Below, piece after piece: positions 1 through 64,000 of a DNA stretch of 64,000 nucleotides. The notes under the pieces were generated by a model, which worked only from the letters and a program-made list of their open reading frames with translations, was not told the origin of the DNA and made no database searches. Numbering within the stretch: position 1 is the first letter of the stretch; every line of letters begins with the position of its first letter. Source of the DNA: Nocardiopsis ansamitocini (lineage in GTDB: Bacteria > Actinomycetota > Actinomycetes > Streptosporangiales > Streptosporangiaceae); the NCBI RefSeq assembly GCF_030268225.1, contig NZ_BSQG01000008.1, positions 62,001 to 126,000 of the forward strand, in the 5' to 3' direction. The translations under genes and the position numbers were made by a program.

Positions 1-158
1 TCCTGGGCTGGCTCCCCTTCACCTACGGGCTGCTGGCCGGATACCTGGTGGTCCTGCTCGTGTGGGAGTCCGCTACCAGTTGGCTCGACGCCCCCGTTCC
101 CACGGAGGCCGGCGAGCCGCGCAACGAAGCAGGAGGCATTGACGCCTCCGCGATCTGA
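1..158 (+). CDS. C-terminal end of a membrane protein (partial)
   Basis: An open frame enters from the left edge and stops with TGA at 156-158, giving about 51 residues. The visible part begins with a hydrophobic stretch (LLAGYLVVLLVW) and ends in a polar tail rich in Glu, Ala and Gly, as expected for the last membrane helix and cytoplasmic or external tail of an integral membrane protein. The stop is 21 bp before the next gene, so it is probably the upstream member of the same operon. The family cannot be named from this fragment. Confidence 0.6.
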   Translation, partial: LGWLPFTYGLLAGYLVVLLVWESATSWLDAPVPTEAGEPRNEAGGIDASAI

Positions 159-179
159 AAAACGAAGGAAGGCGTCTCC

Positions 180-911
180 ATGCTCGGTATGGTCCTCGCT
201 GCGGGAGCGGGCCGACGGCTCCGCCCCTACACCGACACCCTGCCCAAGGCCCTCGTCCCTGTCGATGGTGAGACCACCATCATGGACATCTCGCTGCACA
301 ACCTCGCGGCCTCGGGTCTCACCGACGTCGTCGTCGTGGTCGGCTACCGCTCCGAAGCGGTGGAGCAGCGCAAGGAGGCGCTGGAGCAGCGCCACGGCGT
401 CAGCATCACCCTCGTCCACAACGACAAGGCAGAGGAGTGGAACAACGCCTACTCCCTGTGGACGGCCCGCGACCACTTCGCCGAGGGCGTCCTCCTCGTC
501 AACGGCGACACCGTGCACCCGGTGAGCGTCGAAGAGACGTTGTTCGCCGCACGCGGACCGGAACTGCTCCTCGCGGTGGACAACGTGAAGACGTTGGCCG
601 AAGAGGAGATGAAGGTGACCCTGGACGAGGCCGGCCACGTCGCGCGGATCACCAAACTCATGGACCCGGCCACCGCCGCCGGCGAGTACATCGGGGCCAC
701 CCTCATCGAGGGCTCGCTGGCGGGTCGCCTCGCCGACGCTCTGAAGGCCACCTGGGAGCGCGACCCCGACCTGTACTACGAGGACGGCTACCAGGAGCTC
801 GTCAACCGTGGCGGCAAGGTCGCCGTCGCCCCCATCGGCAAGGTGGACTGGGTCGAGGTCGACAACCACGACGACCTCGCCCGCGCGCGGGAGATCGCAT
901 GCCGCTACTAG
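180..911 (+). CDS. LicC-like nucleotidyltransferase (sugar/alcohol-phosphate cytidylyltransferase)
   Basis: A 243-residue protein with the nucleotidyltransferase signature LAAGAGRRLRPYT (residues 6-18), the following LPKALVPV with Lys23, and NGDT near residue 109 for the metal ion. The EWNNAYSLW stretch and the short length are typical of phosphocholine or inositol-phosphate cytidylyltransferases rather than longer glucose-1-phosphate enzymes. The ATG at 180 has AAGGAAGG a few bases upstream. The stop overlaps the start of the dehydrogenase gene by 13 bp, so the two are translated together. Inference: it activates the alcohol or polyol phosphate made by the next gene as a CDP derivative for the CDP-alcohol transferase that follows. 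The exact substrate is not determined by sequence. Confidence 0.85.
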   Translation: MLGMVLAAGAGRRLRPYTDTLPKALVPVDGETTIMDISLHNLAASGLTDVVVVVGYRSEAVEQRKEALEQRHGVSITLVHNDKAEEWNNAYSLWTARDHFAEGVLLVNGDTVHPVSVEETLFAARGPELLLAVDNVKTLAEEEMKVTLDEAGHVARITKLMDPATAAGEYIGATLIEGSLAGRLADALKATWERDPDLYYEDGYQELVNRGGKVAVAPIGKVDWVEVDNHDDLARAREIACRY

Positions 912-1966
912 CCCGGATGGTTTCCTCCCCCCTGGCAATCGACGTGCGCCGCGGCGCGATCGCCGACCTCGGGGTGCTGCTGGCGGACCGCCGCATCGCC
1001 AACGAGGGCCGCATCGCCGTGGCGGTCGGTCCGGGCCAGGGGGCCCAGATCGCCGCCGACCTCGATCTCCCGCACTGCGAGATCTTCCAGGTCGAGGGCG
1101 GCAGCGTCGACGTCGCCAACGAACTGGGCAAGAAACTGCGCGCCGGCGCGTTCGAGGCGGTGGCGGGGATCGGCGGCGGCAAGACCATCGACGTCGCCAA
1201 GTTCGCCGCCTCCATGGCCGGGATCCCCATGGTGGCCGTGGCCACCAACCTCTCCCACGACGGCATCGCCTCACCGGTCAGTTCGCTGGAGCACGAGAGC
1301 GGAAAGGGCTCCTACGGCGTCGTCATGCCCATCGCGGTCATCGTCGACGTCGACTACGTGCGTGCGGCGCCCCCGCGCCTGGTCCGCTCCGGTATCGGTG
1401 ACGTGGTCAGCAACCTCTCGGCCATCGCCGACTGGGAACTGGCCGGACGCGAGCAGGGCGAGCCGGTGGACGGCATGGCCGTCACCTTCGCCCGGGTCGC
1501 GGCCGAGGCCATCCTGCACCGCCCCGACTCCATCGAGTCCCAGGAGTTCCTCACCGTCCTGGCGGAGGCACTGGTGCTCTCGGGTATGGCGATGTCGGTC
1601 GCCGGGTCGAGCCGGCCCGCCAGTGGCGCCTGCCATGAGATCCTGCACGCCATCGACCAGCTCTACCCCGGCACCAGCAACCACGGCGAGCTCGCCGGTC
1701 TGGGCGCGCTGTTCGCCACCTTCCTGTGCACCACCCGCCTGGACGAAGGCCACCAGCGTTTCGCCGACGTGCGCGCCTGCCTGCTGCGCCACGACCTCCC
1801 CACCACCCCCGCTGACGTCGGTCTGGGAGAGGAGGACTTCGCGCGCGCGATCGCCTTGGCACCCGCCACCCGCCCGGGACGCTTCACGGTCCTGGAGCAC
1901 CTCAACCTGACCGAAGACGAGATCGCCCGGAGCGTCCGTGACTATGTCCAAGCCCTCAGTCGCTGA
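899..1966 (+). CDS. Iron-containing alcohol dehydrogenase family, sn-glycerol-1-phosphate dehydrogenase-like
   Basis: A 355-residue protein, the usual size of AraM/EgsA-type glycerol-1-phosphate dehydrogenases. GIGGGKTID (about residues 90-98) is the NAD(P)-binding glycine motif and SHDGIASP is the substrate-loop motif of that subgroup. The three expected metal ligands appear as Asp168 (GIGD), His246 (ACHEILH) and His262 (NHGE). The family reduces dihydroxyacetone phosphate to sn-glycerol-1-phosphate, the stereoisomer used in archaeal lipids. I chose the ATG at 899, which has GGGAG six bases upstream; the ATG at 917 (MVSSPL) is the alternative. It overlaps the gene before it and the gene after it, placing it in the middle of one operon. 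A different polyol phosphate as substrate is possible. Confidence 0.82.
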   Translation: MPLLARMVSSPLAIDVRRGAIADLGVLLADRRIANEGRIAVAVGPGQGAQIAADLDLPHCEIFQVEGGSVDVANELGKKLRAGAFEAVAGIGGGKTIDVAKFAASMAGIPMVAVATNLSHDGIASPVSSLEHESGKGSYGVVMPIAVIVDVDYVRAAPPRLVRSGIGDVVSNLSAIADWELAGREQGEPVDGMAVTFARVAAEAILHRPDSIESQEFLTVLAEALVLSGMAMSVAGSSRPASGACHEILHAIDQLYPGTSNHGELAGLGALFATFLCTTRLDEGHQRFADVRACLLRHDLPTTPADVGLGEEDFARAIALAPATRPGRFTVLEHLNLTEDEIARSVRDYVQALSR

Positions 1967-2714
1967 GGTCCGCTCCGGCGGCCAGCCGGAAGGGATCAAG
2001 GAGCGCGTCAACGAGGAGCACTGGGCCGGTCGGCTCTACATGCGCGACCTCTCGCCCTACCTGAGCACCGTCTTCGTGCGCATGGGTGTTCCGCCGAACC
2101 CCATCACCTACCTGATGATGGCGTTCGGCGTCCTGGCCGGGGTCGCCCTGGCCTTCGGCGGCCTGTGGTCGGCGATCCTCGCCGCCGTGCTGATCCAGAT
2201 CTACCTGCTGCTCGACTGCTCTGACGGCGAGGTGGCCCGTTACACCGGGCGCACCAGCGTCGCGGGCATCTACCTGGACCGTATCGGTCACTACCTGTCC
2301 GAGATCGCGCTGCTCATCGGGCTTGGCATCCGTGCCCAGGGCGGGTTCGAGGCGGGGATCTGGGTCATCGCCGGCATGGCTGCCGCCATTGGTGCCGCGC
2401 TGATCAAGGTCGAGACCGACAACGTGGTGGTGGCCCGCGCCAAGGCCGGACTTCCGGAGAAGATCGCCGACTCCGCGATGCAACCGCGTTCGGCCGGACT
2501 GGGCCTGGCCCGCAAGATCGCCTCCGCGCTGCTCTTCCACCGCGTGATCCAGGCCGTCGAACTGTCGCTGCTGGTGGTGGTCGTGGCCGTCGTGGACCAG
2601 TTCCGCGGCGACCTGCTCGCCACCCAGGTGCTGGTCGTGGTGTGTGTCGCCGTGGCGGCCCTGCAGACGGTGCTGCACCTGGTCAGCGTGCTCGCTTCGC
2701 GCCGACTGCACTAG
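1938..2714 (+). CDS. CDP-alcohol phosphatidyltransferase family membrane protein
   Basis: A 258-residue multi-helix membrane protein with the CDP-alcohol transferase motif between residues 93 and 118: Asp93, Asp96-Gly97, Ala100-Arg101, Gly110 and Asp114. The last position of the motif, normally Asp and thought to act as the catalytic base, is His118 here. The family moves a phosphoalcohol from a CDP donor to a hydroxyl acceptor in the membrane. GTG at 1938 is five bases after GGAG; ATG at 1944 is an alternative. The start lies 29 bp inside the dehydrogenase gene, so translation is coupled. With the cytidylyltransferase and dehydrogenase it forms a complete make-activate-transfer set. Confidence 0.85.
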   Translation: MTMSKPSVAEVRSGGQPEGIKERVNEEHWAGRLYMRDLSPYLSTVFVRMGVPPNPITYLMMAFGVLAGVALAFGGLWSAILAAVLIQIYLLLDCSDGEVARYTGRTSVAGIYLDRIGHYLSEIALLIGLGIRAQGGFEAGIWVIAGMAAAIGAALIKVETDNVVVARAKAGLPEKIADSAMQPRSAGLGLARKIASALLFHRVIQAVELSLLVVVVAVVDQFRGDLLATQVLVVVCVAVAALQTVLHLVSVLASRRLH

Positions 2715-2842
2715 AACGCGCCGATGTGCCCGCAAAAGCCGAAAGTCAATCCTCGATTTATTCGATCGTTACCCGCTGTGTGCGAGCGTAGACTCCCTCT
2801 ATCTCGCTACCCTTGGCCATCCAACTCGACGAACGGTTGCAG

Positions 2843-3844
2843 ATGAGCAGTTCTGTCCCCTCGAGCGCCCCTCGGCAGACCGACGAGTCCGTCGTGGCGG
2901 GAGTGTCCATCCAGGACGCCGCAGAGGTTTCGCATCCGGTCGCAGGAGAACAGGCCGGTTCGGGGGATCGTGAAGGTGTGCAGCGGTTGAAGATCTCGGT
3001 GATCCTGCTGACCATGGGAAATCGCCCGGCGGAGTTGCGCCGGGCGATCCAGAGCGTCTTCGAGCAGGAGGACGTCGACACCGAGGTCATCGTCGTCGGC
3101 AACGGCTCGGACCTCCCCGAACTCGGAGAGGGCGTTGTCACGCTGCGCCTGCCCGAGAACATCGGAATCCCGGCGGGGCGCAACGAGGGCGTCAAGATCA
3201 GTACCGGCGACATCGTGGTCTTCCTCGACGACGACGGCTGGTACCGATCGCGTGATCTCGCCCGTCACGTGCACGACCGTTTCGCCGCCGACCCCGAGCT
3301 GGGGGCGCTGTCGTTCCGTATCGCCGACCCCGACGGCGGGCCCGACCAGCGCAGACACGTCCCCCGGCTGCGCGTGGGCGACCCCCGGCGTTCCAGCAGG
3401 GTCACCACCTTCCTGGGCGGCGCCTCAGCGGTTCGACGCACCGCCTTCGACATGGGCGGGGGGCTGCCCGGAGCGTTCTTCTACGCCCATGAGGAGACCG
3501 ACCTCGCCTGGCGCATCCTCGATGCCGGTTTCCACATCGAGTACGACGCCGAAGCGGTTATGTACCACCCTGCGGTCGCCCCCACCCGGCACGCAGACTT
3601 CTACCGCCTCAACGCCCGCAACCGGGTATGGCTGGCACGGCGCAACCTCCCCTGGCCGCTGGCACTGGCCTACCTGGGCACGTGGGTGGGGATGACGGTG
3701 CTGCGCGAGCGTTCCCGCCCCGCGCTGCGCTCCTGGTTCTCAGGGTTCGGCGAGGGCTGGCGCAGCGATGCCGGACCCCGTACCCCCATTCGATGGTCGA
3801 CCGCCTGGCGCATGACCAAGGACGGCCGGCCCCCCGTCATCTGA
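2843..3844 (+). CDS. Family 2 glycosyltransferase
   Basis: GT-A fold protein of about 333 residues. ISVILLTMGNRP starts the nucleotide-binding strand, FLDDDGWY carries the metal-binding acidic cluster, and HEETDLAWRIL holds the acceptor-site acidic residues; all match inverting GT2 enzymes such as rhamnosyl or galactofuranosyl transferases. About 55 polar residues precede the catalytic domain. The start is uncertain: ATG 2843 is used here, while TTG 2813 would add ten residues. The preceding 128 bp contain a probable promoter zone, so this gene may be transcribed apart from the CDP-alcohol cassette. Inferred role: adds a sugar to a surface glycan or glycolipid; donor and acceptor are unknown. 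Confidence 0.8.
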   Translation: MSSSVPSSAPRQTDESVVAGVSIQDAAEVSHPVAGEQAGSGDREGVQRLKISVILLTMGNRPAELRRAIQSVFEQEDVDTEVIVVGNGSDLPELGEGVVTLRLPENIGIPAGRNEGVKISTGDIVVFLDDDGWYRSRDLARHVHDRFAADPELGALSFRIADPDGGPDQRRHVPRLRVGDPRRSSRVTTFLGGASAVRRTAFDMGGGLPGAFFYAHEETDLAWRILDAGFHIEYDAEAVMYHPAVAPTRHADFYRLNARNRVWLARRNLPWPLALAYLGTWVGMTVLRERSRPALRSWFSGFGEGWRSDAGPRTPIRWSTAWRMTKDGRPPVI

Positions 3845-3866
3845 TCCGGCCCGGCTCCTCGACGCC

Positions 3867-4197
3867 TCAAAGCTCGGCGACGATCTCGTCGTATTCCAAG
3901 CGGGGAGCCGTGCCTGCCAGGCGTTGGGGCCGGGGCGGCCGATGTTCACCACGACCAGGTTCCGCAGCCGTTTGTCGGGATGGAACTCCGCGTCCACGCC
4001 GGCAAAATCGGAGCCGGTCATCGGGCCTGCGGCCAGACCTGCGGCCAGACCTGCGGCCCGTACTTCACCAGCTCGTAGATCGCGCGCACCTGCCCGTCGG
4101 TGACCGGTTCACCGGTGAACGTCTTGGCGCTGCGGGCTTCACCGAACAGCGGGTTCTGGGCTTCTCCGGCCAGTTCCAGGGGGGCGGGGTGGAACAT
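3867..4197 (-). pseudogene. Nitroreductase (RutE/HadB-like) pseudogene with internal deletion and frameshifts
   Basis: Read on the minus strand, the N-terminal part LFGEARSAKTFTGEPV followed by VRAIYELVKYGP is the start of a malonic-semialdehyde-reductase type nitroreductase. It breaks off exactly where a 12-bp unit is repeated (4026-4060). Directly after the repeat, in another frame, the C-terminal part MTGSDFAGVDAEFHPD and LVVVNIGRPGPNAW of the same family follows. A missing C near 3894 shifts the end, after which LEYDEIVAEL and a TGA at 3867-3869 are recovered. The middle of the FMN domain (about 90-100 residues of a family near 196) is gone. GAGGTGG precedes the probable ATG at 4195-4197. 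It lies in the convergent gap between two glycosyltransferase genes. Confidence 0.75.
4026..4060. repeat. 12-bp tandem repeat, 2.9 copies
   Basis: The unit CCTGCGGCCAGA occurs at 4026-4037 and 4038-4049, followed by a truncated copy to 4060. It sits exactly at the junction between the N- and C-terminal pieces of the nitroreductase pseudogene, and is read there as Gln-Val-Trp-Pro repeats. It probably arose during, or promoted, the internal deletion. Confidence 0.9.
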
Positions 4198-4241
4198 GAC
4201 CACCTCATCGGACGGGAAAGCGAAATCTTCTGCTTCCCGAT

Positions 4242-5492
4242 TCACAAATCGCTGTCCGAGGCGGTGATTCCGGCCCCGCGGCGTGGCCCCCGCCATTGTT
4301 GTGTCCCCGCCTGCTGTGGCAACCCGGGAACCTCCGGGCCTTCGGGCTCGCCCGCCGACTCGCCGCGTTCCCGGCGCACGAACACCTGGGGCTGCGTCGG
4401 ACGTTCGCACCCCGCCCACTCCTCCAGCGTCCGCACGAACGCCTCGGCCTGCACCGGCCAGTGGAACCGGTCCCGCGCGATCGTGTGCCCGGTACGGGCG
4501 TAGTCGCCGCGCAGTCGGGCGTCCTTGCGAAGCCGCAACACCGCCTCGACCGCGGCATCCGCGTCGTTGAACGGAACCACGATCCCGCACTCGCCCTGCG
4601 GCTGGTCCGTCACCAGTGCCGCGGCCGCGGGATTGGGCGAGGTCACCACGGGCAGGCCGTGCGCCATGTACTCCACGACCTTCGTCGGCAGGGAGTGGCG
4701 GTAATTGGGGGTGTCGTGCAGCAGGGACAGTCCCGCCAACGCGCCCCCGACCAACCGCAGCGCCTGGTCGTTGGGGACGAACCCGTACCAGCGGATCGCA
4801 TCCTCCAGCTGCGCCTGACGCAGCATCGGCCTGACCTCGGCGTCGGCCGCGCCGATCACCTCCACCGAAACCCCGTGCGGGCGCAGCCGCCGCCCCAGCT
4901 CGACCAGCTCGGCCGCGCCGCGCGCCATGGAAAGCTGCCCCAGGTAGACGACCCGATCGGCACCTGGCTCGCGTCCGGGCTGCCCCGGCACGTAGGTCGT
5001 GTTGGGTACCACCGGGTGCTCACCGCGGAACCGACCCCGGTAGCCCTCCTCGGCCAACAGCAGCCGCATCCTGCGCTCCGCCCGGCGTTCGAAACCGCGC
5101 ACCACCGGCCCCAGTGGTCGACGCAGCCAGCGCGGTACCCATGGTTTCGTCAGCAGGGCAGCGGCCGGGTCCTCGTGCACGTCCCACACCGTCACCGGTC
5201 GGTTCGACGGCAGGGCGAGCAGGAGCTCCGGATCATGGAAGAGCAGGACGTCGGCCTCCGGGGTGTGTTCGGCCAGCACCCGCCGCGCCGCGCGCAGCGC
5301 GGCCAACCGCCGCCGCCCGGCCGCCCTGGGCACGTCCACCGCGACCAGCTCCGGCCAGGGCGTCACACCCCGAGCCCGAAACGGAGCGACGTAGGTGACC
5401 GTGTGTCCCGCGTCCAGCAGCGCCCTGATCTGGCGGTGCAGAATGCGGGCGTCCTCCGGGTGGTGCACCACCGTTGCCACGAGCACGTGCAT
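4242..5492 (-). CDS. Family 4 glycosyltransferase
   Basis: A 416-residue GT-B protein. The N-terminal Rossmann half begins MHVLVATVVHHPEDARI; the C-terminal half has the donor-binding segment SLPTKVVEYMAHGLPVV containing the E-x7-E type pattern of GT4 enzymes. The chosen start (cat at 5490-5492) fits the family N-terminus; the open frame extends 58 codons further upstream but without family similarity. The last 45 residues after EEWAGC are low-complexity and Gly/Arg/Gln-rich. An upstream hairpin at 5617-5655 separates it from the UDP-sugar dehydrogenase gene, so it likely has its own promoter. Donor sugar is not predictable. Confidence 0.8.
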   Translation of the reverse strand: MHVLVATVVHHPEDARILHRQIRALLDAGHTVTYVAPFRARGVTPWPELVAVDVPRAAGRRRLAALRAARRVLAEHTPEADVLLFHDPELLLALPSNRPVTVWDVHEDPAAALLTKPWVPRWLRRPLGPVVRGFERRAERRMRLLLAEEGYRGRFRGEHPVVPNTTYVPGQPGREPGADRVVYLGQLSMARGAAELVELGRRLRPHGVSVEVIGAADAEVRPMLRQAQLEDAIRWYGFVPNDQALRLVGGALAGLSLLHDTPNYRHSLPTKVVEYMAHGLPVVTSPNPAAAALVTDQPQGECGIVVPFNDADAAVEAVLRLRKDARLRGDYARTGHTIARDRFHWPVQAEAFVRTLEEWAGCERPTQPQVFVRRERGESAGEPEGPEVPGLPQQAGTQQWRGPRRGAGITASDSDL

Positions 5493-5616
5493 ATCCGTCG
5501 CCTGCCTCTCTGCCAGCCCGTCGTGCGGCCCCACGCTAAGGAATGGGGGAAACAGCCGGTGAAAAGCAGGGTTACGGGGGGGCGTTGGCTGAGTGAACCT
5601 CGGACCGGTCCACCGC

Positions 5617-5655
5617 GAGGGGCCCACCACGACCATCCGTTGTGGTGGGCCCCTC
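5617..5655 (-). terminator. Hairpin terminator downstream of the UDP-sugar dehydrogenase
   Basis: Perfect 14-bp inverted repeat GAGGGGCCCACCAC / GTGGTGGGCCCCTC around an 11-nt loop, beginning 19 bases after the dehydrogenase stop on the minus strand. No long U tract follows, which is common for actinobacterial terminators. Confidence 0.75.
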
Positions 5656-5674
5656 CCGGCAGGCACTGCTCAGG

Positions 5675-6997
5675 TCACAGGACCTGGATGCCCTCGCGCG
5701 CGATCGGCGTCGTGATCCGGTGGTCCAGCTGCGCGTCCGGTCCCAGCCGGCGCAGCACGCCCCGGGTGTCCAGGAGCAGCTTGGCGTTCCGGGTCAACAG
5801 CTCCGCCGAGTACTCGGAGTGGTCGGTGAGCAAAATGGTGAGATCGGCCTCGGCCAACGCCCGCTCCAGGTCCTCGGTGCGGGGCACCGCTGCGCCGTTC
5901 ACCGTCCACTCCGCGACCCGGGGGTCGTGGTAGCTCACCGTGGCGCCCTTGCCGGCGAGCTTGGCCGCCACCGGGCGCGCCGGCGACTCGCGCTGGTCGG
6001 CGATATCGGCCTTGTAGGTCACGCCCAGGAGCAGCACCGTGGAGCGCGACAGCGCGAGACCGGCGTCGTTGAGCATCTCCTGGGCCCGCTGCAACACGTA
6101 GGAGGGCATCCGCGCGTTGATCTCCTGCGCGAGCTCGACGAACCGGAACGGGTACCCCAGCGTCTTGACCTTGTAGGACAGGTAGTTCGGGTCGATCGGG
6201 ATGCAGTGCCCGCCCACCCCGGGGCCGGGATAGAACGCCTGGAAGCCGAACGGCTTGGTCCCCGCGCACGCGATCGCGTCCCACAGGTCGACCCCGAGCT
6301 CCTGGCAGAAGATCGCCATCTCGTTGACTAGCGCGATGTTGACGTGCCGGTAGGTGTTCTCCAGCAGCTTGGCCATCTCGGCCTCGCGCGTCCCGTGCGC
6401 CTGGACCACCGTCTGCACGAACTTGCCGTAGAAGGCGCCGGCGGCGGCGCCGCAGCTTTCGGTGTGCCCCCCGACGACCTTGGGGGTGTTGGCCACACCG
6501 TAGACCGGGTTGCCCGGGTCGATACGCTCCGGTGAGAACGCCAGGGAGAAGTCCTCACCGGCCACCAGGCCCGACTGCTCCAGGATCGGTCGCACGATCT
6601 CGTCGGTGGTGCCCGGGTAGGTGGTCGACTCCAGGACCACGAGCGTGCCGGGCTTCAGCTCCGCGCGGATCGCCTCGGCGGCGGCGGTGACCGCGCCAAG
6701 GTCCGGTCCGCCCTCCGCCGACAACGGCGTGGGAACGCAGATCACGATCGTCTGGGTCGATCCCAGAACGGTCGGGTCGGACGTGGCCTGGAAGCCCGCG
6801 GCGCGCATGACGGCGATGTCGGCCTCGGAGAGGTCGTCGACGTGCGACCGGCCGGCGTTCAACCCCTCGATCACCCGTGGGCTCACGTCGAGTCCGGTGA
6901 CCTTCAAACCGACCTTGCTGGCCTCGTGCGCCAGAGGCAGCCCCACGTAACCGAGGCCGATGACGACCAGATCTGATGGTGCGGTCGAGACGCCCAC
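5675..6997 (-). CDS. wecC: UDP-N-acetyl-D-mannosamine dehydrogenase (WecC/WbpA type)
   Basis: A 440-residue nucleotide-sugar dehydrogenase. GLGYVGLP near the N-terminus is the NAD site, and GGHCIPIDP contains the catalytic Cys265; the C-terminal part has VTYKADIADQRESPA, typical of the UDP-binding domain. The family oxidises the C6 hydroxyl of a UDP-sugar to the carboxylate in two NAD-dependent steps. The closest subgroup by motif uses UDP-ManNAc or UDP-GlcNAc. The presence of a UDP-GlcNAc 2-epimerase 2 kb away supports UDP-ManNAc, giving UDP-ManNAcA for a surface polymer. The GTG start at 6997 has GGGAGAG upstream. Substrate choice between ManNAc and GlcNAc remains inference. Confidence 0.88.
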   Translation of the reverse strand: MGVSTAPSDLVVIGLGYVGLPLAHEASKVGLKVTGLDVSPRVIEGLNAGRSHVDDLSEADIAVMRAAGFQATSDPTVLGSTQTIVICVPTPLSAEGGPDLGAVTAAAEAIRAELKPGTLVVLESTTYPGTTDEIVRPILEQSGLVAGEDFSLAFSPERIDPGNPVYGVANTPKVVGGHTESCGAAAGAFYGKFVQTVVQAHGTREAEMAKLLENTYRHVNIALVNEMAIFCQELGVDLWDAIACAGTKPFGFQAFYPGPGVGGHCIPIDPNYLSYKVKTLGYPFRFVELAQEINARMPSYVLQRAQEMLNDAGLALSRSTVLLLGVTYKADIADQRESPARPVAAKLAGKGATVSYHDPRVAEWTVNGAAVPRTEDLERALAEADLTILLTDHSEYSAELLTRNAKLLLDTRGVLRRLGPDAQLDHRITTPIAREGIQVL

Positions 6998-7024
6998 AGT
7001 TCTCTCCCTTGTGGTGAATTCGCG

Positions 7025-7050
7025 ATTGCCGGAGAGGTCGAAACGGCAAT
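7025..7050. promoter_or_regulatory. Inverted repeat in the leader of the UDP-sugar dehydrogenase gene
   Basis: ATTGCCG at 7025-7031 is mirrored by CGGCAAT at 7044-7050, 12 bases apart, in the 75-bp gap between the GT4 stop and the dehydrogenase start. It could end transcription of the upstream gene or act as an operator; the sequence does not decide. Confidence 0.35.
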
Positions 7051-7072
7051 TCAGTGAACTAGACGTCTGAGG

Positions 7073-8803
7073 TTAGTTCTGCGTTGCCGGTGTCCAGGAG
7101 GTATGGCCTGGTTCGGACAATCCACGATTGACCGTGGTGTACACATCGATGTAGATGTATGCGGCCGCACGCCATGTGCGATGCGCGCCCACACTCTCAC
7201 GTGCTGCTAAGCCGTACGCCTCTCGTACATCAGGACTGTAAAACAGTCTTTCCAGGCAATTCGACAGGGTTTCCGAGTCGCCTGCGGGAATTAACTCTCC
7301 CGTCACTCCGGGTTTCACAATTTCACTGAGCGCCAAAAGATCACTTGCGACGACAGGAAGCCCACTCGCCATCGCCTCCACCGGTTTCAACGGCGTCACC
7401 AAGCGGCACACCCGGTCGTCCCGGCGGGGGACGGCGAACACGTCCAACGCCGCGTGGTGGACCCGAACCTGCTCGGCCGGGACCCGGCCCGGGAAGTGCG
7501 CGTATCCGTTTAGCCCCGCTGCCGCGGCCCGCTCGCGCAGCGCACCCAACTCCGGGCCGTCCCCCACCACCAGGGCATGTGCGGGCACCCCGCGCTTGCG
7601 CAGCAGCGCGGTGGCGTCCACCAGCGACTCCAGTCCCTCGTAGCCGTAGCAACTGGTCGTCGTGCCCACCACGAAGTCGTCGGGCCCGATACCCAGCTCC
7701 CGTCGCAGGTCCGCCCCATCGGGGAGCGGGGCCAGGAACGCCTCGTCCACTGCGTTGGCCACGACGGCCACCTTGGCCGGATCGATCCCACGGGACACGA
7801 TCTCGGCGCGCATGGCCTCGCCCAGCGTCACCACCGTGTCGGCTTCACGCATGCAGGCGGTCTCGCGTTCCCGCTCCGCCACGAAGAACGCGTCGTCGGG
7901 GCTGCGCGAGGGGTCCCGGGACAGCCACGACTCCTCCAGGAACCCCCGCACCTCGTAGACCACCGGCAGACCGAATCTGCGGCCCAACTCCAAGGCCAGC
8001 CGCGCGTTGCGGTAGTCGCTCGCCGCGTGCAGCACCCCCGGGCGCAACCGCCGCACCAAGGGCTCCGCCAGCCGCAGACCGGCGGCCAGCGCCTCGGCGT
8101 CGCCGGCCGGGGCCCGCCACGGCAACAGCCGATGGTAGGGGATCCCGTCCACCTCCACTGTGGTCCGCGCGTCCAGCACCCCCTTGGTGAGAGGAAAACC
8201 CACCCGCGTGACCACGTGCGGATCCAGCCCGGCCGCGCGCTGGCCCAGCACGATCCGGTGCGTGCGCTGGGTGTAACCCGCGTTCGTGTGCGGTAGGGCA
8301 TTGCTGACGATATGCAGTACCCGAGCGTTCACCGGTTGGTAGCTCGGAGTTCTCCGCACCCGGTCTACGCTGGCGTCGACCCACCGGCTAGGTGTTTGGA
8401 CAGGAATGGTCCGTCCTGTCCGGACGCTCAACCGGTGCGCCAGCGCGGCGCGGCGCGGCCCCTCCGGGAGCCGGGCCAACAGGAGGTCCGCCAGACCGGG
8501 GCGCTCCACCGCGATCGCGAAGGCGGTCAGGCGCGCCAGCCGGCGAGGCCCGGCCGACTCCGCGGCGTCGCGCACCACGGCCTCGGCATCGGTGCGGCGG
8601 CCCGCGTCCCACAGGGCGTAGGCCCTGGGCAGCGGTCCCAGCCCCGAACCGGTACGGCGCGCACCGCGCCGCATCGGCCCGGGGAGCAGCCGCAGGGCCA
8701 GGAGCGGCAGCCGGGCGGGTTCGTCCCGCAGGTGGCGCAGGGTCAGGGACGCGGTGAAGGTGGCCGCTTTCACGATGTCGTACACGGTCCGGAATGAAAG
8801 CAC
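7073..8803 (-). CDS. Family 4 glycosyltransferase with N-terminal extension
   Basis: About 576 residues. The first 150 or so are Arg/Ala/Leu-rich and unassigned; the GT-B region starts at VLHIVSNALPHTNAGYTQR and ends with TPLKPVEAMASGLPVVAS and the following EIVKPGVTGEL, a clear GT4 donor site. The start is taken as GTG 8803 because similarity to any family is absent upstream; it has no strong ribosome binding site, so a later GTG is possible. It is divergent from the 2-epimerase gene, with a 78-bp shared promoter region. The last 300 bp are less GC-rich than the surroundings. Inferred to build the same polymer as the ManNAcA enzymes. Confidence 0.78.
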   Translation of the reverse strand: MLSFRTVYDIVKAATFTASLTLRHLRDEPARLPLLALRLLPGPMRRGARRTGSGLGPLPRAYALWDAGRRTDAEAVVRDAAESAGPRRLARLTAFAIAVERPGLADLLLARLPEGPRRAALAHRLSVRTGRTIPVQTPSRWVDASVDRVRRTPSYQPVNARVLHIVSNALPHTNAGYTQRTHRIVLGQRAAGLDPHVVTRVGFPLTKGVLDARTTVEVDGIPYHRLLPWRAPAGDAEALAAGLRLAEPLVRRLRPGVLHAASDYRNARLALELGRRFGLPVVYEVRGFLEESWLSRDPSRSPDDAFFVAERERETACMREADTVVTLGEAMRAEIVSRGIDPAKVAVVANAVDEAFLAPLPDGADLRRELGIGPDDFVVGTTTSCYGYEGLESLVDATALLRKRGVPAHALVVGDGPELGALRERAAAAGLNGYAHFPGRVPAEQVRVHHAALDVFAVPRRDDRVCRLVTPLKPVEAMASGLPVVASDLLALSEIVKPGVTGELIPAGDSETLSNCLERLFYSPDVREAYGLAARESVGAHRTWRAAAYIYIDVYTTVNRGLSEPGHTSWTPATQN

Positions 8804-8881
8804 CCGATGATGACCACCCGGTGACGCACAAGCGTCGTGCACGGGACGGTCGGATTCACTTCCTGAGAGGCGAGATCCCGC

Positions 8882-9976
8882 ATGTCCAACGAGGTCGTGC
8901 ATATCGTCGGCGCCCGCCCGAACTTCGTCAAAGCCGCCCCCGTGGTGGCCGCACTGCGGGAGAGGGGTGTGCGCCAGGCAGTGGTGCACACCGGTCAGCA
9001 CTACGACGACCGCATGTCGGCGGTGTTCTTCCGCGAACTGGGTCTGCCACGGCCCGACGTCGACCTCGGAGTGGGCTCGGGATCGCACGCCGAGCAGACG
9101 GCAGCACTGCTGGTAGGGCTGGAAGCGGAGTTCATCTCCCGTTCACCCGCCTTCGTCATCGTCTACGGCGACGTCAACTCCACGCTCGCCGCGGCCCTGG
9201 TCGCCGCCAAGCTGCACATCCCGGTCGCCCACGTGGAGGCGGGACTGCGCTCGTTCGACATGACCATGCCCGAGGAGGTCAACCGCCGGGTCACCGACCA
9301 GCTGAGCGACCTCGCCTTCGCAACCAGCCCCGAAGCGGTCGGCCACCTGGTCAACGAGGGCGTGGCGGTCGACCGGGTGCATCTCGTGGGCAACCCGATG
9401 ATCGACACCCTGCTGGGCAACCTCGACCGCTTCGACACCGCGGCCCTGCGCGAGAGCCTGGGGCTGCCCGACGTCTACGCCGCGGCGACCCTGCACCGCC
9501 CCGCCAACGTCGACGACCCCGCGATCGTCGCGCGCCTGGTGGCGCGCCTGCACGAGGTCGCCGACGGGGTCGACGTGGTCATGCCGGTCCACCCGCGCGG
9601 CCAGGCGGCGTTCGAGGCGGCCGGCCTGGCCGACCACCCGCGCGTACGCCTGCTGCCCCCTCTGGGCTACCTGGACTTCGTCACCCTGGTCCGCGGTTCC
9701 ACCGCCGTCATCACCGACTCCGGCGGCGTCCAGGAGGAGACCACCATCCTGGGGGTGCCCTGCCTCACGCTGCGCCCCAACACCGAGCGGCCCATCACCA
9801 TCACCCACGGGACCAACCGGCTGGTGACCGACACCGAACTCCCCGGTCTCATGGCCAAGATCCTCGCCGGGGACCGCCCCAACGGGGCGGTCGACTCGAT
9901 CCCGCCGCTGTGGGACGGCCGCGCCGGCGAGCGCATCGCCGCGGTCATGGTGGGCGAACTGGACCGCCGTGGCTGA
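8882..9976 (+). CDS. wecB: UDP-N-acetylglucosamine 2-epimerase, non-hydrolysing
   Basis: A 364-residue enzyme with the family hallmarks: VGARPNFVKAAP at the N-terminus, HTGQHYDDRMS, YGDVNSTLA, HVEAGLRSFD, LHRPANVDD, and TDSGGVQEE near the C-terminus. It interconverts UDP-GlcNAc and UDP-ManNAc in the cytoplasm. Length matches the family (about 360-380). The ATG at 8882 is preceded by GAGAGGCGAG. With the nearby dehydrogenase it completes the two-step route to UDP-ManNAcA, a precursor of teichuronic-type or capsular polymers. Confidence 0.93.
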   Translation: MSNEVVHIVGARPNFVKAAPVVAALRERGVRQAVVHTGQHYDDRMSAVFFRELGLPRPDVDLGVGSGSHAEQTAALLVGLEAEFISRSPAFVIVYGDVNSTLAAALVAAKLHIPVAHVEAGLRSFDMTMPEEVNRRVTDQLSDLAFATSPEAVGHLVNEGVAVDRVHLVGNPMIDTLLGNLDRFDTAALRESLGLPDVYAAATLHRPANVDDPAIVARLVARLHEVADGVDVVMPVHPRGQAAFEAAGLADHPRVRLLPPLGYLDFVTLVRGSTAVITDSGGVQEETTILGVPCLTLRPNTERPITITHGTNRLVTDTELPGLMAKILAGDRPNGAVDSIPPLWDGRAGERIAAVMVGELDRRG

Positions 9977-10167
9977 GCCGGACGCGCGCCGAGGCGGCGC
10001 GGTTTTCGCGACACTCGCAGGAGAAGCACCCCCGGTTGTGGACACCACCCCCGTCCGGAGCACGAGGATGGACCGGCCAGGGCCGGACCGTATCTCTCAG
10101 TGGCACGTGAAAGGAGGTTCGGCGCCAGCACCCCGCCGCTGCGGGCGGGACGCGCGCCGACAACGCT

Positions 10168-11862
10168 ATGAAACGACGTGACCAGAGCCAGACCGAGCAG
10201 CTGCGCAAGGCACTCGCCGACCGGGAGGCACAGCTCCACGAGGCCCAGACCCGACTCGCCGCACTGGAGGGGTCGACTTCGCTCCAGGTGGGGCGGGCGC
10301 TCACCGGGGCCGCCAAGCGGCCCGCGCGCGGGCTCGTCCGGCTGCCCCGCGAGCTCTACCGTCTGTGGCGCGGCAGCACCCGGACCAACCAGATCGGTGC
10401 GCGTCGCCGTCGGACCGCAGAACCGTCGCGGTCCTACGACGCCGAGCGCCAGGAGGCGCGGCTGCTCTCGGGAACGCCCGGCACTCACGACAGCCGCATC
10501 GTGGTCGCCGGAGTGCTCTCGCCCGAAGCACGCGCGGCCATCGAGCCCTACGCGCGCATCGTCCCGCTCCGCCCGCACGACGCCCAGGTCGTCTTCGACT
10601 CCGTGGACGTCGACCTCGTACTGGTCACGGCTTCCGCAGCCGAGCCGGGAACCGCGTGGGCGCACATAGGAGACCCGGCCGCGGCCGACCGCACCCGCGC
10701 GCTGCGCTGGGTGATCGATGCGGCCGCCTCCCGAGGGGTTCCCTCGGTCCTGGTCCAGGACGCGCCGGCTCCGCCCGCGCTCGCCACACTCGGGTTCGAC
10801 CACGTCCACGACGACGACCTCGGCGTGCCGCTGCACCGTTTCAACCCGGTTGCGGCCGAGCCCGAACGCGTGCCCACGCCCGTGCACGTGCCCTCCGCGG
10901 GCCGTCCCGTCCCGCTGCCGCCGGCGCTCGCCGAGCAGGACCTCACCCGCGCGACGGTGCGCTGGGACGGTCTGCCCGAGACGCTGCGTACGGCCTCCAC
11001 GGCAGTCGTCGGCACCGCGTGGCTGGCCGATCGCGCACTGGCGTGCGGAGCGCGCGCCCTGCTTGTGGGAGCCCGCCCCGAATCCGGTCTGCCCGAACAG
11101 GCGACCCGAACGGGGGCCACCCCACAGGACCTGGCCGGCGTGGTCGCCGACGGACCGCTCACCCCGGGCGAGACCCGCCGGGCACTGCGCGCGATCTTCC
11201 TGGCAAGGGCCACGCCGGTACGCCTGGCCGAGATCCTCGGCCAGGTGCACCTGGCACCCGGCTCCGGAGCCGACACCCTGCCGTTGACCGGACGTGCGGT
11301 GGCCGTGCTGGCCGCCCCCGCCGACGACATCGCTTCGCTGGCCTTCGCCGACGACGTGCTCCGCCAACTGCATGCACCCACCGAGGTCGTGGTGCCCGAG
11401 GCGTGCACGGAGTTCGCCGGGGTCAAGCGGTTGCAGGCCCGCGGTCTGACCGTGCGGACCGTGGCCGACGCGACCGTGGGCCGCTCCCGTGCGGACTGGG
11501 CCCGGCTCGCCGAAACGGCCACCACTCCGTGGGTGGCACTGTGGACCGGACCGGTCGGCGAGGCGTTCCTCGCTGACGCGCTGTGCGCGGCAGAATGCTC
11601 TGGAGCCGACGCCGTGGGCCCGGCGGTCACCCCCGGAGGAGCGGTCGAGGACGGGGCGCGCCCCGACGACCTCGATTGGGCGGTCGCCGGACAGGAGTAC
11701 GTGTTCGTCAGCGAGATCAGACCCGACGTCGCCCGGCGTGAACTGGTGCGCAAGGCCCTGCACCCCGGGGTGTGGAACCGCCACGGCGCCAGACTGCTGG
11801 CCCTTGGTCGGCTGCGCAGTGCAGGCCGCGACAACGAACCCGACCACGCCCACGCGGCCTGA
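10168..11862 (+). CDS. Uncharacterised coiled-coil protein of the glycan cluster
   Basis: A 564-residue soluble protein that I do not recognise as an established family. Residues 5-35 are heptad-like (QLRKALADREAQLHEAQTRL) and predict a coiled coil. The following segment with LQVGRALTGAAKRP and LPRELYRLWRG resembles the basic linker often found at the N-terminus of polysaccharide-cluster glycosyltransferases. Residues 110-240 and 360-480 alternate hydrophobic strands and Ala-rich helices and may be a degenerate GT-like fold, but no clear DxD or E-x7-E motif is visible. It lies between the 2-epimerase and the double glycosyltransferase, all on the plus strand. The ribosome binding site is weak. 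Confidence 0.6.
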   Translation: MKRRDQSQTEQLRKALADREAQLHEAQTRLAALEGSTSLQVGRALTGAAKRPARGLVRLPRELYRLWRGSTRTNQIGARRRRTAEPSRSYDAERQEARLLSGTPGTHDSRIVVAGVLSPEARAAIEPYARIVPLRPHDAQVVFDSVDVDLVLVTASAAEPGTAWAHIGDPAAADRTRALRWVIDAAASRGVPSVLVQDAPAPPALATLGFDHVHDDDLGVPLHRFNPVAAEPERVPTPVHVPSAGRPVPLPPALAEQDLTRATVRWDGLPETLRTASTAVVGTAWLADRALACGARALLVGARPESGLPEQATRTGATPQDLAGVVADGPLTPGETRRALRAIFLARATPVRLAEILGQVHLAPGSGADTLPLTGRAVAVLAAPADDIASLAFADDVLRQLHAPTEVVVPEACTEFAGVKRLQARGLTVRTVADATVGRSRADWARLAETATTPWVALWTGPVGEAFLADALCAAECSGADAVGPAVTPGGAVEDGARPDDLDWAVAGQEYVFVSEIRPDVARRELVRKALHPGVWNRHGARLLALGRLRSAGRDNEPDHAHAA

Positions 11863-11877
11863 GCGGGCTAGAGAGCA

Positions 11878-11905
11878 GGGGGTAGGGGCACACGCCCCTA
11901 GCCCC
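11878..11905 (+). terminator. Hairpin terminator
   Basis: GGGGGTAGGGGC / GCCCCTAGCCCC form a 12-bp stem with one mismatch and a 4-nt loop, 15 bases after the stop of the coiled-coil protein gene. G- and C-rich runs continue to 11943, giving alternative pairings. Confidence 0.55.
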
Positions 11906-12103
11906 GGAGCGCCCCGGGGGTAGGGGGAGGTTTTCTGCCCCCACTCACAATCAGATCAGATTTCGCCAGGCCCGCACGGCGGGACAACTCCTCTTGTGGA
12001 GAACCCGCCGCCCCGACCCTCTCGAAGGTCGGCAGGCCAGTACCGGCCCCGTGGGCCGCCCCGACCGGGGAGGGCACACACGGGAAAGACCGAAGGGAAC
12101 CAC

Positions 12104-14317
12104 GTGAGTATCCGCGCACTCGTCTACGGCGATGTCGACCTCAACATCATCGACGGGTCGGCCATCTGGGCGCAGTCCATGACCCAGGCCCTGGCCGCGG
12201 CCGGATGTGACACCACGCTGCTGCTCAAGTCCCCGGTCAGGACCGACCGCCTGGTCGCGCCCCTGGTGGGGCTGCCCGACGTCACGGTGCGCCGCCCCTA
12301 CGAGGAATCGCTGGCCCGCGACCTCGGCCCGCGGGGGCTCACCCCCGAACAGGCGATCGAACTGATCACCACCCTGGACGGCCGGCAGCGCTTCGACCTG
12401 ATCGTGGTGCGCGGCAAGCGCCTGGCCTCGGTCGCAGCCCACACCGACGCCCTCAAGGGCCGGCTGTGGACCTACCTGACCGACGTCCCCCAAAACGTCC
12501 CCGACCTCTCGGTCACGGCCGTCACCGAGCTGACCGATATCGCCCTGGCCTCCCGGTTCCTGCTCTGCCAGACCGAGGAGCTGCGCGGTTTCCTCGAATC
12601 GGCGGTTCCCGCTGCCTGTGGCAAGAGCGTGCTGTTCCCGCCGACCGTGGTCGTGCCCGACGGGCTCACCGCCTCAGGGACCGCGCACGCCCCGCTCAAG
12701 CTCGTCTACACCGGCAAGTTCGCCCAGGCGTGGAACACCCTGGAGATGACCGAGCTGCCCGCCGCCCTCGCAGCCCGTGGCACCCCCGCCGAACTGCACA
12801 TGATCGGCGACAAGATCCACCGCGATTCGCCCGAGTGGGCCAAGCAGATGGGCAAGGCGCTGGAGAACACGCCCGGGGTGGTGTGGCACGGCGGGCGCCC
12901 GCGCGCCGAAGCCCTGGAGTTGTCGGCCCAGTGCGACATCGGGTTGTCCTGGCGCGCCCCCGAACTCGACGCCAGCCTGGAGCTGTCCACCAAGGTGCTG
13001 GAACTGGGAGCCTTGGGGCTGCCCGTCGTCCTCAACCGGACCCCCATGCACGAGTCGTTGCTGGGCGCCGACTACCCCCTCTTCGCGGACGGGGACCTCG
13101 ACGCCGTCGCCGACACGATCGCCCTGGCCGCGGACCCCGACACCTACCGCACGGCCGCGCGACGCTGCGCGGAGGCCTCGGCCCGCTTCACCCTGGACCG
13201 CGCGGCCGAGCGACTGCGCTCCTACCTGGGCCTTGCCTTCCCGCCCCGGCCCGAGGGCACCGACGCCGCGCTTCCGTTGAAAGTGGTCATCGCCGGCCAC
13301 GACCTCAAGTTCTTCACCCGCCTCGCCGACCACCTGATCTCCCTGCCCGGCCTGGAGGTCCGGCTCGACGAATGGGAGGGACTGCGCACCCACGACCAGT
13401 ACCGCAGCCGAGAGCTCGCGGCCTGGGCCGACGTGGTGATCTGCGAGTGGTGCGGACCCAACGCGCTGTTCTACGCCCAGCACAAGCGCCCCGGGCAGCG
13501 ACTGCTCGTCCGGCTGCACCGGTTCGAGCTATACGCGGAGTGGCCGCGCAAGCTCGACATCGACAAGGTCGACGCGATCATCTGTGTCAGCCCCTACTAC
13601 GCCGACCTCACCCGCGAGCTCGCCGGCTGGCCCGCGGACAAGGTGGTGGTGGTCCCCAACTGGGTGGACGTGGAGCAGTTGGCGCGTCCCAAACTGCCCG
13701 GGGCCGAGTACACCCTGGGGATGATCGGGATCGCCCCCTCCCGCAAGCGCCTCGACCGGGGGCTGGACGTGCTCGCCGAACTGCGCAAGCGCGACCCCCG
13801 CTACACGCTGGCGATCAAGACCAAGCAGCCGTGGGATTACTGGTGGATCTGGAACCGGCCCGAGGAGCGTGACTACTACGAGCGCGCCTACCGTCGGATC
13901 CAGCGCTCGGAGGCCCTTTCCGAAGGTGTGGTGTTCGACCCGTTCGGCCCCGATGTCGCCGTTTGGCTGCGCAGGGTCGGGTTCATGCTCTCCACCAGTG
14001 ATGACGAGAGTTTCCACCTGGCGCCCGCCGAGTGCGCCGCGTCCGGCGGGGTCCCCGTGGTGCTGGGCTGGCCGGGCGCGGACACCATCTACTCGCGCCG
14101 TTGGGTGCACGAGAGCACCGAGGCGATGGCCGACGCCGTACACGCGATCGTCACCGAGGGCCGGTTCGACGCGGCCAGGGACGCGGCCCGTGCCGAGATC
14201 ACCGAGAACTACTCGCTGCGCGGGGTGAGCCATGCGTGGACCCGCCTGATCGTCGCGGGCGAGCACCCCGAGCCGGTGCGCCTGGAGAACGTGGGCGGCG
14301 CGCTCACCCAGCCCTGA
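12104..14317 (+). CDS. Fusion of two GT-B glycosyltransferase domains
   Basis: A 737-residue protein. Residues 1-380 form one GT-B-like unit starting SIRALVYGDVDLNIIDGSA, with KLVYTGKFAQAW and LELSTKVLELGALGLPVV as its donor-side half. Residues 395-720 form a second unit: VVIAGHDLKFFTRLADHL, CVSPYYADLTRELAG, VVVPNWVDVEQL and STSDDESFHLAPAECAASGG. Each half alone has the size of one GT4 enzyme, so two transfers may be carried out by one chain. GTG 12104 is selected because AAGGGAA lies six bases before it; the open frame upstream has no similarity. Two strong hairpins follow the stop. Donor sugars are unknown. Confidence 0.78.
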   Translation: MSIRALVYGDVDLNIIDGSAIWAQSMTQALAAAGCDTTLLLKSPVRTDRLVAPLVGLPDVTVRRPYEESLARDLGPRGLTPEQAIELITTLDGRQRFDLIVVRGKRLASVAAHTDALKGRLWTYLTDVPQNVPDLSVTAVTELTDIALASRFLLCQTEELRGFLESAVPAACGKSVLFPPTVVVPDGLTASGTAHAPLKLVYTGKFAQAWNTLEMTELPAALAARGTPAELHMIGDKIHRDSPEWAKQMGKALENTPGVVWHGGRPRAEALELSAQCDIGLSWRAPELDASLELSTKVLELGALGLPVVLNRTPMHESLLGADYPLFADGDLDAVADTIALAADPDTYRTAARRCAEASARFTLDRAAERLRSYLGLAFPPRPEGTDAALPLKVVIAGHDLKFFTRLADHLISLPGLEVRLDEWEGLRTHDQYRSRELAAWADVVICEWCGPNALFYAQHKRPGQRLLVRLHRFELYAEWPRKLDIDKVDAIICVSPYYADLTRELAGWPADKVVVVPNWVDVEQLARPKLPGAEYTLGMIGIAPSRKRLDRGLDVLAELRKRDPRYTLAIKTKQPWDYWWIWNRPEERDYYERAYRRIQRSEALSEGVVFDPFGPDVAVWLRRVGFMLSTSDDESFHLAPAECAASGGVPVVLGWPGADTIYSRRWVHESTEAMADAVHAIVTEGRFDAARDAARAEITENYSLRGVSHAWTRLIVAGEHPEPVRLENVGGALTQP

Positions 14318-14336
14318 CCCCAAAGCCCCGGCCGAT

Positions 14337-14413
14337 GCGGCCCGCGCGTCGGTACGACGCGTGGGCCGCGTGCCTTGAGGGCCCGTGCGGGCCCGGGGCG
14401 CGCGCCGGGCCCG
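14337..14413 (+). terminator. Double hairpin terminator
   Basis: Two consecutive stem-loops: 14337-14369 (15-bp stem with one mismatch, GTA loop) and 14388-14413 (9-bp stem CGGGCCCGG / CCGGGCCCG). They begin 20 bases after the double glycosyltransferase gene and lie before the transposase remnant. Confidence 0.7.
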
Positions 14414-14460
14414 CCGCCCTGTTGCGCGCCCTTCGGCTCTCGCCCGGCCAGGTCGGGCGG

Positions 14461-14697
14461 GGCGGCTCCGTAGCGGCTGGCGAGCGTGTCGGATCGCGCA
14501 GCGACGCCGTTGTGGTGTTCGGGCCGGTTGATGCCGTGCCCGAGGGTGTGACGCCGCCGGTGGCCGATCGCGCAGAACTCCGGTGGCGGTCCACCCGGGT
14601 CCGCGGCGACGGCCGGTAACGGTACGGGCCGTGCCCACTGCTCATCGGCCGGGTCGAACCGTCCAGTCGCCGCCAGGGCGGCCACGAGGTCCCCGGG
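14461..14697 (-). pseudogene. IS5-type transposase remnant (internally deleted)
   Basis: The minus strand reads DLVAALAATGRFDPADEQWA, like the start of Streptomyces-type IS5 transposases (FDLTDEQWARLEPLLP). After VPLPAVAADPGG it jumps to PPEF and RHTLGHGINRPEHHNGVA followed by SDTLASRY, which resembles the C-terminal RHTVECGINRLK and TRYDKLAVRY block of the same family. The catalytic middle is missing and many key residues are changed, so it cannot be active. It occupies most of the 474-bp gap between the double GT gene and the LCP gene. No terminal inverted repeats or target duplication could be recognised. Confidence 0.55.
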
Positions 14698-14791
14698 ACC
14701 CAGGTTCTTCCTGGCCGATGAACCCTCTACCGGAGACCTCGCCGCTCAGCGGGAACGACGCCCCGTCACGCAGCGGACCTGGGAACAGGTC

Positions 14792-16237
14792 CTAGCCGCA
14801 GACGTCCTCCGTCGCTTCGGCGGTCTTGCCCTCGACCGACGAGGGGAGCGCACCGCCCCCGCCCTTGATGCCGTCCCAGTCGGCTGCGATGACCAGCTGT
14901 ACCGTCGTTGAACCGGCCAGCAGCGGGTTCTCCTCGACGATGGCGGTCTTGAGTTCCGCGGCGACCGACTTGGCGTGGCTCTCCTGGCCGGAACCGTAGT
15001 AGACGGTGGTCTTCGCGGGGACCGTTCCCTCGGCGGGATTGCCGGTCCCGGTGATCTGGAAGCCCTTGGCGCCCAGGGCGTCGGCGACCTCGCTGCCGCG
15101 TCCGTCGACGCCGCTGCCGTTGAGGACCTCGACCGCGACCTGTTCGGCGGGGACCGCGCTCACCGAGTCGTCCGCGGCGCTGTCGTCCTTCTCTTCCTTC
15201 TCCTTGTCGTCGTCCTTCTCCGCGATCTCGGTGTCGTTGGCGATCGCCTGGAAGAGACGGTCGGCGTCGGGCTGGGTCCAGGCGACCCGGTTGGGGTCGG
15301 CGGGGTCCTGGCCGTTGGGAACGGTCACGAACTGGATGTTGCCCATGTCGACCTCGCGCATGGAGATGGCGATGTCGGTCATCTTGTCCAGGGTGAGCTC
15401 GTCATCGGTGGTGATGGAGTCGGTGACGGAGCCGAGGAAACCGTAGATACTGGCGGGACTGCTCATGATCTCGCCGCTGGTGACCTTGCGCAGCATCGCG
15501 CCGAGGAAGTCCTGCTGGCGGTCGATGCGGCTGAGGTCGCTGCCGTCGCCCTGGCCGTAGCGCGAGCGCATGTAGCCCAGGGACTGCTCACCGTCGAGGA
15601 CCTGCTTGCCGGCCTCCAGGACCAGGTGGGCCTTGTCGTCGTCCACCGCGCTGGGGATGCACATCTCCACGCCGCCGATCGAGTCCACCATGCCCTTGAA
15701 GCCGGTGAAGTCGAGGCTGATGAAGTGGTCGATGTGGATACCGGTGGTCTGCTCGACTGCCTTCCACTGGCACTGCACGCCGCCGAAGGTCATCGCGGAG
15801 TTGACCATCCCGTACTGCGCGGCCATCCCGGGCTTGTCGCCGTTGGCCTCGCAGGCCGGCAGGTTCACCATGGAGTCGCGGGGCAGGTTGATCAGGGTCG
15901 CGCCGTCCTGGTTGGGCGAGATGTGCGCGATGATCAGCGAGTCCGGGCGCTCGCCCTCGGCCTTGCCGTAGTCGCCGTTGTCGCCGCTGCGGACGTCGGA
16001 ACCGATGATCATGATGTTGAGCGCGCCCTCGACCTTGCCGGGGCGGTCGCCGAAGGCATCGGTGTCGATGTTCTCCTGGCTGATGTTGCCGTAGATGTCG
16101 TAGTAGGCGCCGTAGGCGGTCAGGCTACTGCCGATGACGAGGGCTGTCGTGGCTACGGCCACCCATCCGCCGGCGGTGAGTCCACGCTGCGCAGCCCGGG
16201 CTCTGGAGGATCGGCGGGAGGAAGATCGTGTCGGCAT
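14792..16237 (-). CDS. LytR-CpsA-Psr (LCP) family protein with LytR_C domain
   Basis: A 481-residue type II membrane protein: basic N-terminus, one helix at about residues 24-45, then an extracellular LCP domain (about 70-235) with IIGSDVRSGD, ERPDSLIIAHI, LINLPRDSMV and YMRSRYGQGDGSDLSRIDRQQ, containing the conserved Asp/Arg residues that bind polyprenyl-phosphate-linked glycans. A Lys/Glu/Asp-rich linker (about 335-350) leads to a C-terminal LytR_C domain (VEVLNGSGVDGRGSEVADAL). LCP enzymes attach wall glycopolymers to peptidoglycan, so this is the likely export-end ligase for the polymer made by the surrounding genes. The ATG at 16237 lacks a strong ribosome binding site. Confidence 0.92.
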   Translation of the reverse strand: MPTRSSSRRSSRARAAQRGLTAGGWVAVATTALVIGSSLTAYGAYYDIYGNISQENIDTDAFGDRPGKVEGALNIMIIGSDVRSGDNGDYGKAEGERPDSLIIAHISPNQDGATLINLPRDSMVNLPACEANGDKPGMAAQYGMVNSAMTFGGVQCQWKAVEQTTGIHIDHFISLDFTGFKGMVDSIGGVEMCIPSAVDDDKAHLVLEAGKQVLDGEQSLGYMRSRYGQGDGSDLSRIDRQQDFLGAMLRKVTSGEIMSSPASIYGFLGSVTDSITTDDELTLDKMTDIAISMREVDMGNIQFVTVPNGQDPADPNRVAWTQPDADRLFQAIANDTEIAEKDDDKEKEEKDDSAADDSVSAVPAEQVAVEVLNGSGVDGRGSEVADALGAKGFQITGTGNPAEGTVPAKTTVYYGSGQESHAKSVAAELKTAIVEENPLLAGSTTVQLVIAADWDGIKGGGGALPSSVEGKTAEATEDVCG

Positions 16238-16259
16238 CGAACACCAAAGGGGGTAGGCG

Positions 16260-17054
16260 TCAGGTCAGTGACTTGAGAGGGGAGCCGGAGGGGAACCGGC
16301 GGCCGACAACGGCCGTGACACGCTCCATGCCCAGTCGCGATTGCAGGCTAGCCGAATCGAGGTCTGGGGTGAGCACGACCGCCGCCGCACCGGCCAGCAC
16401 GGCGGAAAAGCGGGACAGATCGGGGCCAAGCGCCAAAAGGGGGTCTGTCGTGGAAGCGATGATAGCCACTCGGTCAACTGCTGTCAGCTCCCACTCCTCG
16501 GCTCGGATGCGGGCCGCCTGTGCGATCTCGGCACCGGTGAAACGTGCCGCGCCGTGTTCCAGGGCGCTTCCGGCGGGATCCACCGAGCCGGCGAAGAACT
16601 GGTCGCCGTACCCCCGGACCTCGACCGAGTAGTCGACTGCCGCGGGCGGGCAGTCGGCCAGCGGCAACCCCAGCGGGTGCAGGGACGATCCGACGACCTC
16701 ACGCGCCCCGGTCGCCAGTGCTGCCTCCAGCCGGGCGGCGTCGGCGACGACGATGTCGGCCTCGGGGACGGTCCCCGGCTCGGCCGCGACCACGGTCAGC
16801 CCGGTCGACCAGCAGGCCAGTACCCAGGCGAGACTCTGCCAGTGCAGGGGCAACGCGATCGCCACCCGGTCGCCGGGTTCGGCGGCCAGTCCGTCCACCA
16901 GCATGTTCGCGGTCTTGGACACCCAGTTGTCGAAGGTGGCGTAGGACAGCTCCACCCGACCGCCGGTCGCCTCGTCGTAGGCGGTCACGAACGGGCGCGC
17001 GGAGTCCGCGGCCTTTGCGGTGCGCCACAACTCCAGCGGGGTCTGAGCTGACAC
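16260..17054 (-). CDS. TIGR03089 family protein (truncated AMP-binding-like)
   Basis: A 264-residue protein whose first 110 residues look like the start of an acyl-adenylate enzyme (LSYATFDNWVSKTANMLVDG and PGDRVAIALPLHWQSLAWVL) but which lacks the P-loop SGTTG, the adenine motif and the whole C-terminal catalytic domain. This matches the actinobacterial TIGR03089 family, of unknown function. The GTG start at 17054 has AGGAAGG five bases upstream. It is 22 bp upstream of the LCP gene on the same strand, so co-transcription is likely. A function in adenylation is doubtful given the missing motifs. Confidence 0.78.
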   Translation of the reverse strand: MSAQTPLELWRTAKAADSARPFVTAYDEATGGRVELSYATFDNWVSKTANMLVDGLAAEPGDRVAIALPLHWQSLAWVLACWSTGLTVVAAEPGTVPEADIVVADAARLEAALATGAREVVGSSLHPLGLPLADCPPAAVDYSVEVRGYGDQFFAGSVDPAGSALEHGAARFTGAEIAQAARIRAEEWELTAVDRVAIIASTTDPLLALGPDLSRFSAVLAGAAAVVLTPDLDSASLQSRLGMERVTAVVGRRFPSGSPLKSLT

Positions 17055-17257
17055 GGCTGCCTTCCTGCCAGGTGGTGGAGAAGAGGGATTCGGCCACATG
17101 TTACCGACCCTGCGTCGTGGACCGGTTCTCCGCTCGGCCCGCTGGACCCGAGGTAACGGGCGTCGAGTGGCACAGCCCTCCCTGTTTCGGTCACCTCGTG
17201 CGATCGCGGTGGCATCTCCGCGCCACACGCGGGGCGTCCAACTGACATCGTTACCCC

Positions 17258-19291
17258 ATGCGCCTGACTCCTGGACGCCTCCTCTCCCGCGTCACCCTCG
17301 CCCCCGTCGTCGCGCTCTGTGCATGGCTGTCAGTGGCGTTCCCGCTGCTCCTGCTGGGTGTCTTCACCCCCGTCACCGGACTGGTACTGGGGCTGCCCGC
17401 GGTCGTGGCGGCGCTGGCGCTGGCACCCAGGCTCGTCCCGGAACCCGAATCCGACGACACCCCCTGGTGGCCCGTAGTCCTGGTCCTGGTGATCGTCGTC
17501 GCGTTCGCCGTGGTGCAGATCGTCTACCACTCCGAACAGTTCGTGATCAGACGCGACGCGGCGTCCTACGCGCAGTACACGGCGTGGATCGCCCAGAACG
17601 GGTTCCTGCCGATCCCGCAGCACCGCGAGCTCATCGCGGGCGACTACCCCGGCCTCAGCTACAACAGCCTCGCCTATTACCAGGTGGACGACGTCGTGTG
17701 GCCGCAGTTCCTGGCCGGGGCCCCACTGGTCTACGCGCTCGGCTACTGGGCGGGCGGTCTCAACGGCATGGTGGTCGTCCCCCCGATCATCGGGGCGCTG
17801 GGCGTGCTCACGCTGGCCGGCCTGACCGCCCGTCTCGTGGGCGCCCGGTGGGCGCCGTTGGCCGCGCTCCTGCTCGCCGTGACCCTGCCCCAGCAGTGGG
17901 TCAGCCGCTCCACCTACTCCGAGCCCGTCGCCCAGGTCCTGCTGTTCGGCGCGCTCGTCCTCGCCTACGAGGCCCTGGCCCGCCGCACCCCGGCGCGCGG
18001 GCGTTGGGGTTCCCCCCATGCGCTCGCCCTGGCGGCGGGGCTGGCCTTCGGGCTCGCGCTGCTCGTCCGCATCGACGGGATACGCGACATCCTGCCGGTG
18101 ATCGGTTTCCTGGGTCTTCTCCTGCTCGCCCGCCGGGGACAGGCCCTGCCCATGGCGATCGGCCTTGCCGTGGGAGCGGGGTACGGACTCGTCGCCGGGT
18201 TCGTCCTGTCCCGTCCCTACCTGGAGTACCTGTCGGCGTCGCTCGACCCGCTCCTGCTCCTCGCAGGGGGTGTCATCGCGCTGACCGTCCTGGCCACGAT
18301 CGTGCTGTGGCGTAGAGGGGTGCCCCGATTCGACCGTCCGGGATGGCTGCCCACCGGCCTCGCGGTGGCGGTCATCGTGGTCATGACCGGTTTCGCGGTG
18401 CGCCCGCTGCTGTTCACCCAGCGCGGGCACGGCGACGACGCCACGGGCCTCTACATCGGCCAGGTCCAGGAGATCGAGGGGCTGCTCGTGGACCCCCACC
18501 GCACCTATGAGGAAATGAGCCTGTACTGGGTGGGGTGGTACGTCGGCCTGGCCGCGGTCCTGCTCGCCACCCTGGGGGTCGCCCTGCTGCTGCGCCGGGT
18601 CGCCATGCGCGGGCAACCGCAGTGGGTTCTACCGCTCATGGTGTTGCTCTGGACGGTGGCCACGACGCTTGCGCGTCCGGCCATCACTCCGGACCACCCC
18701 TGGGCCAGCCGCCGCCTGATCGTCCTGGTGATCCCCGCGTTCATCCTGTTCGCCGTGTGGTTCCTGTCCTGGGCGACGCGCTACCTGCGCGAGCACCCCG
18801 CGCGGGTGCCGGAGTGGGCGGTCAGCGGTGTCGCGGCGGTGGGCGCGATCGCGCTTCTCGTGCCCACCGCCGTCACCGCCGGCGGGATCATGACCTACCG
18901 GACGGACGTGGGCTCGGTCGCCGCCACCGAGCGGACCTGCGCCGCCATCGGCCCCGATTCCAGCGTGGTCATCGTCGACCCCTCGACCGCCAGCAAGTTC
19001 ATGCAGCTCATCAGGGGAATGTGCGGGGTGCCCACCGCTCACCTCAACGATCCCGACCCCGTGTCCGTGCGCGAGGTCGTCGAGCAGATCCATTCCAGGA
19101 ACCGGACCGCTGTGCTCGCCGCGGCCGGCCCGGAACTCATCGAGCCCTACCTTCCGGCGGGGACGGTGCCCACCCACCCCTTCGACGTGCACACGGAGCA
19201 GGACCCCAGCACCCTCATGGAGCCGCCCACGGGCGCCTGGGCGTTCAACGGCGACGTCTGGGTCGCCGTCCTGCCCGTGCCGGAGTCATGA
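17258..19291 (+). CDS. Polytopic membrane protein, GT-C glycosyltransferase-like
   Basis: A 677-residue protein with about 12 predicted membrane helices. After the second helix pair comes an extracytoplasmic loop FVIRRDAASYAQYTAW containing an acidic residue at the position used by GT-C enzymes of the ArnT/PMT type, and the last 130 residues form a soluble extracytoplasmic domain. GT-C enzymes use polyprenyl-phosphate sugars. The next gene encodes a DPM1-like enzyme that makes such donors, and its ATG overlaps this stop (ATGA), so the pair is translationally coupled. It is divergent from the TIGR03089/LCP pair across 203 bp. No clear ribosome binding site precedes the ATG. Confidence 0.7.
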   Translation: MRLTPGRLLSRVTLAPVVALCAWLSVAFPLLLLGVFTPVTGLVLGLPAVVAALALAPRLVPEPESDDTPWWPVVLVLVIVVAFAVVQIVYHSEQFVIRRDAASYAQYTAWIAQNGFLPIPQHRELIAGDYPGLSYNSLAYYQVDDVVWPQFLAGAPLVYALGYWAGGLNGMVVVPPIIGALGVLTLAGLTARLVGARWAPLAALLLAVTLPQQWVSRSTYSEPVAQVLLFGALVLAYEALARRTPARGRWGSPHALALAAGLAFGLALLVRIDGIRDILPVIGFLGLLLLARRGQALPMAIGLAVGAGYGLVAGFVLSRPYLEYLSASLDPLLLLAGGVIALTVLATIVLWRRGVPRFDRPGWLPTGLAVAVIVVMTGFAVRPLLFTQRGHGDDATGLYIGQVQEIEGLLVDPHRTYEEMSLYWVGWYVGLAAVLLATLGVALLLRRVAMRGQPQWVLPLMVLLWTVATTLARPAITPDHPWASRRLIVLVIPAFILFAVWFLSWATRYLREHPARVPEWAVSGVAAVGAIALLVPTAVTAGGIMTYRTDVGSVAATERTCAAIGPDSSVVIVDPSTASKFMQLIRGMCGVPTAHLNDPDPVSVREVVEQIHSRNRTAVLAAAGPELIEPYLPAGTVPTHPFDVHTEQDPSTLMEPPTGAWAFNGDVWVAVLPVPES

Positions 19292-20244
19292 CGCAGTACC
19301 GCCATCATCGCTATCCTTTGCCTACCGTGAGCGAAATCAGCCCTGAACCCGACGCCGACCCCTACGTCACGATCGTGCTGCCCTGCTACAACGAGCAGGA
19401 CCACGTGGTGGCCGAGGTCGAGCGGATCTGCGCGGCGATGGACACCAGCGGCTACCCCTACGAGCTGCTGGCCGTCGACGACGCCTCCACCGATGCCACC
19501 CTGGCCAGACTCCAGGGGGTCGAGCACCTGTTCCCCCGCATGCGCATCATCCCGTTCCGCACCAACGGCGGTTCCGGGACCGTGCGGCGGATCGGGACCC
19601 AGCGGGCGCGTGGCGAGATCGTGGTGTGGACCGACGCCGACATGTCCTACCCCAACGAGCGCATCCCCGAGTTCGTCTCGATCCTGGAGAAGGACGAAGA
19701 GGTCGACCAGGTAGTAGGTGCGCGCCACCAGGAAATGGGCAGCCACAAGTTCCTGCGGGTGCCCACCAAGTGGCTGATCCGCAAGATCGCCGAGCGCCTC
19801 AGCAACACCAAGATCCCCGACCTCAACTCAGGGCTCCGGGCGTTTCGTCGTGAGGTCTCGCTGCCCTACCTGCGGCTGCTGCCGCCGGGGTTCTCCTGCG
19901 TCACCACGATCACCTTGGCCTTCCTGTCCAACCAGCACCACGTCCACTACGAGCCGATCACCTACGCCAAGCGGGCCGGCACGTCCAAGTTCCACTTCGT
20001 GCACGACGCCTACCGCTACATCCTCCAGGTGCTGCGAATGGTCATGTACTTCAACCCGTTGAAGGTGCTGATGCCGCCCGCGCTGTGGTTGATCGGCATC
20101 GGCGCGGTCAAGGTCGTCTACGACGTCGTCACCGACCCCGTCTACATCCGCAACAACACGATCATGCTGCTCATGACCGGATTCATGGTCGCGTCGATGG
20201 CGCTGCTGGCCGACCTGATCGTCCGCTCCCGCAACGGCGTCTGA
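19288..20244 (+). CDS. DPM1-like family 2 glycosyltransferase (polyprenyl-phosphate sugar synthase)
   Basis: A 318-residue protein. The GT-A part has VTIVLPCYNEQDHV, LAVDDASTDAT, WTDADMSYPNE (metal-binding Asp cluster) and LNSGLRAFRR, as in dolichyl/undecaprenyl-phosphate sugar synthases. Two C-terminal membrane helices (VLMPPALWLIGIGAVKVVY and MLLMTGFMVASMALLADLI) anchor it. The ATG at 19288 overlaps the preceding stop by four bases with GGAG upstream; GTG 19327 is an alternative start. Inferred role: loads a sugar on a polyprenyl phosphate for use by the adjacent GT-C-like protein outside the membrane. Confidence 0.85.
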   Translation: MTQYRHHRYPLPTVSEISPEPDADPYVTIVLPCYNEQDHVVAEVERICAAMDTSGYPYELLAVDDASTDATLARLQGVEHLFPRMRIIPFRTNGGSGTVRRIGTQRARGEIVVWTDADMSYPNERIPEFVSILEKDEEVDQVVGARHQEMGSHKFLRVPTKWLIRKIAERLSNTKIPDLNSGLRAFRREVSLPYLRLLPPGFSCVTTITLAFLSNQHHVHYEPITYAKRAGTSKFHFVHDAYRYILQVLRMVMYFNPLKVLMPPALWLIGIGAVKVVYDVVTDPVYIRNNTIMLLMTGFMVASMALLADLIVRSRNGV

Positions 20245-20254
20245 CGAGGGGTCC

Positions 20255-21346
20255 ATGCGCATCGCCCTGGTTGGTCCGGCCTACCCCTACAAGGGCGGGG
20301 GCGCCCGCCACACCACCGAGCTCGCGCACCGGTTGACCGCAGCGGGCCACGACGTGGTCATCGAGTCGTGGCACGCGCAGTACCCGGCCGCCCTCTACCC
20401 GGGGCGCCAGACCATCGACGTCCCCGAGGGCGCCCTGTTCCCGGGCACCCGGCACCGGCTCGCCTGGTATCGGCCGGACGGCTGGTGGCGCGTGGGTCGC
20501 GCTCTCAGCCGGGAGGTGGACCTGGTCGTGGTGACCGTCCTCTCGCCGGTCCAGGTGCCGCCCTACCTCACCCTGTTGGCCGGGGCGAGCCGTGACGCCG
20601 AGACGGTGGCGCTGTGCCACAACGTCCTCCCGCACGAGCGAGGGCGGATCGACACGCTCCTGATGCGCAGTCTGCTGGCCCGGGTGGACGCCGTGCTCAC
20701 CCACTCGCCGGAACAGCAGGAACTGGCCAGGGAGCTGCGACCGGGAGCCATCGCCTCGGTCCGGTTGGCCGAGCTCCCGCCCCACCTGCCCGACACGCCG
20801 CCCCCCAGTGCCGTGGAGCCGCGCGGTGTACGCCACCGGCTGCTGTTCTTCGGGATCGTGCGGCCCTACAAGGGCGTGGACGTCCTGCTGCGTGCCTTGG
20901 CGGCCGGCCCCCCGCAGGTGTCGTTGACCGTGGCGGGAGAGTTCTGGGGCGGCTCGGAGGAGTTGCGCGCCCTGGCCGCCGAACTGGGGGTGGGCGAGCG
21001 CGTCCGCTGGCACGAGGGCTATGTTCCGGCCGCGCAGCTCGCCGCCCTGTTCGCCGACGCCGACGCCGCCGTGCTGCCTTACCGTTCCGCGACGGCCACC
21101 CAGAACGTCTGGCTGGCGCAGGAGCACGGACTGCCGGTGATCGCCACCCGTGCGGGCACCATCCCCGGCCACGTCACCGAGGGGGCGGACGGCCTCCTGT
21201 GCGAACCCGGCGATCCCGCTGACCTCGCCCGCGCCATCACCGACTTCTACCGTTCCGGCGAGCCCGAGCGACTGCGCGCGGGTGTGCGCCCGGTTGACCC
21301 CGGCCCCTACTGGAAGCGCTACCTGACGGCGCTGCTGCCCAACTGA
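20255..21346 (+). CDS. Family 4 glycosyltransferase
   Basis: A 363-residue GT-B enzyme: MRIALVGPAYPYKGGGARHT at the acceptor side, then LLFFGIVRPYKGVDVLLRAL and NVWLAQEHGLPVIATRAG at the donor side. It starts 11 bp after the DPM1-like gene and completes a three-gene operon. The stop is 10 bp from the convergent flippase-like gene. Acts in the cytoplasm, probably on a lipid-linked intermediate; sugar not predictable. Confidence 0.85.
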   Translation: MRIALVGPAYPYKGGGARHTTELAHRLTAAGHDVVIESWHAQYPAALYPGRQTIDVPEGALFPGTRHRLAWYRPDGWWRVGRALSREVDLVVVTVLSPVQVPPYLTLLAGASRDAETVALCHNVLPHERGRIDTLLMRSLLARVDAVLTHSPEQQELARELRPGAIASVRLAELPPHLPDTPPPSAVEPRGVRHRLLFFGIVRPYKGVDVLLRALAAGPPQVSLTVAGEFWGGSEELRALAAELGVGERVRWHEGYVPAAQLAALFADADAAVLPYRSATATQNVWLAQEHGLPVIATRAGTIPGHVTEGADGLLCEPGDPADLARAITDFYRSGEPERLRAGVRPVDPGPYWKRYLTALLPN

Positions 21347-21356
21347 GCCGCCCGGC

Positions 21357-22292
21357 TCACGGCCGGGGCCGGGCGGGAGAACGCGTCGTCGCCAGGGCGG
21401 TCAGGGCCCAAAGGATGTCCGCTGCCGTCATCACGACCCGCGACAGGGCCGCGACCACCAGGGCGGCCCCCGGAGCCAGGACCGGAGCCAGCGCCACCAC
21501 CAGTACGAGCTCGCGGACCCCCAGCCCGGCCGGTGCGAAGACGACGAGCAGGCCCAGCGTCCAGGCCAGTGCGTAGGCGCCCGCGGCCACCGGAAGCGAC
21601 TCGGCCCCGCCGCCGCCCACCCCCGCCACCAGGGTCCACACGTGCAGCCCCAACGGAATCCAGGACAGCGCGGACCAGCCCACCGCCGCGGCCATTCCGC
21701 GCCCGCTGATCCGTTCCAGCTCCGACTCGGGGACGTCCTTGCCCCGGCCGGTCAGGCGCAGGACCCGATGCAGCAACCAGGTCACCACCCGCGGGTGCAG
21801 CGCCGCCAACAGCACCGGTGCGCAGGCCAATACCCACCACCAGCGGGCCGCCGCCTCGGCCGAGGCCAACGGCAGAGTCACCGCGGCCACCAGCAGGTTC
21901 ACCGTCAGTGTCACTCCCACGGCGAGCACGGTCGCGCTCACGCCGCGCCGACGGGGGACCGCGTAGTCCTTGGCGAGTTCCACCTGGGCCACGAACGCCC
22001 AGACCGACCCCGGCAGATACTTGCCGAGCTGCCCCACGAACATGACGCGTGCGGCCACGGGAAGGGGGAGCGGCGATCCGAGGTCGCCCAGCAGCGCGCG
22101 CCAGGCCAGCATCTGCGCGCCGAGGCCGGCCAGTGCGGCGACCAGCGATCCCGCGATCACCCAGGTCGGGAGTGCGGCCAGTGCCTGACTCGCCTCGTCC
22201 CAACGCGCGTACAGCGCCAGCCCCGCACATCCGAGGACGAGCAGGACGATCCCGGTGCGCACCCAGGGGTTTGCGCGAAGGCGGCTCAGCAC
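21357..22292 (-). CDS. Lysylphosphatidylglycerol synthase TM/UPF0104 flippase-like membrane protein
   Basis: A 311-residue protein made almost entirely of membrane helices (about eight). It has the LGKYLPGSVWAF motif in the third helix region and FAPAGLGVRELVLV near the C-terminus, both typical of the MprF-flippase-like family. Members are thought to move lipids or lipid-linked sugars across the membrane. The GTG start at 22292 is divergent from the methyltransferase gene. In this glycan cluster a role in lipid-carrier translocation is plausible but unproven. Confidence 0.75.
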   Translation of the reverse strand: MLSRLRANPWVRTGIVLLVLGCAGLALYARWDEASQALAALPTWVIAGSLVAALAGLGAQMLAWRALLGDLGSPLPLPVAARVMFVGQLGKYLPGSVWAFVAQVELAKDYAVPRRRGVSATVLAVGVTLTVNLLVAAVTLPLASAEAAARWWWVLACAPVLLAALHPRVVTWLLHRVLRLTGRGKDVPESELERISGRGMAAAVGWSALSWIPLGLHVWTLVAGVGGGGAESLPVAAGAYALAWTLGLLVVFAPAGLGVRELVLVVALAPVLAPGAALVVAALSRVVMTAADILWALTALATTRSPARPRP

Positions 22293-22395
22293 CCGGTCAG
22301 GTTAGCCCCGCCCGCGCCGTCCACGGACCGTTTCGGGGCCGGCAGCCGCGCCCGACCGAGACGAAGACGTATGACTGACGCACTAGGGTGTTGGC

Positions 22396-23106
22396 GTGCT
22401 CTTGCCTGATGTCGTCGCCTTCGCCGGCCACCAGATCCACGTCTGCCGCTATCGCGAGGCAGGGACCCTGCTCCGTTGGCTCGGTCCCGACCTCACCGGT
22501 CAGGTCGTCCTCGACGTCGCCGGTGGAGACGGCTACTGGGCTGCCCAGGCCCGCAAACGCGGCGCGCGCGCGATCTCGGTGGACCTCGCGCGCGCCAAGA
22601 TGGTGCGGGGGAGCCGGCTCGGCCACGCCCCCGCGCTCATCGAGGGCGATGCCCTGCGCCTGCCCATGGGCGACGCCACCGTCGACAAGGTGATGTCGAT
22701 CTGCGCCATCGAGCACTTCGACGACGGTCCGGCCGCACTGCGCGAGATGGCCCGGGTGCTCAAGCCGGGCGGCGAGCTGGTGATGTCGGCCGACTGCTTG
22801 TCCCGGCGCGAATCCTGGCCGAAACTGTTCGACGCCCACCGCCGTCGCTACCACGTCCAGCGCACCTACACACACGAGGACCTGGGCGTGCTGCTGGCCG
22901 AGTGCGGACTGGACGTGGCCGAGCACAGCTACCAGTTCCGCGGCAAGGCGGCAGAACGCACTTACCTCGGTCTCTCGGCGCACGGCGGCCGGGTCGGCTT
23001 CAACCTCGCCGCACCCCTCATCCCCTTCGTGTCGTTGAGCGACCGCCGCGAACCCAATACCCGTGGAAGCATCGTCCTGCTGCGTGCCCGGCGCCGTTCG
23101 GACTGA
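22396..23106 (+). CDS. Class I SAM-dependent methyltransferase
   Basis: A 236-residue enzyme of the UbiE/type 11 fold. Motif I is VVLDVAGGDGYWAAQA, the SAM acidic loop is ISVDLARAKM, GDALRLPMGD follows, and MSICAIEHFDDGPAALREM with VLKPGGELVMS completes the core. Gly-Gly-Asp-Gly replaces the usual GxGxG but keeps the shape. The GTG at 22396 is the only sensible start. Substrate unknown; capping of a surface glycan by O-methylation is a contextual guess. Confidence 0.82.
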   Translation: MLLPDVVAFAGHQIHVCRYREAGTLLRWLGPDLTGQVVLDVAGGDGYWAAQARKRGARAISVDLARAKMVRGSRLGHAPALIEGDALRLPMGDATVDKVMSICAIEHFDDGPAALREMARVLKPGGELVMSADCLSRRESWPKLFDAHRRRYHVQRTYTHEDLGVLLAECGLDVAEHSYQFRGKAAERTYLGLSAHGGRVGFNLAAPLIPFVSLSDRREPNTRGSIVLLRARRRSD

Positions 23107-23195
23107 CGCCCCACCCCACCCCCTGCCCGCGCATCCTCCGCGCGTCAAAGGACGCGCCCCGGTACGTCTCCCCCAACGATCGGAGTACCTCCCCC

Positions 23196-24752
23196 ATGGC
23201 GCGCACGACGCCGGCCATCGCCCTGTTGCTGTCGGGAGCGTTGCTCCTCAGCGGGTGCAGCCTCTTCGAAGACTCGGGCCCGCCGCAGGTCCGGGAGAAC
23301 TTCCCCTACGTCAAGGAAGGGACCATCTTCCAGGACACCGGCCAGGACGAGGTGATGCGTTTCTCCATCACCGGCCTGGAGCGCACCCCCGACTACACGG
23401 TCATGCACTACGAGGTGGACTATCCCGACGGGTTCACCGGCAGCAACCGCAACCTCAGCATGGCCCACACCCTCGTCGACCCGATGACCGGCCGGGTCTA
23501 CCGCCAGTACCACGACGGCGACGGGTTCAAGTACGGCTCGGTCAGCCCCGGCCCGCCCGGGCTGTACCCGGTGCACGACGGCGCGGTCAACGAGTACCGC
23601 AGGTACTTCCCGCCGATCCCCGAACGGGTCGAGCAGGTCACCTTCATCGGCAGCGGACTGGGCGCCATGACGGGCATCCCGATCCAGGACGTCGAGGAGG
23701 AGCGCCCCGACCCCGAGGCGCCCAACGGAGCCGACCATCTCTCGCTCGCCGAACCGCCCCCGGCACGGGAGAACCTCACCTTCGAGAACCGCCGCCCCGA
23801 CGACGACGCGGTGGCCGACGAGGGGTGGGTGGAGAGCTTCGTGGACTCCGAGATCGCCTCGATCACCCGTGACGGGGACACCGAGACGATCTCGCTGCAC
23901 TCCGACGTGATGTTCGAGTTCGACGAATCCGACCTCACCGAGGAGGCCGCCGATGTCGTGCGCCAGGCGGCGAAGTCGCTGGTGCGCAACGTCGACCCCG
24001 ACGACCCGAAGATCACCGTGATCGGGCACACCGACGGACTGGGCAGCGACTCCTACAACAAGGCGCTTTCGGTCCGGCGCGCCGAGACGGTGCGCGACCT
24101 GCTGGCCGAGGAGATCGGTCCGGGTTACGACTACGAGGTGCAGGGGCGCGGCAGCACCGAGCCGGTCGCGCGGGAGGGCGGCCCCGACGACGAGCAGGCA
24201 CGCGCCCGCAACCGGCGGGTGGAGTTCGCCTACAAGCTCGGTGGAGCACCCGACGTGGAGGAGGAGTCCGACGACGACGGACTGGGCGTCGCCCAGCGCA
24301 CCGTCGGCTGGCCCGCGCCCTTCACCGACGACAACGGCGACATCGTGGCGAGTGTGGAACGCGAGGGGGTGCGCCTGGACGTCTACCCGCTGCGCCGCGA
24401 CGGTTCCTACCTGATCGGGACCGTGGCCCTGACCAACACCACGAATGAGCCGGCCGACCCCGACATGGGCGGGCTTGAGTCCCTCCAGGCGGGCGGCCCG
24501 GAGAAGTTCAGCAAGGGCACCCTGGGCGGTTTCCAGCTCCTGGAGCCCGACACCGGCCTGGTGCGCTACGTCGCACAGATGAACTTCGGCAACGGCAAGT
24601 ACGACGGTTTCGCCGAAGAGGTGCACGAACTCCAGCCCGGTAACACCTACGAGCTGGTGGCGGTCTTCCCCGCACCCGGTGAGGGAGTCGAGGAGCTCAC
24701 CCTGCGGGCCGGTCCCTTCGGGGAGATCCCGGAGATCCCCGTCGGCGAGTGA
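23196..24752 (+). CDS. OmpA-family lipoprotein
   Basis: A 518-residue secreted lipoprotein: signal with lipobox LLSGC, lipidated Cys21. The middle has an OmpA/Pal peptidoglycan-binding domain (about residues 230-345) with VMFEFDESDLTEEA, VIGHTDGLGSD, ALSVRRAETVRDLL and ARARNRRVEF, including the Asp and Arg that hold diaminopimelate. About 200 residues before it and 160 after it are unassigned and beta-rich. The ATG at 23196 follows CGGAG by 10 bases. It probably tethers the outer membrane face to the wall, or shapes the wall around the glycopolymer. A strong terminator follows. Confidence 0.85.
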   Translation: MARTTPAIALLLSGALLLSGCSLFEDSGPPQVRENFPYVKEGTIFQDTGQDEVMRFSITGLERTPDYTVMHYEVDYPDGFTGSNRNLSMAHTLVDPMTGRVYRQYHDGDGFKYGSVSPGPPGLYPVHDGAVNEYRRYFPPIPERVEQVTFIGSGLGAMTGIPIQDVEEERPDPEAPNGADHLSLAEPPPARENLTFENRRPDDDAVADEGWVESFVDSEIASITRDGDTETISLHSDVMFEFDESDLTEEAADVVRQAAKSLVRNVDPDDPKITVIGHTDGLGSDSYNKALSVRRAETVRDLLAEEIGPGYDYEVQGRGSTEPVAREGGPDDEQARARNRRVEFAYKLGGAPDVEEESDDDGLGVAQRTVGWPAPFTDDNGDIVASVEREGVRLDVYPLRRDGSYLIGTVALTNTTNEPADPDMGGLESLQAGGPEKFSKGTLGGFQLLEPDTGLVRYVAQMNFGNGKYDGFAEEVHELQPGNTYELVAVFPAPGEGVEELTLRAGPFGEIPEIPVGE

Positions 24753-24760
24753 TCCCGCTG

Positions 24761-24794
24761 TTCGGGTCGGCCCCCGCGCGGGGGCCGACCCGAA
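24761..24794. terminator. Bidirectional terminator
   Basis: Perfect 15-bp stem TTCGGGTCGGCCCCC / GGGGGCCGACCCGAA with a GCGC loop in the 53-bp gap between the convergent OmpA-lipoprotein and DUF3558-like genes. Confidence 0.85.
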
Positions 24795-24805
24795 CCGGCC
24801 TGTCG

Positions 24806-25522
24806 TTAACGGCGGGCCTGCTCCACCGCCTGGACGAGGATCCGCTCCATGTCCTCCTGGGTGGCGTCGGAGGACACCGCGATGACCGACACGTGGAACT
24901 CGCCGGGCAGCGACAGGTGCAGCTGCCGGTTGGAGCCGTCCACGGTCGAGACGGACTTCAGTTCCCCGCCCAGGGTGTCGGTGTCATCGGTGCGGTAGGT
25001 GTCCACGTCCACGTCGACGTCGACCTCCCAGTTCATTTCCTCCTCGCCGCCGGCTGCCTGCACCACTTCGGCCCGGTCGCTGGGGTCGACGTTGATGGTG
25101 AAGACGAGCGCGATGGACTCGACACGGGTCACCGCCGCCTCGTCGCCGGGTTCTTCCTCCGCCGCTCCCGACGGGTCGGCCGCCTGGCCGCCGGACCACA
25201 CGCACGACAGTTGCCGCGCTTCGTCCGCGCCGGACACCTCGCCCGCCTCCTCCTCGACGGTCGTGTTCTCCGGCACCAGCGAGCCGACCAGTTCCGTGGC
25301 GCCGACATCGGCGCAGGACTCGGGTACCGCGTACGGGGCCTCCTCTGCGCTGGGTTCCGTGGAGGGCGCGGCGGCCTCGCCGGAGGGCTCCGCTGATGCG
25401 CCGTCGAAGAAGTCCAGGTCGAAGGGCATCGTGCTGCATCCGGTGAGCAGCGAGCCGGCCACCATGAAGGCACCGGCGGCCAGGGCGCACCGGGCGGCGG
25501 GGGAGGGGGGATGAGATCGCAT
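24806..25522 (-). CDS. DUF3558-like lipoprotein
   Basis: A 238-residue secreted protein with signal and lipobox LLTGC (Cys29), then a Ser/Glu/Ala-rich linker and a domain with two further cysteines (ESCADVG and LSCVWSG). That pattern and size are those of actinobacterial DUF3558 lipoproteins. The ATG at 25522 was chosen since the signal peptide starts there. The middle is unusually acidic, including a VDVDVDVDT run. Function unknown; extracytoplasmic and membrane-anchored. Confidence 0.65.
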   Translation of the reverse strand: MRSHPPSPAARCALAAGAFMVAGSLLTGCSTMPFDLDFFDGASAEPSGEAAAPSTEPSAEEAPYAVPESCADVGATELVGSLVPENTTVEEEAGEVSGADEARQLSCVWSGGQAADPSGAAEEEPGDEAAVTRVESIALVFTINVDPSDRAEVVQAAGGEEEMNWEVDVDVDVDTYRTDDTDTLGGELKSVSTVDGSNRQLHLSLPGEFHVSVIAVSSDATQEDMERILVQAVEQARR

Positions 25523-25757
25523 GGGCGGCTTTCGGATTCGGGGGTGGGAGCGGGCGCCGGGTACGACTGGGCGTCGGCGCGCACGACACACGAAACCGTA
25601 GCAAGGGCGGCGGGTTCCGGCGGTGCCCGTCGATCCCCGGTTGAGCGGGTCACCGCGACCCGGTGGCCGCGGTGCCGCTTCACGCGCTCGGCCGACTACC
25701 GTTTGGAGGTGGCCGGATCGCCGTCCGGCTGACACTACGTCGTGTACGGAGAACCTG

Positions 25758-26621
25758 GTGACCGCACGCTCCACCCCTGCCCCCGACCCCGACCGGAGTT
25801 GGGGCGGGGCCGACCTCGACCTCGACGCCTACCTGGCCAGGATCGGCTACCGGGGCCCGCTCGCCCCGACCGAGGAGACGCTGCGCGGGCTGCACCGCGC
25901 CCACCTGGCCGCCATTCCGTTCGAGAACGTCTCGGTGCTCCTGGGTGAGCAGCCCCGCCTCGACCTGAAGTCGGTGCAGGACAAGTTGGTGCGCAGGGAG
26001 CGCGGGGGCTACTGCTACGAGCACAACGGCCTCTTCGCCGCCGTCGCCGAGCGGGTCGGGTTCGGTGTGGCCTGCCTCGCCGCGCGGGTGAGCGTGGGCG
26101 CGCACGGGCTGCGTCCTGCCACGCACGTGGTACTCGCGGTCGTGGACCTCCAGGGCATGGCCTGGGTCGCGGACGTCGGTTTCGGCGGCACCGGGCTGCT
26201 GGAGCCGATCAGGCTCGCGGACGGTGCCCGGGAGCAGCAGGGCGATCGGGGCTTCTCGGTGCACCGCGTGGACGCCGGGGAGTGGGTGCTGCGCACCACC
26301 ACGGACGAGCAGACGACCGATCTCTACTCCTTCACGCTGGAGCCGCGCTACCGCGTCGACCACGAGGTCGGCAACTACTACACCGCCACCCACCCCGACT
26401 CGCCGTTCGTGCGCGGCCTCACGGCGCAGCGCACCAGCGCCGGGGAACGCAGCGTCCTGCGCGGAACGCGGTTGGTGACGTCGCGCGCCGGTGGCGAGGA
26501 GGCCGTCGAGCTCGCGCCGGCCGAGGTGTCGACGGTCCTGGCCGACGTCTTCGGGATCGTCCTGGAGCCTGCCGAGGCCGCGGCCCTGGCCGGGAAGGTC
26601 GAGGCCGCGGCGCAGGACTGA
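25758..26621 (+). CDS. nat: Arylamine N-acetyltransferase
   Basis: A 287-residue NAT enzyme with the full catalytic triad: Cys86 in RGGYCYEHN, His123 in ATHVVLAV and Asp139 in [17 protein letters not shown] in the N-terminal part is another signature. Members move an acetyl or acyl group from CoA to arylamines; in actinomycetes related enzymes also close or acylate natural products. GTG 25758 has GGAGA six bases upstream. It precedes fbiC by about 200 bp on the same strand without clear coupling, and nothing in the window suggests an arylamine pathway. Confidence 0.9.
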
Positions 26622-26823
26622 GGGCAGGTTGGGCGGCGGCCCCCGCGACCGCCGCCTGCACGCGGGGGGCGGGCCGGCTCCACCGGCCCCCGGCGGCCCC
26701 GAACGAACCGCCCGCGGTCGATCGGCGCCCCGCCCGGGCCCGGGGCGTCGGTGTGGGCAATCAGGCGTCCGGGAGATGGGGTTGCGGCGCGCGTCGTCGG
26801 CCCCTGCCACGTATCGTGCGCCT

Positions 26824-29442
26824 ATGAGTGGTGCTGGAAACGCCAAAATCGAAGACGCCCCGTCCCCTTCGGCCATGCGGCGCGCGCTGGCCCGGGCGAG
26901 AGACGGAAAGGCACTGGACCGTGCCGAGGCGGAGGTCCTGCTGCACGCCAGGGGAGCGGATCTGGAGACGCTGCTGGGGCACGCCGCACGTGTCCGGGAC
27001 GCCGGACTGGAGGCTGTGGGGCGTCCCGGGATCGTCACCTACAGCCGCAAGGTGTTCATCCCCTTGACCCGCCTGTGCCGTGACCGCTGCCACTACTGCA
27101 CCTTCGCCACCGTCCCGGGACGGCTGCCCGCCCCGTACCTCTCCCCGGACGAGGTCCTGGACATCGCCCGCCAGGGCGCGGCCATGGGGTGCAAGGAGGC
27201 CCTGTTCACTCTGGGGGACCGCCCCGAGGACCGGTGGTCCCAGGCCCGCCAGTGGCTCGACGAGCAGGGTTACGACGACACGCTCTCCTACGTGCGCGCC
27301 ATGTCCATCATGGTGCTGGAGGAGACCGGTCTCCTTCCCCACCTCAACCCGGGCGTGCTCAGCTGGAGCGACTTCCAGCGCCTCAAGCCCGTCGCCCCCT
27401 CCATGGGGATGATGCTGGAGACCACTTCCGAGCGTCTGTTCACCGAGCGGGGACAGGCCCACTACGGCAGCCCCGACAAGGACCCGGCGGTGCGGCTGCG
27501 CGTACTGGAGGACGCGGGCCGCTCCACCGTCCCCTTCACCACCGGGATCCTGATCGGGATCGGCGAGACCGTGGCGGAGCGCGCCGACGCGATCTTCGCC
27601 ATGCGCGCCACCGCCCGCGAGTACGGCGCCGTCCAGGAGGTGATCGTCCAGAATTTCCGGGCCAAACCCGACACCGCGATGATGCACCGGCCGGACGCCG
27701 AGCTGGCCGAGCTGGCCGCGACCATCGCCGTCACCCGCGTCGTCATGGGGCCGAAGGCCCGGATCCAGGCCCCGCCCAACCTGATCGGCGACGAGTTCGC
27801 CCTGATGCTGCGCGCCGGTATCGACGACTGGGGCGGGGTCTCCCCCCTCACCCCCGACCACGTCAACCCCGAGCGGCCCTGGCCCCAGATCGAATCACTG
27901 GCCCAGCGCACCGCGGAAGCGGGCTTCGACCTGCGCGAGCGTCTCACGATCTATCCCGAGTACGTGCTCCAGGGCGAGCCGTGGCTGGACCCGCGGCTCT
28001 TCGCCCACGTCGCGGCGCTGGCCGACCCCTCCACCGGTCTTGCCCGCGAGGACGCGCAGGTCCAGGGCCGCCCCTGGCAGGAGCCGGAGAGCGGGATGAC
28101 CGCGACCGGCCGCACCGAACTCCACGTCCAAGTGGACACCGAAGGGCGCACCGGCGACCGTCGCGGCGACTTCGACGCGGTCTACGGCGACTGGGACCAG
28201 TTGCGCGGGCGCATCGCGCGGCCCGCGCTGGGGGTGGGCGAGCCGCGCCGCTTCGACCCCGAGATCAAAGCCGCGCTCAGCCGGGCCGAGACCGATCCGG
28301 CCGGGCTGACCGATACCGAGGCGCTGGCCCTGTTGTACGCCCACGGCCCCGAACTGGAGGCGTTGGCGGGTCTGGCCGACCAGGTGCGCCGCGACACCGT
28401 CGGCGACGACGTGACCTTCGTGGTCACCCGCAACATCAATTTCACCAACGTCTGCTACACCGGTTGTCGATTCTGTGCCTTCGCCCAGCGCCGCACCGAC
28501 GCCGACGCTTACACGCTCTCGCTGGACCAGGTCGCCGACCGTGCGGCGGAGGCGTGGCAGGCGGGTGCGACCGAGGTCTGCATGCAGGGCGGAATCCATC
28601 CGGACCTGCCGGGGACCGCGTATTTCGACATCGCCGGCGCGGTTCGTGATCGTGTACCCGATATGCACGTCCACGCCTTCAGCCCCATGGAGGTGATGAA
28701 CGGCGCGGCCAGGACGAACCTGCCCGTGGCGGAATGGCTGACCCGCGCCCGTGCGGCCGGACTGGGCTCCATCCCCGGCACCGCCGCCGAGATCCTCGAC
28801 GATGACGTCCGCTGGGTGTTGACCAAGGGCAAGCTGCCCACCCGGGAATGGGTCGAGGTGATCACCACCGCCCACGACCTGGGCATCCCCACCACCTCCA
28901 CGATGATGTACGGGCACGTGGACACGCCCGAGCACTGGGTGGCCCATATCAAGCTGATCCGTTCCCTACAGGAACGCGCGGTCCAGCGCAACGGCCGACG
29001 CGGCTTCACGGAGTTCGTGCTGCTGCCGTTCGTGCACACCAACGCACCGATCTACCTCGCCGGGCTGGCCCGGACCGGACCCACCGAGCGGGAGAACCGC
29101 GCGGTGCACGCACTGGCCAGGCTGCTGCTGCACGGCCACATCGACAATATCCAGTGCTCGTGGGTCAAGCTCGACGACGACGGCTGCCGTCGCCTGCTCG
29201 GCGGCGGTGTCAACGACATCGGCGGCACGTTGATGGAGGAGACCATCAGCAGGATGGCGGGCTCCGACAACGGTTCGTTCAAGACCATCAGCGACATCCG
29301 CGCTCTGGTCGAACCGACCGGGCGTCCGCTGCGCCAGCGCGACACCCTGTACGGCGAGGTCGACGCGGAGCGGCAGGCCGTCGCAGCGGCCAGTGACGGC
29401 GTCGCCGCCAGTGTGCGCAGGACCCGCCTGCCCGTGGTGTGA
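26824..29442 (+). CDS. fbiC: FO synthase (7,8-didemethyl-8-hydroxy-5-deazariboflavin synthase)
   Basis: An 872-residue fusion of the CofG and CofH radical-SAM domains, the normal bacterial form. The two Fe-S cluster motifs are Cys85-Cys89-Cys92 (CRDRCHYC) and Cys544-Cys548-Cys551 (CYTGCRFC). It joins tyrosine and a ribityl-diaminouracil to make FO, the chromophore of coenzyme F420. No Shine-Dalgarno is present; TATCGT at 26812-26817 lies seven bases before the ATG, suggesting a leaderless transcript. The other F420 genes, fbiA and fbiB, are about 9 kb away on the minus strand. A perfect hairpin terminator follows. Confidence 0.97.
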
Positions 29443-29454
29443 GTCCACGAAGAA

Positions 29455-29492
29455 CCCCTGGACTCCTCAAGGGCCATTGAGGAGTCCAGGGG
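29455..29492. terminator. Terminator after fbiC
   Basis: Perfect 16-bp stem CCCCTGGACTCCTCAA / TTGAGGAGTCCAGGGG with loop GGGCCA, 12 bases after the fbiC stop. It lies in the 209-bp gap to the convergent chitinase gene. Confidence 0.9.
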
Positions 29493-29596
29493 CCGATCAA
29501 GGCGACCCCGCCGCGCGGGCCCCCCCGGGAGGAGGGGGGCGCGTTCGCCGAGCCGCTGGGCCCTAGGGGCTCGGCGCGCCACGGCGGGGTCTCATC

Positions 29597-29632
29597 CGGT
29601 TCGGACCTGGATGGCAGGCCGGGTCCGAACCG
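29597..29632 (-). terminator. Terminator of the chitinase gene
   Basis: Perfect 11-bp stem CGGTTCGGACC / GGTCCGAACCG with a 14-nt loop, starting 19 bases after the chitinase stop as read on the minus strand. A third, longer C/G-rich pairing lies between this and the fbiC terminator. Confidence 0.75.
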
Positions 29633-29651
29633 GGGTTTCGGCGGCCTCTGG

Positions 29652-30902
29652 TCAGCAGGCGCCGAGGTCCTTCCAGACGCCCCACTCGCTGGGGGCGGGG
29701 GACTCGCCCTGGGTCCACCAACGGGCTTCCCAGGTCTTGCCGCCGTGGGAGACACGGTCGCCGCCGACGTAGATGGTTCCGGCGCTCCACGCGGGGGCGG
29801 TGCAGTCGCCGGGCTCAGGCTCAGGCTCGGGGCTGGGCTCGGGGTCCGGGCCGGGTCCGGGGTTGGGCTGTCCGCCGCCGGTGCTCAGGCGCTGGCCGAC
29901 CGTCGTGGCAAAGGTGTAGTTGTTGGTCGCGTCCCAGTTGACGGACCAGGTCATGGCTCCGCCGATCGGACCGTAGGGGGTGGAGGGGGTGAAGGAACCG
30001 CAGTTGGTGCCGTTCTCCAGGCAGTCCAGTGCCTTGACCACGTTGTCGGCGGACTGGTAGCCGCCGCCGGCCGCCGACGGTACCGCGGGCAGGCCCAGGC
30101 CGACCTGGTCGGGGCTCAGCCCCATCTCCAGCTGGATGCACGCCTGGGCGGTCAGGAAGTCCACCGTGCCCTGGCTGTAGACCTGGCCGTCGCACCCCAG
30201 CATCGAGCCGGAGTTGTAGTACTGCATGTTGACGATGGTCAGGATGTCCTTGATGTTGCTCGCCAACTGGTAGTACTGCGCCGACTCCGACTGGAAGTCG
30301 ATGGTCTGCGGTGCCATGGCGATGATCAGCTCGGGGCCGGCCTTGTCCGACAGCGAGTTCAGCGCCTGTGTCATGTACTGGGCGTTGATGCCGTGTTCGA
30401 GGTCGATGTCGACGCCGTCGAACCCGTATTCCTGCATCAGGGCGTAGGTGGTGTCGGCGAAGTTGGTGGCCTCGGTGGCGTTGCTGACGCTGACGTTGCC
30501 GAGTTCACCGCCCACCGAGATGATCACCTTGCGGCCCTGGGCCTGGGCGGCGGCGATGTCGCTCTTGAACTCTTGGTCGGTGTAACCGTTGAGCTCACCG
30601 CTGGACAGGTTGAACGTGATGCCGCCGGGGGTGCCGGCCAGGTTGTCGGCGAAGGCGACCGCAACCAGGTTGTAGGCCTCGGGAACCTCGCTGAGCTTCA
30701 TCACGGTCGAGCCGTTGTTGAAGTTGTGCCAGTAGCCGGTCAGCCACGGGCCGTCGGCCGCGGTGGTGACGGGCTCCTGCGGGGCGGGAGCCGCGTGGGC
30801 AGGCGCCGAGAGCGCGGACAGCCCGGCCATGACCATTAATGCGGAAGCGGCTACTGCGACTACTGAGCGTAGTGCCTTGGGGGGCAACGGCTTACTCCTC
30901 AT
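29652..30902 (-). CDS. Secreted GH18 chitinase with C-terminal chitin-binding domain
   Basis: A 416-residue exported enzyme. Residues 1-38 are a Sec signal ending APAHA. The GH18 domain (about 50-335) contains DGVDIDLE with catalytic Glu169, and VIISVGGE. A Pro/Glu/Gly-rich linker (about 338-365) leads to a CBM5/12-type module with paired aromatics (TIYVGGDRVSHGGKTWEARW). It hydrolyses chitin outside the cell by a substrate-assisted retaining mechanism. The ATG at 30902 fits the signal; its ribosome binding site is weak. An AT-rich promoter zone lies upstream, and a terminator follows. Confidence 0.93.
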   Translation of the reverse strand: MRSKPLPPKALRSVVAVAASALMVMAGLSALSAPAHAAPAPQEPVTTAADGPWLTGYWHNFNNGSTVMKLSEVPEAYNLVAVAFADNLAGTPGGITFNLSSGELNGYTDQEFKSDIAAAQAQGRKVIISVGGELGNVSVSNATEATNFADTTYALMQEYGFDGVDIDLEHGINAQYMTQALNSLSDKAGPELIIAMAPQTIDFQSESAQYYQLASNIKDILTIVNMQYYNSGSMLGCDGQVYSQGTVDFLTAQACIQLEMGLSPDQVGLGLPAVPSAAGGGYQSADNVVKALDCLENGTNCGSFTPSTPYGPIGGAMTWSVNWDATNNYTFATTVGQRLSTGGGQPNPGPGPDPEPSPEPEPEPGDCTAPAWSAGTIYVGGDRVSHGGKTWEARWWTQGESPAPSEWGVWKDLGAC

Positions 30903-31045
30903 CGTCGGGCGGGTACGACGTGATCTGGTCGACGACGGCGCGATGCGGGTTCGGGCCGCCGGTGGGAGGCCGGGGCGGACGCATCCGAGCGCCGTCGGTT
31001 GTCTTCGCAGGGCGTCCAGATTCGGACAGTCTCGAATTGTCAATA

Positions 31046-31075
31046 AACGTAAAAGAAACAGGGCTGTGCGGTCAA
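31046..31075 (-). promoter_or_regulatory. Candidate chitinase promoter in an AT-rich patch
   Basis: On the minus strand TTGACC (31070-31075) and TACGTT (31046-31051) are 18 bases apart, like a vegetative -35/-10 pair. The surrounding 31030-31110 is markedly AT-rich for this chromosome. The known 12-bp repeat of Streptomyces chitinase promoters was not found. Confidence 0.4.
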
Positions 31076-31166
31076 TGCAATTGGAAGGAAAGTTTTCAAT
31101 ATTTGTGCCGTACGTCTCTCATCCCCCACCGGGCGGTTGTCGGCCCCGTCAGGGCCGGACGGACAC

Positions 31167-31204
31167 CGGCCCCGGCGCAGCGCCTCAAGCGCTGCCCGGG
31201 GCCG
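31167..31204 (-). terminator. Terminator of the siderophore uptake operon
   Basis: Stem-loop CGGCCCCGGCGCAGCG / CGCTGCCCGGGGCCG with one bulged base and a 7-nt loop, about 28 bases past the ATPase stop on the minus strand. Confidence 0.75.
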
Positions 31205-31232
31205 GGACGTCAGGGCCGGTGCCTCCTGCTCC

Positions 31233-32048
31233 TCAGCGACCGGCCCCGACCGCGTTGTGATGCCTGCCGATGGGCAGCATGAGGGGCTTCCCCGACGTCG
31301 GGTCGGTGATGACCTGGCTGTGCAGCCCGAACACGGCGTGCACCGTTTCGGGGACGAGTACCTCCTCGGGCGGGCCCGCGGCGTGGAGCCGGCCGGACGC
31401 GAGTGCGATGAGGTGGTCGGCATAGCGTGCGGCGAGGTTGAGGTCGTGGAGAACCAGCACGATCGTTGTTCCGGACGAGTGGTTGAGGTCGGTGAGCAGA
31501 TCGAGGACCTCGACCTGGTGGTTGACGTCGAGGAACGTGGTGGGTTCGTCGAGCAGGAGAAGGTCCGTGCGCTGGGCCAGGGCCATGGCGATCCAGACGC
31601 GTTGGCGCTGCCCGCCGGAGAGTTCGTCGACGGGCCTGTCGGCGAGCTCGACCGTCCGCGTCGCCTCCAGGGCGGCGGCGACGGCTTCGTCGTCCTCCTT
31701 GCTCCAGCGGGACAGCATTTTCTGGTGGGGGTGCCGCCCCCGGCCCACGAGATTGCTCACCGTGATCCCCTCCGGGGCGATCGGCGACTGCGGCAGCAGG
31801 CCGAGGGTCCGGGCGACCTGCTTCGACGGAAGGCGGTGGACTTCCTTGCCGTCGAGGAGCACCCGTCCGCTCCGGGGCGCGAGGAGTCGGGACATCGAGC
31901 GGAGCAGGGTCGACTTCCCGCACGCGTTGGCCCCGACGATCGCGGTGATCTGCCCGGCGGGGATGGCGAGGTCGAGGGAGTCGATGACGGCCCGGTCCTT
32001 GTAGCCGAGTGTCAGTTCCTCGACGAGGAGTGAATGAGCCGTGGTCAC
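31233..32048 (-). CDS. Iron-siderophore ABC transporter ATP-binding protein
   Basis: A 271-residue ABC ATPase: Walker A GANACGKST, signature LSGGQRQR, Walker B LLLLDEPTTFLD and switch His in VLHDLNLAARY, in the FepC/FhuC subgroup. GTG 32048 overlaps the permease stop as GTGA. It powers import of ferric siderophores through the two permeases encoded just upstream. Last gene of a four-gene operon; a terminator follows. Confidence 0.93.
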   Translation of the reverse strand: MTTAHSLLVEELTLGYKDRAVIDSLDLAIPAGQITAIVGANACGKSTLLRSMSRLLAPRSGRVLLDGKEVHRLPSKQVARTLGLLPQSPIAPEGITVSNLVGRGRHPHQKMLSRWSKEDDEAVAAALEATRTVELADRPVDELSGGQRQRVWIAMALAQRTDLLLLDEPTTFLDVNHQVEVLDLLTDLNHSSGTTIVLVLHDLNLAARYADHLIALASGRLHAAGPPEEVLVPETVHAVFGLHSQVITDPTSGKPLMLPIGRHHNAVGAGR

Positions 32049-33079
32049 AGGGAGCCTCCCACGCGGTTGGTCCGGACGATGAGGTACACGAGGTAGGGAG
32101 CGCCGAGTACGCCGGTGACGACCCCGACCGGGTAACGGGTGCCGAAAAGGAACTGTCCGGCGAAGTCGGCCACCAGTACGAGGAGCGCTCCGACCAGTGC
32201 GGCGGGAACGAGGAGGGAGCCGTTCGGGCCGACGAGGCGCGCCGCGATCGGGCCGGAGAGGAAGGCGACGAATGCGATCGGCCCCGCAGCGGCGGTCGCG
32301 AAGGCGATGAGCCCGACCGCTCCGACGATCGCGACGAGCCGGGTGCGGTCGACCCGGACCCCGAGCGCCGACGCGGTGTCCTCGCCCAGCTGGAACATGG
32401 TGAGGTTGCCCGCCTGGGAGAGGAGCACCGGAGCGATCACCAGCAGCGCGATGACGACCGGGACGACCTCGCTCCACTTGGTTCCGTTGAGGCTGCCGGT
32501 CAGCCACCGCATCGCTTCCTGGACGTCCCATTCGGCCGCCTGGTCCAGGATGTAGGTGGTAAGGCTGTCGAGCATCGCCGCGATACCGATGCCGATCAGG
32601 ATGAAGCGCGTCCCGACGACTCCGTCCTTGAACGCCAGTACGTACACGAGCAAGGAGACCGCCAGCCCGGCGACGATCGCGAAGACCGACACGCCGGTCT
32701 TGTCGAGCGAGAGCATCACGATCGCGAAGGTCGCGGCCGCGCTCGCGCCCGAGCTGATGCCGATGATGTCCGGACTGGCGAGCGGGTTGCGCAGCATGGT
32801 CTGGAAGGTGACGCCGGCGAGTCCGAAGCACGCCCCGGCCACCACCGCGAGGACCGCGCGGGGCAACCGGAGCCGTCCGACGGTGAACGAAGCGCCCGGC
32901 ACGTTCTCCCCGAGGATCACCCGCACGACGTCGCCGGGAGGATAGAACGTCTTTCCGATCATCAGGGTCGCGGCGAACGCGAGGACGATCAGGGTGGCGA
33001 GAACTCCGATCACGACGCGCCGTCGGCGCGCACTGCGCTTCCGGCCGTGGGCGACAGTCTCGACGGTTGCGATGCTCAC
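32045..33079 (-). CDS. Iron-siderophore ABC transporter permease (second)
   Basis: A 344-residue FecCD-family permease with about 9-10 helices. LRLPRAVLAVVAGACFGLAG and LRNPLASPDIIGISSGASAA are the family signatures, and AFVAFLSGPIAARLVGPN is the cytoplasmic coupling region. The GTG start at 33079 overlaps the stop of the first permease (GTGA). It pairs with that permease to form the membrane channel of a FepDG-like importer. Confidence 0.92.
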   Translation of the reverse strand: MSIATVETVAHGRKRSARRRRVVIGVLATLIVLAFAATLMIGKTFYPPGDVVRVILGENVPGASFTVGRLRLPRAVLAVVAGACFGLAGVTFQTMLRNPLASPDIIGISSGASAAATFAIVMLSLDKTGVSVFAIVAGLAVSLLVYVLAFKDGVVGTRFILIGIGIAAMLDSLTTYILDQAAEWDVQEAMRWLTGSLNGTKWSEVVPVVIALLVIAPVLLSQAGNLTMFQLGEDTASALGVRVDRTRLVAIVGAVGLIAFATAAAGPIAFVAFLSGPIAARLVGPNGSLLVPAALVGALLVLVADFAGQFLFGTRYPVGVVTGVLGAPYLVYLIVRTNRVGGSL

Positions 33080-34119
33080 AGCTCATGAACCTTTTGCCGG
33101 CGGACGATGTAGATGAAGAGGGGGGCGCCGATCAACGCGGTCACGATCCCTACGTCGACCTGTCCGGGCCGCGCCACGATACGGCCGACCACGTCCGCGG
33201 CTGTCAGGAGAGCGGCACCGCCGAGCGCCGAGAAGGGCAGGAGCCACCGGTGGTCGACACCGACGAGCAGGCGGAACACGTGCGGCACGATGAGGCCGAC
33301 GAAGGCGATCGGTCCGGTGACGGCGGTGACCGCGCCGCACAGGACGACGGCACCGAGGGCCGCGCTCGCCCGCGCGACCGCGACGCGCTCTCCCAGGCCG
33401 GCGGCGAGTTCGTCGCCGAGGCTGAGCAGGTCGAGCCCCCGTGCCGAGAGCAGGCAGATGGCGAAACCGACCGCGAGGAAGGGAAGGACCTGGGAGATAC
33501 TGTCGAACGTCCCGCCGCCGACACCGCCGATCTGCCAGGAGCGGACCCCGTCGACGATGTCGTTGCGCGGGAGCACGATCGCGCTGATGAACGATGCGAG
33601 GGCGGCAGAGGTCGCGGTTCCGGCGAGGGCGAGCTTGAGCGGTGTCGCGCCGCCCCGGCCCAATGATCCGATCGCGTAGACGAACACCGCGGTGACCCCC
33701 GCGCCGACGATCGCGACCCAGATGAAACTGGTCGCGGACGCCAGCCCGAAGGAGGCGATACCGGTGACGACTGCGAGGGAGGCCCCCATGTTCACGCCGA
33801 GGATGCCCGGGTCGGCCAGGGTGTTTCGGGTCACCCCCTGCATGACCGCACCCGACACGCCCAGCGCCGCGCCGGCGATGACGGCGAGCAGTGTCCGGGG
33901 GATGCGCTTGGCGACCGCGGCCTGGCCGAAGCCTTCGACCGAGCCGCCGAAGGCCGCCACGATGTCGGACCAGTCGACGTTGCGTGATCCGACGGTGACC
34001 GAGGCGCACATGAGCGCGACCAGCGCACCGAGCACCACGATCAGCCAAAGGGTCTTGCCGCGTTTCGGGCGCCGCCGTCGTGCGGCGCCCGAAACGGACA
34101 GGGAACCGTTCCTCGTCAC
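33076..34119 (-). CDS. Iron-siderophore ABC transporter permease (first)
   Basis: A 347-residue FecCD permease. KRIPRTLLAVIAGAALGVSG, TLADPGILGVNMGASLAVV and FVGLIVPHVFRLLVGVDHRW are diagnostic. Overlaps the binding-protein gene by four bases and the second permease by four bases, so subunit synthesis is coupled. Confidence 0.92.
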   Translation of the reverse strand: MTRNGSLSVSGAARRRRPKRGKTLWLIVVLGALVALMCASVTVGSRNVDWSDIVAAFGGSVEGFGQAAVAKRIPRTLLAVIAGAALGVSGAVMQGVTRNTLADPGILGVNMGASLAVVTGIASFGLASATSFIWVAIVGAGVTAVFVYAIGSLGRGGATPLKLALAGTATSAALASFISAIVLPRNDIVDGVRSWQIGGVGGGTFDSISQVLPFLAVGFAICLLSARGLDLLSLGDELAAGLGERVAVARASAALGAVVLCGAVTAVTGPIAFVGLIVPHVFRLLVGVDHRWLLPFSALGGAALLTAADVVGRIVARPGQVDVGIVTALIGAPLFIYIVRRQKVHEL

Positions 34120-35150
34120 TGCGCCTCGTCAGCTGCCGAGGCGAGGAGGGACAGGTAGTCCTCGAGGATCCAGGCGATCGACAGCGGAGTGGGGTTCGCG
34201 GCCGTGCCCAGGGGGCTGTCCCCGGGGAGGTTGACGACCGAACCGTTCTCCACCGCCGGCATCTGGGACAGCAGCGGGTCGTCGTTCAGAACGCTCACGA
34301 GTTCGTCGCCGCCGTACGTGACGATGATGTCGACGTCGTTGAACGCGTCCGCCTGCTCGGCGCTGCGGGTAAGGGCGAACCGGTCGGTTTCGGCGGAGGC
34401 CGTGGCGATGCTTTCGGGGGTCTTCAGGCCGATGTCCTCGAAGAACAGGGTGCGCGTGTCATGCGTCGTGTAGAAGCTGACCTCGCTCAGGTCCGTGGTG
34501 TCGACGTGCGTGAGGAACATCGTCGCCTTGTCCTTGATCTGCGGGTACTCCGCGACGGACTCGTCGATCTGCTGTTCGAGGTCGGCGATGAGCTCGGTTC
34601 CCTCGTCCGCCATGCCGATGGCCTGGCTGTTCAGCTCGATCATCTCCCGCCACGGGGTGCCCCACGCGGTCTCCGGGTAGGCGACGACGGGAGCGATCTC
34701 GCTCAGCGTGTCGTAGTCCTCCTGGGTCAACCCGGAGTACGCGGCGAGGATCACGTCCGGCTGGGTGTCGGCGACCGCCTCGAAGTCGATCCCGTCGGTC
34801 TCGTCGAAGAGCACCGGCTGTTCGTCCGGGGCCAGCTCGTCGAGCTTTTCCTCGACCCACGGGAGAATGCCGTCGTCGTTGTCGTCGCCGAAGTTGGCGG
34901 CTGCCATGCCGACCGGTACGACCCCCAGCGCCAGGGGGACCTCGTGGTTGGCCCAGTTCACCGTCGCGACCCGCTCGGGCTTGGACTCGATGGTCGTCGT
35001 GCCGAGAGCGTGCTCGATGGTGATGGCCGCCCAGTCGTCGGAGCCGCCACCCTCCTGACCGGAATCGGAAGGGGAGGACGAGCAGGCTGCGATCCCGACG
35101 ATGAGCAGCGCAGCGGTGGGGAGCGCGGCCAGCCTTGAAACGCGGGGCAT
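34116..35150 (-). CDS. Iron-siderophore substrate-binding lipoprotein
   Basis: A 344-residue class III binding protein (FecB/FepB type) with signal peptide and lipobox ending IAAC (Cys23). ERVATVNWANHEVPLALGVV begins the first lobe, QPDVILAAYSGLTQEDYDTL and VVAYPETAWGTPW are typical. It captures the ferric siderophore at the membrane surface and passes it to the permeases. The ATG at 35150 follows GGAAGGAAA. First gene of the operon, with an iron box 175 bp upstream. Confidence 0.92.
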   Translation of the reverse strand: MPRVSRLAALPTAALLIVGIAACSSSPSDSGQEGGGSDDWAAITIEHALGTTTIESKPERVATVNWANHEVPLALGVVPVGMAAANFGDDNDDGILPWVEEKLDELAPDEQPVLFDETDGIDFEAVADTQPDVILAAYSGLTQEDYDTLSEIAPVVAYPETAWGTPWREMIELNSQAIGMADEGTELIADLEQQIDESVAEYPQIKDKATMFLTHVDTTDLSEVSFYTTHDTRTLFFEDIGLKTPESIATASAETDRFALTRSAEQADAFNDVDIIVTYGGDELVSVLNDDPLLSQMPAVENGSVVNLPGDSPLGTAANPTPLSIAWILEDYLSLLASAADEAQ

Positions 35151-35286
35151 GGTTTCCTTCCGTTTTTGACCGTCTGGCCGCAGGCACAGCACTGACGTGG
35201 CCGGAGCCTCGTGACGCCCGGGGCGAACAAGGAACGGCATGCGGCGGTGAGAGACCGGTCGGGCGAAACGCCTCGATGCGGTGCAT

Positions 35287-35302
35287 GGAAGCAGGTGCTT
35301 CC
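35287..35302. promoter_or_regulatory. Palindrome in the leader of the siderophore operon
   Basis: GGAAGCAGGTGCTTCC, perfect 7-bp arms with a 2-base centre, lies between the iron box and the binding-protein start. It may be an operator or a small hairpin in the mRNA leader. Confidence 0.4.
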
Positions 35303-35324
35303 GCGACCAAGACGATGGCGAAAA

Positions 35325-35343
35325 TAAGGGTTGCCTAACCGAA
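35325..35343 (-). promoter_or_regulatory. Iron box (IdeR/DmdR1-type operator)
   Basis: On the minus strand TTCGGTTAGGCAACCCTTA matches 15 of 19 positions of the actinobacterial iron-box consensus TTAGGTTAGGCTAACCTAA. It lies upstream of the siderophore uptake operon, so repression by an IdeR/DmdR1-type regulator with Fe(II) is expected. Confidence 0.75.
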
Positions 35344-35438
35344 CTTAGGGTGCATTTGGTTGCTGCGCAATCACGCAGATGTGACATTTTTTTCGCGAAA
35401 CGGACAAAAATTGCCCGCGAGGGGGCACGACCGGTGCG

Positions 35439-36278
35439 TCACTGCGCGCGGAACCGCCCGGGACTCATCCCCACGATCCGCCGGAACGCCGTGCTGAACG
35501 CGCTCACCGAGTGGTACCCGACACACGCCGCGACCTCGTCGATCTCGTCCCCTCGTGTGAGCATCGACACCGCGTGCTGCACGCGGGCCGTGGCAAGCCA
35601 CTGGCTGAATCCGAGGCCGGTCTCGAAACGGAACGCCCGGGTCAGGGTCCGGGTGCTGACGCCCAGCCGCGTCGCCCACGTGGCCAGGGTCGTCGTCTCG
35701 GCGGGATCGGCGCGCACGGCGGCGACGATTGGTGCCAGCAGTGACGATTCGGGGATTTGCAGGAACAGCTCATGCTGGGCCGGAGCGATCAGGTCGAGGA
35801 CGATCGCCTCGGTCTTCGCCCGTGAATCCGCGGTGAGGCCGTCGGTGTTGAGCCGGCCGAGCAGGAGCCCCAGCAAAGGTGTGATGTCCACCGCGACCGG
35901 ATCGTCGGAGATCGACGGCACCGCGTGAATACTGAACTGCGCGGCCCGGTGCCACGTTCCTGTGGGCGTCCATCCGGAATGGGGGATGCCCGCCGGGATC
36001 CACAGACCCACCGTCGGAGTGATCGTCCAGACCCGCATGCCGATCGCCGCGGAGGACGCACCCCGCTGGTTCCAGAGCAGTTCGTGCGTCGGATGCGAAT
36101 GCTTCTCCCACAGCGTGTCGCGGGAGATGACCTCGTCCTGGCCACTGATGACGAACGGCACATCGATCTCACCGGCCGCGTAGAGGGGGAGCCGGCGGCT
36201 GTCGACGGTGCCGCGCCGCGCCGCCCCGCCGATGAACAGTTCGCCCGCGGAGGTCGGTCGGAGATCTCGTATGGCCAC
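35439..36278 (-). CDS. AraC-family transcriptional regulator with cupin sensor
   Basis: A 279-residue regulator. The N-terminal cupin-like half includes HSHPTHELLWNQRG and PTVGLWIPAGIPHSG; the C-terminal AraC DNA-binding half (about 180-279) has TLATWATRLGVSTRTLTRAF and DEIDEVAACVGYHSVSAFST, the two helix-turn-helix units. It is immediately upstream of the siderophore operon on the same strand, 288 bp away, so a role as siderophore-responsive activator is likely. The start is a GTG at 36278 with GGATGAC before it. Confidence 0.87.
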   Translation of the reverse strand: MAIRDLRPTSAGELFIGGAARRGTVDSRRLPLYAAGEIDVPFVISGQDEVISRDTLWEKHSHPTHELLWNQRGASSAAIGMRVWTITPTVGLWIPAGIPHSGWTPTGTWHRAAQFSIHAVPSISDDPVAVDITPLLGLLLGRLNTDGLTADSRAKTEAIVLDLIAPAQHELFLQIPESSLLAPIVAAVRADPAETTTLATWATRLGVSTRTLTRAFRFETGLGFSQWLATARVQHAVSMLTRGDEIDEVAACVGYHSVSAFSTAFRRIVGMSPGRFRAQ

Positions 36279-36400
36279 GTCATCCAGGCTAGCGAGCTTC
36301 CTCGGGCCTCCCGGCAGGGCGTCGGCCCGGAGCCGTCTCGGCGCGCTCGCGAAGAGTAGGGACGGCCGGCCCGCGGCCGGTCCAGGGGCCCGGCGACGGC

Positions 36401-37978
36401 CTAGGGGAGCGGCGGTTCTTTCAGGTCAAGCTCGCGCTGGAGGTTCTGGTAGACGTCGTGGCCGATCTCGCCCTTGCGGTAGAGCCGGGTCAGTGCCAAC
36501 CGCTGGGCTGCGCCGACCTCCCGGCGCACCACAAAGGTCTCCTTGGCCCGGTCCAGCGTGGAGGGGTCGGTGTCGGCATCCGCCAGTACTTCCCGCGCCC
36601 GGGTCACCAAGAGCTCGTGCATCTGCCGGTGGGCCCGGGCGGTGTCCGCGTCCACCCGTTCGTCCGCGATGAGCTCGTCCAACCTGTCCATTGCGGCGCG
36701 GCCCATCGCCGTCTCCGCCGAGGCGATCTCCTGGAGCACCCGACTGTCGGTCCTGACCCCCAGGCGGCGCAGCAGCAGCGGGAGCGTCATCCCCTGTCCG
36801 ATCAGGGTGGCCAGGACGACCGAGGCGGCCATGAAGATCAACAGGTTGCGGTCGCCGAACTCCTCGCCCTCCAGGGTCAACGGCAGTGACAACGCGATGG
36901 CCAGCGAGATCGCCCCGCGCATCCCGCTCCACCCGATTACCACCCGCTGGGCCAGCGGTCCAGAGTCCAGCCGCAGGCGACCGGGAAGGCGCCGCATCAC
37001 CGGCGACACCACGACCTCCCAGAGCATCCGCACCCCGATGGCCGCGACGATCACCGCCACCGCTGCCGCGGCCAGCTGGCCGAACGGCAGCCCCGCAACG
37101 TCGGTGAGCACCTCGTGCAGCTGCAGTCCCAGCAGTACGAACAACACGGATTCCAGCAGCATCACCAGGCCCTTCCAGACGGTCTGCCCGGTCACCCGCA
37201 CGCGTGGCGGCAGGAGACCGGAGCCCCTGGTGCCCAGGTAGAAGCCCGCGATCACCGCGGCCAGTACCCCCGAGAAACCCATCAGCTCGGCGGGGACGTA
37301 GGCGATGAACGGGGTCAGCAGCGCGACAACGAGCTGGGTGTTGTCGTCGTGCAGCCGGGTGCGCACCCAGGTCACCGCGACCGCCACGACAAACCCGTAC
37401 GCGAGCCCGCCCGCGACCACCTTGACCAGTTCCACCACGCCGTCCACCGGGGTCAGCGGCACGGCCATCGCCGTCACGGCGAGGCTGAACAGGGTCAGGG
37501 CCACACCGTCGTTGATGAGGCTCTCGCCCTCCAGGATGGTCATCACCCGTTTGGGCGCGCCCACCCGCTTGAGCACCGCAGAGGACGCCACCGCATCGGT
37601 GGGCGCGACGGCCGCGCCCAACGCGATCGCGGCCGGCCAGGCGGTGTCGGGTAGCAGGTAGACCGCTGCCGCCGCCACGGCGAACGCCGTCACCAGCGTC
37701 ATTCCCACCGCCAAGGCCACGATCGGCCGCGCCTCCGCGCGCATCTCCCTCGGCGCGGAGAAGAACGCCGCGTTGTAGATCAGTGGGGGGAGGAAGACCA
37801 ACAGCACCACGTCGGGATCGACATGGATGCTCTCCATGCCGGGGACGAAGCTCACCGCGAACCCCAGCGGGACCAGAACGATCGCGTCCGGCAGTCGCAG
37901 GCGAGGTGCGATCACCCGGCCGGCCAACACCATGAGCACGATGACCAGGCCGGCGAGGACGTAGTGCTCTGCACTCAA
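36401..37978 (-). CDS. CPA1-family Na+/H+ antiporter
   Basis: A 525-residue protein with about 12 membrane helices and a soluble C-terminal regulatory tail. ALGAAVAPTDAVASSAVLKR and LEGESLINDGVALTLF contain the ion-binding Asp and the Asn-Asp pair of cation:proton antiporter 1 members; WSGMRGAISLAIAL is also conserved. It exchanges cytoplasmic Na+ (or K+) for protons. The start is a TTG at 37978 with the strong GGAGGT nine bases before it. A 96-bp gap separates it from fbiB upstream. Confidence 0.92.
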   Translation of the reverse strand: MSAEHYVLAGLVIVLMVLAGRVIAPRLRLPDAIVLVPLGFAVSFVPGMESIHVDPDVVLLVFLPPLIYNAAFFSAPREMRAEARPIVALAVGMTLVTAFAVAAAAVYLLPDTAWPAAIALGAAVAPTDAVASSAVLKRVGAPKRVMTILEGESLINDGVALTLFSLAVTAMAVPLTPVDGVVELVKVVAGGLAYGFVVAVAVTWVRTRLHDDNTQLVVALLTPFIAYVPAELMGFSGVLAAVIAGFYLGTRGSGLLPPRVRVTGQTVWKGLVMLLESVLFVLLGLQLHEVLTDVAGLPFGQLAAAAVAVIVAAIGVRMLWEVVVSPVMRRLPGRLRLDSGPLAQRVVIGWSGMRGAISLAIALSLPLTLEGEEFGDRNLLIFMAASVVLATLIGQGMTLPLLLRRLGVRTDSRVLQEIASAETAMGRAAMDRLDELIADERVDADTARAHRQMHELLVTRAREVLADADTDPSTLDRAKETFVVRREVGAAQRLALTRLYRKGEIGHDVYQNLQRELDLKEPPLP

Positions 37979-38036
37979 CTATCCGGACCTCCGTCGTGGC
38001 CGAAGGCCTCCACTCTCCCATGCTGCTGTCGTGTCA

Positions 38037-38069
38037 CAGGTGAGGCCGCTACCGGGGCGTCCTCACCTG
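38037..38069 (-). terminator. Hairpin after fbiB
   Basis: Perfect 9-bp arms CAGGTGAGG / CCTCACCTG with a 15-nt loop, seven bases past the fbiB stop on the minus strand. Confidence 0.5.
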
Positions 38070-38075
38070 CAACAC

Positions 38076-39347
38076 TCACCTGACCTGGATGAATTCCTCG
38101 GGGTCTCTGGGAGCGCGCTCGGCTGGGGCAGCTGCCGGGTGGCCTACCGCGACAGCCCCCATCGGCTGCCAGTGCGCGGGGACGTCGAGCACTTCGCGCA
38201 CCACGTTCGGGCAGAACATCGTGGAGGACACCCAGGCCGACCCCAGCCCTTCCATGGCCAGCCCCACCAGGAGGTTCTGCACGCCGGCGCCCATCGCCAC
38301 CAGGAACATCGCCTGCTCGGCCGATGCCCGCCGCTCGTCGGGGTAGGAGTGGGCCCCCTCGGCGACGAGGAACGGCACCACCAGGTACGGGGCGTGGCGC
38401 AGGACGTCGCCACGGCGCACCCTGCGCGCGATTGAGGCGTCGGTGAAGCCGTCGCGACGCAGGTCGGCCATCCATGCGTCCGCCATCGCGTCCAGCAACC
38501 GGGTCCGTTCGGCGGCCGACTCCACCAGCACGAACCGCCACGGGGTCGTGTGGTGCGGGGCCGGTGCGGTGATCGCCGCCGCCACCGCGCGGCGCACGGC
38601 CTCGGGATCCACCGGGGCCTCGCCGAACGTGCGGACCGTGCGGCGGGCGTGCAGTACGTCGCGCGAACCGTAGCGGAACATGTCCTGGTCCGCGCTGCGC
38701 ACCAGGACCCGGGCCCCGTCGCCGTCGTCCTCGGTCACCAGGTGCGACAGGCCCCGCACGATCGCTGCGGGGACACCCGTGGCCTTGCCCTTGACCAGTT
38801 CGCCCGCCGCCGCGATCTCGTCGACCACCGCGCTTAGCGTCACCTCCAGCACGTTGCCGTGGGTGTCGGTGGTCCCGCGCAGGTCCTCCAGGGCGTCGAT
38901 CCCCGCAGCGCCGATCGCGATGTCGGTCTGGCCCACCCGCCAGGGGCGCCCGAACGTATCGGTGACGATGACCGCGACGCTCACCCCGGACCGTTCCCAC
39001 AGACCGCTCCGGATGCGCCGCGCGGACCCGTCGGGATCCTCCGGCAGCAGCAGTACGTGGCCGGCCTCCACGTTGGAGGAGTCGACGCCGGCCGCCGCCA
39101 TCACCAGTCCGTGGTGGGTCTGCACGATCCGGGTCCGTCCGCGCCTGGCCACCACCCGCTGGGTCTCGGCGTCGATGGCGGCATCGCGGTCCATCGTGGT
39201 GATGCGCCCCTCGGCCTTGCTGACCACCTTGGAGGTGACCACGAGCACGTCACCGTCGCGCAGGTCGGCGGCGTCGGCCAGCAGCGCGGCCAGGTCGTCG
39301 CCCGGTCGTACCTCGGGCAGCCCGGTGATTCCTTCGATCGCGATCAT
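38076..39347 (-). CDS. fbiB: Coenzyme F420:L-glutamate ligase
   Basis: A 423-residue two-domain protein. The N-terminal CofE-like ligase (about 1-235) has [32 protein letters not shown] and [20 protein letters not shown]. The C-terminal nitroreductase-like domain (about 245-423) starts [20 protein letters not shown] and has [12 protein letters not shown] and [19 protein letters not shown]. The ligase adds the poly-glutamate tail to F420-0; the C-terminal FMN domain reduces dehydro-F420-0. The ATG at 39347 overlaps the fbiA stop (ATGA), so the two are coupled. Confidence 0.96.
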
Positions 39348-40330
39348 CGGGTGCTCCGCCCGGTGTCGACGCCGGACAGTTCCCCGGCGAGGTCCAGCGC
39401 GGCGGCCGCGATGGCCTCGGTCGTCTCGGGGGTGCTCATGTACAGCGGCAGCGCCCGCACCTCGATGCCCGGTACCCGCGTGTGCGCATCGGCCTCGTCC
39501 ACCAGCCAGCCGTCCAGGAGGTCGGCCCCGTAGTGCGCGGCGACCGCTTCCGCGCTGGTCCGCACGCCGATCGCCTTCAGGCAGGCGTCGGCCATGCCCC
39601 GCACGGGGGCGCCCCCGATGATGGGGGAGACACCGACCACGGTCGTGGCCGCCACGGCTTCCCTGATGCCGGGCACGCCCAGGATGGAGCCGACACTGAC
39701 GACCGGGTTGGAGGGGGGCAGCACCACGAAGTCCGCCGTGTCGATCGCCTCCAGTACACCCGGCGCCGGCTTGGCGTCCGCCGCGCCCACGCTCACGATC
39801 GACTCCGCGTCGATCGCGGCCCGGTGGCGCACCCACCATTCCTGGAAGTGGATGGCGCGCTGCCCCTCGCCTTCGTTGACGAGAACATGCGTCTCCACCC
39901 GGTCATCGCTCATCGGCAGCAGCCGGACACCCGGCTGCCAGCGGTCGCACAACGCCTCGGTGATCGCGGAGAGGGGGTAGCCGGCCGCCATCATCTGCGC
40001 CCGCACGATGTGCGTGGCCATGTCCCGGTCGCCGAGCCCGAACCACTGCGGCTGCATCCCGTACGCGGCCAGTTCGGTCCGCACGGAGAACGTCTCGTCG
40101 GCGCGTCCCCAGCCCTGTTCCTCGTTGATGCCGCCGCCCAGCGTGTACATCACCGTGTCCAGATCCGGGCACACTCGCAGACCGAAAAGGGTGATGTCAT
40201 CACCGGTGTTGCCGATGACGGTGATCTCGGTTCCGGTTGTGGTCGGGGCCTCCCGATTGTCCAGCGCGTCCTTGAGGCCGCGCAGGAACCGCGCGCCTCC
40301 GATCCCACCAGCCAGCACGACTATCCGCAT
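39344..40330 (-). CDS. fbiA: 2-phospho-L-lactate/PEP transferase of F420 biosynthesis
   Basis: A 328-residue CofD-family enzyme: [16 protein letters not shown] at the N-terminus, [48 protein letters not shown] and [16 protein letters not shown]. It joins FO to the phospholactyl/phosphoenolpyruvyl-guanosine donor. The ATG at 40330 fits the family start; no good Shine-Dalgarno is visible. The PEP guanylyltransferase FbiD is not in this window. Synteny fbiB-fbiA next to whiB is conserved in mycobacteria and streptomycetes. Confidence 0.96.
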
Positions 40331-40679
40331 GGGGACAAGTCTGGCAGGGTGGTGGGGTATGCGTGTCGTGCCCCGGCTCCGCTGGTCGCAGGACACGGTG
40401 ACGGGGTGGCTGAGAAGCGCGCCCCGGTGCTCGGGGCGTCGCGTCTGCGCCGAAGACCGGATCCGCGCGAGGCGGCGCAGGCCCATCAATGCGTGCCCTG
40501 GCCGAGCCGCGCGGCTGTTGCGCGTGTCGGTCGAACCTGTGCAGACCCATTGGCTTGGATTGCTGATTCGCAATTTTTGGCCATTTCTCCTATCGGATCT
40601 TGTCCGATTCAGTTAAGAAACCAACGATATGCAAAGCTTCCACCGACGCGACAGAGAAGCAGCAGCGGAGGGGAACCTC
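40331..40679. other. Intergenic region between fbiA and the Q/P-rich membrane protein
   Basis: 349 bp divergent region. The half next to fbiA is GC-rich and featureless. 40550-40630 is AT-rich and probably holds the promoter of the plus-strand gene; ATCGGA (40592-40597) and TCCGAT (40603-40608) form an inverted repeat there. No RNA gene was recognised. Confidence 0.5.
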
Positions 40680-42296
40680 TTGAACAACGAAGCCATCCAG
40701 CGGTTGCGCGAGCCCGCAGCCTGGGCGCTGATCGGCGCCGCGGGCGCGATCATGCTCGGTGCGCTCGTCTCCATATTCGGTGCCGATTACGACGCCACCT
40801 GGGTGATGCGCGACATCGGCCGCAACCACTTCGCGAACCCGGTGACGGTCGCCCTGCTCCTGGGCGGGGTGCTGCTCGCCGTCACCGCGCCGACCAGGTC
40901 GCCGCGCACCTTCCAGATCGTGCTGACCGCCATGATCCTGCTGGGAGCAGGGGCGGTGTTCGGATTCATCTCGTTGATCATGGGGTTCATCGCCTCCGCG
41001 AACTTCGCCGATGGCGTTGGCCACTTCTTCCTGATGGCCGGCTACCTGGCGTTCCTGGCCGTCGTGGGCCTGTTCGTGTTCCGGGTCTTCGGCGACACCG
41101 ACCTGGTCCCGCGCAACGCTCCGGCCGCTCACCCCGGTGTCCCGATGCAGCCCCCGGCCGCCTATCCCGCCACGGGGGCCCAGCAGTCCTTCGCCCCGCA
41201 GAACCCCAACCTGACCGGTCAGGGGTACCCGGTGGCACCGCAGCAGCAGCCGGCCCAGCCGGGGTACGGGGAGCAGTACCAGCAGCCCCAGCAGCCGGGG
41301 TATGCGCAGCCCAGTGGTGCTCAGCCGGCCTATGGTGCGGGGCAGCAGCCGCCGAGCGGTTACGGCCAGCAGGGGTACGGGGAGCAGCAGCAGGGGGGCT
41401 ACCCCCAGACCGGTGCCCAGCAGGCCTACGGCCCCGACCAGACCGGCGGCTACGCCCAGCAGCAGCCCTATGACCCCTACCAGCAGCCGGCCCAGCCGGG
41501 GTACGGGGAGCAGTACCAGCAGCCCCAGCAGCCGGGGTATGCGCAGCCCAGTGGTGCTCAGCCGGCCTATGGTGCGGGGCAGCAGCCGCCGAGCGGTTAC
41601 GGCCAGCAGGGGTACGGGGAGCAGCAGCAGGGGGGCTACCCCCAGACCGGTGCCCAGCAGGCCTACGGCCCCGACCAGACCGGCGGCTACAGCCAGAGCG
41701 GTGGCCAGCCCGCCGGTTACGGCCAGCAGCAGTCGTACGACGCCTATCAGCAGCCGGCCCAGCCGGGGTACGGGGACCAGCCGTCGGCGCAGCCCGGATA
41801 CGGTGAGCAGGCCCCTTCTGCCGGATACGGCGACCAGAAGCCCGCTTACCCCGGCTACGACACGGGCCAGGGTGCGTACGGAGATGCCGACGCCACGATC
41901 GTGCAGGACGCGGTCCCCGGTCCGCCGCCGGCCGGTTCCTACCCTGGGGCGGACGACCGCTCGGTCGAGCGGGCCGCCCAGGACGCCATCCAGCACGGCT
42001 GGTACCAGCAGACCCCGATCTCCGACCAGCCGCCCACCGACCAACCGGCCGCCAACCAGCGCCGCGACACGCCGTTGGACGCATTTTTCCGTTCCGACGA
42101 CCAGAACGGTCCTGAAGCCTCAGCGAGGTCCGAATCGGGACAGCAGGGGTCCTACGGGGCGAGTGCGTACCCGGGGCGGGGTTCGGAGGCCCCGAGCGCC
42201 TATGGTGACAATTACCCTTCTGACCAGCAGCGACGCCCTGGTTCCGAAGGGGATGACCACTGGAAGGGGTCGTATCGCGACGGCGACCCCCGCTGA
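40680..42296 (+). CDS. Membrane protein with long Gln/Pro/Gly/Tyr-rich tail
   Basis: About 538 residues. The first 150 hold four membrane helices ([53 protein letters not shown] and [16 protein letters not shown]). The rest is an intrinsically disordered tail of [10 protein letters not shown] and GYPQ repeats, then an acidic/polar end. Two 70-residue blocks of the tail are exact copies at DNA level. TTG 40680 is chosen as start since GGAGGGGA is six bases upstream; ATG 40629 would add 17 residues. Such tails can phase-separate or bind partners; function unknown. Unusual Gln and Tyr codon density follows from composition. Confidence 0.75.
41244..41690 (+). repeat. 210-bp direct repeat, two identical copies (period 237 bp)
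   Basis: 41244-41453 and 41481-41690 appear identical over 210 bp including synonymous positions, offset by 237 bp (79 codons). A shorter third piece starts at 41748. The copies lie within the Q/P/G/Y tail and keep frame. Confidence 0.9.
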
Positions 42297-42328
42297 CGCC
42301 CGCAGGCTCCCAGAACACCGCGAATAGG

Positions 42329-42405
42329 GCGTGGTAATCCGCTGGATCCGGTCACCGCGAAGCGAAGTGACTGTTCGTTACATGATATTCAGGGGATTAC
42401 CACGC
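42329..42405. promoter_or_regulatory. 12-bp inverted repeat pair upstream of whiB
   Basis: GCGTGGTAATCC at 42329-42340 and its exact complement GGATTACCACGC at 42394-42405 are 53 bases apart, 110-185 bp before the whiB start. The distance is long for a terminator and suits a two-site operator or looping site. Confidence 0.6.
42368..42380. promoter_or_regulatory. BldD-box-like sequence upstream of whiB
   Basis: TGACTGTTCGTTA has the TNAC...GTNA framework of the BldD operator and matches 7 of its 9 specified positions. It lies between the arms of the 12-bp inverted repeat. BldD is known to repress whiB in Streptomyces. Confidence 0.4.
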
Positions 42406-42412
42406 AACGCGC

Positions 42413-42442
42413 TTGACGTATAGCAAGACGCGCGCGTGTAAT
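42413..42442 (+). promoter_or_regulatory. Candidate whiB promoter
   Basis: TTGACG (42413-42418) and TGTAAT (42437-42442) with an 18-base spacer, about 70 bp before the whiB start. Confidence 0.5.
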
Positions 42443-42513
42443 TTCAAGGTGTGATTCCACCTTCCCGGGGGCCGAATGGGAAGGTACATCTAGGGGGGCA
42501 ATAGGAGGTGCGC

Positions 42514-42801
42514 GTGAGCGAGGTTATCCCGCTGACGCACGGTTCGGATGAAGATCTGGGCTGGCAAGAGCGTGCCTTGTGCGCGCAGACCGATCCCGAG
42601 GCGTTCTTTCCCGAGAAGGGCGGATCGACGCGGGAGGCCAAGAAGGTCTGCCACTCGTGCGAGGTACGTACGGAGTGCCTGGAATACGCGCTTGAGCATG
42701 ATGAGCGGTTCGGTATCTGGGGGGGACTCTCCGAACGAGAGCGCCGGAGGTTGAAGAAAGCCGCCGGACAGGATTTCGATTTTCTGATTGACATGCTGTA
42801 A
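42514..42801 (+). CDS. whiB: WhiB-family iron-sulfur transcriptional regulator
   Basis: A 95-residue protein with the four Fe-S cysteines Cys23, Cys46, Cys49 and Cys55 and the GIWGGLSERERRRL turn and basic helix that contact sigma factor and DNA. GTG 42514 is preferred over GTG 42508 because AGGAGG occupies 42503-42508. Position beside fbiA-fbiB and upstream of the membrane glycosyltransferase and manB marks it as the orthologue of Streptomyces WhiB and mycobacterial WhmD/WhiB2, which acts with WhiA to drive sporulation septation. Upstream DNA carries an inverted repeat pair, a BldD-like box and a promoter. Confidence 0.93.
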   Translation: MSEVIPLTHGSDEDLGWQERALCAQTDPEAFFPEKGGSTREAKKVCHSCEVRTECLEYALEHDERFGIWGGLSERERRRLKKAAGQDFDFLIDML

Positions 42802-42821
42802 CGGGTCGTCAGTGCGTAGGC

Positions 42822-42859
42822 GTGTGCCCTGGGAGCTTTGTCCAGGGCGCACGTCTTTT
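42822..42859 (+). terminator. Rho-independent terminator after whiB
   Basis: GTGTGCCCTGG / CCAGGGCGCAC stem (11 bp with one G-U pair), 9-nt loop, followed by a run of six T. A classic form, rare in this GC-rich DNA. Confidence 0.88.
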
Positions 42860-43037
42860 TTATCTTCTCTTTGCCATCCTTGATCGGGTGCGCCTGGTGT
42901 GCGAACAGCACGCTGAGTGACCGGTCGGAGGGGGTGGGAGGTGTCCCGATGGGCCCAAAACGACGGCGACCACCATGGCCGCTCCCGGACTGGCGTATCG
43001 TGATCAGCCGTTAGTGGTCTGCCCGCAATGACCGTTT

Positions 43038-46000
43038 GTGTCCTCTCTCCCTGCTACTTCGAGGCGAACACCAGCAGTGCTACCCCTGGACCCCACACGC
43101 CACATCGTCACGGCCGTAGTGGTCACCCATGACGGTGCCCGTTGGTTGCCCGAGACCCTGGAGGCGGTGCGCTCCCAGACGCGCCCGGTACAGCGTGTCG
43201 TCGGAGTGGACAACGGAAGCCGCGATCGAAGCAACAAGATCCTGGCCGAGTTCATCGCGCCCGAGTCGATCATCCGGATGGACCGCGCCGCCGGTTACGG
43301 CGAAGCCGTGCAGGCCGCGCTGGACCATCCGCGCTCCCGAACCGAGTTCCCCTCCTCCAAGGACGCCGTCGAGTGGGTCTGGCTGATCCACGACGACTGC
43401 ACGCCCGAGCCCGAGACGCTGCAGCGACTCCTGCTCGCAGCCGCCGACGACCCGCGCGCCGCCGTCCTCGGACCCAAGCTCCGGGACTGGTTCGACCGTC
43501 GGCGGCTCATCGAGGTCGGCGTCACCATCGACGGTGCTGGACGTCGCGAGACCGGTCTGGAGCCCCGCGAGTTCGACCACGGCCAGCACGATGGAAACCG
43601 CCAGGTCCTGGCGGTCTCCAGTGCCGGGATGCTGGTGCGTCGTGACGTCTGGGAGGACCTCAACGGCTTCGACCCGGCGCTGCGCCTGTTCCGTGACGAC
43701 ATCGACTTCTGCTGGCGGGTGGGCGGAGCGGGCCATCGGGTCCGCATCGTCACCGACGCCGTCGCCTACCACGCGGAGGCCGCCGCCCGCCGGCGCCGCC
43801 GCATCAACGCGACCGTCGACCACCCGCGCCGCGTCGACCGCCGCAACGCCCTCTACGTCCTGCTCGCCAACTTGCCGTTCGGGGCGATGCTGTTCGCGTT
43901 GCTGCGCAACTCCTTCGGGTCGGCGCTGCGCGTTCTGACCTACATCGTCGCCAAGCAGCCCGCCAACGCCCTGGACGAGGCACTGGCCATCACGTCGGTG
44001 TTCTTCGTGATGCCGTTCCGGCTCATGATGGCCCGGGCCAGACGCCGCAAGGGGCGACGGCGCACCTACAGCGCCATCCAGCCCTACCTGGCGCACGGCG
44101 TTGCCATGCGCCAGTTCACCGACGCCGTCGCCAACCTGCTGGGCGGCGACACCGAGGCATTGGACACGGCGGGACGTCACCAGGCCGTCACCGTCGCACC
44201 CGGCACGGACGACGATCCGCTCCGCGACGACTCCGGTCTGCTGCGGCGCGCGATCACCCACCCCGGCGTCCTCCTGGTCGTCGGCCTCACCGTGATCGCC
44301 CTGGTTGCCGAGCGGTCCCTCCTGCTGGGCGGCACGCTCGCCGGCGGCGCGCTGCCACCGGTCAACGGCGGAGCCGCCGATCTCTGGGCGATGTATACCG
44401 CCACCTGGCACGACGTCGGGATCGGCTCCGACGCCATCGCCCCGCCCTACATCGGCATCCTCGCCCTGCTGTCCACCATCGCCCTGGGAAAGCCCTGGCT
44501 CGCGGTCACCGTCATCCTGTTGGGCTGCGTACCGCTCGCCGGGCTCACCGCCTACCTGTTGGCCCGCCGCGTCCTCAACTACCCGCCGGCCCAACTGTGG
44601 ATGGCGGCCTCCTACGCCCTGCTGCCGGTGGCCACCGGCGCCGTCGCCCAAGGCCGCCTGGGTACCGCCCTGGTGCACGCACTGTTCCCGGTCCTGGGGC
44701 TTCTGGCGACCAACATCCTCACCCGCCCGCCGCGCCGGTCGCGCCGCGCCGCCTGGGCCCTTGCCCTGCTGCTGGCGCTCGCGACGGCCTTCGTCCCACT
44801 GGTGTGGATACTCGCCCTGGTCACCGCGGTGCTGATCGCGATCACCTTCGGCCACGTCGGCCGACGGCTCTACGCGAGCCTGGGCATCGTCCTGGCCGTG
44901 CCGCTGGTGCTCCTGCTGCCGTGGACCCTCGACCTGTTCGCGCACCCCTCGTTGTGGCTGCTGGAGGCCGGCCTCAACCGGGCCGACATCGCCGATCCCC
45001 GGATCTCGGCGGAAGCCCTGCTGCTGCTCTCCCCCGGAGGCCCGGGTCTGCCGCCGATCTGGATCACCGGGGGCTTCGTCGCTGCCGCACTGTGCGCGCT
45101 GCTGCTGCGCCGGCGCCGGATGCTGGTCGCAGTCGGCTGGTGCATCGCGCTGTTCGGCATCCTGATCGCCATCGTGCTCAGCCGTATCACCATCACCCTG
45201 CCCTACAGCACCCAGGATGCCACCGCCTGGCCCGGTGTCGCCCTGGCCTTCGCGGCCACCGCGATGCTGCTGTCCGCGGCCACCGCAGCGCAGTCCTTCG
45301 GCGACCTGTGGTCGTTGGGCGGGACCCGCCGGCTCTTCGCCGGGGGAGTGGCGGCCCTCGCCCTGGCCACGCCGATCGCCTCGGCCGGGGTCTGGATGTG
45401 GAACGGAGTACAGGGGCCGCTCAGCGGCGACGCGCCGCCCTCCGTCCCACCGTTCCTCGCCTCCTACAGCGATGACGGCACCCAGCCCCGCACCCTGGTG
45501 ATCACCCCGGCCGAGGATCGGACCGTCACCTACAGTGTCCTGCGCGGTCGCGAGCCCCGGTTGGGTGAACCCCAGATCCCCGCGGACCCGGCCTCCAGCG
45601 CCCAGCTCGACGAAGTGGTGGCCGCGCTCGTCGCAGGCCGGGGCGGTGACGGTGCCGACCTGCTGTCGGAGTTCGGGATCCGCTTCGTGCTCGTCGCCTC
45701 CCCGGAGGTCGGGACGACCACCGACCTCACGCTGGTCGACACGGTGGACGCGCTGCCCGGGGTGCGCCGGCTCCAACTCGGCGACGACTTCGCGCTGTGG
45801 CGGCTCACCGCCGAGACCGGACGGCTGCGCCTGCTCACCGCCACCGACGGTGACGGTGACAGCGGGGCGACCGTTCTACAGTCCGGCCCGGTGAACGTCT
45901 CCACCACCGTCCCCGGCGGGCAGCAGGGAAGCCGCCTGGTGCTCGCCGAACCCGCTGACGGCGGTTGGAGAGCGACCGTGGACGGCGTCGAACTCAAGGG

Positions 46001-46349
46001 CTCCGCCAACGAGTTCGGAATGCAGGAGTTCGAGCTGTCCGATGCCGGGGGGCGGTTGGAGATCACCCGGGTCGGGATCGCCCGCCAGGTATGGCTGCTC
46101 GTCCAAGGACTCCTCGTCCTCGTCGTCCTCGTGCTCGCGCTGCCCGGCGCGCGCACCGAGGACGACCTGCGCGAGCAGGCCGCCCAGTCCACCCCCCGTC
46201 CGCGTCGACCGCGTGCCCGCCGCCGTCCCGCCAAGGACACCTCCGCGGAGCAGACCGAGAACGACGAGGCAGCAGAGGCCCCCCGCCGCACCCATGGCCG
46301 CGGCCACCGCGGCGGACGCCGCGCCCGACAGCGAGGGAGCTCCACGTGA
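43038..46349 (+). CDS. Large membrane family 2 glycosyltransferase
   Basis: A 1103-residue protein conserved next to whiB in actinobacteria. Residues 20-300 are a GT-A domain (VTAVVVTHDGARWLPETL, WVWLIHDDCTPEPET with metal-binding Asps, and RLFRDDIDFCWRVGGAGHRV). About ten membrane helices follow (about 405-780), then a beta-rich extracytoplasmic region (about 790-1030), one more helix (LLVQGLLVLVVLVLALPG) and a basic tail rich in Arg. This looks like cytosolic transfer coupled to a membrane export or display part. The start is uncertain: GTG 43038 here, GTG 43077 alternative. The next gene overlaps by four bases. Substrate unknown. Confidence 0.85.
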   Translation: MSSLPATSRRTPAVLPLDPTRHIVTAVVVTHDGARWLPETLEAVRSQTRPVQRVVGVDNGSRDRSNKILAEFIAPESIIRMDRAAGYGEAVQAALDHPRSRTEFPSSKDAVEWVWLIHDDCTPEPETLQRLLLAAADDPRAAVLGPKLRDWFDRRRLIEVGVTIDGAGRRETGLEPREFDHGQHDGNRQVLAVSSAGMLVRRDVWEDLNGFDPALRLFRDDIDFCWRVGGAGHRVRIVTDAVAYHAEAAARRRRRINATVDHPRRVDRRNALYVLLANLPFGAMLFALLRNSFGSALRVLTYIVAKQPANALDEALAITSVFFVMPFRLMMARARRRKGRRRTYSAIQPYLAHGVAMRQFTDAVANLLGGDTEALDTAGRHQAVTVAPGTDDDPLRDDSGLLRRAITHPGVLLVVGLTVIALVAERSLLLGGTLAGGALPPVNGGAADLWAMYTATWHDVGIGSDAIAPPYIGILALLSTIALGKPWLAVTVILLGCVPLAGLTAYLLARRVLNYPPAQLWMAASYALLPVATGAVAQGRLGTALVHALFPVLGLLATNILTRPPRRSRRAAWALALLLALATAFVPLVWILALVTAVLIAITFGHVGRRLYASLGIVLAVPLVLLLPWTLDLFAHPSLWLLEAGLNRADIADPRISAEALLLLSPGGPGLPPIWITGGFVAAALCALLLRRRRMLVAVGWCIALFGILIAIVLSRITITLPYSTQDATAWPGVALAFAATAMLLSAATAAQSFGDLWSLGGTRRLFAGGVAALALATPIASAGVWMWNGVQGPLSGDAPPSVPPFLASYSDDGTQPRTLVITPAEDRTVTYSVLRGREPRLGEPQIPADPASSAQLDEVVAALVAGRGGDGADLLSEFGIRFVLVASPEVGTTTDLTLVDTVDALPGVRRLQLGDDFALWRLTAETGRLRLLTATDGDGDSGATVLQSGPVNVSTTVPGGQQGSRLVLAEPADGGWRATVDGVELKGSANEFGMQEFELSDAGGRLEITRVGIARQVWLLVQGLLVLVVLVLALPGARTEDDLREQAAQSTPRPRRPRARRRPAKDTSAEQTENDEAAEAPRRTHGRGHRGGRRARQRGSST

Positions 46350-47767
46350 GATTGATCGTCGAGAACCGTTTCGCGCTGCTCGGCCTCGTCATGGTCGCGT
46401 TGGCGGCGCTGTTCGGTGCGGCCCACTTGTCGCTCAACGTCGTGGCCCCCGCCGATGCCGCCCCCGTGCTCACGAGGGTGGAGTCGGCGCTGCGGGTCTG
46501 TCCGCCTCCCCAGGGAAGCGGTGCCACCCAGGTGGCAGCCTTCGCGCCCGGTGCCGAGGGCTCCGACGAGGCGGGCAGCCTCGGTGCGGCGCCCAACCGG
46601 CCCGGCGCGGAGCCCACCGAGCCGCTGCTGGAGGCCGGAGTGCCGTGGTCGTCCACCGATGTCGCGGCCGACGACGAAGACGCGTCCGGGACCCTCGTGC
46701 GCGCCGACGGTGTGCTTGCGGCAGGGCTTGAGGTGACCCAGACCAGCACGGGTGGCTCCGCCGTCACCGAGGTCCGCTGCGTGGAACCCTCGCTGAGCAC
46801 CTGGTTCGTCGCGCCTGGGGGCAGGGACCTCGACGAACTGCGGCTGCACCTGTCCAACGCCGACGCCAGCGCCGCAACGGTCAACGTCGACCTGTTCGCC
46901 ACGGACGGGCCCGCGTTCGCTCCCGAGACCCGCGGTGTCCAGATCGGCCCCGCCGACGACCTGGAGCTGTCCCTCATGCCGCTGGTGGAGACCACCGGCG
47001 CGGTCGCGGTGCACGTACGCACCAACTCCGGTCGGGTCGCCGCGGCGCTCTTCGCCGAAGGAAGCAAGGGCGGGGCCGCCTGGGTGCCCGCCACCGCCGA
47101 GCCCGCCACCCGGCACGTCATCCCGGGTGTCGTAGGCGGGGGAGGCAACAAGCGTCTGATCGTGACCGCCCCCGGTGATGACCCGGCGACGGTGAAGGTC
47201 CGGCTGACCACCCCGGACGGCGTCGTCGAGGACGAGTCGTTGACGTCGCTGGACGTGCCTCCGGCGGCGTCGGCCCGGTTGAGCCTGGAGGGGCCGTTGG
47301 ACAAGCGGCCGGCCACCGTGGTGGTGGAGAGCGATCGGCCGGTGGTCGCAGGGATCGCGGTGGAACGGTCCGGGGGCGATGACGTCGCCTACTCCAGTGC
47401 CGTCGATCCGTTGGAGAGCGGCCCCAACGCCCGGGCCGTCGCCCCGGCAACGGGCAAGGGGACGACCTCACTGCTGCTGGGGGCTCCGCAGGAGGCCGCA
47501 GTGGTACGCCTCACCCCGATCGACAAGGACGGGGTCGCCGGGGAGCCGGTGGTCCTGACCGTGGAAGCGGCGACCACCGTCGAACCGGAGCTCGACCCCA
47601 CCGGGGGCGGTACCACCTGGGTCGTCGAGGCCCTCGAAGGCGGTCCGGTCCATGCCGCCCGCAGTCTCGCCCATGACGGATCCCTGAGTATCCTGCCGCT
47701 CCCGCCCGCCCCGTCCGAGGTTCCGTTGCCCAGGGTCGCGGACAGCCTCACGAGCATCGTGCCCTGA
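46346..47767 (+). CDS. DUF5719 family protein
   Basis: A 473-residue exported protein with one N-terminal helix (residues 8-28) and a long beta-rich extracytoplasmic part; VRCVEPSLSTWFVAPGG and RPVVAGIAVERSGGDDVAYS are typical of DUF5719. GTG 46346 overlaps the preceding stop (GTGA) and GAGGGAG lies before it. The tight coupling with the membrane glycosyltransferase is conserved in actinobacteria and suggests a shared surface function, which is unknown. Confidence 0.83.
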   Translation: MRLIVENRFALLGLVMVALAALFGAAHLSLNVVAPADAAPVLTRVESALRVCPPPQGSGATQVAAFAPGAEGSDEAGSLGAAPNRPGAEPTEPLLEAGVPWSSTDVAADDEDASGTLVRADGVLAAGLEVTQTSTGGSAVTEVRCVEPSLSTWFVAPGGRDLDELRLHLSNADASAATVNVDLFATDGPAFAPETRGVQIGPADDLELSLMPLVETTGAVAVHVRTNSGRVAAALFAEGSKGGAAWVPATAEPATRHVIPGVVGGGGNKRLIVTAPGDDPATVKVRLTTPDGVVEDESLTSLDVPPAASARLSLEGPLDKRPATVVVESDRPVVAGIAVERSGGDDVAYSSAVDPLESGPNARAVAPATGKGTTSLLLGAPQEAAVVRLTPIDKDGVAGEPVVLTVEAATTVEPELDPTGGGTTWVVEALEGGPVHAARSLAHDGSLSILPLPPAPSEVPLPRVADSLTSIVP

Positions 47768-47837
47768 CCCGCCCGGGGGTGAAACGGCCGTCCGGAGCGG
47801 TGTCCCGGGTTCGGGGAGGACGCCCGGCTCCATGGCT

Positions 47838-47871
47838 CGGCACCGCGACCCGTCGCGGGCGCGCGGTGCCG
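47838..47871. terminator. Hairpin in the convergent gap after the DUF5719 gene
   Basis: CGGCACCGCG / CGCGGTGCCG arms (10 bp) enclosing a second small stem CCCG-TCG-CGGG. It sits in the 246-bp gap between the DUF5719 gene and the zincin-like gene. The rest of that gap has no recognisable gene. Confidence 0.55.
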
Positions 47872-48013
47872 ATCGGTGGAAGGGCGCGGCCCGATCCGGT
47901 CACCCGGCGTCGGTCCTTCGAGCGAACAACGCCGGGCGGCCCCATGGTCGAGCAGTACGGTGCACCCGCTGCCTGATCGCGGTAGTTCGGGCCCCGCGCC
48001 CGGGCGAGGGGGG

Positions 48014-48448
48014 TCACGCCTCGGGGTCGACCGTCTCCGGTTCCAGGCCCAAGAGGTTGGCCACTTCCTCGACAACGGTGTCGTAGACGAGCAGTGCCAT
48101 CTCCTCGGGTTCCTTCGTGCGGATCTCGACGGGGCGTCGGTAGACGATGATCCGGGCCTGTCCGGACGCGGACGCCTCCAAGCGGGAGAACGGTATACCG
48201 TCCTCCGAGGTGACGCCGGGCGGCACACGCGGGACGTCCTCGACAAGGAACTCGACGTTGGCGAGTTCCCGGGCCCAAACGCGTTCGAGCCGTTCGACGG
48301 CGTCCAGGACGAGGTCGTCGAAGACCTGGGCGCGGGTTCTGGTGATCGGGAGTTCGGGTTGTGTCAGTGGGCCGCGCACACCACGTCCGCGGCGGTCTCT
48401 GCGCCGAACTCGTCCGGCCTCGGTGTGGGAAAGGTGCAGTCGTCGCAC
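48014..48448 (-). CDS. Zincin-fold (metallopeptidase/DUF1025) family protein lacking the HExxH motif
   Basis: A 144-residue protein conserved between whiB and manB in actinobacteria. After a basic N-terminus, FDDLVLDAVERLERVW and IIVYRRPVEIRT match the minimal zincin family. At the place of the zinc motif HExxH it reads EEVAN (48056-48070), so both zinc-binding histidines are absent and peptidase activity is unlikely. The GTG at 48448 starts it; the RRRDRRGRGVRGP stretch is part of the conserved protein, which argues against a later start. Divergent from the DUF3499 gene. Confidence 0.8.
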   Translation of the reverse strand: MRRLHLSHTEAGRVRRRDRRGRGVRGPLTQPELPITRTRAQVFDDLVLDAVERLERVWARELANVEFLVEDVPRVPPGVTSEDGIPFSRLEASASGQARIIVYRRPVEIRTKEPEEMALLVYDTVVEEVANLLGLEPETVDPEA

Positions 48449-48592
48449 ATATCGAGACTATGCCATCGACACACCAAAGCGCAGCCCCGGGGAGGCATCG
48501 ACGTGTCTGATCCATCCCGGAGCGTGCACAACCGGCACGGGAGGGGCGTAGAAGCTAGCGCAGCGGCCCGGAAAGGGATACCGTCTGTCCTC

Positions 48593-49006
48593 GTGAGCGT
48601 TGTCCGACGCTGCTCACGCACAGCGTGCAGGCAGCCAGCCGTCTTCACGCTTACCTATGTCTACGCTGACTCCACCGCGGTGCTCGGCCCGCTCGCCGCC
48701 TACGTCGAACCGCACTGCTACGACCTGTGCGCGATGCATGCCGACCGGCTCACCGCCCCGCGCGGCTGGGAGGTCGTCCGCCTGCCGGCCGACAACACCA
48801 GCGGTGGTCCGGGCAGCGATGATCTCGAAGCCCTGGCCAACGCCGTGCGCGAGGCGGGCCGCCCGCCCGCGATCAGGCCGCCCGCCCCCACCGGTCAGGG
48901 GGTCGAGACCAACCGCCGCGGCCACCTGCGTGTCGTCAAATCCGATCCGCCGCGCCCGGAAGAGCGTCCCCGACCGTCGGTCCACAGGCCGTCCCGCGAC
49001 GCCTGA
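48593..49006 (+). CDS. DUF3499 family protein (Cys-rich, probable zinc-binding)
   Basis: A 137-residue protein. CSRTAC near the start and CYDLCAMHADRL further on supply four cysteines and a His, suggesting a treble-clef or zinc-ribbon knuckle; the C-terminal 60 residues are Pro/Arg-rich and disordered. GTG 48593 is taken as start since the conserved part begins there; GATACC about ten bases upstream may be a -10 of a near-leaderless transcript. Always found near manB in actinobacteria; function unknown. Confidence 0.82.
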   Translation: MSVVRRCSRTACRQPAVFTLTYVYADSTAVLGPLAAYVEPHCYDLCAMHADRLTAPRGWEVVRLPADNTSGGPGSDDLEALANAVREAGRPPAIRPPAPTGQGVETNRRGHLRVVKSDPPRPEERPRPSVHRPSRDA

Positions 49007-49128
49007 ACCCGGTGCCGCCGCTCGGAGCGCACGGCTGCCGTCATCCGGGTCTTGTACGTTTGTCTCCGTGGACCGACCGCGGTCCGCGGACTCTTCAACG
49101 GGCGCACATCGACACATCCGGAGCTGCT

Positions 49129-50496
49129 GTGGGTGACCTCGGTCAGATCTTCAAGGCATACGACATCCGTGGAGTAATCCCGGACACCTTCGACGCCGGC
49201 ATCGCCCGTTCGATCGGAGCGGCTTTCGCCCGGACAGTGGGTGGCGAGCAGATCGTCATCGCCCACGACATGCGTCCCTCCTCGCCGGAACTGGCCGAGG
49301 CTTTCGCCGAGGGCGTCACCACGCAGGGGGTGAACGTCGTCATGGCCGGACTCGGCTCGACCGACCTGCTCTACTTCGCCTCCGGAAGCCTCGGCATTCC
49401 CGGCGCCATGTTCACCGCCAGCCACAACCCGGCCCAGTACAACGGGATCAAGATGTGCCGGGCGGGTGCGGCGCCGATCAGCTCCGACACCGGCCTCGAC
49501 GACATCCGGCGCCTCGCCGAGCAGGGAGTCCCCGCCCACGACGGTCCCGTCGGAACCGTCACCGAGCGCGACATGCTCGCCGACTACGCCGCTCACCTGC
49601 GTTCCCTGGTGGACCTGTCCGGCATCCGCCCCCTCAAGGTCGTCGTGGACGCCGGCAACGGAATGGGGGGCTACACCGTGCCCGCGGTGCTGGGCGACCA
49701 GATCCTCAAGGCACTGCCGCTGGAGATCCTGCCGCTGTTCTTCGAGCTGGACGGCACCTTCCCCAACCACCCGGCCAACCCCATGGACGCCGCCAACATC
49801 GTGGACCTCCAGGCGAGGGTGCGCGAGAGCGGCGCCGACCTGGGGCTGGCCTTCGACGGCGACGCCGACCGCTGCTTCGTGGTGGACGAGCGCGGGGAAC
49901 CGGTCTCGCCCTCGGCGATCACCGCGCTGGTCGCGGTCCAGGAGCTCGCCAAGGACCCGGGCGCCACGATCATCCATAACCTGATCACCTCTTCCGCGGT
50001 CGCCGAGGTCGTGCGCGAGCACGGCGGTGTCCCGGTGCGCACCAGGGTCGGCCACTCCTTCATCAAGGCCACCATGGCCGAGACCGGTGCCATCTTCGGC
50101 GGCGAGCACTCGGCGCACTACTACTTCCGGGACTTCTGGAAGGCCGACACCGGCATGCTCGCCGCGATGCACGTGCTGCGGGTGCTGGGCACCGACGAGC
50201 GGGCGCTGTCGCAGATCACCGCGGAGTACGCTCGTTACGCGGACTCCGGTGAGATCAACTCCGAGGTCGCCGACCAGGCCGAGCGCGCAGCTGCCGTCGA
50301 GGCCGCCTACGCCGACCGCCAGGACGTCGCCTCGGTGGACCACCTCGACGGCCTCACAGTGACCCTCTCCGACGGTTCGTGGTTCAACCTGCGGGCCTCC
50401 AACACCGAACCGCTGCTGCGGCTCAACGCGGAGGGCCCCGACCACGCGGCGATGGCACGGCTGCGCGACGAGGTCCTGGCCATCGTCCGGGCCTAG
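49129..50496 (+). CDS. manB: Phosphomannomutase/phosphoglucomutase
   Basis: A 455-residue alpha-D-phosphohexomutase with all four site motifs: catalytic Ser98 in TASHNP, metal loop FDGDADR (from about residue 242), sugar-binding GEHSAHYYF and phosphate-binding RASNTEPLLRL. It interconverts mannose-6-phosphate and mannose-1-phosphate for GDP-mannose, used by mannosylated lipids and glycans. GTG 49129 with CCGGAG five bases upstream is the start. Orthologous by position to mycobacterial ManB. Confidence 0.93.
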   Translation: MGDLGQIFKAYDIRGVIPDTFDAGIARSIGAAFARTVGGEQIVIAHDMRPSSPELAEAFAEGVTTQGVNVVMAGLGSTDLLYFASGSLGIPGAMFTASHNPAQYNGIKMCRAGAAPISSDTGLDDIRRLAEQGVPAHDGPVGTVTERDMLADYAAHLRSLVDLSGIRPLKVVVDAGNGMGGYTVPAVLGDQILKALPLEILPLFFELDGTFPNHPANPMDAANIVDLQARVRESGADLGLAFDGDADRCFVVDERGEPVSPSAITALVAVQELAKDPGATIIHNLITSSAVAEVVREHGGVPVRTRVGHSFIKATMAETGAIFGGEHSAHYYFRDFWKADTGMLAAMHVLRVLGTDERALSQITAEYARYADSGEINSEVADQAERAAAVEAAYADRQDVASVDHLDGLTVTLSDGSWFNLRASNTEPLLRLNAEGPDHAAMARLRDEVLAIVRA

Positions 50497-50548
50497 ACCG
50501 CGCCGTACCCGCTCCCCATCGACCACCATCGAGGAAGTGACCGAGGAC

Positions 50549-50725
50549 ATGACCACCAAGATCGACGAGTGGCTGCTGGACATTCTGGCCTGCCCCAAGA
50601 GCAAGGCCCCGCTTCGGTTGGACGCTGAAGCCGGCGAACTCGTCTGCGACGAGAGCGGCCTTGCCTACCCGATCCGGGACGGCATTCCGGTGCTGCTGGT
50701 CGACGAGGCACGCCAGATCGGCTAG
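50549..50725 (+). CDS. Trm112-like small protein
   Basis: A 58-residue protein with WLLDILACPKSKAPLRLD and ESGLAYPIRDGIPVLLVDEA, the Trm112/YcaR fold. The first Cys of the zinc knuckle is present but the second CxxC Cys is replaced (CPKSKAP), so zinc may not be bound. ATG 50549 is used; GTG 50537 adds four residues. In the manB-SIS operon it may act as a small activator or chaperone subunit. Confidence 0.82.
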   Translation: MTTKIDEWLLDILACPKSKAPLRLDAEAGELVCDESGLAYPIRDGIPVLLVDEARQIG

Positions 50726-50809
50726 CACCGGCATAACGACGGGCACCCGGGGCACACCGATGAGCACCCGGGGCCCCGTCCCCGCCGTGAAACACGAGGA
50801 AAGAAGCCA

Positions 50810-51919
50810 GTGGAATTCGAGGAGTACCGGCTCGACGACGTCGCGACCGACCCCCGCCTCGATCCTGGAGGGCTGTTGCGCCAGGCCGCCACGGGGGCTG
50901 CCCAGGTGCGCCGGTCCAGGTCGGCCGTACTGGAAGCAGGTCTGGACGTTCTCGCCCAGGAGGGGCGACCGCGTTCCGTCGTCATCGTGGGAACCGGGAT
51001 CACCGCGTTCAGTGGTGACGTCCTGGAGGTCCTGTTGGGCACGGGGCTGCCGGTACCGGTGACCACCGTGGAGGGAACAAGGCTGCCCGGTTGGGTCGGC
51101 GCCTACGACCTCGTGGTCGTGGTCGCGGTCGCTTCCGGACAGGACGACGCCGGTGCCGTGGCCGTGGTGGTCGAGGCGGCTCGCCGAGGCTGCCGCCTCC
51201 TCGCCGTCGGTGTTCCCGGAGGTCCTCTCGCCGGTCCCGCGGAGCAGGTCCGCGCCCCTTATGCGGCCGTCCCGTTGTCGGGGGAGCCGCGCACGCTGTT
51301 GTGGGCGGTCGCCACCGCGCTGCTCACCGCGGTGGGCACGGCGGGGCTGCGCACCGTGCCCGAGGACGGCTACGAGGCCACCGCGGTCGCGTTGGAGGAC
51401 GCCGCGCACCGTTGCGCCCCGGGGGTCGACACCTCCACCAACCCCGCCAAGGTCCTGGCGCTGGAACTCGCCGGCTCGTTGCCGGTGATCTGGGGAACCT
51501 CACCGGTCACCGCCCTGGCGGCCCGACGCTTCGCATCCCAGTTGGCCGCCGACGCGCGTTATCCCGCGCTGGCCGCCGGTACCCCGGGCGCCGTCGAGAC
51601 GCAGGCCGCGACCCTGTCGGGCCCCTTGTTCCCGGCCGGCGAGCGCAGCATCTTCGACGACCCCGAGACCGGGGCCGGACTCCGGCCGCGGGTGGTCCTG
51701 CTGAAGGACGACCACGCCGCGCCTCAGGACGCAGCCGCGCTGGACGGTGCGCGGCTCAGTGCCCTCGGCGCGGGGGCCGCGGTGACGGAGATCGCCGCGA
51801 AGGGGGCCGGACCAATGGAACGTTTGGCTGGTTTGATCGCTCTAACCGATTACGCCAGTCTGTATCTGGCCGTGGCATATGCCGTGGAACCGCTGACAAA
51901 TACTCTGGTCGTGCGATAG
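50810..51919 (+). CDS. SIS-domain phosphosugar isomerase-like protein
   Basis: A 369-residue protein of the bifunctional phosphoglucose/phosphomannose isomerase group. The first SIS domain starts VVIVGTGITAFSGDVLEVLL, and LPVIWGTSPVTALAARRFAS begins the second with NPAKVLALELAG before it. Expected role: fructose-6-phosphate to mannose-6-phosphate, feeding ManB. The usual Ser/Thr residues of the phosphate loop are partly altered (GTGIT), so activity is not certain. GTG 50810 is preceded by GAGGAAAG. Confidence 0.8.
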   Translation: MEFEEYRLDDVATDPRLDPGGLLRQAATGAAQVRRSRSAVLEAGLDVLAQEGRPRSVVIVGTGITAFSGDVLEVLLGTGLPVPVTTVEGTRLPGWVGAYDLVVVVAVASGQDDAGAVAVVVEAARRGCRLLAVGVPGGPLAGPAEQVRAPYAAVPLSGEPRTLLWAVATALLTAVGTAGLRTVPEDGYEATAVALEDAAHRCAPGVDTSTNPAKVLALELAGSLPVIWGTSPVTALAARRFASQLAADARYPALAAGTPGAVETQAATLSGPLFPAGERSIFDDPETGAGLRPRVVLLKDDHAAPQDAAALDGARLSALGAGAAVTEIAAKGAGPMERLAGLIALTDYASLYLAVAYAVEPLTNTLVVR

Positions 51920-51949
51920 CGCCGTCCACGACCGTTCTGGAGGAGATCG

Positions 51950-53206
51950 ATGCCCGGTCCCGAATCGCTGCTGCCGAGCGACCCCACCTCGTTCGGCGAC
52001 TACAGCGTTGTCGGCCGTCTCGGGCGGGGTGGCCAGGGAATCGTCTACCTCGGGCACGACTCCTCGGGCGACGAGTACGCCATCAAGGTCCTCAACGACC
52101 AGTGGGCCCAGGACACCGACCTCCGCAAGCGCTTCGAGAAGGAGGTCCGCGCGGCGCAGAAGGTCGCCTCCTTCTGCACCGCTGCCGTCCACGAGGCCAA
52201 CCTCGAAGCCGAGCCGCCCTACGTGGTCAGCGAGTACGTGCCGGGGCCCGACCTCCAGGAAGCGGTGTCCACGGAGGGGCCGCGCAAGGGCGCTTCCCTG
52301 CAACGGCTCGCGGTGTCCACCGCCACTGCGCTGGTCGCGATCCACAAGGCGGGCATCGTGCACCGCGACTTCAAGCCCGGCAACGTGCTCCTCGGCCCCG
52401 ACGGCCCCCGGGTGATCGACTTCGGTATCGCCCGGGTCTCCGACAGCACCGCCACCATGACCAACTCGATCGTGGGCACCCCCTCCTACATGGCGCCCGA
52501 GCAGATCGCGGGCAAGAACATCACCGACAAGGTCGACGTCTTCGCCTGGGGCTGCGTGATCGCGTTCGCCTCCACCGGCAGCGCACCCTTCGGAGCGGAC
52601 AGCGTTCCCGCTGTCGTGCACCGGGTCGTGAGCGCTCCGCCCAGCATCGACGGCGTTCCCGCCGAGATCCGTGGCATCGTCGAAGACTGCCTCGACAAGG
52701 ACCCCGACAAGCGCCCCAGCGCCCAGCGGCTCCTCATGCGCCTGCTCGGCCACGACGAGGCCGAGGCGTCCACGGAGCAGGTGGTCGCCGAGGGGGAGCA
52801 GGTCGCCCAGCACAACACGGGCAGCGGACCCAACGCCGCGGCCTACCTGGCCCCGCCGCGCACCGGTCCGCAGACGCCCTTCCCCAACCAGGGCGGTCCC
52901 GCTGCCCGGCCCCAGTCCGGTCCGCAGCATGTCAGCGGGGGCTTCACCCCCAGGCCGCACCACCAGCAGCCCCAGCACCCCAACATGACCGGCGGCCTGC
53001 CCCCGGGGGTGGCCCGGCCGCCGGCGACCGGCCCCAACACCATCTACAACCGGATGCCCCCGCCCCAGGGCGTGCCGGCCAAACAGAACTTCCAGCAGAA
53101 CCAGCCCGTCGACGACCCCGTGCTGTCGCAGGGCTGGGTGATCCCGGCGGTGCTCATCGTGATCATCGTGTTGATGCTGCTCCTGCTGCTGGCCGCGATC
53201 CAGTAG
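51950..53206 (+). CDS. Membrane-anchored serine/threonine protein kinase
   Basis: A 418-residue kinase of the PknB-type (Hanks) family. Glycine loop GRGGQGIVY, Lys46 in AIK, HRD at 138-140 with Lys142 and Asn145, DFG at 157-159 and APE at 182-184 are all intact. A Pro/Gln-rich juxtamembrane region (about 280-390) leads to one C-terminal helix at 396-417, and the protein ends two residues later, so there is no extracellular sensor domain. GGAGGAG precedes the ATG. Signal input is unknown. Confidence 0.92.
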   Translation: MPGPESLLPSDPTSFGDYSVVGRLGRGGQGIVYLGHDSSGDEYAIKVLNDQWAQDTDLRKRFEKEVRAAQKVASFCTAAVHEANLEAEPPYVVSEYVPGPDLQEAVSTEGPRKGASLQRLAVSTATALVAIHKAGIVHRDFKPGNVLLGPDGPRVIDFGIARVSDSTATMTNSIVGTPSYMAPEQIAGKNITDKVDVFAWGCVIAFASTGSAPFGADSVPAVVHRVVSAPPSIDGVPAEIRGIVEDCLDKDPDKRPSAQRLLMRLLGHDEAEASTEQVVAEGEQVAQHNTGSGPNAAAYLAPPRTGPQTPFPNQGGPAARPQSGPQHVSGGFTPRPHHQQPQHPNMTGGLPPGVARPPATGPNTIYNRMPPPQGVPAKQNFQQNQPVDDPVLSQGWVIPAVLIVIIVLMLLLLLAAIQ

Positions 53207-53218
53207 GCGCAGGCGTCC

Positions 53219-55276
53219 TCACCAGTCGGTGACGCGGTCCAGCTCGGCGCCCAGCACGGGCGCCAGGGTACGCGAGAACGTCGCGGTGAAGTGCGCGTTG
53301 TCCCAGTAGACGAGGACGTTGCCGATCACCGTGGGGCAGCGGCCGGAGCGGCACAGCGAATCGGTGAGGTCGATGAGGGCGACGTTGCCGGGAACCCCGC
53401 TCAGTTCCTCCAAGGGGGACTGCTCGGCCATCGAGTTCGCGGCGTCCCCCACACATCCCGACGGGCCCTTCGCAGCCACGCACTCGGGCACGTTGACGTC
53501 CAGCCGCGGGGTGTCGCGTACCCCGATGACCGCGATGCCCAGTGCCTCCAGTTCCGCCCAGCGGTCAAGGTAGCCCTGGACGACCGTCTCCGACCCGAAG
53601 CCGGCGCCGGTGTCGAGACTGGTGGTCGTGGCGGTGGTGAACACCGCGTCCGGTCGCAGTTCGGCGAGGCGGTCCATGACCGAGGCGTTCCACTGCGCGC
53701 ACGAGGTGTACGCGGCCTTCTTGTAGGTCTGCGGGGCGTCGGTGAACAGGCACGCCCCCTTGACCAGGTTGACCACCTGCCAGTCGCGCTGCTCGGCGAC
53801 GGCCAGCAGGGCGGGGAACCAGTGGGCGGCGTGCGAGGCGCCCACCAGTGCCACGGTGCGCTCGGGGGTCGAGGAGCCGTAGACGCACTCCAGCACCGTG
53901 CTGTCGGCGATCCCCTGGTTGCAGCCGTCGGCATAGGTCTGCGCCACATCGGTCGCGGCGTCCGCCGGAGCAGGGTAGATCGGCAGGTCCGGCGCGCTTC
54001 CCATCGGGCCGGCCGCGGCCCCCGGGTAGTTGGCCGGGTCGGCGACCAGTGCCTCCTGGGCGCGATCCCGCGCGTCCAGGTGCGCCGTCCAGCCGCCCGC
54101 CGCGGTCAGCACGGGAAGGAGGAAACCGGCGGCCAGCAGCAGCGACCACGTCGGTGCGGGCCTGGTCAGGGTGAGCTCCCGTGCCCGGTCCTCCACCAGT
54201 CGCTTGGTGGCCACCGCCATCAACAGGGCCAGGACCAGGACGCACGTTCCACCGAGCAGGCTCGCCGAATTCCGGTCGGTCACCGCCAGGTAGCAGACCA
54301 GGACCGGCCAGTGCCACAGGTAGAAGGAGTAGGAGACGCCCGCGACGAAGTGCAGTGGGCGCAGCGAGAGCAGCCGGTCCGCGGAGAACCGGTACCCGGT
54401 CGTTCCCGCCGCGATCACCAGGACCGCCGCGCCGGTGGGCCACAGCGCCGCGTAGCCGGGGAAGACCGTGGACACCTCCACGAGTGCGCCGCAGGCCAGT
54501 AGGGCCACCAGCCCCGTCCAGCCCATGACCGCGCGCATCGCCGCCGGAAGCCTCAGGTGGGGAAGCACGACGGCCAGCAGGCCGCCAAGGGCCAACTCCC
54601 ACAACCGCGCACCGGTGTCGAAGTACGCCCAGGGCTGGTCGGTGGCGGTCATGCGGACCGAGTAGGCCAGTGACACGGCGAACACGCCGGAGACCGCGGC
54701 CAGCACCACCCGGCGCAGCGGCCATCCCAGCCGTACGGCCAGTATCGCGGCGCCTGCCACCAGCAGCGGCCACAGCAGGTAGAACTGCCCTTGTACGGCC
54801 AGTGACCAGAAGTGCTGGACCGGGCTTGCCTGCGCGTTCTGCGCGAGGTAGTCCACCGAGTTCAGCGCCAGGAGCCAGTTCTCGTAGTAGAGGGCGGCGG
54901 CCACGGTCTCCGCGAGGGCGGCGCGCCACCGGTCAGCGGGAAGGAAGACCAGGGTCGCGGCCAGCACACCCAGCAGCGTCACTCCGACGGCAGGGGAAAG
55001 CCTGCCCAAGAGCCGGGTCCAGAACGCGACCGTGTTCATCCGGCCGGTGCGCTCCACCGAGCGCACCAGGGAACCGGTGATCAAAAACCCGGTGATCAGC
55101 AGGAACACGTCCACGCCGCCCGAGACCCGGCCGAACCACACGTGGTAGACGGCCACCAGCAGCACGGCTACCGCGCGCAGTCCCTCGATCTCGGGTCGAC
55201 GGGCGTCGTCGACGGCTCTGCTCGGACGCTCCCCCGCGCCGGGGACGGGCGTGACGGCGGTGGGATTGCTGAGCAT
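53219..55276 (-). CDS. Acyltransferase-3 / SGNH fusion protein (OafA-like)
   Basis: A 685-residue protein. The N-terminal acyltransferase-3 domain has RPEIEGLRAVAVLLVAVYHV with its catalytic His, and about ten helices to residue 390. The C-terminal extracytoplasmic SGNH domain has LVGASHAAHWFPAL for the nucleophile block and DNAHFT for the last block. The nucleophile block reads GASH instead of GDSH; the Ser is kept. Such fusions O-acetylate cell-wall or exopolysaccharide sugars. The start is ATG 55276 with a weak ribosome binding site. Convergent with the kinase gene, 12 bp apart. Confidence 0.88.
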   Translation of the reverse strand: MLSNPTAVTPVPGAGERPSRAVDDARRPEIEGLRAVAVLLVAVYHVWFGRVSGGVDVFLLITGFLITGSLVRSVERTGRMNTVAFWTRLLGRLSPAVGVTLLGVLAATLVFLPADRWRAALAETVAAALYYENWLLALNSVDYLAQNAQASPVQHFWSLAVQGQFYLLWPLLVAGAAILAVRLGWPLRRVVLAAVSGVFAVSLAYSVRMTATDQPWAYFDTGARLWELALGGLLAVVLPHLRLPAAMRAVMGWTGLVALLACGALVEVSTVFPGYAALWPTGAAVLVIAAGTTGYRFSADRLLSLRPLHFVAGVSYSFYLWHWPVLVCYLAVTDRNSASLLGGTCVLVLALLMAVATKRLVEDRARELTLTRPAPTWSLLLAAGFLLPVLTAAGGWTAHLDARDRAQEALVADPANYPGAAAGPMGSAPDLPIYPAPADAATDVAQTYADGCNQGIADSTVLECVYGSSTPERTVALVGASHAAHWFPALLAVAEQRDWQVVNLVKGACLFTDAPQTYKKAAYTSCAQWNASVMDRLAELRPDAVFTTATTTSLDTGAGFGSETVVQGYLDRWAELEALGIAVIGVRDTPRLDVNVPECVAAKGPSGCVGDAANSMAEQSPLEELSGVPGNVALIDLTDSLCRSGRCPTVIGNVLVYWDNAHFTATFSRTLAPVLGAELDRVTDW

Positions 55277-55614
55277 GAGGATGTCGTCTCTGCGAAGAGC
55301 CAGGAAGAGGTAGCGGCCGGCTGGATGGGTCAGCGATATCGAGACATCGTCGGTTATCGCGGTTACGACGGGTTAATCCGTTGGCCAACCCAGGTTGAAC
55401 CGTGTGCCACGCCTAGGGGTGGGGGCCTGTTCGACGAAAACTCCATCGGTGCGGAAAATGCGGATTTCACCTCTTCGGACTTTCGGTTCGTTTTCATACA
55501 CAGCGTGGCGGTAGCGAAAAGTCACAACAGAGTGCCGCACTGTGCCCGTGCTCATCCGGCCTGCCCTGTCCGGATGGGGGATCGCAGGTTTTCGCCGGGT
55601 GCGCGCGGGTTACG
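55277..55614. other. Divergent intergenic region
   Basis: 338 bp between the acyltransferase gene and the next plus-strand gene. 55430-55530 is AT-rich and must hold the divergent promoters. A 60-codon minus-strand frame (55373-55555) is possible but has no supporting start site or similarity. Confidence 0.4.
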
Positions 55615-56907
55615 GTGAGTTTCGTGAACTTCATGCGTGGCCTTGAACTCGCCCCGGACCGGTTGCCCGCTGACGTGCGAAACCGGCTCGCCGAACTCGA
55701 CCGCCTCCGCCAGGTCTGGGCGGAACGACAGGTACTTCGTCCGGCCCGGAAATGGGCCGACGACCGCGTTCGACTGTTCCGTAGACACATCCTGGAGATG
55801 CGCGCGCTCTCCGGCCACGCCATGCCCGCTCCGCTCGCTGTCGAGGCGCTGACGGCCGAGGGGTGGGACGCGGCCGACCTCGACGCAGACCTGCGCGAGC
55901 AACTGCGCGGAGAGGAGAAGGCGCTCGTGGCGCTGGCGGCCGACTGCTTGGCCGGCCACCGGTTCACCCCCGAGTACCTGCAAGGGCTCGCCCGCGCCCT
56001 GGGCGGGGAGGACAACGTCCCGCCGGTGGAGATGCTGGGCGGCTGCCTGGCCGAGGCCGCCTCGGTGTGCACCCATCCCGTCGTCCGTGCCGCCGTGGTC
56101 TACCTGTGTTGCGCCGGCGCGCTGGCGCAGCAGGCATCCTCCGGCGCAATCGTTCCGGAGCAGGCCACTGCTGAGTTCGCGGCCCGTGGACAGGAGGGCC
56201 GTATCGCACTGCCGTGGGCGCTCGCCTCGATGGCGCTGATGCGGGCGAACCACCCGCCGCTGATCGCCGACCACCGAACGGCCGCGGCTTTTCGCGGTGC
56301 CCTGGTCGGTGCCGCCGACCAGGACCGGCTGGTCCGGTTGACCGGTCTGTTCGCCGACCTGGAGATCGCCGCGCTGCGCGGCGAGCTCAGTTGGGCCGCG
56401 GAGCGACCGGCTCCGGAGACAGGGGGAACGGCACTGGCCAGGGCGGTGTACCGGCGCCTCCTCACCCATCTGCGCCAGCGGGCCTCCTCGCTCTCCCTGG
56501 TGCTGCGCGAGCTCGATCCGGCGGCCCGGGTCGGGGTCGACTCCGGGGATCTCGGTGGTGACGAGCCCTACCGGGAACGCATGGACTCGGCGGCCGAACG
56601 TGCCTTGTTCGCGCGCGGCGGTTCCTCGTGGTGGGTCTGTCTCAACGCCGAGACCGAAGGGACGACCCTGCGGTTGCTGCTCACCGTCCAGGACGTCGGG
56701 GGGCCGGCCACAGGAGTACTCGCGGTCACCGCCGACGCCCGCCTCGAATCGCTGAACGAGTCACAGGACGTTCTCGACCTGGCCTCCACGGACTGCGTGA
56801 CACTGCTGTCCACCGACAGCGCCGACGAACGCTGGCCCGCGGTGGCCGACCTGACCGACGAGGTCGTCTCCCGCGCGGTCAGCCATCTGACCAGCGTCAT
56901 GGCCTGA
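55615..56907 (+). CDS. Protein of unknown function
   Basis: A 430-residue soluble protein I do not recognise. It is helical and Ala/Leu/Arg-rich, with a Leu/Arg-rich start ([19 protein letters not shown]), a central helical bundle with a Cys pair ([12 protein letters not shown]) and a C-terminal alpha/beta part ([18 protein letters not shown]) that may be a small domain of its own. The start could be GTG 55615 or GTG 55624. It is followed by a bidirectional terminator, so it seems to be transcribed alone. Confidence 0.65.
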
Positions 56908-56918
56908 GAGTCCCCGTT

Positions 56919-56952
56919 CGGGCCCGGTGTGCCGTCAGGCACGCCGGGCCCG
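56919..56952. terminator. Bidirectional terminator
   Basis: 15-bp stem CGGGCCCGGTGTGCC / GGCACGCCGGGCCCG with one G-U pair and a GTCA loop, filling the 47-bp convergent gap between the unknown gene and the MerR gene. Confidence 0.88.
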
Positions 56953-56954
56953 GC

Positions 56955-57341
56955 TCAGGGCAGCGGGTGCGGTGGTGCGCTCTTGAGGAGACGCAGCGCC
57001 TTCTGCTGCTCGAAGTCGAGGGCCCGGGCAGGGGGTGGGGTCAGCCGGCCCAGCCGCTCGCCGTAGGCGCGCACCCGTACCCGGGTCGCGGGTTCGGCCA
57101 GCACGCGCAACGCGAAGGACAGCGCCGCCGGGGTGATGTCGTAGGAGCGTTCCAGCTCCAGGCCCGCGGCCACCGTCTGCACGTCGGCCTCCGTGAACCG
57201 GCGGTGCCGGTGGCCGCGTCCGGTCGGCTGTTCCTTGGTCACCGGGAGCAGGCCCAGCCCTTCCCGGTAGCGCAGCATACGGGGGGTCGTGTCGAGCCGA
57301 TCGGCAGCAGCCGAGATCGGAATATCGCGCTCCATGCCCAC
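56955..57341 (-). CDS. MerR-family transcriptional regulator
   Basis: A 128-residue regulator. [20 protein letters not shown] is the winged helix-turn-helix start and [18 protein letters not shown] the second helix; the rest is a dimerising helix and a short tail without metal-binding cysteines. GTG 57341 is used, with ATG 57335 equally possible; TTAGAT just upstream suggests a leaderless message. Divergent from ahcY with a 99-bp shared region, so it may regulate the methyl cycle genes. Confidence 0.8.
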
Positions 57342-57440
57342 GAATCTAACAAACCATCGTCAACTTTGCGCGTTTGGTCGTGTCCGGTCGGGGCGCGCGC
57401 CTCTAGACTCGGGACGCACCCACAGGAGGAGTTAAGAAGC

Positions 57441-58877
<1,437 letters not shown>

Positions 58878-58885
58878 CCGACCCG

Positions 58886-60148
58886 ATGTCCCTTCCCCAG
58901 CACGACATCGCGGACCCCGGCCTCAGCGCGGCCGGGGCCCGCAGGGTGGAGTGGGCCGAGCGTTCCATGCCGGCACTGCGTCGAATCCGGGACGGATTCG
59001 CGCAGCGCCGGCCGCTGGAAGGCCTGCGGGTGGCCGCATGCATGCATGTCACCGCCGAGACCGCCAACCTCTTGCGTGCGTTGCGCGCGGGCGGGGCCGA
59101 GGTGGCGCTGGCCGCCTCCAACCCCCTGTCCACCCAGGACGACACCGCCGCCGCGCTCGTCATGGAGTACGGGGTCGGTGTGCACGCCCGTTCCGGGATG
59201 GACACCGCCACCTACGACCGCAACCTCGCCACGGTGCTGGAGTACCGTCCGCACCTGCTCCTGGACGACGGCTGCGACCTCGTCAACCTGGCACACCTGC
59301 ACCGTCCGGACCTGCTCGCCGAGACCCTGGGCGGGTGCGAACAGACCACCACCGGCGTGATCCGGTTGCGCCAGATGAGCGCCGAGGGAGTACTCAAGAT
59401 CCCGATGGTCGCCGTCAACGACACCGCCACCAAACGGATGTTCGACAACCGCTACGGCACCGGCCAGTCCACGATCGACGGCATCATGCGCGCCACCAAC
59501 GCGTTGCTGGCCGGACGGACCCTGGTCGTGGCCGGTTTCGGTTACTGCGGACGCGGCCTGGCCGAACGTGCCCGCGGGATGGGTGCGCGCGTCGTCGTCA
59601 CCGAGGTCGACCCGGTCAAGGCGCTGGACGCCGCCATGCAGGGCTATCCGGTCCTGCCCATGGCGGAGGCCGCGACGATCGGCGACGTGTTCGTCACCGT
59701 GACCGGCAACCGCGACGTCATCCGCGCAGAGCACCTGGCCGTGCTCAAGGACGGGGCGATCCTGGCCAACTCCGGTCACTTCGACGTCGAGATCGACCTC
59801 GTCGCCCTGGAAGCACTGGCCGTCGAGGTCCGACGCGAGGTCCGGCCCCAGGCCGACGAGTACGTCCTCGCCGACGGACGTCGCCTGATCCTGCTGGCGG
59901 AAGGCCGCCTCGTGAACCTCGGCGCGGCCGAGGGACATCCGGCCGCCGTGATGGACATGTCCTTCGCCGTCCAGGCCCTCACCGTGGCGTGGCTCGCCGA
60001 GCACCACGCCGACCTCGCCCCGGGGGTCGTGGAGGTCCCCGCCGCGATCGACACCGAGGTCGCGCGGCTGGAGCTCGCGGCGCTGGGCATCCGGATCGAC
60101 GCGATGACCCCCGAGCAGGAGGACTACCTCAGGTCCTGGCGCGTCTGA
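58886..60148 (+). CDS. Adenosylhomocysteinase-like protein (short, archaeal type)
   Basis: A 420-residue homologue, about 58 residues shorter. It keeps ASNPLSTQDDTAAAL, GCEQTTTGVIRL, VNDTATKRMFDNRYGTGQS and the NAD site GFGYCGRGLAE, but lacks the bacterial insertion and the C-terminal KPDHYRY; it ends EQEDYLRSW as archaeal and Thermotoga enzymes do. Some enzymes of that lineage act on S-inosylhomocysteine. It starts eight bp after ahcY with no clear Shine-Dalgarno, so reinitiation from ahcY is likely. Substrate specificity cannot be judged from sequence. Confidence 0.88.
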   Translation: MSLPQHDIADPGLSAAGARRVEWAERSMPALRRIRDGFAQRRPLEGLRVAACMHVTAETANLLRALRAGGAEVALAASNPLSTQDDTAAALVMEYGVGVHARSGMDTATYDRNLATVLEYRPHLLLDDGCDLVNLAHLHRPDLLAETLGGCEQTTTGVIRLRQMSAEGVLKIPMVAVNDTATKRMFDNRYGTGQSTIDGIMRATNALLAGRTLVVAGFGYCGRGLAERARGMGARVVVTEVDPVKALDAAMQGYPVLPMAEAATIGDVFVTVTGNRDVIRAEHLAVLKDGAILANSGHFDVEIDLVALEALAVEVRREVRPQADEYVLADGRRLILLAEGRLVNLGAAEGHPAAVMDMSFAVQALTVAWLAEHHADLAPGVVEVPAAIDTEVARLELAALGIRIDAMTPEQEDYLRSWRV

Positions 60149-60208
60149 GCCGACACCGCACGCCGGTCGCGGCCTCGTCCCGCTCACACCGTGCCCGTGC
60201 GCGAGGCG

Positions 60209-60997
60209 TTACGACCACTGGGAGGAACCGTGCTGTCGGCGGGCCTCCTCGCGGCGGCGGCGTTCGGCGAGGACCGCGGACAGGAACTCCGGAGGGCTCG
60301 CCCACTGGGGCGGCGGGGGAGCCACGTACCTGGCGACGGTGTTGGCGACCTGGACCCCCATCTCGTAGCGGGTGGCCTCGGTGAGCTCGTCGTAGCGCAG
60401 CACGTACTGGTGCGCCATCGACGCGGTCTCGGCCGGCAGTCCGGACAGTTCCGCGTGCTGGGCCCACTCGGCCATCCTCGGGGGCATCTCGATCGCTGTG
60501 CTCGGGCGGCGCCCCGCCCGTTCCTGGACCACCATGGTCCCGGCCAGGAAGTCCCCGACCCGGCGGCCGTCCCGGTTCAGCATCGACACCACCACCGCCA
60601 CCACGCCGAAGGTCATCCACAGTTCGACGAACCCGGTCAGCCCGCGGGTCAGGGCCTGGCGGAACCGCACCGGTCCGCCGTCCTCGCTGACGACCCGCAG
60701 GCCCAGCGCGTACTTGCCCAGGGACCGGCCGCGGCTCAGCGTCTCGAAGGCCACCGGGTAGACGACGATCACCAGCACCATCGTCGCCACCGCCAGTGCC
60801 GCGGCCATGGCCGTGTCGATGGCGCCCTCGACCAGCGCCAGGAGCAGGGTCGCGCCGATCAGGACGCTCACCTGGAGGGCGACGTCGATACACAGTGCCA
60901 CCATCCGGCTGGCGAACCCAGCGGGATTGAGGTCGAGGACGACCGCGTCCCCGGTCACCAACCGGGTCTGCTCGAACTGGCCGCCCTGGTTCGCCAC
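60209..60997 (-). CDS. RDD-family membrane protein
   Basis: A 262-residue protein. The RDD domain (about 15-155) has FASRMVALCIDVALQVS with the Arg-Asp pair, GRSLGKYALGLRVV and RRVGDFLAGTMVV with the last Asp; three helices are expected. The C-terminal 100 residues are soluble and end in a charged Arg/Glu stretch. GTG 60997 is preferred because GGGAG lies six bases upstream; GTG 61021 adds eight residues. Divergent from the SpoIIM gene. Possibly an ion-linked transporter. Confidence 0.85.
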   Translation of the reverse strand: MANQGGQFEQTRLVTGDAVVLDLNPAGFASRMVALCIDVALQVSVLIGATLLLALVEGAIDTAMAAALAVATMVLVIVVYPVAFETLSRGRSLGKYALGLRVVSEDGGPVRFRQALTRGLTGFVELWMTFGVVAVVVSMLNRDGRRVGDFLAGTMVVQERAGRRPSTAIEMPPRMAEWAQHAELSGLPAETASMAHQYVLRYDELTEATRYEMGVQVANTVARYVAPPPPQWASPPEFLSAVLAERRRREEARRQHGSSQWS

Positions 60998-61128
60998 CGT
61001 CGTCTCCCATCGCTCGCACACCGCACCGACACACCAAGTCTGTCAGGTGCTCTGATGGCCCGACGCCCGGTACGGTTCCCCGGGTTCCGCCCTGCCTTTC
61101 GCCCTCGGGGGGTCAGTAGAGTCAAAGC

Positions 61129-62124
61129 GTGGACCTCGATCTCTTCATCGCCGAACACCGTCCCGACTGGAACCGGTTGGAAACGCTGGTGCGCCGGCAC
61201 CGCAAGCTCGACGGGCCAGAGGTGGACGAACTCGTCGAGCTGTACCAGCGGGCAGCCACCCACCTGTCGGTGCTGCGCTCCTCGGGCCAGGACCCGGCCC
61301 TGACCGGCTGGTTGTCGGGGCTGGTGGCGCGGGCCCGTTCCGTCGTGACCGGCGCGCAGTCGGGGGGCTGGCGCGACTTCGGGAGGTTCTTCACCCGCAG
61401 TTTCCCCGCCGCGCTGTACCGGCTCCGCTGGTGGTGGATGCTCACCGCGCTGGCCTGCACGGCCGTCGCCTTCGGGGTCGGCTGGTGGGTCGCGGCCAAC
61501 CCGGAGGTCCAGGCCGCGATGGGCACGCCCGAAACCATCCGGTCCTACGTCGAGAACGACTTCGCGAACTACTACGTCGAGAACCCGGGAGCGTCCTTCG
61601 CCGCCCAGGTCTGGACCAACAACGCCTGGGTGGCCGCCCAGGCCATCGTGTTCGGCGCGTTCCTGTGCCTGCCGGCCGTCTACGTGCTCGCCACCAACTC
61701 CATCGGGCTGGGCCAGGCCGGCGGGTTGATGGCAGCCAACGGCAAGGCCGACGTCTTCTTCGGCCTGATCCTGCCGCACGGTCTCCTGGAGCTGACCGCG
61801 GTCTTCGTCGCCGGCGGAGTGGGGATCAAGCTCGGCTGGACCTTCATCGCGCCGGGCCACCGCACCCGGATCAGGGCCATGGGCGAGGAAGCCCGTTCAG
61901 CGATGGGCGTCGTCCTGGGGCTGGTCGTGGTCCTGTTCGTCTCCGGGCTCATCGAGGGGTTCGTCACCGGCTGGGTGCACACCACCTGGCTGCGCATCGG
62001 TATCGGGGTGGTGGCGGAGGTGCTGTTCTTCCTCTACGTGTTCACCCTGGGGCGCCGCGCCGTCCAGCAGGGGGAGACGGGCGACATCCGCGACTCCCCG
62101 CAGACGGTCGCGGTCTCCGGCTGA
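61129..62124 (+). CDS. Stage II sporulation protein M family membrane protein
   Basis: A 331-residue protein of the SpoIIM/DUF95 family. The N-terminal 90 residues are soluble and helical; five or six helices follow, with IVFGAFLCLPAVYVLATNS and ILPHGLLELTAVFVAGG as family signatures. TAGAGT at 61117-61122 lies six bases before GTG 61129, indicating a leaderless transcript. In actinomycetes this gene accompanies RDD, DUF58 and MoxR genes, as here; the role of the group is not established. Confidence 0.85.
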   Translation: MDLDLFIAEHRPDWNRLETLVRRHRKLDGPEVDELVELYQRAATHLSVLRSSGQDPALTGWLSGLVARARSVVTGAQSGGWRDFGRFFTRSFPAALYRLRWWWMLTALACTAVAFGVGWWVAANPEVQAAMGTPETIRSYVENDFANYYVENPGASFAAQVWTNNAWVAAQAIVFGAFLCLPAVYVLATNSIGLGQAGGLMAANGKADVFFGLILPHGLLELTAVFVAGGVGIKLGWTFIAPGHRTRIRAMGEEARSAMGVVLGLVVVLFVSGLIEGFVTGWVHTTWLRIGIGVVAEVLFFLYVFTLGRRAVQQGETGDIRDSPQTVAVSG

Positions 62125-62160
62125 CGCCGTGCCGCTTTCCCTCCCCGAGTACGAAGAGCG

Positions 62161-63462
62161 CTACAGCCGTCCCTGCGCCTTCAGCGAGATGTAGGCGTCG
62201 GCCAGTGCCGGCGCGATCTCCTCGGGGCCGGCGTCCACGACCTCGACGCCGTGGCGGCGCAGCTCCGCGGTGATGCGGCGGCGCTCGGCCAGGGTCTTCT
62301 GGGCGGCCGCCGCACCGTAGACCGACTGTGCGTCCCCGCGCTGTGCCGCCATCTCGGCCACCTTGGGGTCGCCGACCGCGGCCACCAGCACCATGTGCCG
62401 AGCGGTGAGCGCGGACAGTCGTGGCAGCAGCCCCTCCTCCATCGCGGCGGCGTTGAGGTCGGTGAGCAGCACCACCAGTTGCCGGGTCCGGCTCTGGCGC
62501 CCCAGGATCGTGGCCACCAGCCCGGCGGAGTCGGATTCCACCAGTTCCGGCTCCAATGGTGTCATCGCCCGCACGATCGCCTGGAGCGTGCTGCCCCGCC
62601 CCTGGGAGCGCACCTGCGCGCGGACGCGGCGGTCGTAGGCCAGCAGTTCCACCCGGTCGCCGGCCTTGCCGGCCAGCGCGGTCAGCAGCAGGCCGGCGTC
62701 CATCGCATGGTCCAGTCGAGGAGTGTCGCCCACGCGCCCGGCCGATGTCCGGCCGGTGTCCAGGACCACGAGCAGCCGCCGGTCCCGCTCGGGCCGCCAG
62801 GTGCGTACCACGACGGTTTCGCGGCGCGCGGTCGCGCGCCAGTCGATGGAGCGCACGTCGTCACCAGGGACGTATTCGCGCAGCGAGTCGAACTCGCTGC
62901 CCTGTCCGCGGATCATCGCGCGGTGTTGGCCGTCCAGCTCGCGCAGCTTGGACAGCTTGCCCGGGAGGTGGCGCCGGCTGTGGAACGGCGGCAGCGCCCG
63001 CACACTCCACGGCACGGCGTGCGTGGACTGGCGTGCGGCCAGCCCCAAGGGGCCGTAACTGCGCACGGTGACGTGTGCGCGATGCTGGTCGCCCCTGCGG
63101 ACGGGGGTCAGCGTGGTCTCCACCCGGCGACGTTCGCCCGCCGGAACCACGAGGTCGTGGACGCGGGGGCCGGCCACGGCGCTGGGCGCCCACGCGTCGC
63201 GCACGGTCGCCCGGAGCGTGCGCTTGTCCGGGTTGGCCACGATCAGGAAGACCGCCGCGTCCTCGCCCAGCCGGACCGACGTCGCGCCCCCGGCTTCCAG
63301 CCGCACCCGCCGGGAGTTCGCGGCAAGGGCGAGGTCGGTCAGCAGCAGTGCCGCGAGCGCGCCGAGCACCGCCCACAGCACCCACGTGCCCGCGGGTGCG
63401 GCGAGGAACACCAGCAGCACCCCGACGAACGCCAGGAACACCGCGCGGCCAGTGATCGCCAT
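62161..63462 (-). CDS. DUF58 domain-containing protein
   Basis: A 433-residue protein with two N-terminal helices (residues 7-45), a beta-rich part and the DUF58 core SEFDSLREYVPGDDVRSIDW followed by ARRETVVVRTW. The C-terminal half is a von Willebrand-like fold with VVLDTGRTS in place of a full MIDAS DxSxS. DUF58 proteins work with MoxR ATPases, whose gene lies directly upstream on the same strand. Suggested role: partner of a MoxR chaperone at the membrane. Confidence 0.88.
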   Translation of the reverse strand: MAITGRAVFLAFVGVLLVFLAAPAGTWVLWAVLGALAALLLTDLALAANSRRVRLEAGGATSVRLGEDAAVFLIVANPDKRTLRATVRDAWAPSAVAGPRVHDLVVPAGERRRVETTLTPVRRGDQHRAHVTVRSYGPLGLAARQSTHAVPWSVRALPPFHSRRHLPGKLSKLRELDGQHRAMIRGQGSEFDSLREYVPGDDVRSIDWRATARRETVVVRTWRPERDRRLLVVLDTGRTSAGRVGDTPRLDHAMDAGLLLTALAGKAGDRVELLAYDRRVRAQVRSQGRGSTLQAIVRAMTPLEPELVESDSAGLVATILGRQSRTRQLVVLLTDLNAAAMEEGLLPRLSALTARHMVLVAAVGDPKVAEMAAQRGDAQSVYGAAAAQKTLAERRRITAELRRHGVEVVDAGPEEIAPALADAYISLKAQGRL

Positions 63463-63567
63463 GGGTCAGATCCGCCTTTGCTTGCTGGGGGCCGCTGATC
63501 GTGTCGTGCCCACTGTCCCGACCGCGGTCGGACCGCGCGAGGCGGAGCCGACCGCGAGGACACGGGG

Positions 63568-64000
63568 TCAGCGGGGAACGGGAACGGAGGAGAGCACGCT
63601 GTCGAGGACGCCGTCGGTGGTCGCCCCCTCCAGTTCGGCCTCGGGGCGCACCGCGATCCGGTGGCGCAGTGTGGCCTTGGACAGGGCTTTGACGTCGTCG
63701 GGGGTGACGTAGTCGCGACCGGACAGCCACGCCCAAGCCCGGGCGGTGCGCAGCAGCGCGGTGGCGCCGCGCGGCGACGCGCCCAGTTGCAGCGACGGGG
63801 AGGAACGGGTGGCCCGGCACAGGTCCACGATGTAGGCCAGGACCTCAGGGGCCACCCGCACGGAGCTCACCGCTGCCCGGGCGGCCACCAGCTCCGCCGC
63901 TCCGGCGACCGCCTGTACCCCGGCCGCCTCCAGGTCCGAAGGATCGAACCCGGCGGCGTGCCGGTCCAGCATCTCGACCTCCGCGTCGCGCGGCGGCAGC
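63568..64000 (-). CDS. MoxR-type AAA+ ATPase, C-terminal part (partial)
   Basis: The reading frame on the minus strand runs out of the right edge; 144 residues are seen. LPPRDAEVEMLDRHAAGFDP and LQLGASPRGATALLRTARAW with YVTPDDVKAL are the lid and sensor-2 region of MoxR ATPases. The Walker motifs lie beyond the window. It precedes the DUF58 gene by 105 bp. Confidence 0.88.
   Translation of the reverse strand, partial: LPPRDAEVEMLDRHAAGFDPSDLEAAGVQAVAGAAELVAARAAVSSVRVAPEVLAYIVDLCRATRSSPSLQLGASPRGATALLRTARAWAWLSGRDYVTPDDVKALSKATLRHRIAVRPEAELEGATTDGVLDSVLSSVPVPR

Follow-up and report, generated by a model that had tools for sequence, protein, structure and literature searches.

The closest described arrangement is found in Streptomyces, where a syntenic region of tagH, tagG, araM, CDP-alcohol transferase, GT2, and nucleotidyltransferase genes is listed under teichoic acid biosynthesis in a survey of 929 genomes (PMC13118837). 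These are the same genes as in the cassette described here, and the synteny is already known in Streptomyces. The portion of that paper available gives no pathway, substrate, or stereochemistry, nor a lost signature residue, an absence of TagD, or a distribution outside Streptomyces. We found no pathway for the cassette in the open-access literature, and the excerpts of PMC11481543 and PMC6767563 hold nothing on it.

The cassette dehydrogenase (DH) shares its predicted fold, motifs, and ligand positions with the glycerol-1-phosphate dehydrogenases (G1PDHs) EgsA of archaea and AraM of Bacillus. Unlike them, DH is linked to a nucleotidyltransferase (NT) and a CDP-alcohol transferase (CDP-B), in an order without GGGPS. 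Archaeoglobus IPCT-DIPPS performs, as the cassette is predicted to do, activation with CTP followed by transfer by a CDP-alcohol phosphotransferase. However, the cassette consists of separate proteins, has a G1PDH homologue in the operon, and encodes a CDP-B without the fourth signature Asp. A second transferase upstream, protein A, is still fused as in IPCT-DIPPS, although its NTase-like half is degenerate. With the Bacillus TagD/TagB/TagF wall teichoic acid pathway, the cassette would share CDP-glycerol, TagG/TagH-type export, and LCP attachment, whereas the order lacks a standard TagD, glycerol-1-phosphate (G1P) is predicted in place of G3P, and membrane CDP-alcohol phosphotransferases stand beside the TagF type.

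According to the abstract of PMC7086022, lipoteichoic acid (LTA) is built of sn-glycerol-1-phosphate, making G1P-type glycerol already normal there. Streptomyces has poly(glycerol phosphate) LTA and Thermobifida has LTA, though LtaS orthologues are reported to be lacking (PMC3196553, excerpt). The lack of LtaS does not extend to all actinobacteria, since bifidobacteria are reported to carry an ltaS homologue in addition to tagB, tagG, tagH, and ispD clusters (PMC12286996, excerpt).

Organization of the cassette and its surroundings

We analyzed a 64,000-nucleotide stretch of the Nocardiopsis ansamitocini genome, called the window below. The forward-strand open reading frames listed for it (180-911, 437/899-1966, and 1938-2714) and the family matches bear out the earlier note, which described three overlapping genes followed by a GT2 (Table 1). 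The families assigned there were recovered with Pfam (NTP_transferase, 2.1e-14; Fe-ADH_2, 2.0e-25; CDP-OH_P_transf, 1.7e-6; Glycos_transf_2, 5.1e-16). NT and DH overlap by 13 nt given a DH start at ATG 899, which we prefer because the resulting N terminus (MPLLARM...) is common to relatives in L085, L086, L088, L096, L097, and L104. The overlap of DH and CDP-B is 23-29 nt, and a purine-rich gaaggaaggcg lies immediately 5' of the NT ATG. The two frames in the upstream DUF5941 region were taken as two genes because relatives, e.g., L096, have two separate genes there, and a frameshift at this point was rejected.

Table 1. Positions of the cassette genes and their neighbors in the window
Feature	Position	Strand	Basis
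NT, LicC/PntC-like nucleotidyltransferase, predicted CTP:glycerol-1-phosphate cytidylyltransferase, 243 aa	180..911	+	Pfam PF00483/PF12804, PDB profile matches
DH, glycerol-1-phosphate dehydrogenase homologue, 355 aa (ATG 899) or 349 aa (ATG 917)	899..1966	+	Fe-ADH_2, PRK00843, PDB 4rgq, model
CDP-B, CDP-alcohol phosphotransferase, 256-258 aa (start 1938/1944)	1938..2714	+	PF01066, 4o6m
GT2 glycosyltransferase, ~288 aa, start uncertain (open frame from 2813)	2978..3844	+	PF00535 5.1e-16
DUF5941 gene, 3' end; bulk upstream of window (L009:11469-12158)	1..158	+	PF19365 84.5 bits

Upstream of the window in N. ansamitocini (L009) lie genes for a TagG/TagH-like transporter, LCP, GDPD, IspD, and DUF5941. 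This context resembles that of a wall teichoic acid locus, with an ABC-2 permease and an ATPase (a TagG/TagH-like exporter) and LCP nearby. Of the 15 named loci with the cassette, 13 have TagG and TagH on the same strand, and the other two are cut by contig ends; the Streptomyces-type L094 and the distant L102 show this arrangement too. Beyond the Nocardiopsis-like group, eight loci from Streptosporangiales (L096-L101, L104, and L105) showed no TagG/TagH pair in the 15-17 kb read at each. In L099, one weak ABC ATPase match lies downstream of GT2.

Two further roles were considered from these neighbors and rejected. For CDP-ribitol made by a spare IspD/TarI, N. ansamitocini offers no clear spare: its sole full IspD match adjoins the cassette, one partial match exceeds the cut-off at 34.6 bits, and another falls below it. 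For hopanoid modification, two squalene/phytoene-synthase-type genes follow TagH in L094, where they look like neighbors and not partners; by eye, none stands beside the cassette in the listed Streptosporangiales loci.

Distribution and partner genes

The cassette is near-universal in our samples from two large groups of soil bacteria, namely 200 Streptosporangiales genomes (the order sample) and 101 Streptomycetaceae genomes. DH was present in 199/200 and CDP-B in 200/200 order genomes, and NT in 99/101 Streptomycetaceae genomes. The earlier note had asked for co-occurrence of the three genes. Among the top-scoring loci of each search, NT, DH, and the CDP-transferase adjoin one another and point the same way in 30/30 from the order, one of them being that of the window, and in 12/12 from Streptomycetaceae; the arrangement is therefore not due to chance. 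Across five sets that overlap in genomes, contiguity was seen in 30/30, 18/29, 15/20, 11/12, and 12/12 loci. GT2 followed CDP-B in 29 of the 30 order-level loci, and the remaining one is cut by a contig end.

TagF-type PF04464 matches were present in 197/200 order genomes; the other three (G001, G108, and G130) have DH and CDP-B. Single genomes without TagF, or without DH (G002), may reflect assembly gaps. In the search for standard TagD, which like that for TagF covered the order sample, 0/200 genomes were over the cut-off, and N. ansamitocini reached 28 bits, under the cut-off. The order may have a divergent TagD, because 167/200 genomes have sub-cut-off TagD-family matches, the best at 66 bits against a cut-off of 165; L112-L115 are examples near this best score.

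DH resembles glycerol-1-phosphate dehydrogenases

DH matched the NCBIfam G1PDH model PRK00843 best by far (246 bits, E = 4.6e-73), under the model's 413-bit cut-off. Its best PDB profile matches were G1PDHs, at 1e-41 to 1e-72 (4rgq, 1.3e-72), compared to 1e-26 at best for other subfamilies. The predicted model (pLDDT 92) aligned to 4rgq over 322 residues with a Z score of 42.5 and an rmsd of 2.1, and its Z scores to G1PDH-type entries were 38.5-42.9, compared to 31-36 for other glycerol dehydrogenases. Entry 3ce9, labelled glycerol dehydrogenase, groups within the G1PDHs in this comparison.

DH contains the SSRPxSGxxH motif common to archaeal G1PDHs, with SRPxSG also found in Bacillus G1PDHs. 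Asp168, His246, and His262 (numbered from ATG 899; D162, H240, and H256 from ATG 917), which from family knowledge we take to be the metal ligands, were upheld in an alignment including one archaeal sequence: both His are invariant (16/16), and the Asp is kept in 15/16, with Glu in L058. Taken together, the sequence and predicted fold indicate that DH is a G1PDH homologue, closer to the G1PDHs than to the glycerol dehydrogenases; nothing in the sequence pins the substrate down to DHAP or glycerol. The same profile and fold comparisons favor G1P, as first proposed, as the likeliest predicted intermediate.

NT resembles LicC and PntC

In the PDB profile search, the best matches of NT were LicC (1jyk, 1.8e-22), a PntC-type entry (6pd1, 5.5e-20, which we take to be PntC), and 4jd0 (1.6e-16). 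The IPCT entry 2xme reached only 1e-8, no better than hexose-phosphate enzymes. The best NCBIfam model was that of the UTP enzyme AglF at 77.5 bits, far under its cut-off of 400, with the inositol-phosphate cytidylyltransferase model behind it at 56.6 bits. The PK, NGDT, and W-x-E-x-D motifs of NT are conserved in the alignment. By profile, NT most resembles the LicC/PntC cytidylyltransferases, and its predicted use of CTP is contested by the AglF match.

CDP-B has lost the fourth signature Asp

CDP-B matched PF01066 at 28.9 bits and the PDB profile of AF2299 (4o6m) at 1.1e-16. Its predicted model (mean pLDDT 82) has the class I CDP-alcohol phosphotransferase fold, with a Z score of 18.0 to 4o6m (rmsd 3.3, 205 residues aligned) and 16.4 to 4mnd. 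The best NCBIfam model was archaetidylinositol phosphate synthase, a lipid-donor enzyme, at 46.3 bits, with IPCT-DIPPS tied at 44.3 bits and both below cut-off. Among solved structures, AF2299 and IPCT-DIPPS come closest to CDP-B in the sequence and model comparisons; both are reported to have a small hydrophilic donor pocket, consistent with soluble donors (PMC4634129, excerpt).

The CDP-B signature, DxxDGxxAR...GxxxDxxxH, keeps seven of the eight residues of D1xxD2GxxAR...GxxxD3xxxD4, with the fourth Asp changed to His, residue 116 when counted from the Met at 1944. Among 48 CDP-B orthologues (window included), this position is His in 37, Ala in 11, and Asp in none, while D1-D3, GxxAR, and G are retained. 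The fourth Asp is the presumed catalytic base in class I CDP-alcohol phosphotransferases, and an Asp-to-Asn change there is reported to nearly abolish the activity of a PIP synthase (PMC4634129, excerpt). Protein A keeps the fourth Asp in many relatives, and in N. ansamitocini it has lost the motif. Since neither CDP-B nor protein A has an intact motif, this locus lacks a canonical catalytic transferase. In the relative L103, the CDP-B slot is occupied by another CDP-transferase in which the four Asp residues are complete.

Proposed pathway and alternatives

With the three families confirmed, the previously suggested sequence of reduction, activation, and transfer is a plausible predicted order of steps. 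We propose, as close to an even call, a conserved actinobacterial cell-envelope cassette that makes, activates, and attaches G1P-series glycerol phosphate. DH would reduce dihydroxyacetone phosphate (DHAP) to sn-glycerol-1-phosphate, and NT would convert G1P and CTP to CDP-glycerol of the G1P series. CDP-B, and protein A where intact, would pass glycerol-1-phosphate on to a membrane-bound acceptor of the envelope, for which a glycopolymer linkage unit, a glycolipid, and a diacylglycerol anchor are candidates. GT2 would glycosylate the transfer product, with export by the TagG/TagH-like transporters and attachment by LCP ligases. The G1P-series CDP-glycerol may also feed TagF-type polymerases, because the order genomes have no standard TagD.

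A bolder version, which we hold to be possible but somewhat unlikely, is that in Streptosporangiales (and by gene order in streptomycetes) the G3P/TagD route is replaced by a G1PDH and a LicC-like enzyme making CDP-(sn-1)-glycerol. The glycerol phosphate polymers, whether in the wall or linked to lipid, would be enantiomeric to Bacillus wall teichoic acid, and the route would also give actinomycete LTA without LtaS. The CDP-alcohol phosphotransferases would act as a pair, possibly an A/B heterodimer, one of them relying on His instead of the fourth Asp or supplying no base itself.

The same logic could serve another alcohol or nucleotide. DH would then reduce a different ketose phosphate or a keto-polyol phosphate, and the resulting polyol would be handled by NT, with CTP or a different NTP, and by the CDP-transferase. 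This would agree with the DH score under the curated G1PDH cut-off, the varied substrates across its superfamily relatives, the NT match to a UTP enzyme far under cut-off, and the substrates of NT relatives in the PDB, which are choline phosphate, phosphonate, and inositol phosphate. We consider it unlikely, as the G1PDHs are well separated from other subfamilies by sequence and fold (Z of 38.5-42.9 versus ≤36.0), DH retains the SRPxSG motif seen in G1PDHs of archaea and Bacillus, and the presence of a CDP-alcohol transferase in the operon suggests CTP. A phosphonate or phosphocholine-type head-group pathway, with NT as PntC or LicC, would explain why its best PDB matches are LicC and a PntC-type fusion. 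However, no aminotransferase or choline genes were seen in the cassette, we know of no G1PDH-group dehydrogenase in such pathways, and we find this reading scarcely probable. N. ansamitocini has three PEP-mutase-family matches, but such matches are generic (11/14 controls positive) and the motif EDK...NS, presumably that of PepM, was absent from the two loci checked; the phosphonate pathway was rejected.

The cassette might instead supply CDP-glycerol to TagF-type polymerases only, with CDP-B and protein A being inactive, regulatory, or scaffold proteins. The order genomes nearly all have TagF and none has a standard TagD, the presumed catalytic base is absent from 48/48 CDP-B orthologues, and Cps7D, a TagF-like capsule polymerase, builds polymer from CDP-1-glycerol in vitro (PMC8262930, excerpt). 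What makes this improbable to us is that CDP-B is in all 200 genomes with its other signature residues kept, that DH and CDP-B are retained in three genomes lacking TagF, and that L103 has a four-Asp CDP-transferase in the same slot, as if the reaction were needed.

The earlier note further held that archaeal-type glycerol stereochemistry would enter an actinobacterial lipid or glycan. The stereochemistry stands as a prediction; the archaeal-type lipid is disfavored, and the foreignness of G1P to bacteria is weakened by LTA. The finding of G1PDH genes in Streptomyces has been read as permitting an ether or ester phospholipid with a G1P backbone, which would fit the listing of Streptomyces with all three archaeal lipid genes (PMC6431249, excerpt) and the in vitro acceptance of G1P by bacterial PlsY and PlsC (PMC13400652, excerpt). 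This is weakened because GGGPS/PcrB (PF01884) was over the cut-off in 0/200 order genomes, with no match in N. ansamitocini, in a search of this order in which B. subtilis and the four archaeal control genomes were positive. The cassette also sits in a transporter and LCP context, and to our knowledge an archaeal-type lipid route needs no cytidylylation of G1P. We therefore regard the phospholipid reading as very unlikely, and an archaeal ether lipid was rejected as the main reading given the GGGPS absence in the order.

Implications

The lipid-divide debate draws on bacterial G1PDH genes as evidence (PMC6431249, PMC5059525, and PMC13400652, excerpts). If actinobacterial G1PDHs serve wall-polymer precursors, the presence of the gene would say little about archaeal-like membranes. 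The cassette is a candidate for making the glycerol phosphate polymers of actinomycetes without LtaS and, in the order, without a standard TagD, and our model yields a simple stereochemical prediction for these polymers.

Cassette genes and their surroundings

The cassette in the window (G000:C8:62001-126000; genome size, 5.5 Mb) consists of three overlapping genes followed by a GT2 gene, as the earlier note had described, and the metal-ligand positions that it named in the dehydrogenase (DH) are present and conserved in relatives. Just downstream, among glycosyltransferase genes, window 5675-6997 (minus strand) encodes a nucleotide-sugar dehydrogenase that resembles the UDP-ManNAc type and is over its NCBIfam subfamily cut-off. 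A gene for a UDP-GlcNAc 2-epimerase of the non-hydrolysing kind (window 8882-9976, plus strand; over cut-off) is found there too, and the two suggest a ManNAcA-containing polysaccharide locus adjoining the cassette.

Genes of the cassette (window coordinates) and of its own locus, L009 (C8:50001-66000). TagG/TagH-like follows the usage of PMC13118837 for the Streptomyces pair.
Gene	Position	Strand	Remark
LCP ligase	L009, first of the listed upstream genes	-	
GT2	L009, after LCP ligase	+	
GDPD	L009, after upstream GT2	-	
IspD	L009, after GDPD	-	
ABC-2 permease and ATPase	L009, after IspD	+	TagG/TagH-like
Protein A frame	L009:10574-11503, after TagG/TagH-like pair	+	degenerate, CDP-transferase-like
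DUF5941	L009, between A frame and cassette	+	
NT	180-911	+	overlaps DH
DH	899-1966 (alternative ATG 917)	+	overlaps NT and CDP-B
CDP-B	1938/1944-2714	+	overlaps DH
GT2	downstream of CDP-B, after gap		

Distribution and gene order

DH matched in 199/200 genomes of the order Streptosporangiales and CDP-B in all 200; NT matched in 99/101 Streptomycetaceae genomes and DH in 46/396 genomes of the phylum sample. We counted loci in which NT, DH, and a CDP-transferase gene are contiguous in one orientation (gaps up to 158 nt) in five sets that share genomes, so the counts overlap. The cassette was contiguous in 30/30 order-level loci (the best-scoring 30 of 199, the window's own among them), 12/12 Streptomycetaceae loci (the best-scoring 12 of 99), 18/29 phylum-sample loci (one of the 18, L041, with a different CDP-transferase), 15/20 loci of a named-relative set, and 11 of the 12 DH-centered loci in a fifth set of 16 stretches, the remaining four being other loci of G000. 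The named-set misses were four lone Nonomuraea DH copies and one archaeal locus, and that of the fifth set was a second, lone DH copy. One lone copy, in genome G533 (L095 7379-8410, minus strand), lies beside genes that by eye resemble Obg, L27, and L21. The Nonomuraea copies (L085-L088, near 10001-11040) had no cassette neighbors in the DNA read, which in L085 stops just past the gene. Seven of the nine most distant loci read (L061-L069, DH at about 39-44%) had an NT-like stretch (25-33%) on the same strand 106-348 nt from DH; none was seen in L062 or L064. Judging from these seven (L061, L063, and L065-L069; DH at about 39-43% identity, from other parts of the phylum), the NT-DH pairing may be older by far than the full cassette.

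Named relatives in the scan were mostly Nocardiopsis (itself in Streptosporangiales), Streptomonospora, and similar genera; we call L009 and L070-L084 “Nocardiopsis-like” and L096-L101, L104, and L105 “other Streptosporangiales.” In several of the latter eight, IspD-like, GDPD-like, and LCP-like frames were seen by eye near the cassette; in none of the eight was a TagG/TagH pair found in the 15-17 kb read. In L094, from G533, the order is an A-DUF5941 fusion, NT, DH, CDP-B, GT2, permease, ATPase, and two squalene/phytoene-synthase-type genes. We took its family, f5, as Streptomycetaceae because this order is that reported for Streptomyces and the L094 cassette matches Streptomyces plasmids (11 of 12 matching plasmid records; 100% of length at 87% identity for a Streptomyces fungicidicus plasmid). 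In PLSDB, one or more large plasmids of Streptomyces carry the whole Streptomyces-type cassette (L094:8951-16066; NZ_CP023408.1, 100% covered, 87% identical), and a second, NZ_CP081497.1, covers 77%.

Identity of the enzymes

The best PDB relatives of DH by profile search were Methanocaldococcus G1PDH (1.3e-72), 3ce9 (2.9e-71), 5fb3 (9.6e-66), and 9h4x (3.4e-41), the last being Bacillus subtilis AraM by its entry title, whereas other glycerol dehydrogenases began at 6.7e-26. In fold comparison, the predicted model (pLDDT 92) reached Z scores of 42.9 with 3ce9, 42.5 with 4rgq, 40.3 with 5fb3, and 38.5 with AraM; no other glycerol dehydrogenase exceeded 36.0. DH contains the SRPxSGxxH motif, as do the enzymes from archaea and Bacillus, with Ser replacing Arg in 3ce9. 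The score of DH in the NCBIfam G1PDH model was under cut-off.

For NT, PDB profiles ranked LicC (1.8e-22), the fusion 6pd1 (5.5e-20), and 4jd0 (1.6e-16) ahead of hexose-phosphate and other enzymes (from 1.1e-10; IPCT 2xme, 1e-8). Among NCBIfam models, the UTP:glucose-1-phosphate enzyme AglF came first with 77.5 bits, where 400 are required, followed by Arch_glmU, MurU, and IPCT-DIPPS (56.6), none near its cut-off. CTP as the nucleotide is therefore favored mainly by the PDB profile and the accompanying CDP-alcohol transferase.

CDP-B matched AF2299 (1.1e-16) and IPCT-DIPPS (9.2e-7) in PDB profiles, and its predicted model gave Z scores of 18.0, 16.4, and 14.7-15.7 to AF2299, IPCT-DIPPS, and PIP synthases, respectively. 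Its two leading NCBIfam models, for archaetidylinositol phosphate synthase at 46.3 bits and for IPCT-DIPPS at 44.3, were both below cut-off, so a lipid donor is still compatible with the sequence.

The fourth Asp (D4) closes the class I signature and is described as the likely catalytic base; D-to-N there nearly abolishes a PIP synthase (PMC4634129; see also PMC6506517). A pattern scan of L010-L069 gave 52 matches, with His (37), Ala (11), or Asp (4) at D4. The four Asp matches were not CDP-B orthologues (L041, an A-type frame in L045, L059, and L067), leaving Asp in 0/48 orthologues; the 11 with Ala are the f5 loci, and an acidic residue (Glu or Asp) occurs four residues past D4 in every one of the 48. 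Protein A has the full motif in L083, L094, L096-L102, and L104 and Gly at D4 in L105. In L009 and 14/15 of L070-L084 (L083 being the exception, and L077 ending at a contig end), only CDP-B matched the signature, and degeneration of A is plain to see in the frames of L009, L070, and L079. In the Nocardiopsis-like group, A has lost the catalytic motif; in L009:10574-11503, the NTase-like half is gone too, and the frame is still recognizable (about 35-52% identity in most relatives). By hhalign, the N-terminal half of A aligns with NT (probability 63, E 7e-5; the glycine-rich loop of NT is missing) and the other half with CDP-B (probability 99), a layout resembling archaeal IPCT-DIPPS. Lineages combined intact A with His in CDP-B, intact A with Ala, or degenerate A with His. 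His could replace D4 as the base in CDP-B, or A and CDP-B could act as a pair.

In a relative from the same class (L103 7378-9858, G403), GT2 is missing and the gene after NT-DH encodes another kind of CDP-alcohol phosphotransferase, one that retains the four Asp. This natural variant is useful for probing what the transferase must do.

Partner genes and probable role

An archaeal-type lipid is disfavored, since GGGPS was over cut-off in 0/200 genomes of the order (one sub-cut-off match; B. subtilis and four archaeal controls matched). This search, and those for TagF and TagD, covered the 200 genomes of the order. A TagF-type polymerase was found in 197/200 genomes (three weakly), whereas TagD was over cut-off in 0/200. 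Of the genes seen in the order, those of the cassette are thus the best candidates for supplying CDP-glycerol, which would be of the G1P series. Its main consumer could be a TagF-type polymerase or CDP-B. In G000, the sole TagF-family match is in L090 (G000:C6:219000-238000), where 5144-10864 holds a GT2-TagF fusion of 1177 aa, an epimerase-like gene (GalE-like by eye), and a CDP-alcohol phosphotransferase in which none of the four Asp is lost.

Lipoteichoic acid (LTA) ordinarily contains glycerol phosphate of the G1P type, derived from phosphatidylglycerol, and wall teichoic acid has sn-3 units from CDP-glycerol (PMC7086022, PMC8262930, PMC5974469). Excerpts of PMC3196553 report LTA, without clear LtaS orthologues, in Thermobifida fusca and Streptomyces hygroscopicus, that of the latter being a glycerol phosphate polymer resembling its own wall teichoic acid. 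Actinobacillus enzymes take the G1P form in vitro, according to PMC8262930: a TagF-like polymerase and two cytidylyltransferases of the CTP:glycerol-phosphate type. Together with the GGGPS, TagF, and TagD counts, the G1P glycerol of LTA and this in vitro use argue for a path from DHAP through G1P and CDP-glycerol to an envelope acceptor.

Against this model we count the sub-cut-off G1PDH score of DH, the UTP enzyme topping the NCBIfam list for NT, the loss of D4 in CDP-B, the loss of the signature in the A protein of this genome, and the eight relatives without a TagG/TagH pair near the cassette. Three genomes of the order have DH and CDP-B and no TagF. The order may hold a divergent TagD; weak sub-cut-off matches to that family occurred in 167/200 genomes (best, 66 bits versus 165). 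The genus Streptomyces is listed in PMC6431249 as having the full trio of archaeal lipid genes.

Streptomyces synteny of the cassette has been reported under teichoic acid biosynthesis (PMC13118837). In our searches of open-access papers, we found none stating a G1P-to-CDP-glycerol route or its reach over Streptosporangiales, nor one on GGGPS/TagD absence in the order or the lost aspartate of CDP-B. Taken together, we believe that this is probably a CDP-polyol cassette serving an envelope polymer, unusual in its dehydrogenase and non-canonical in its transferase.
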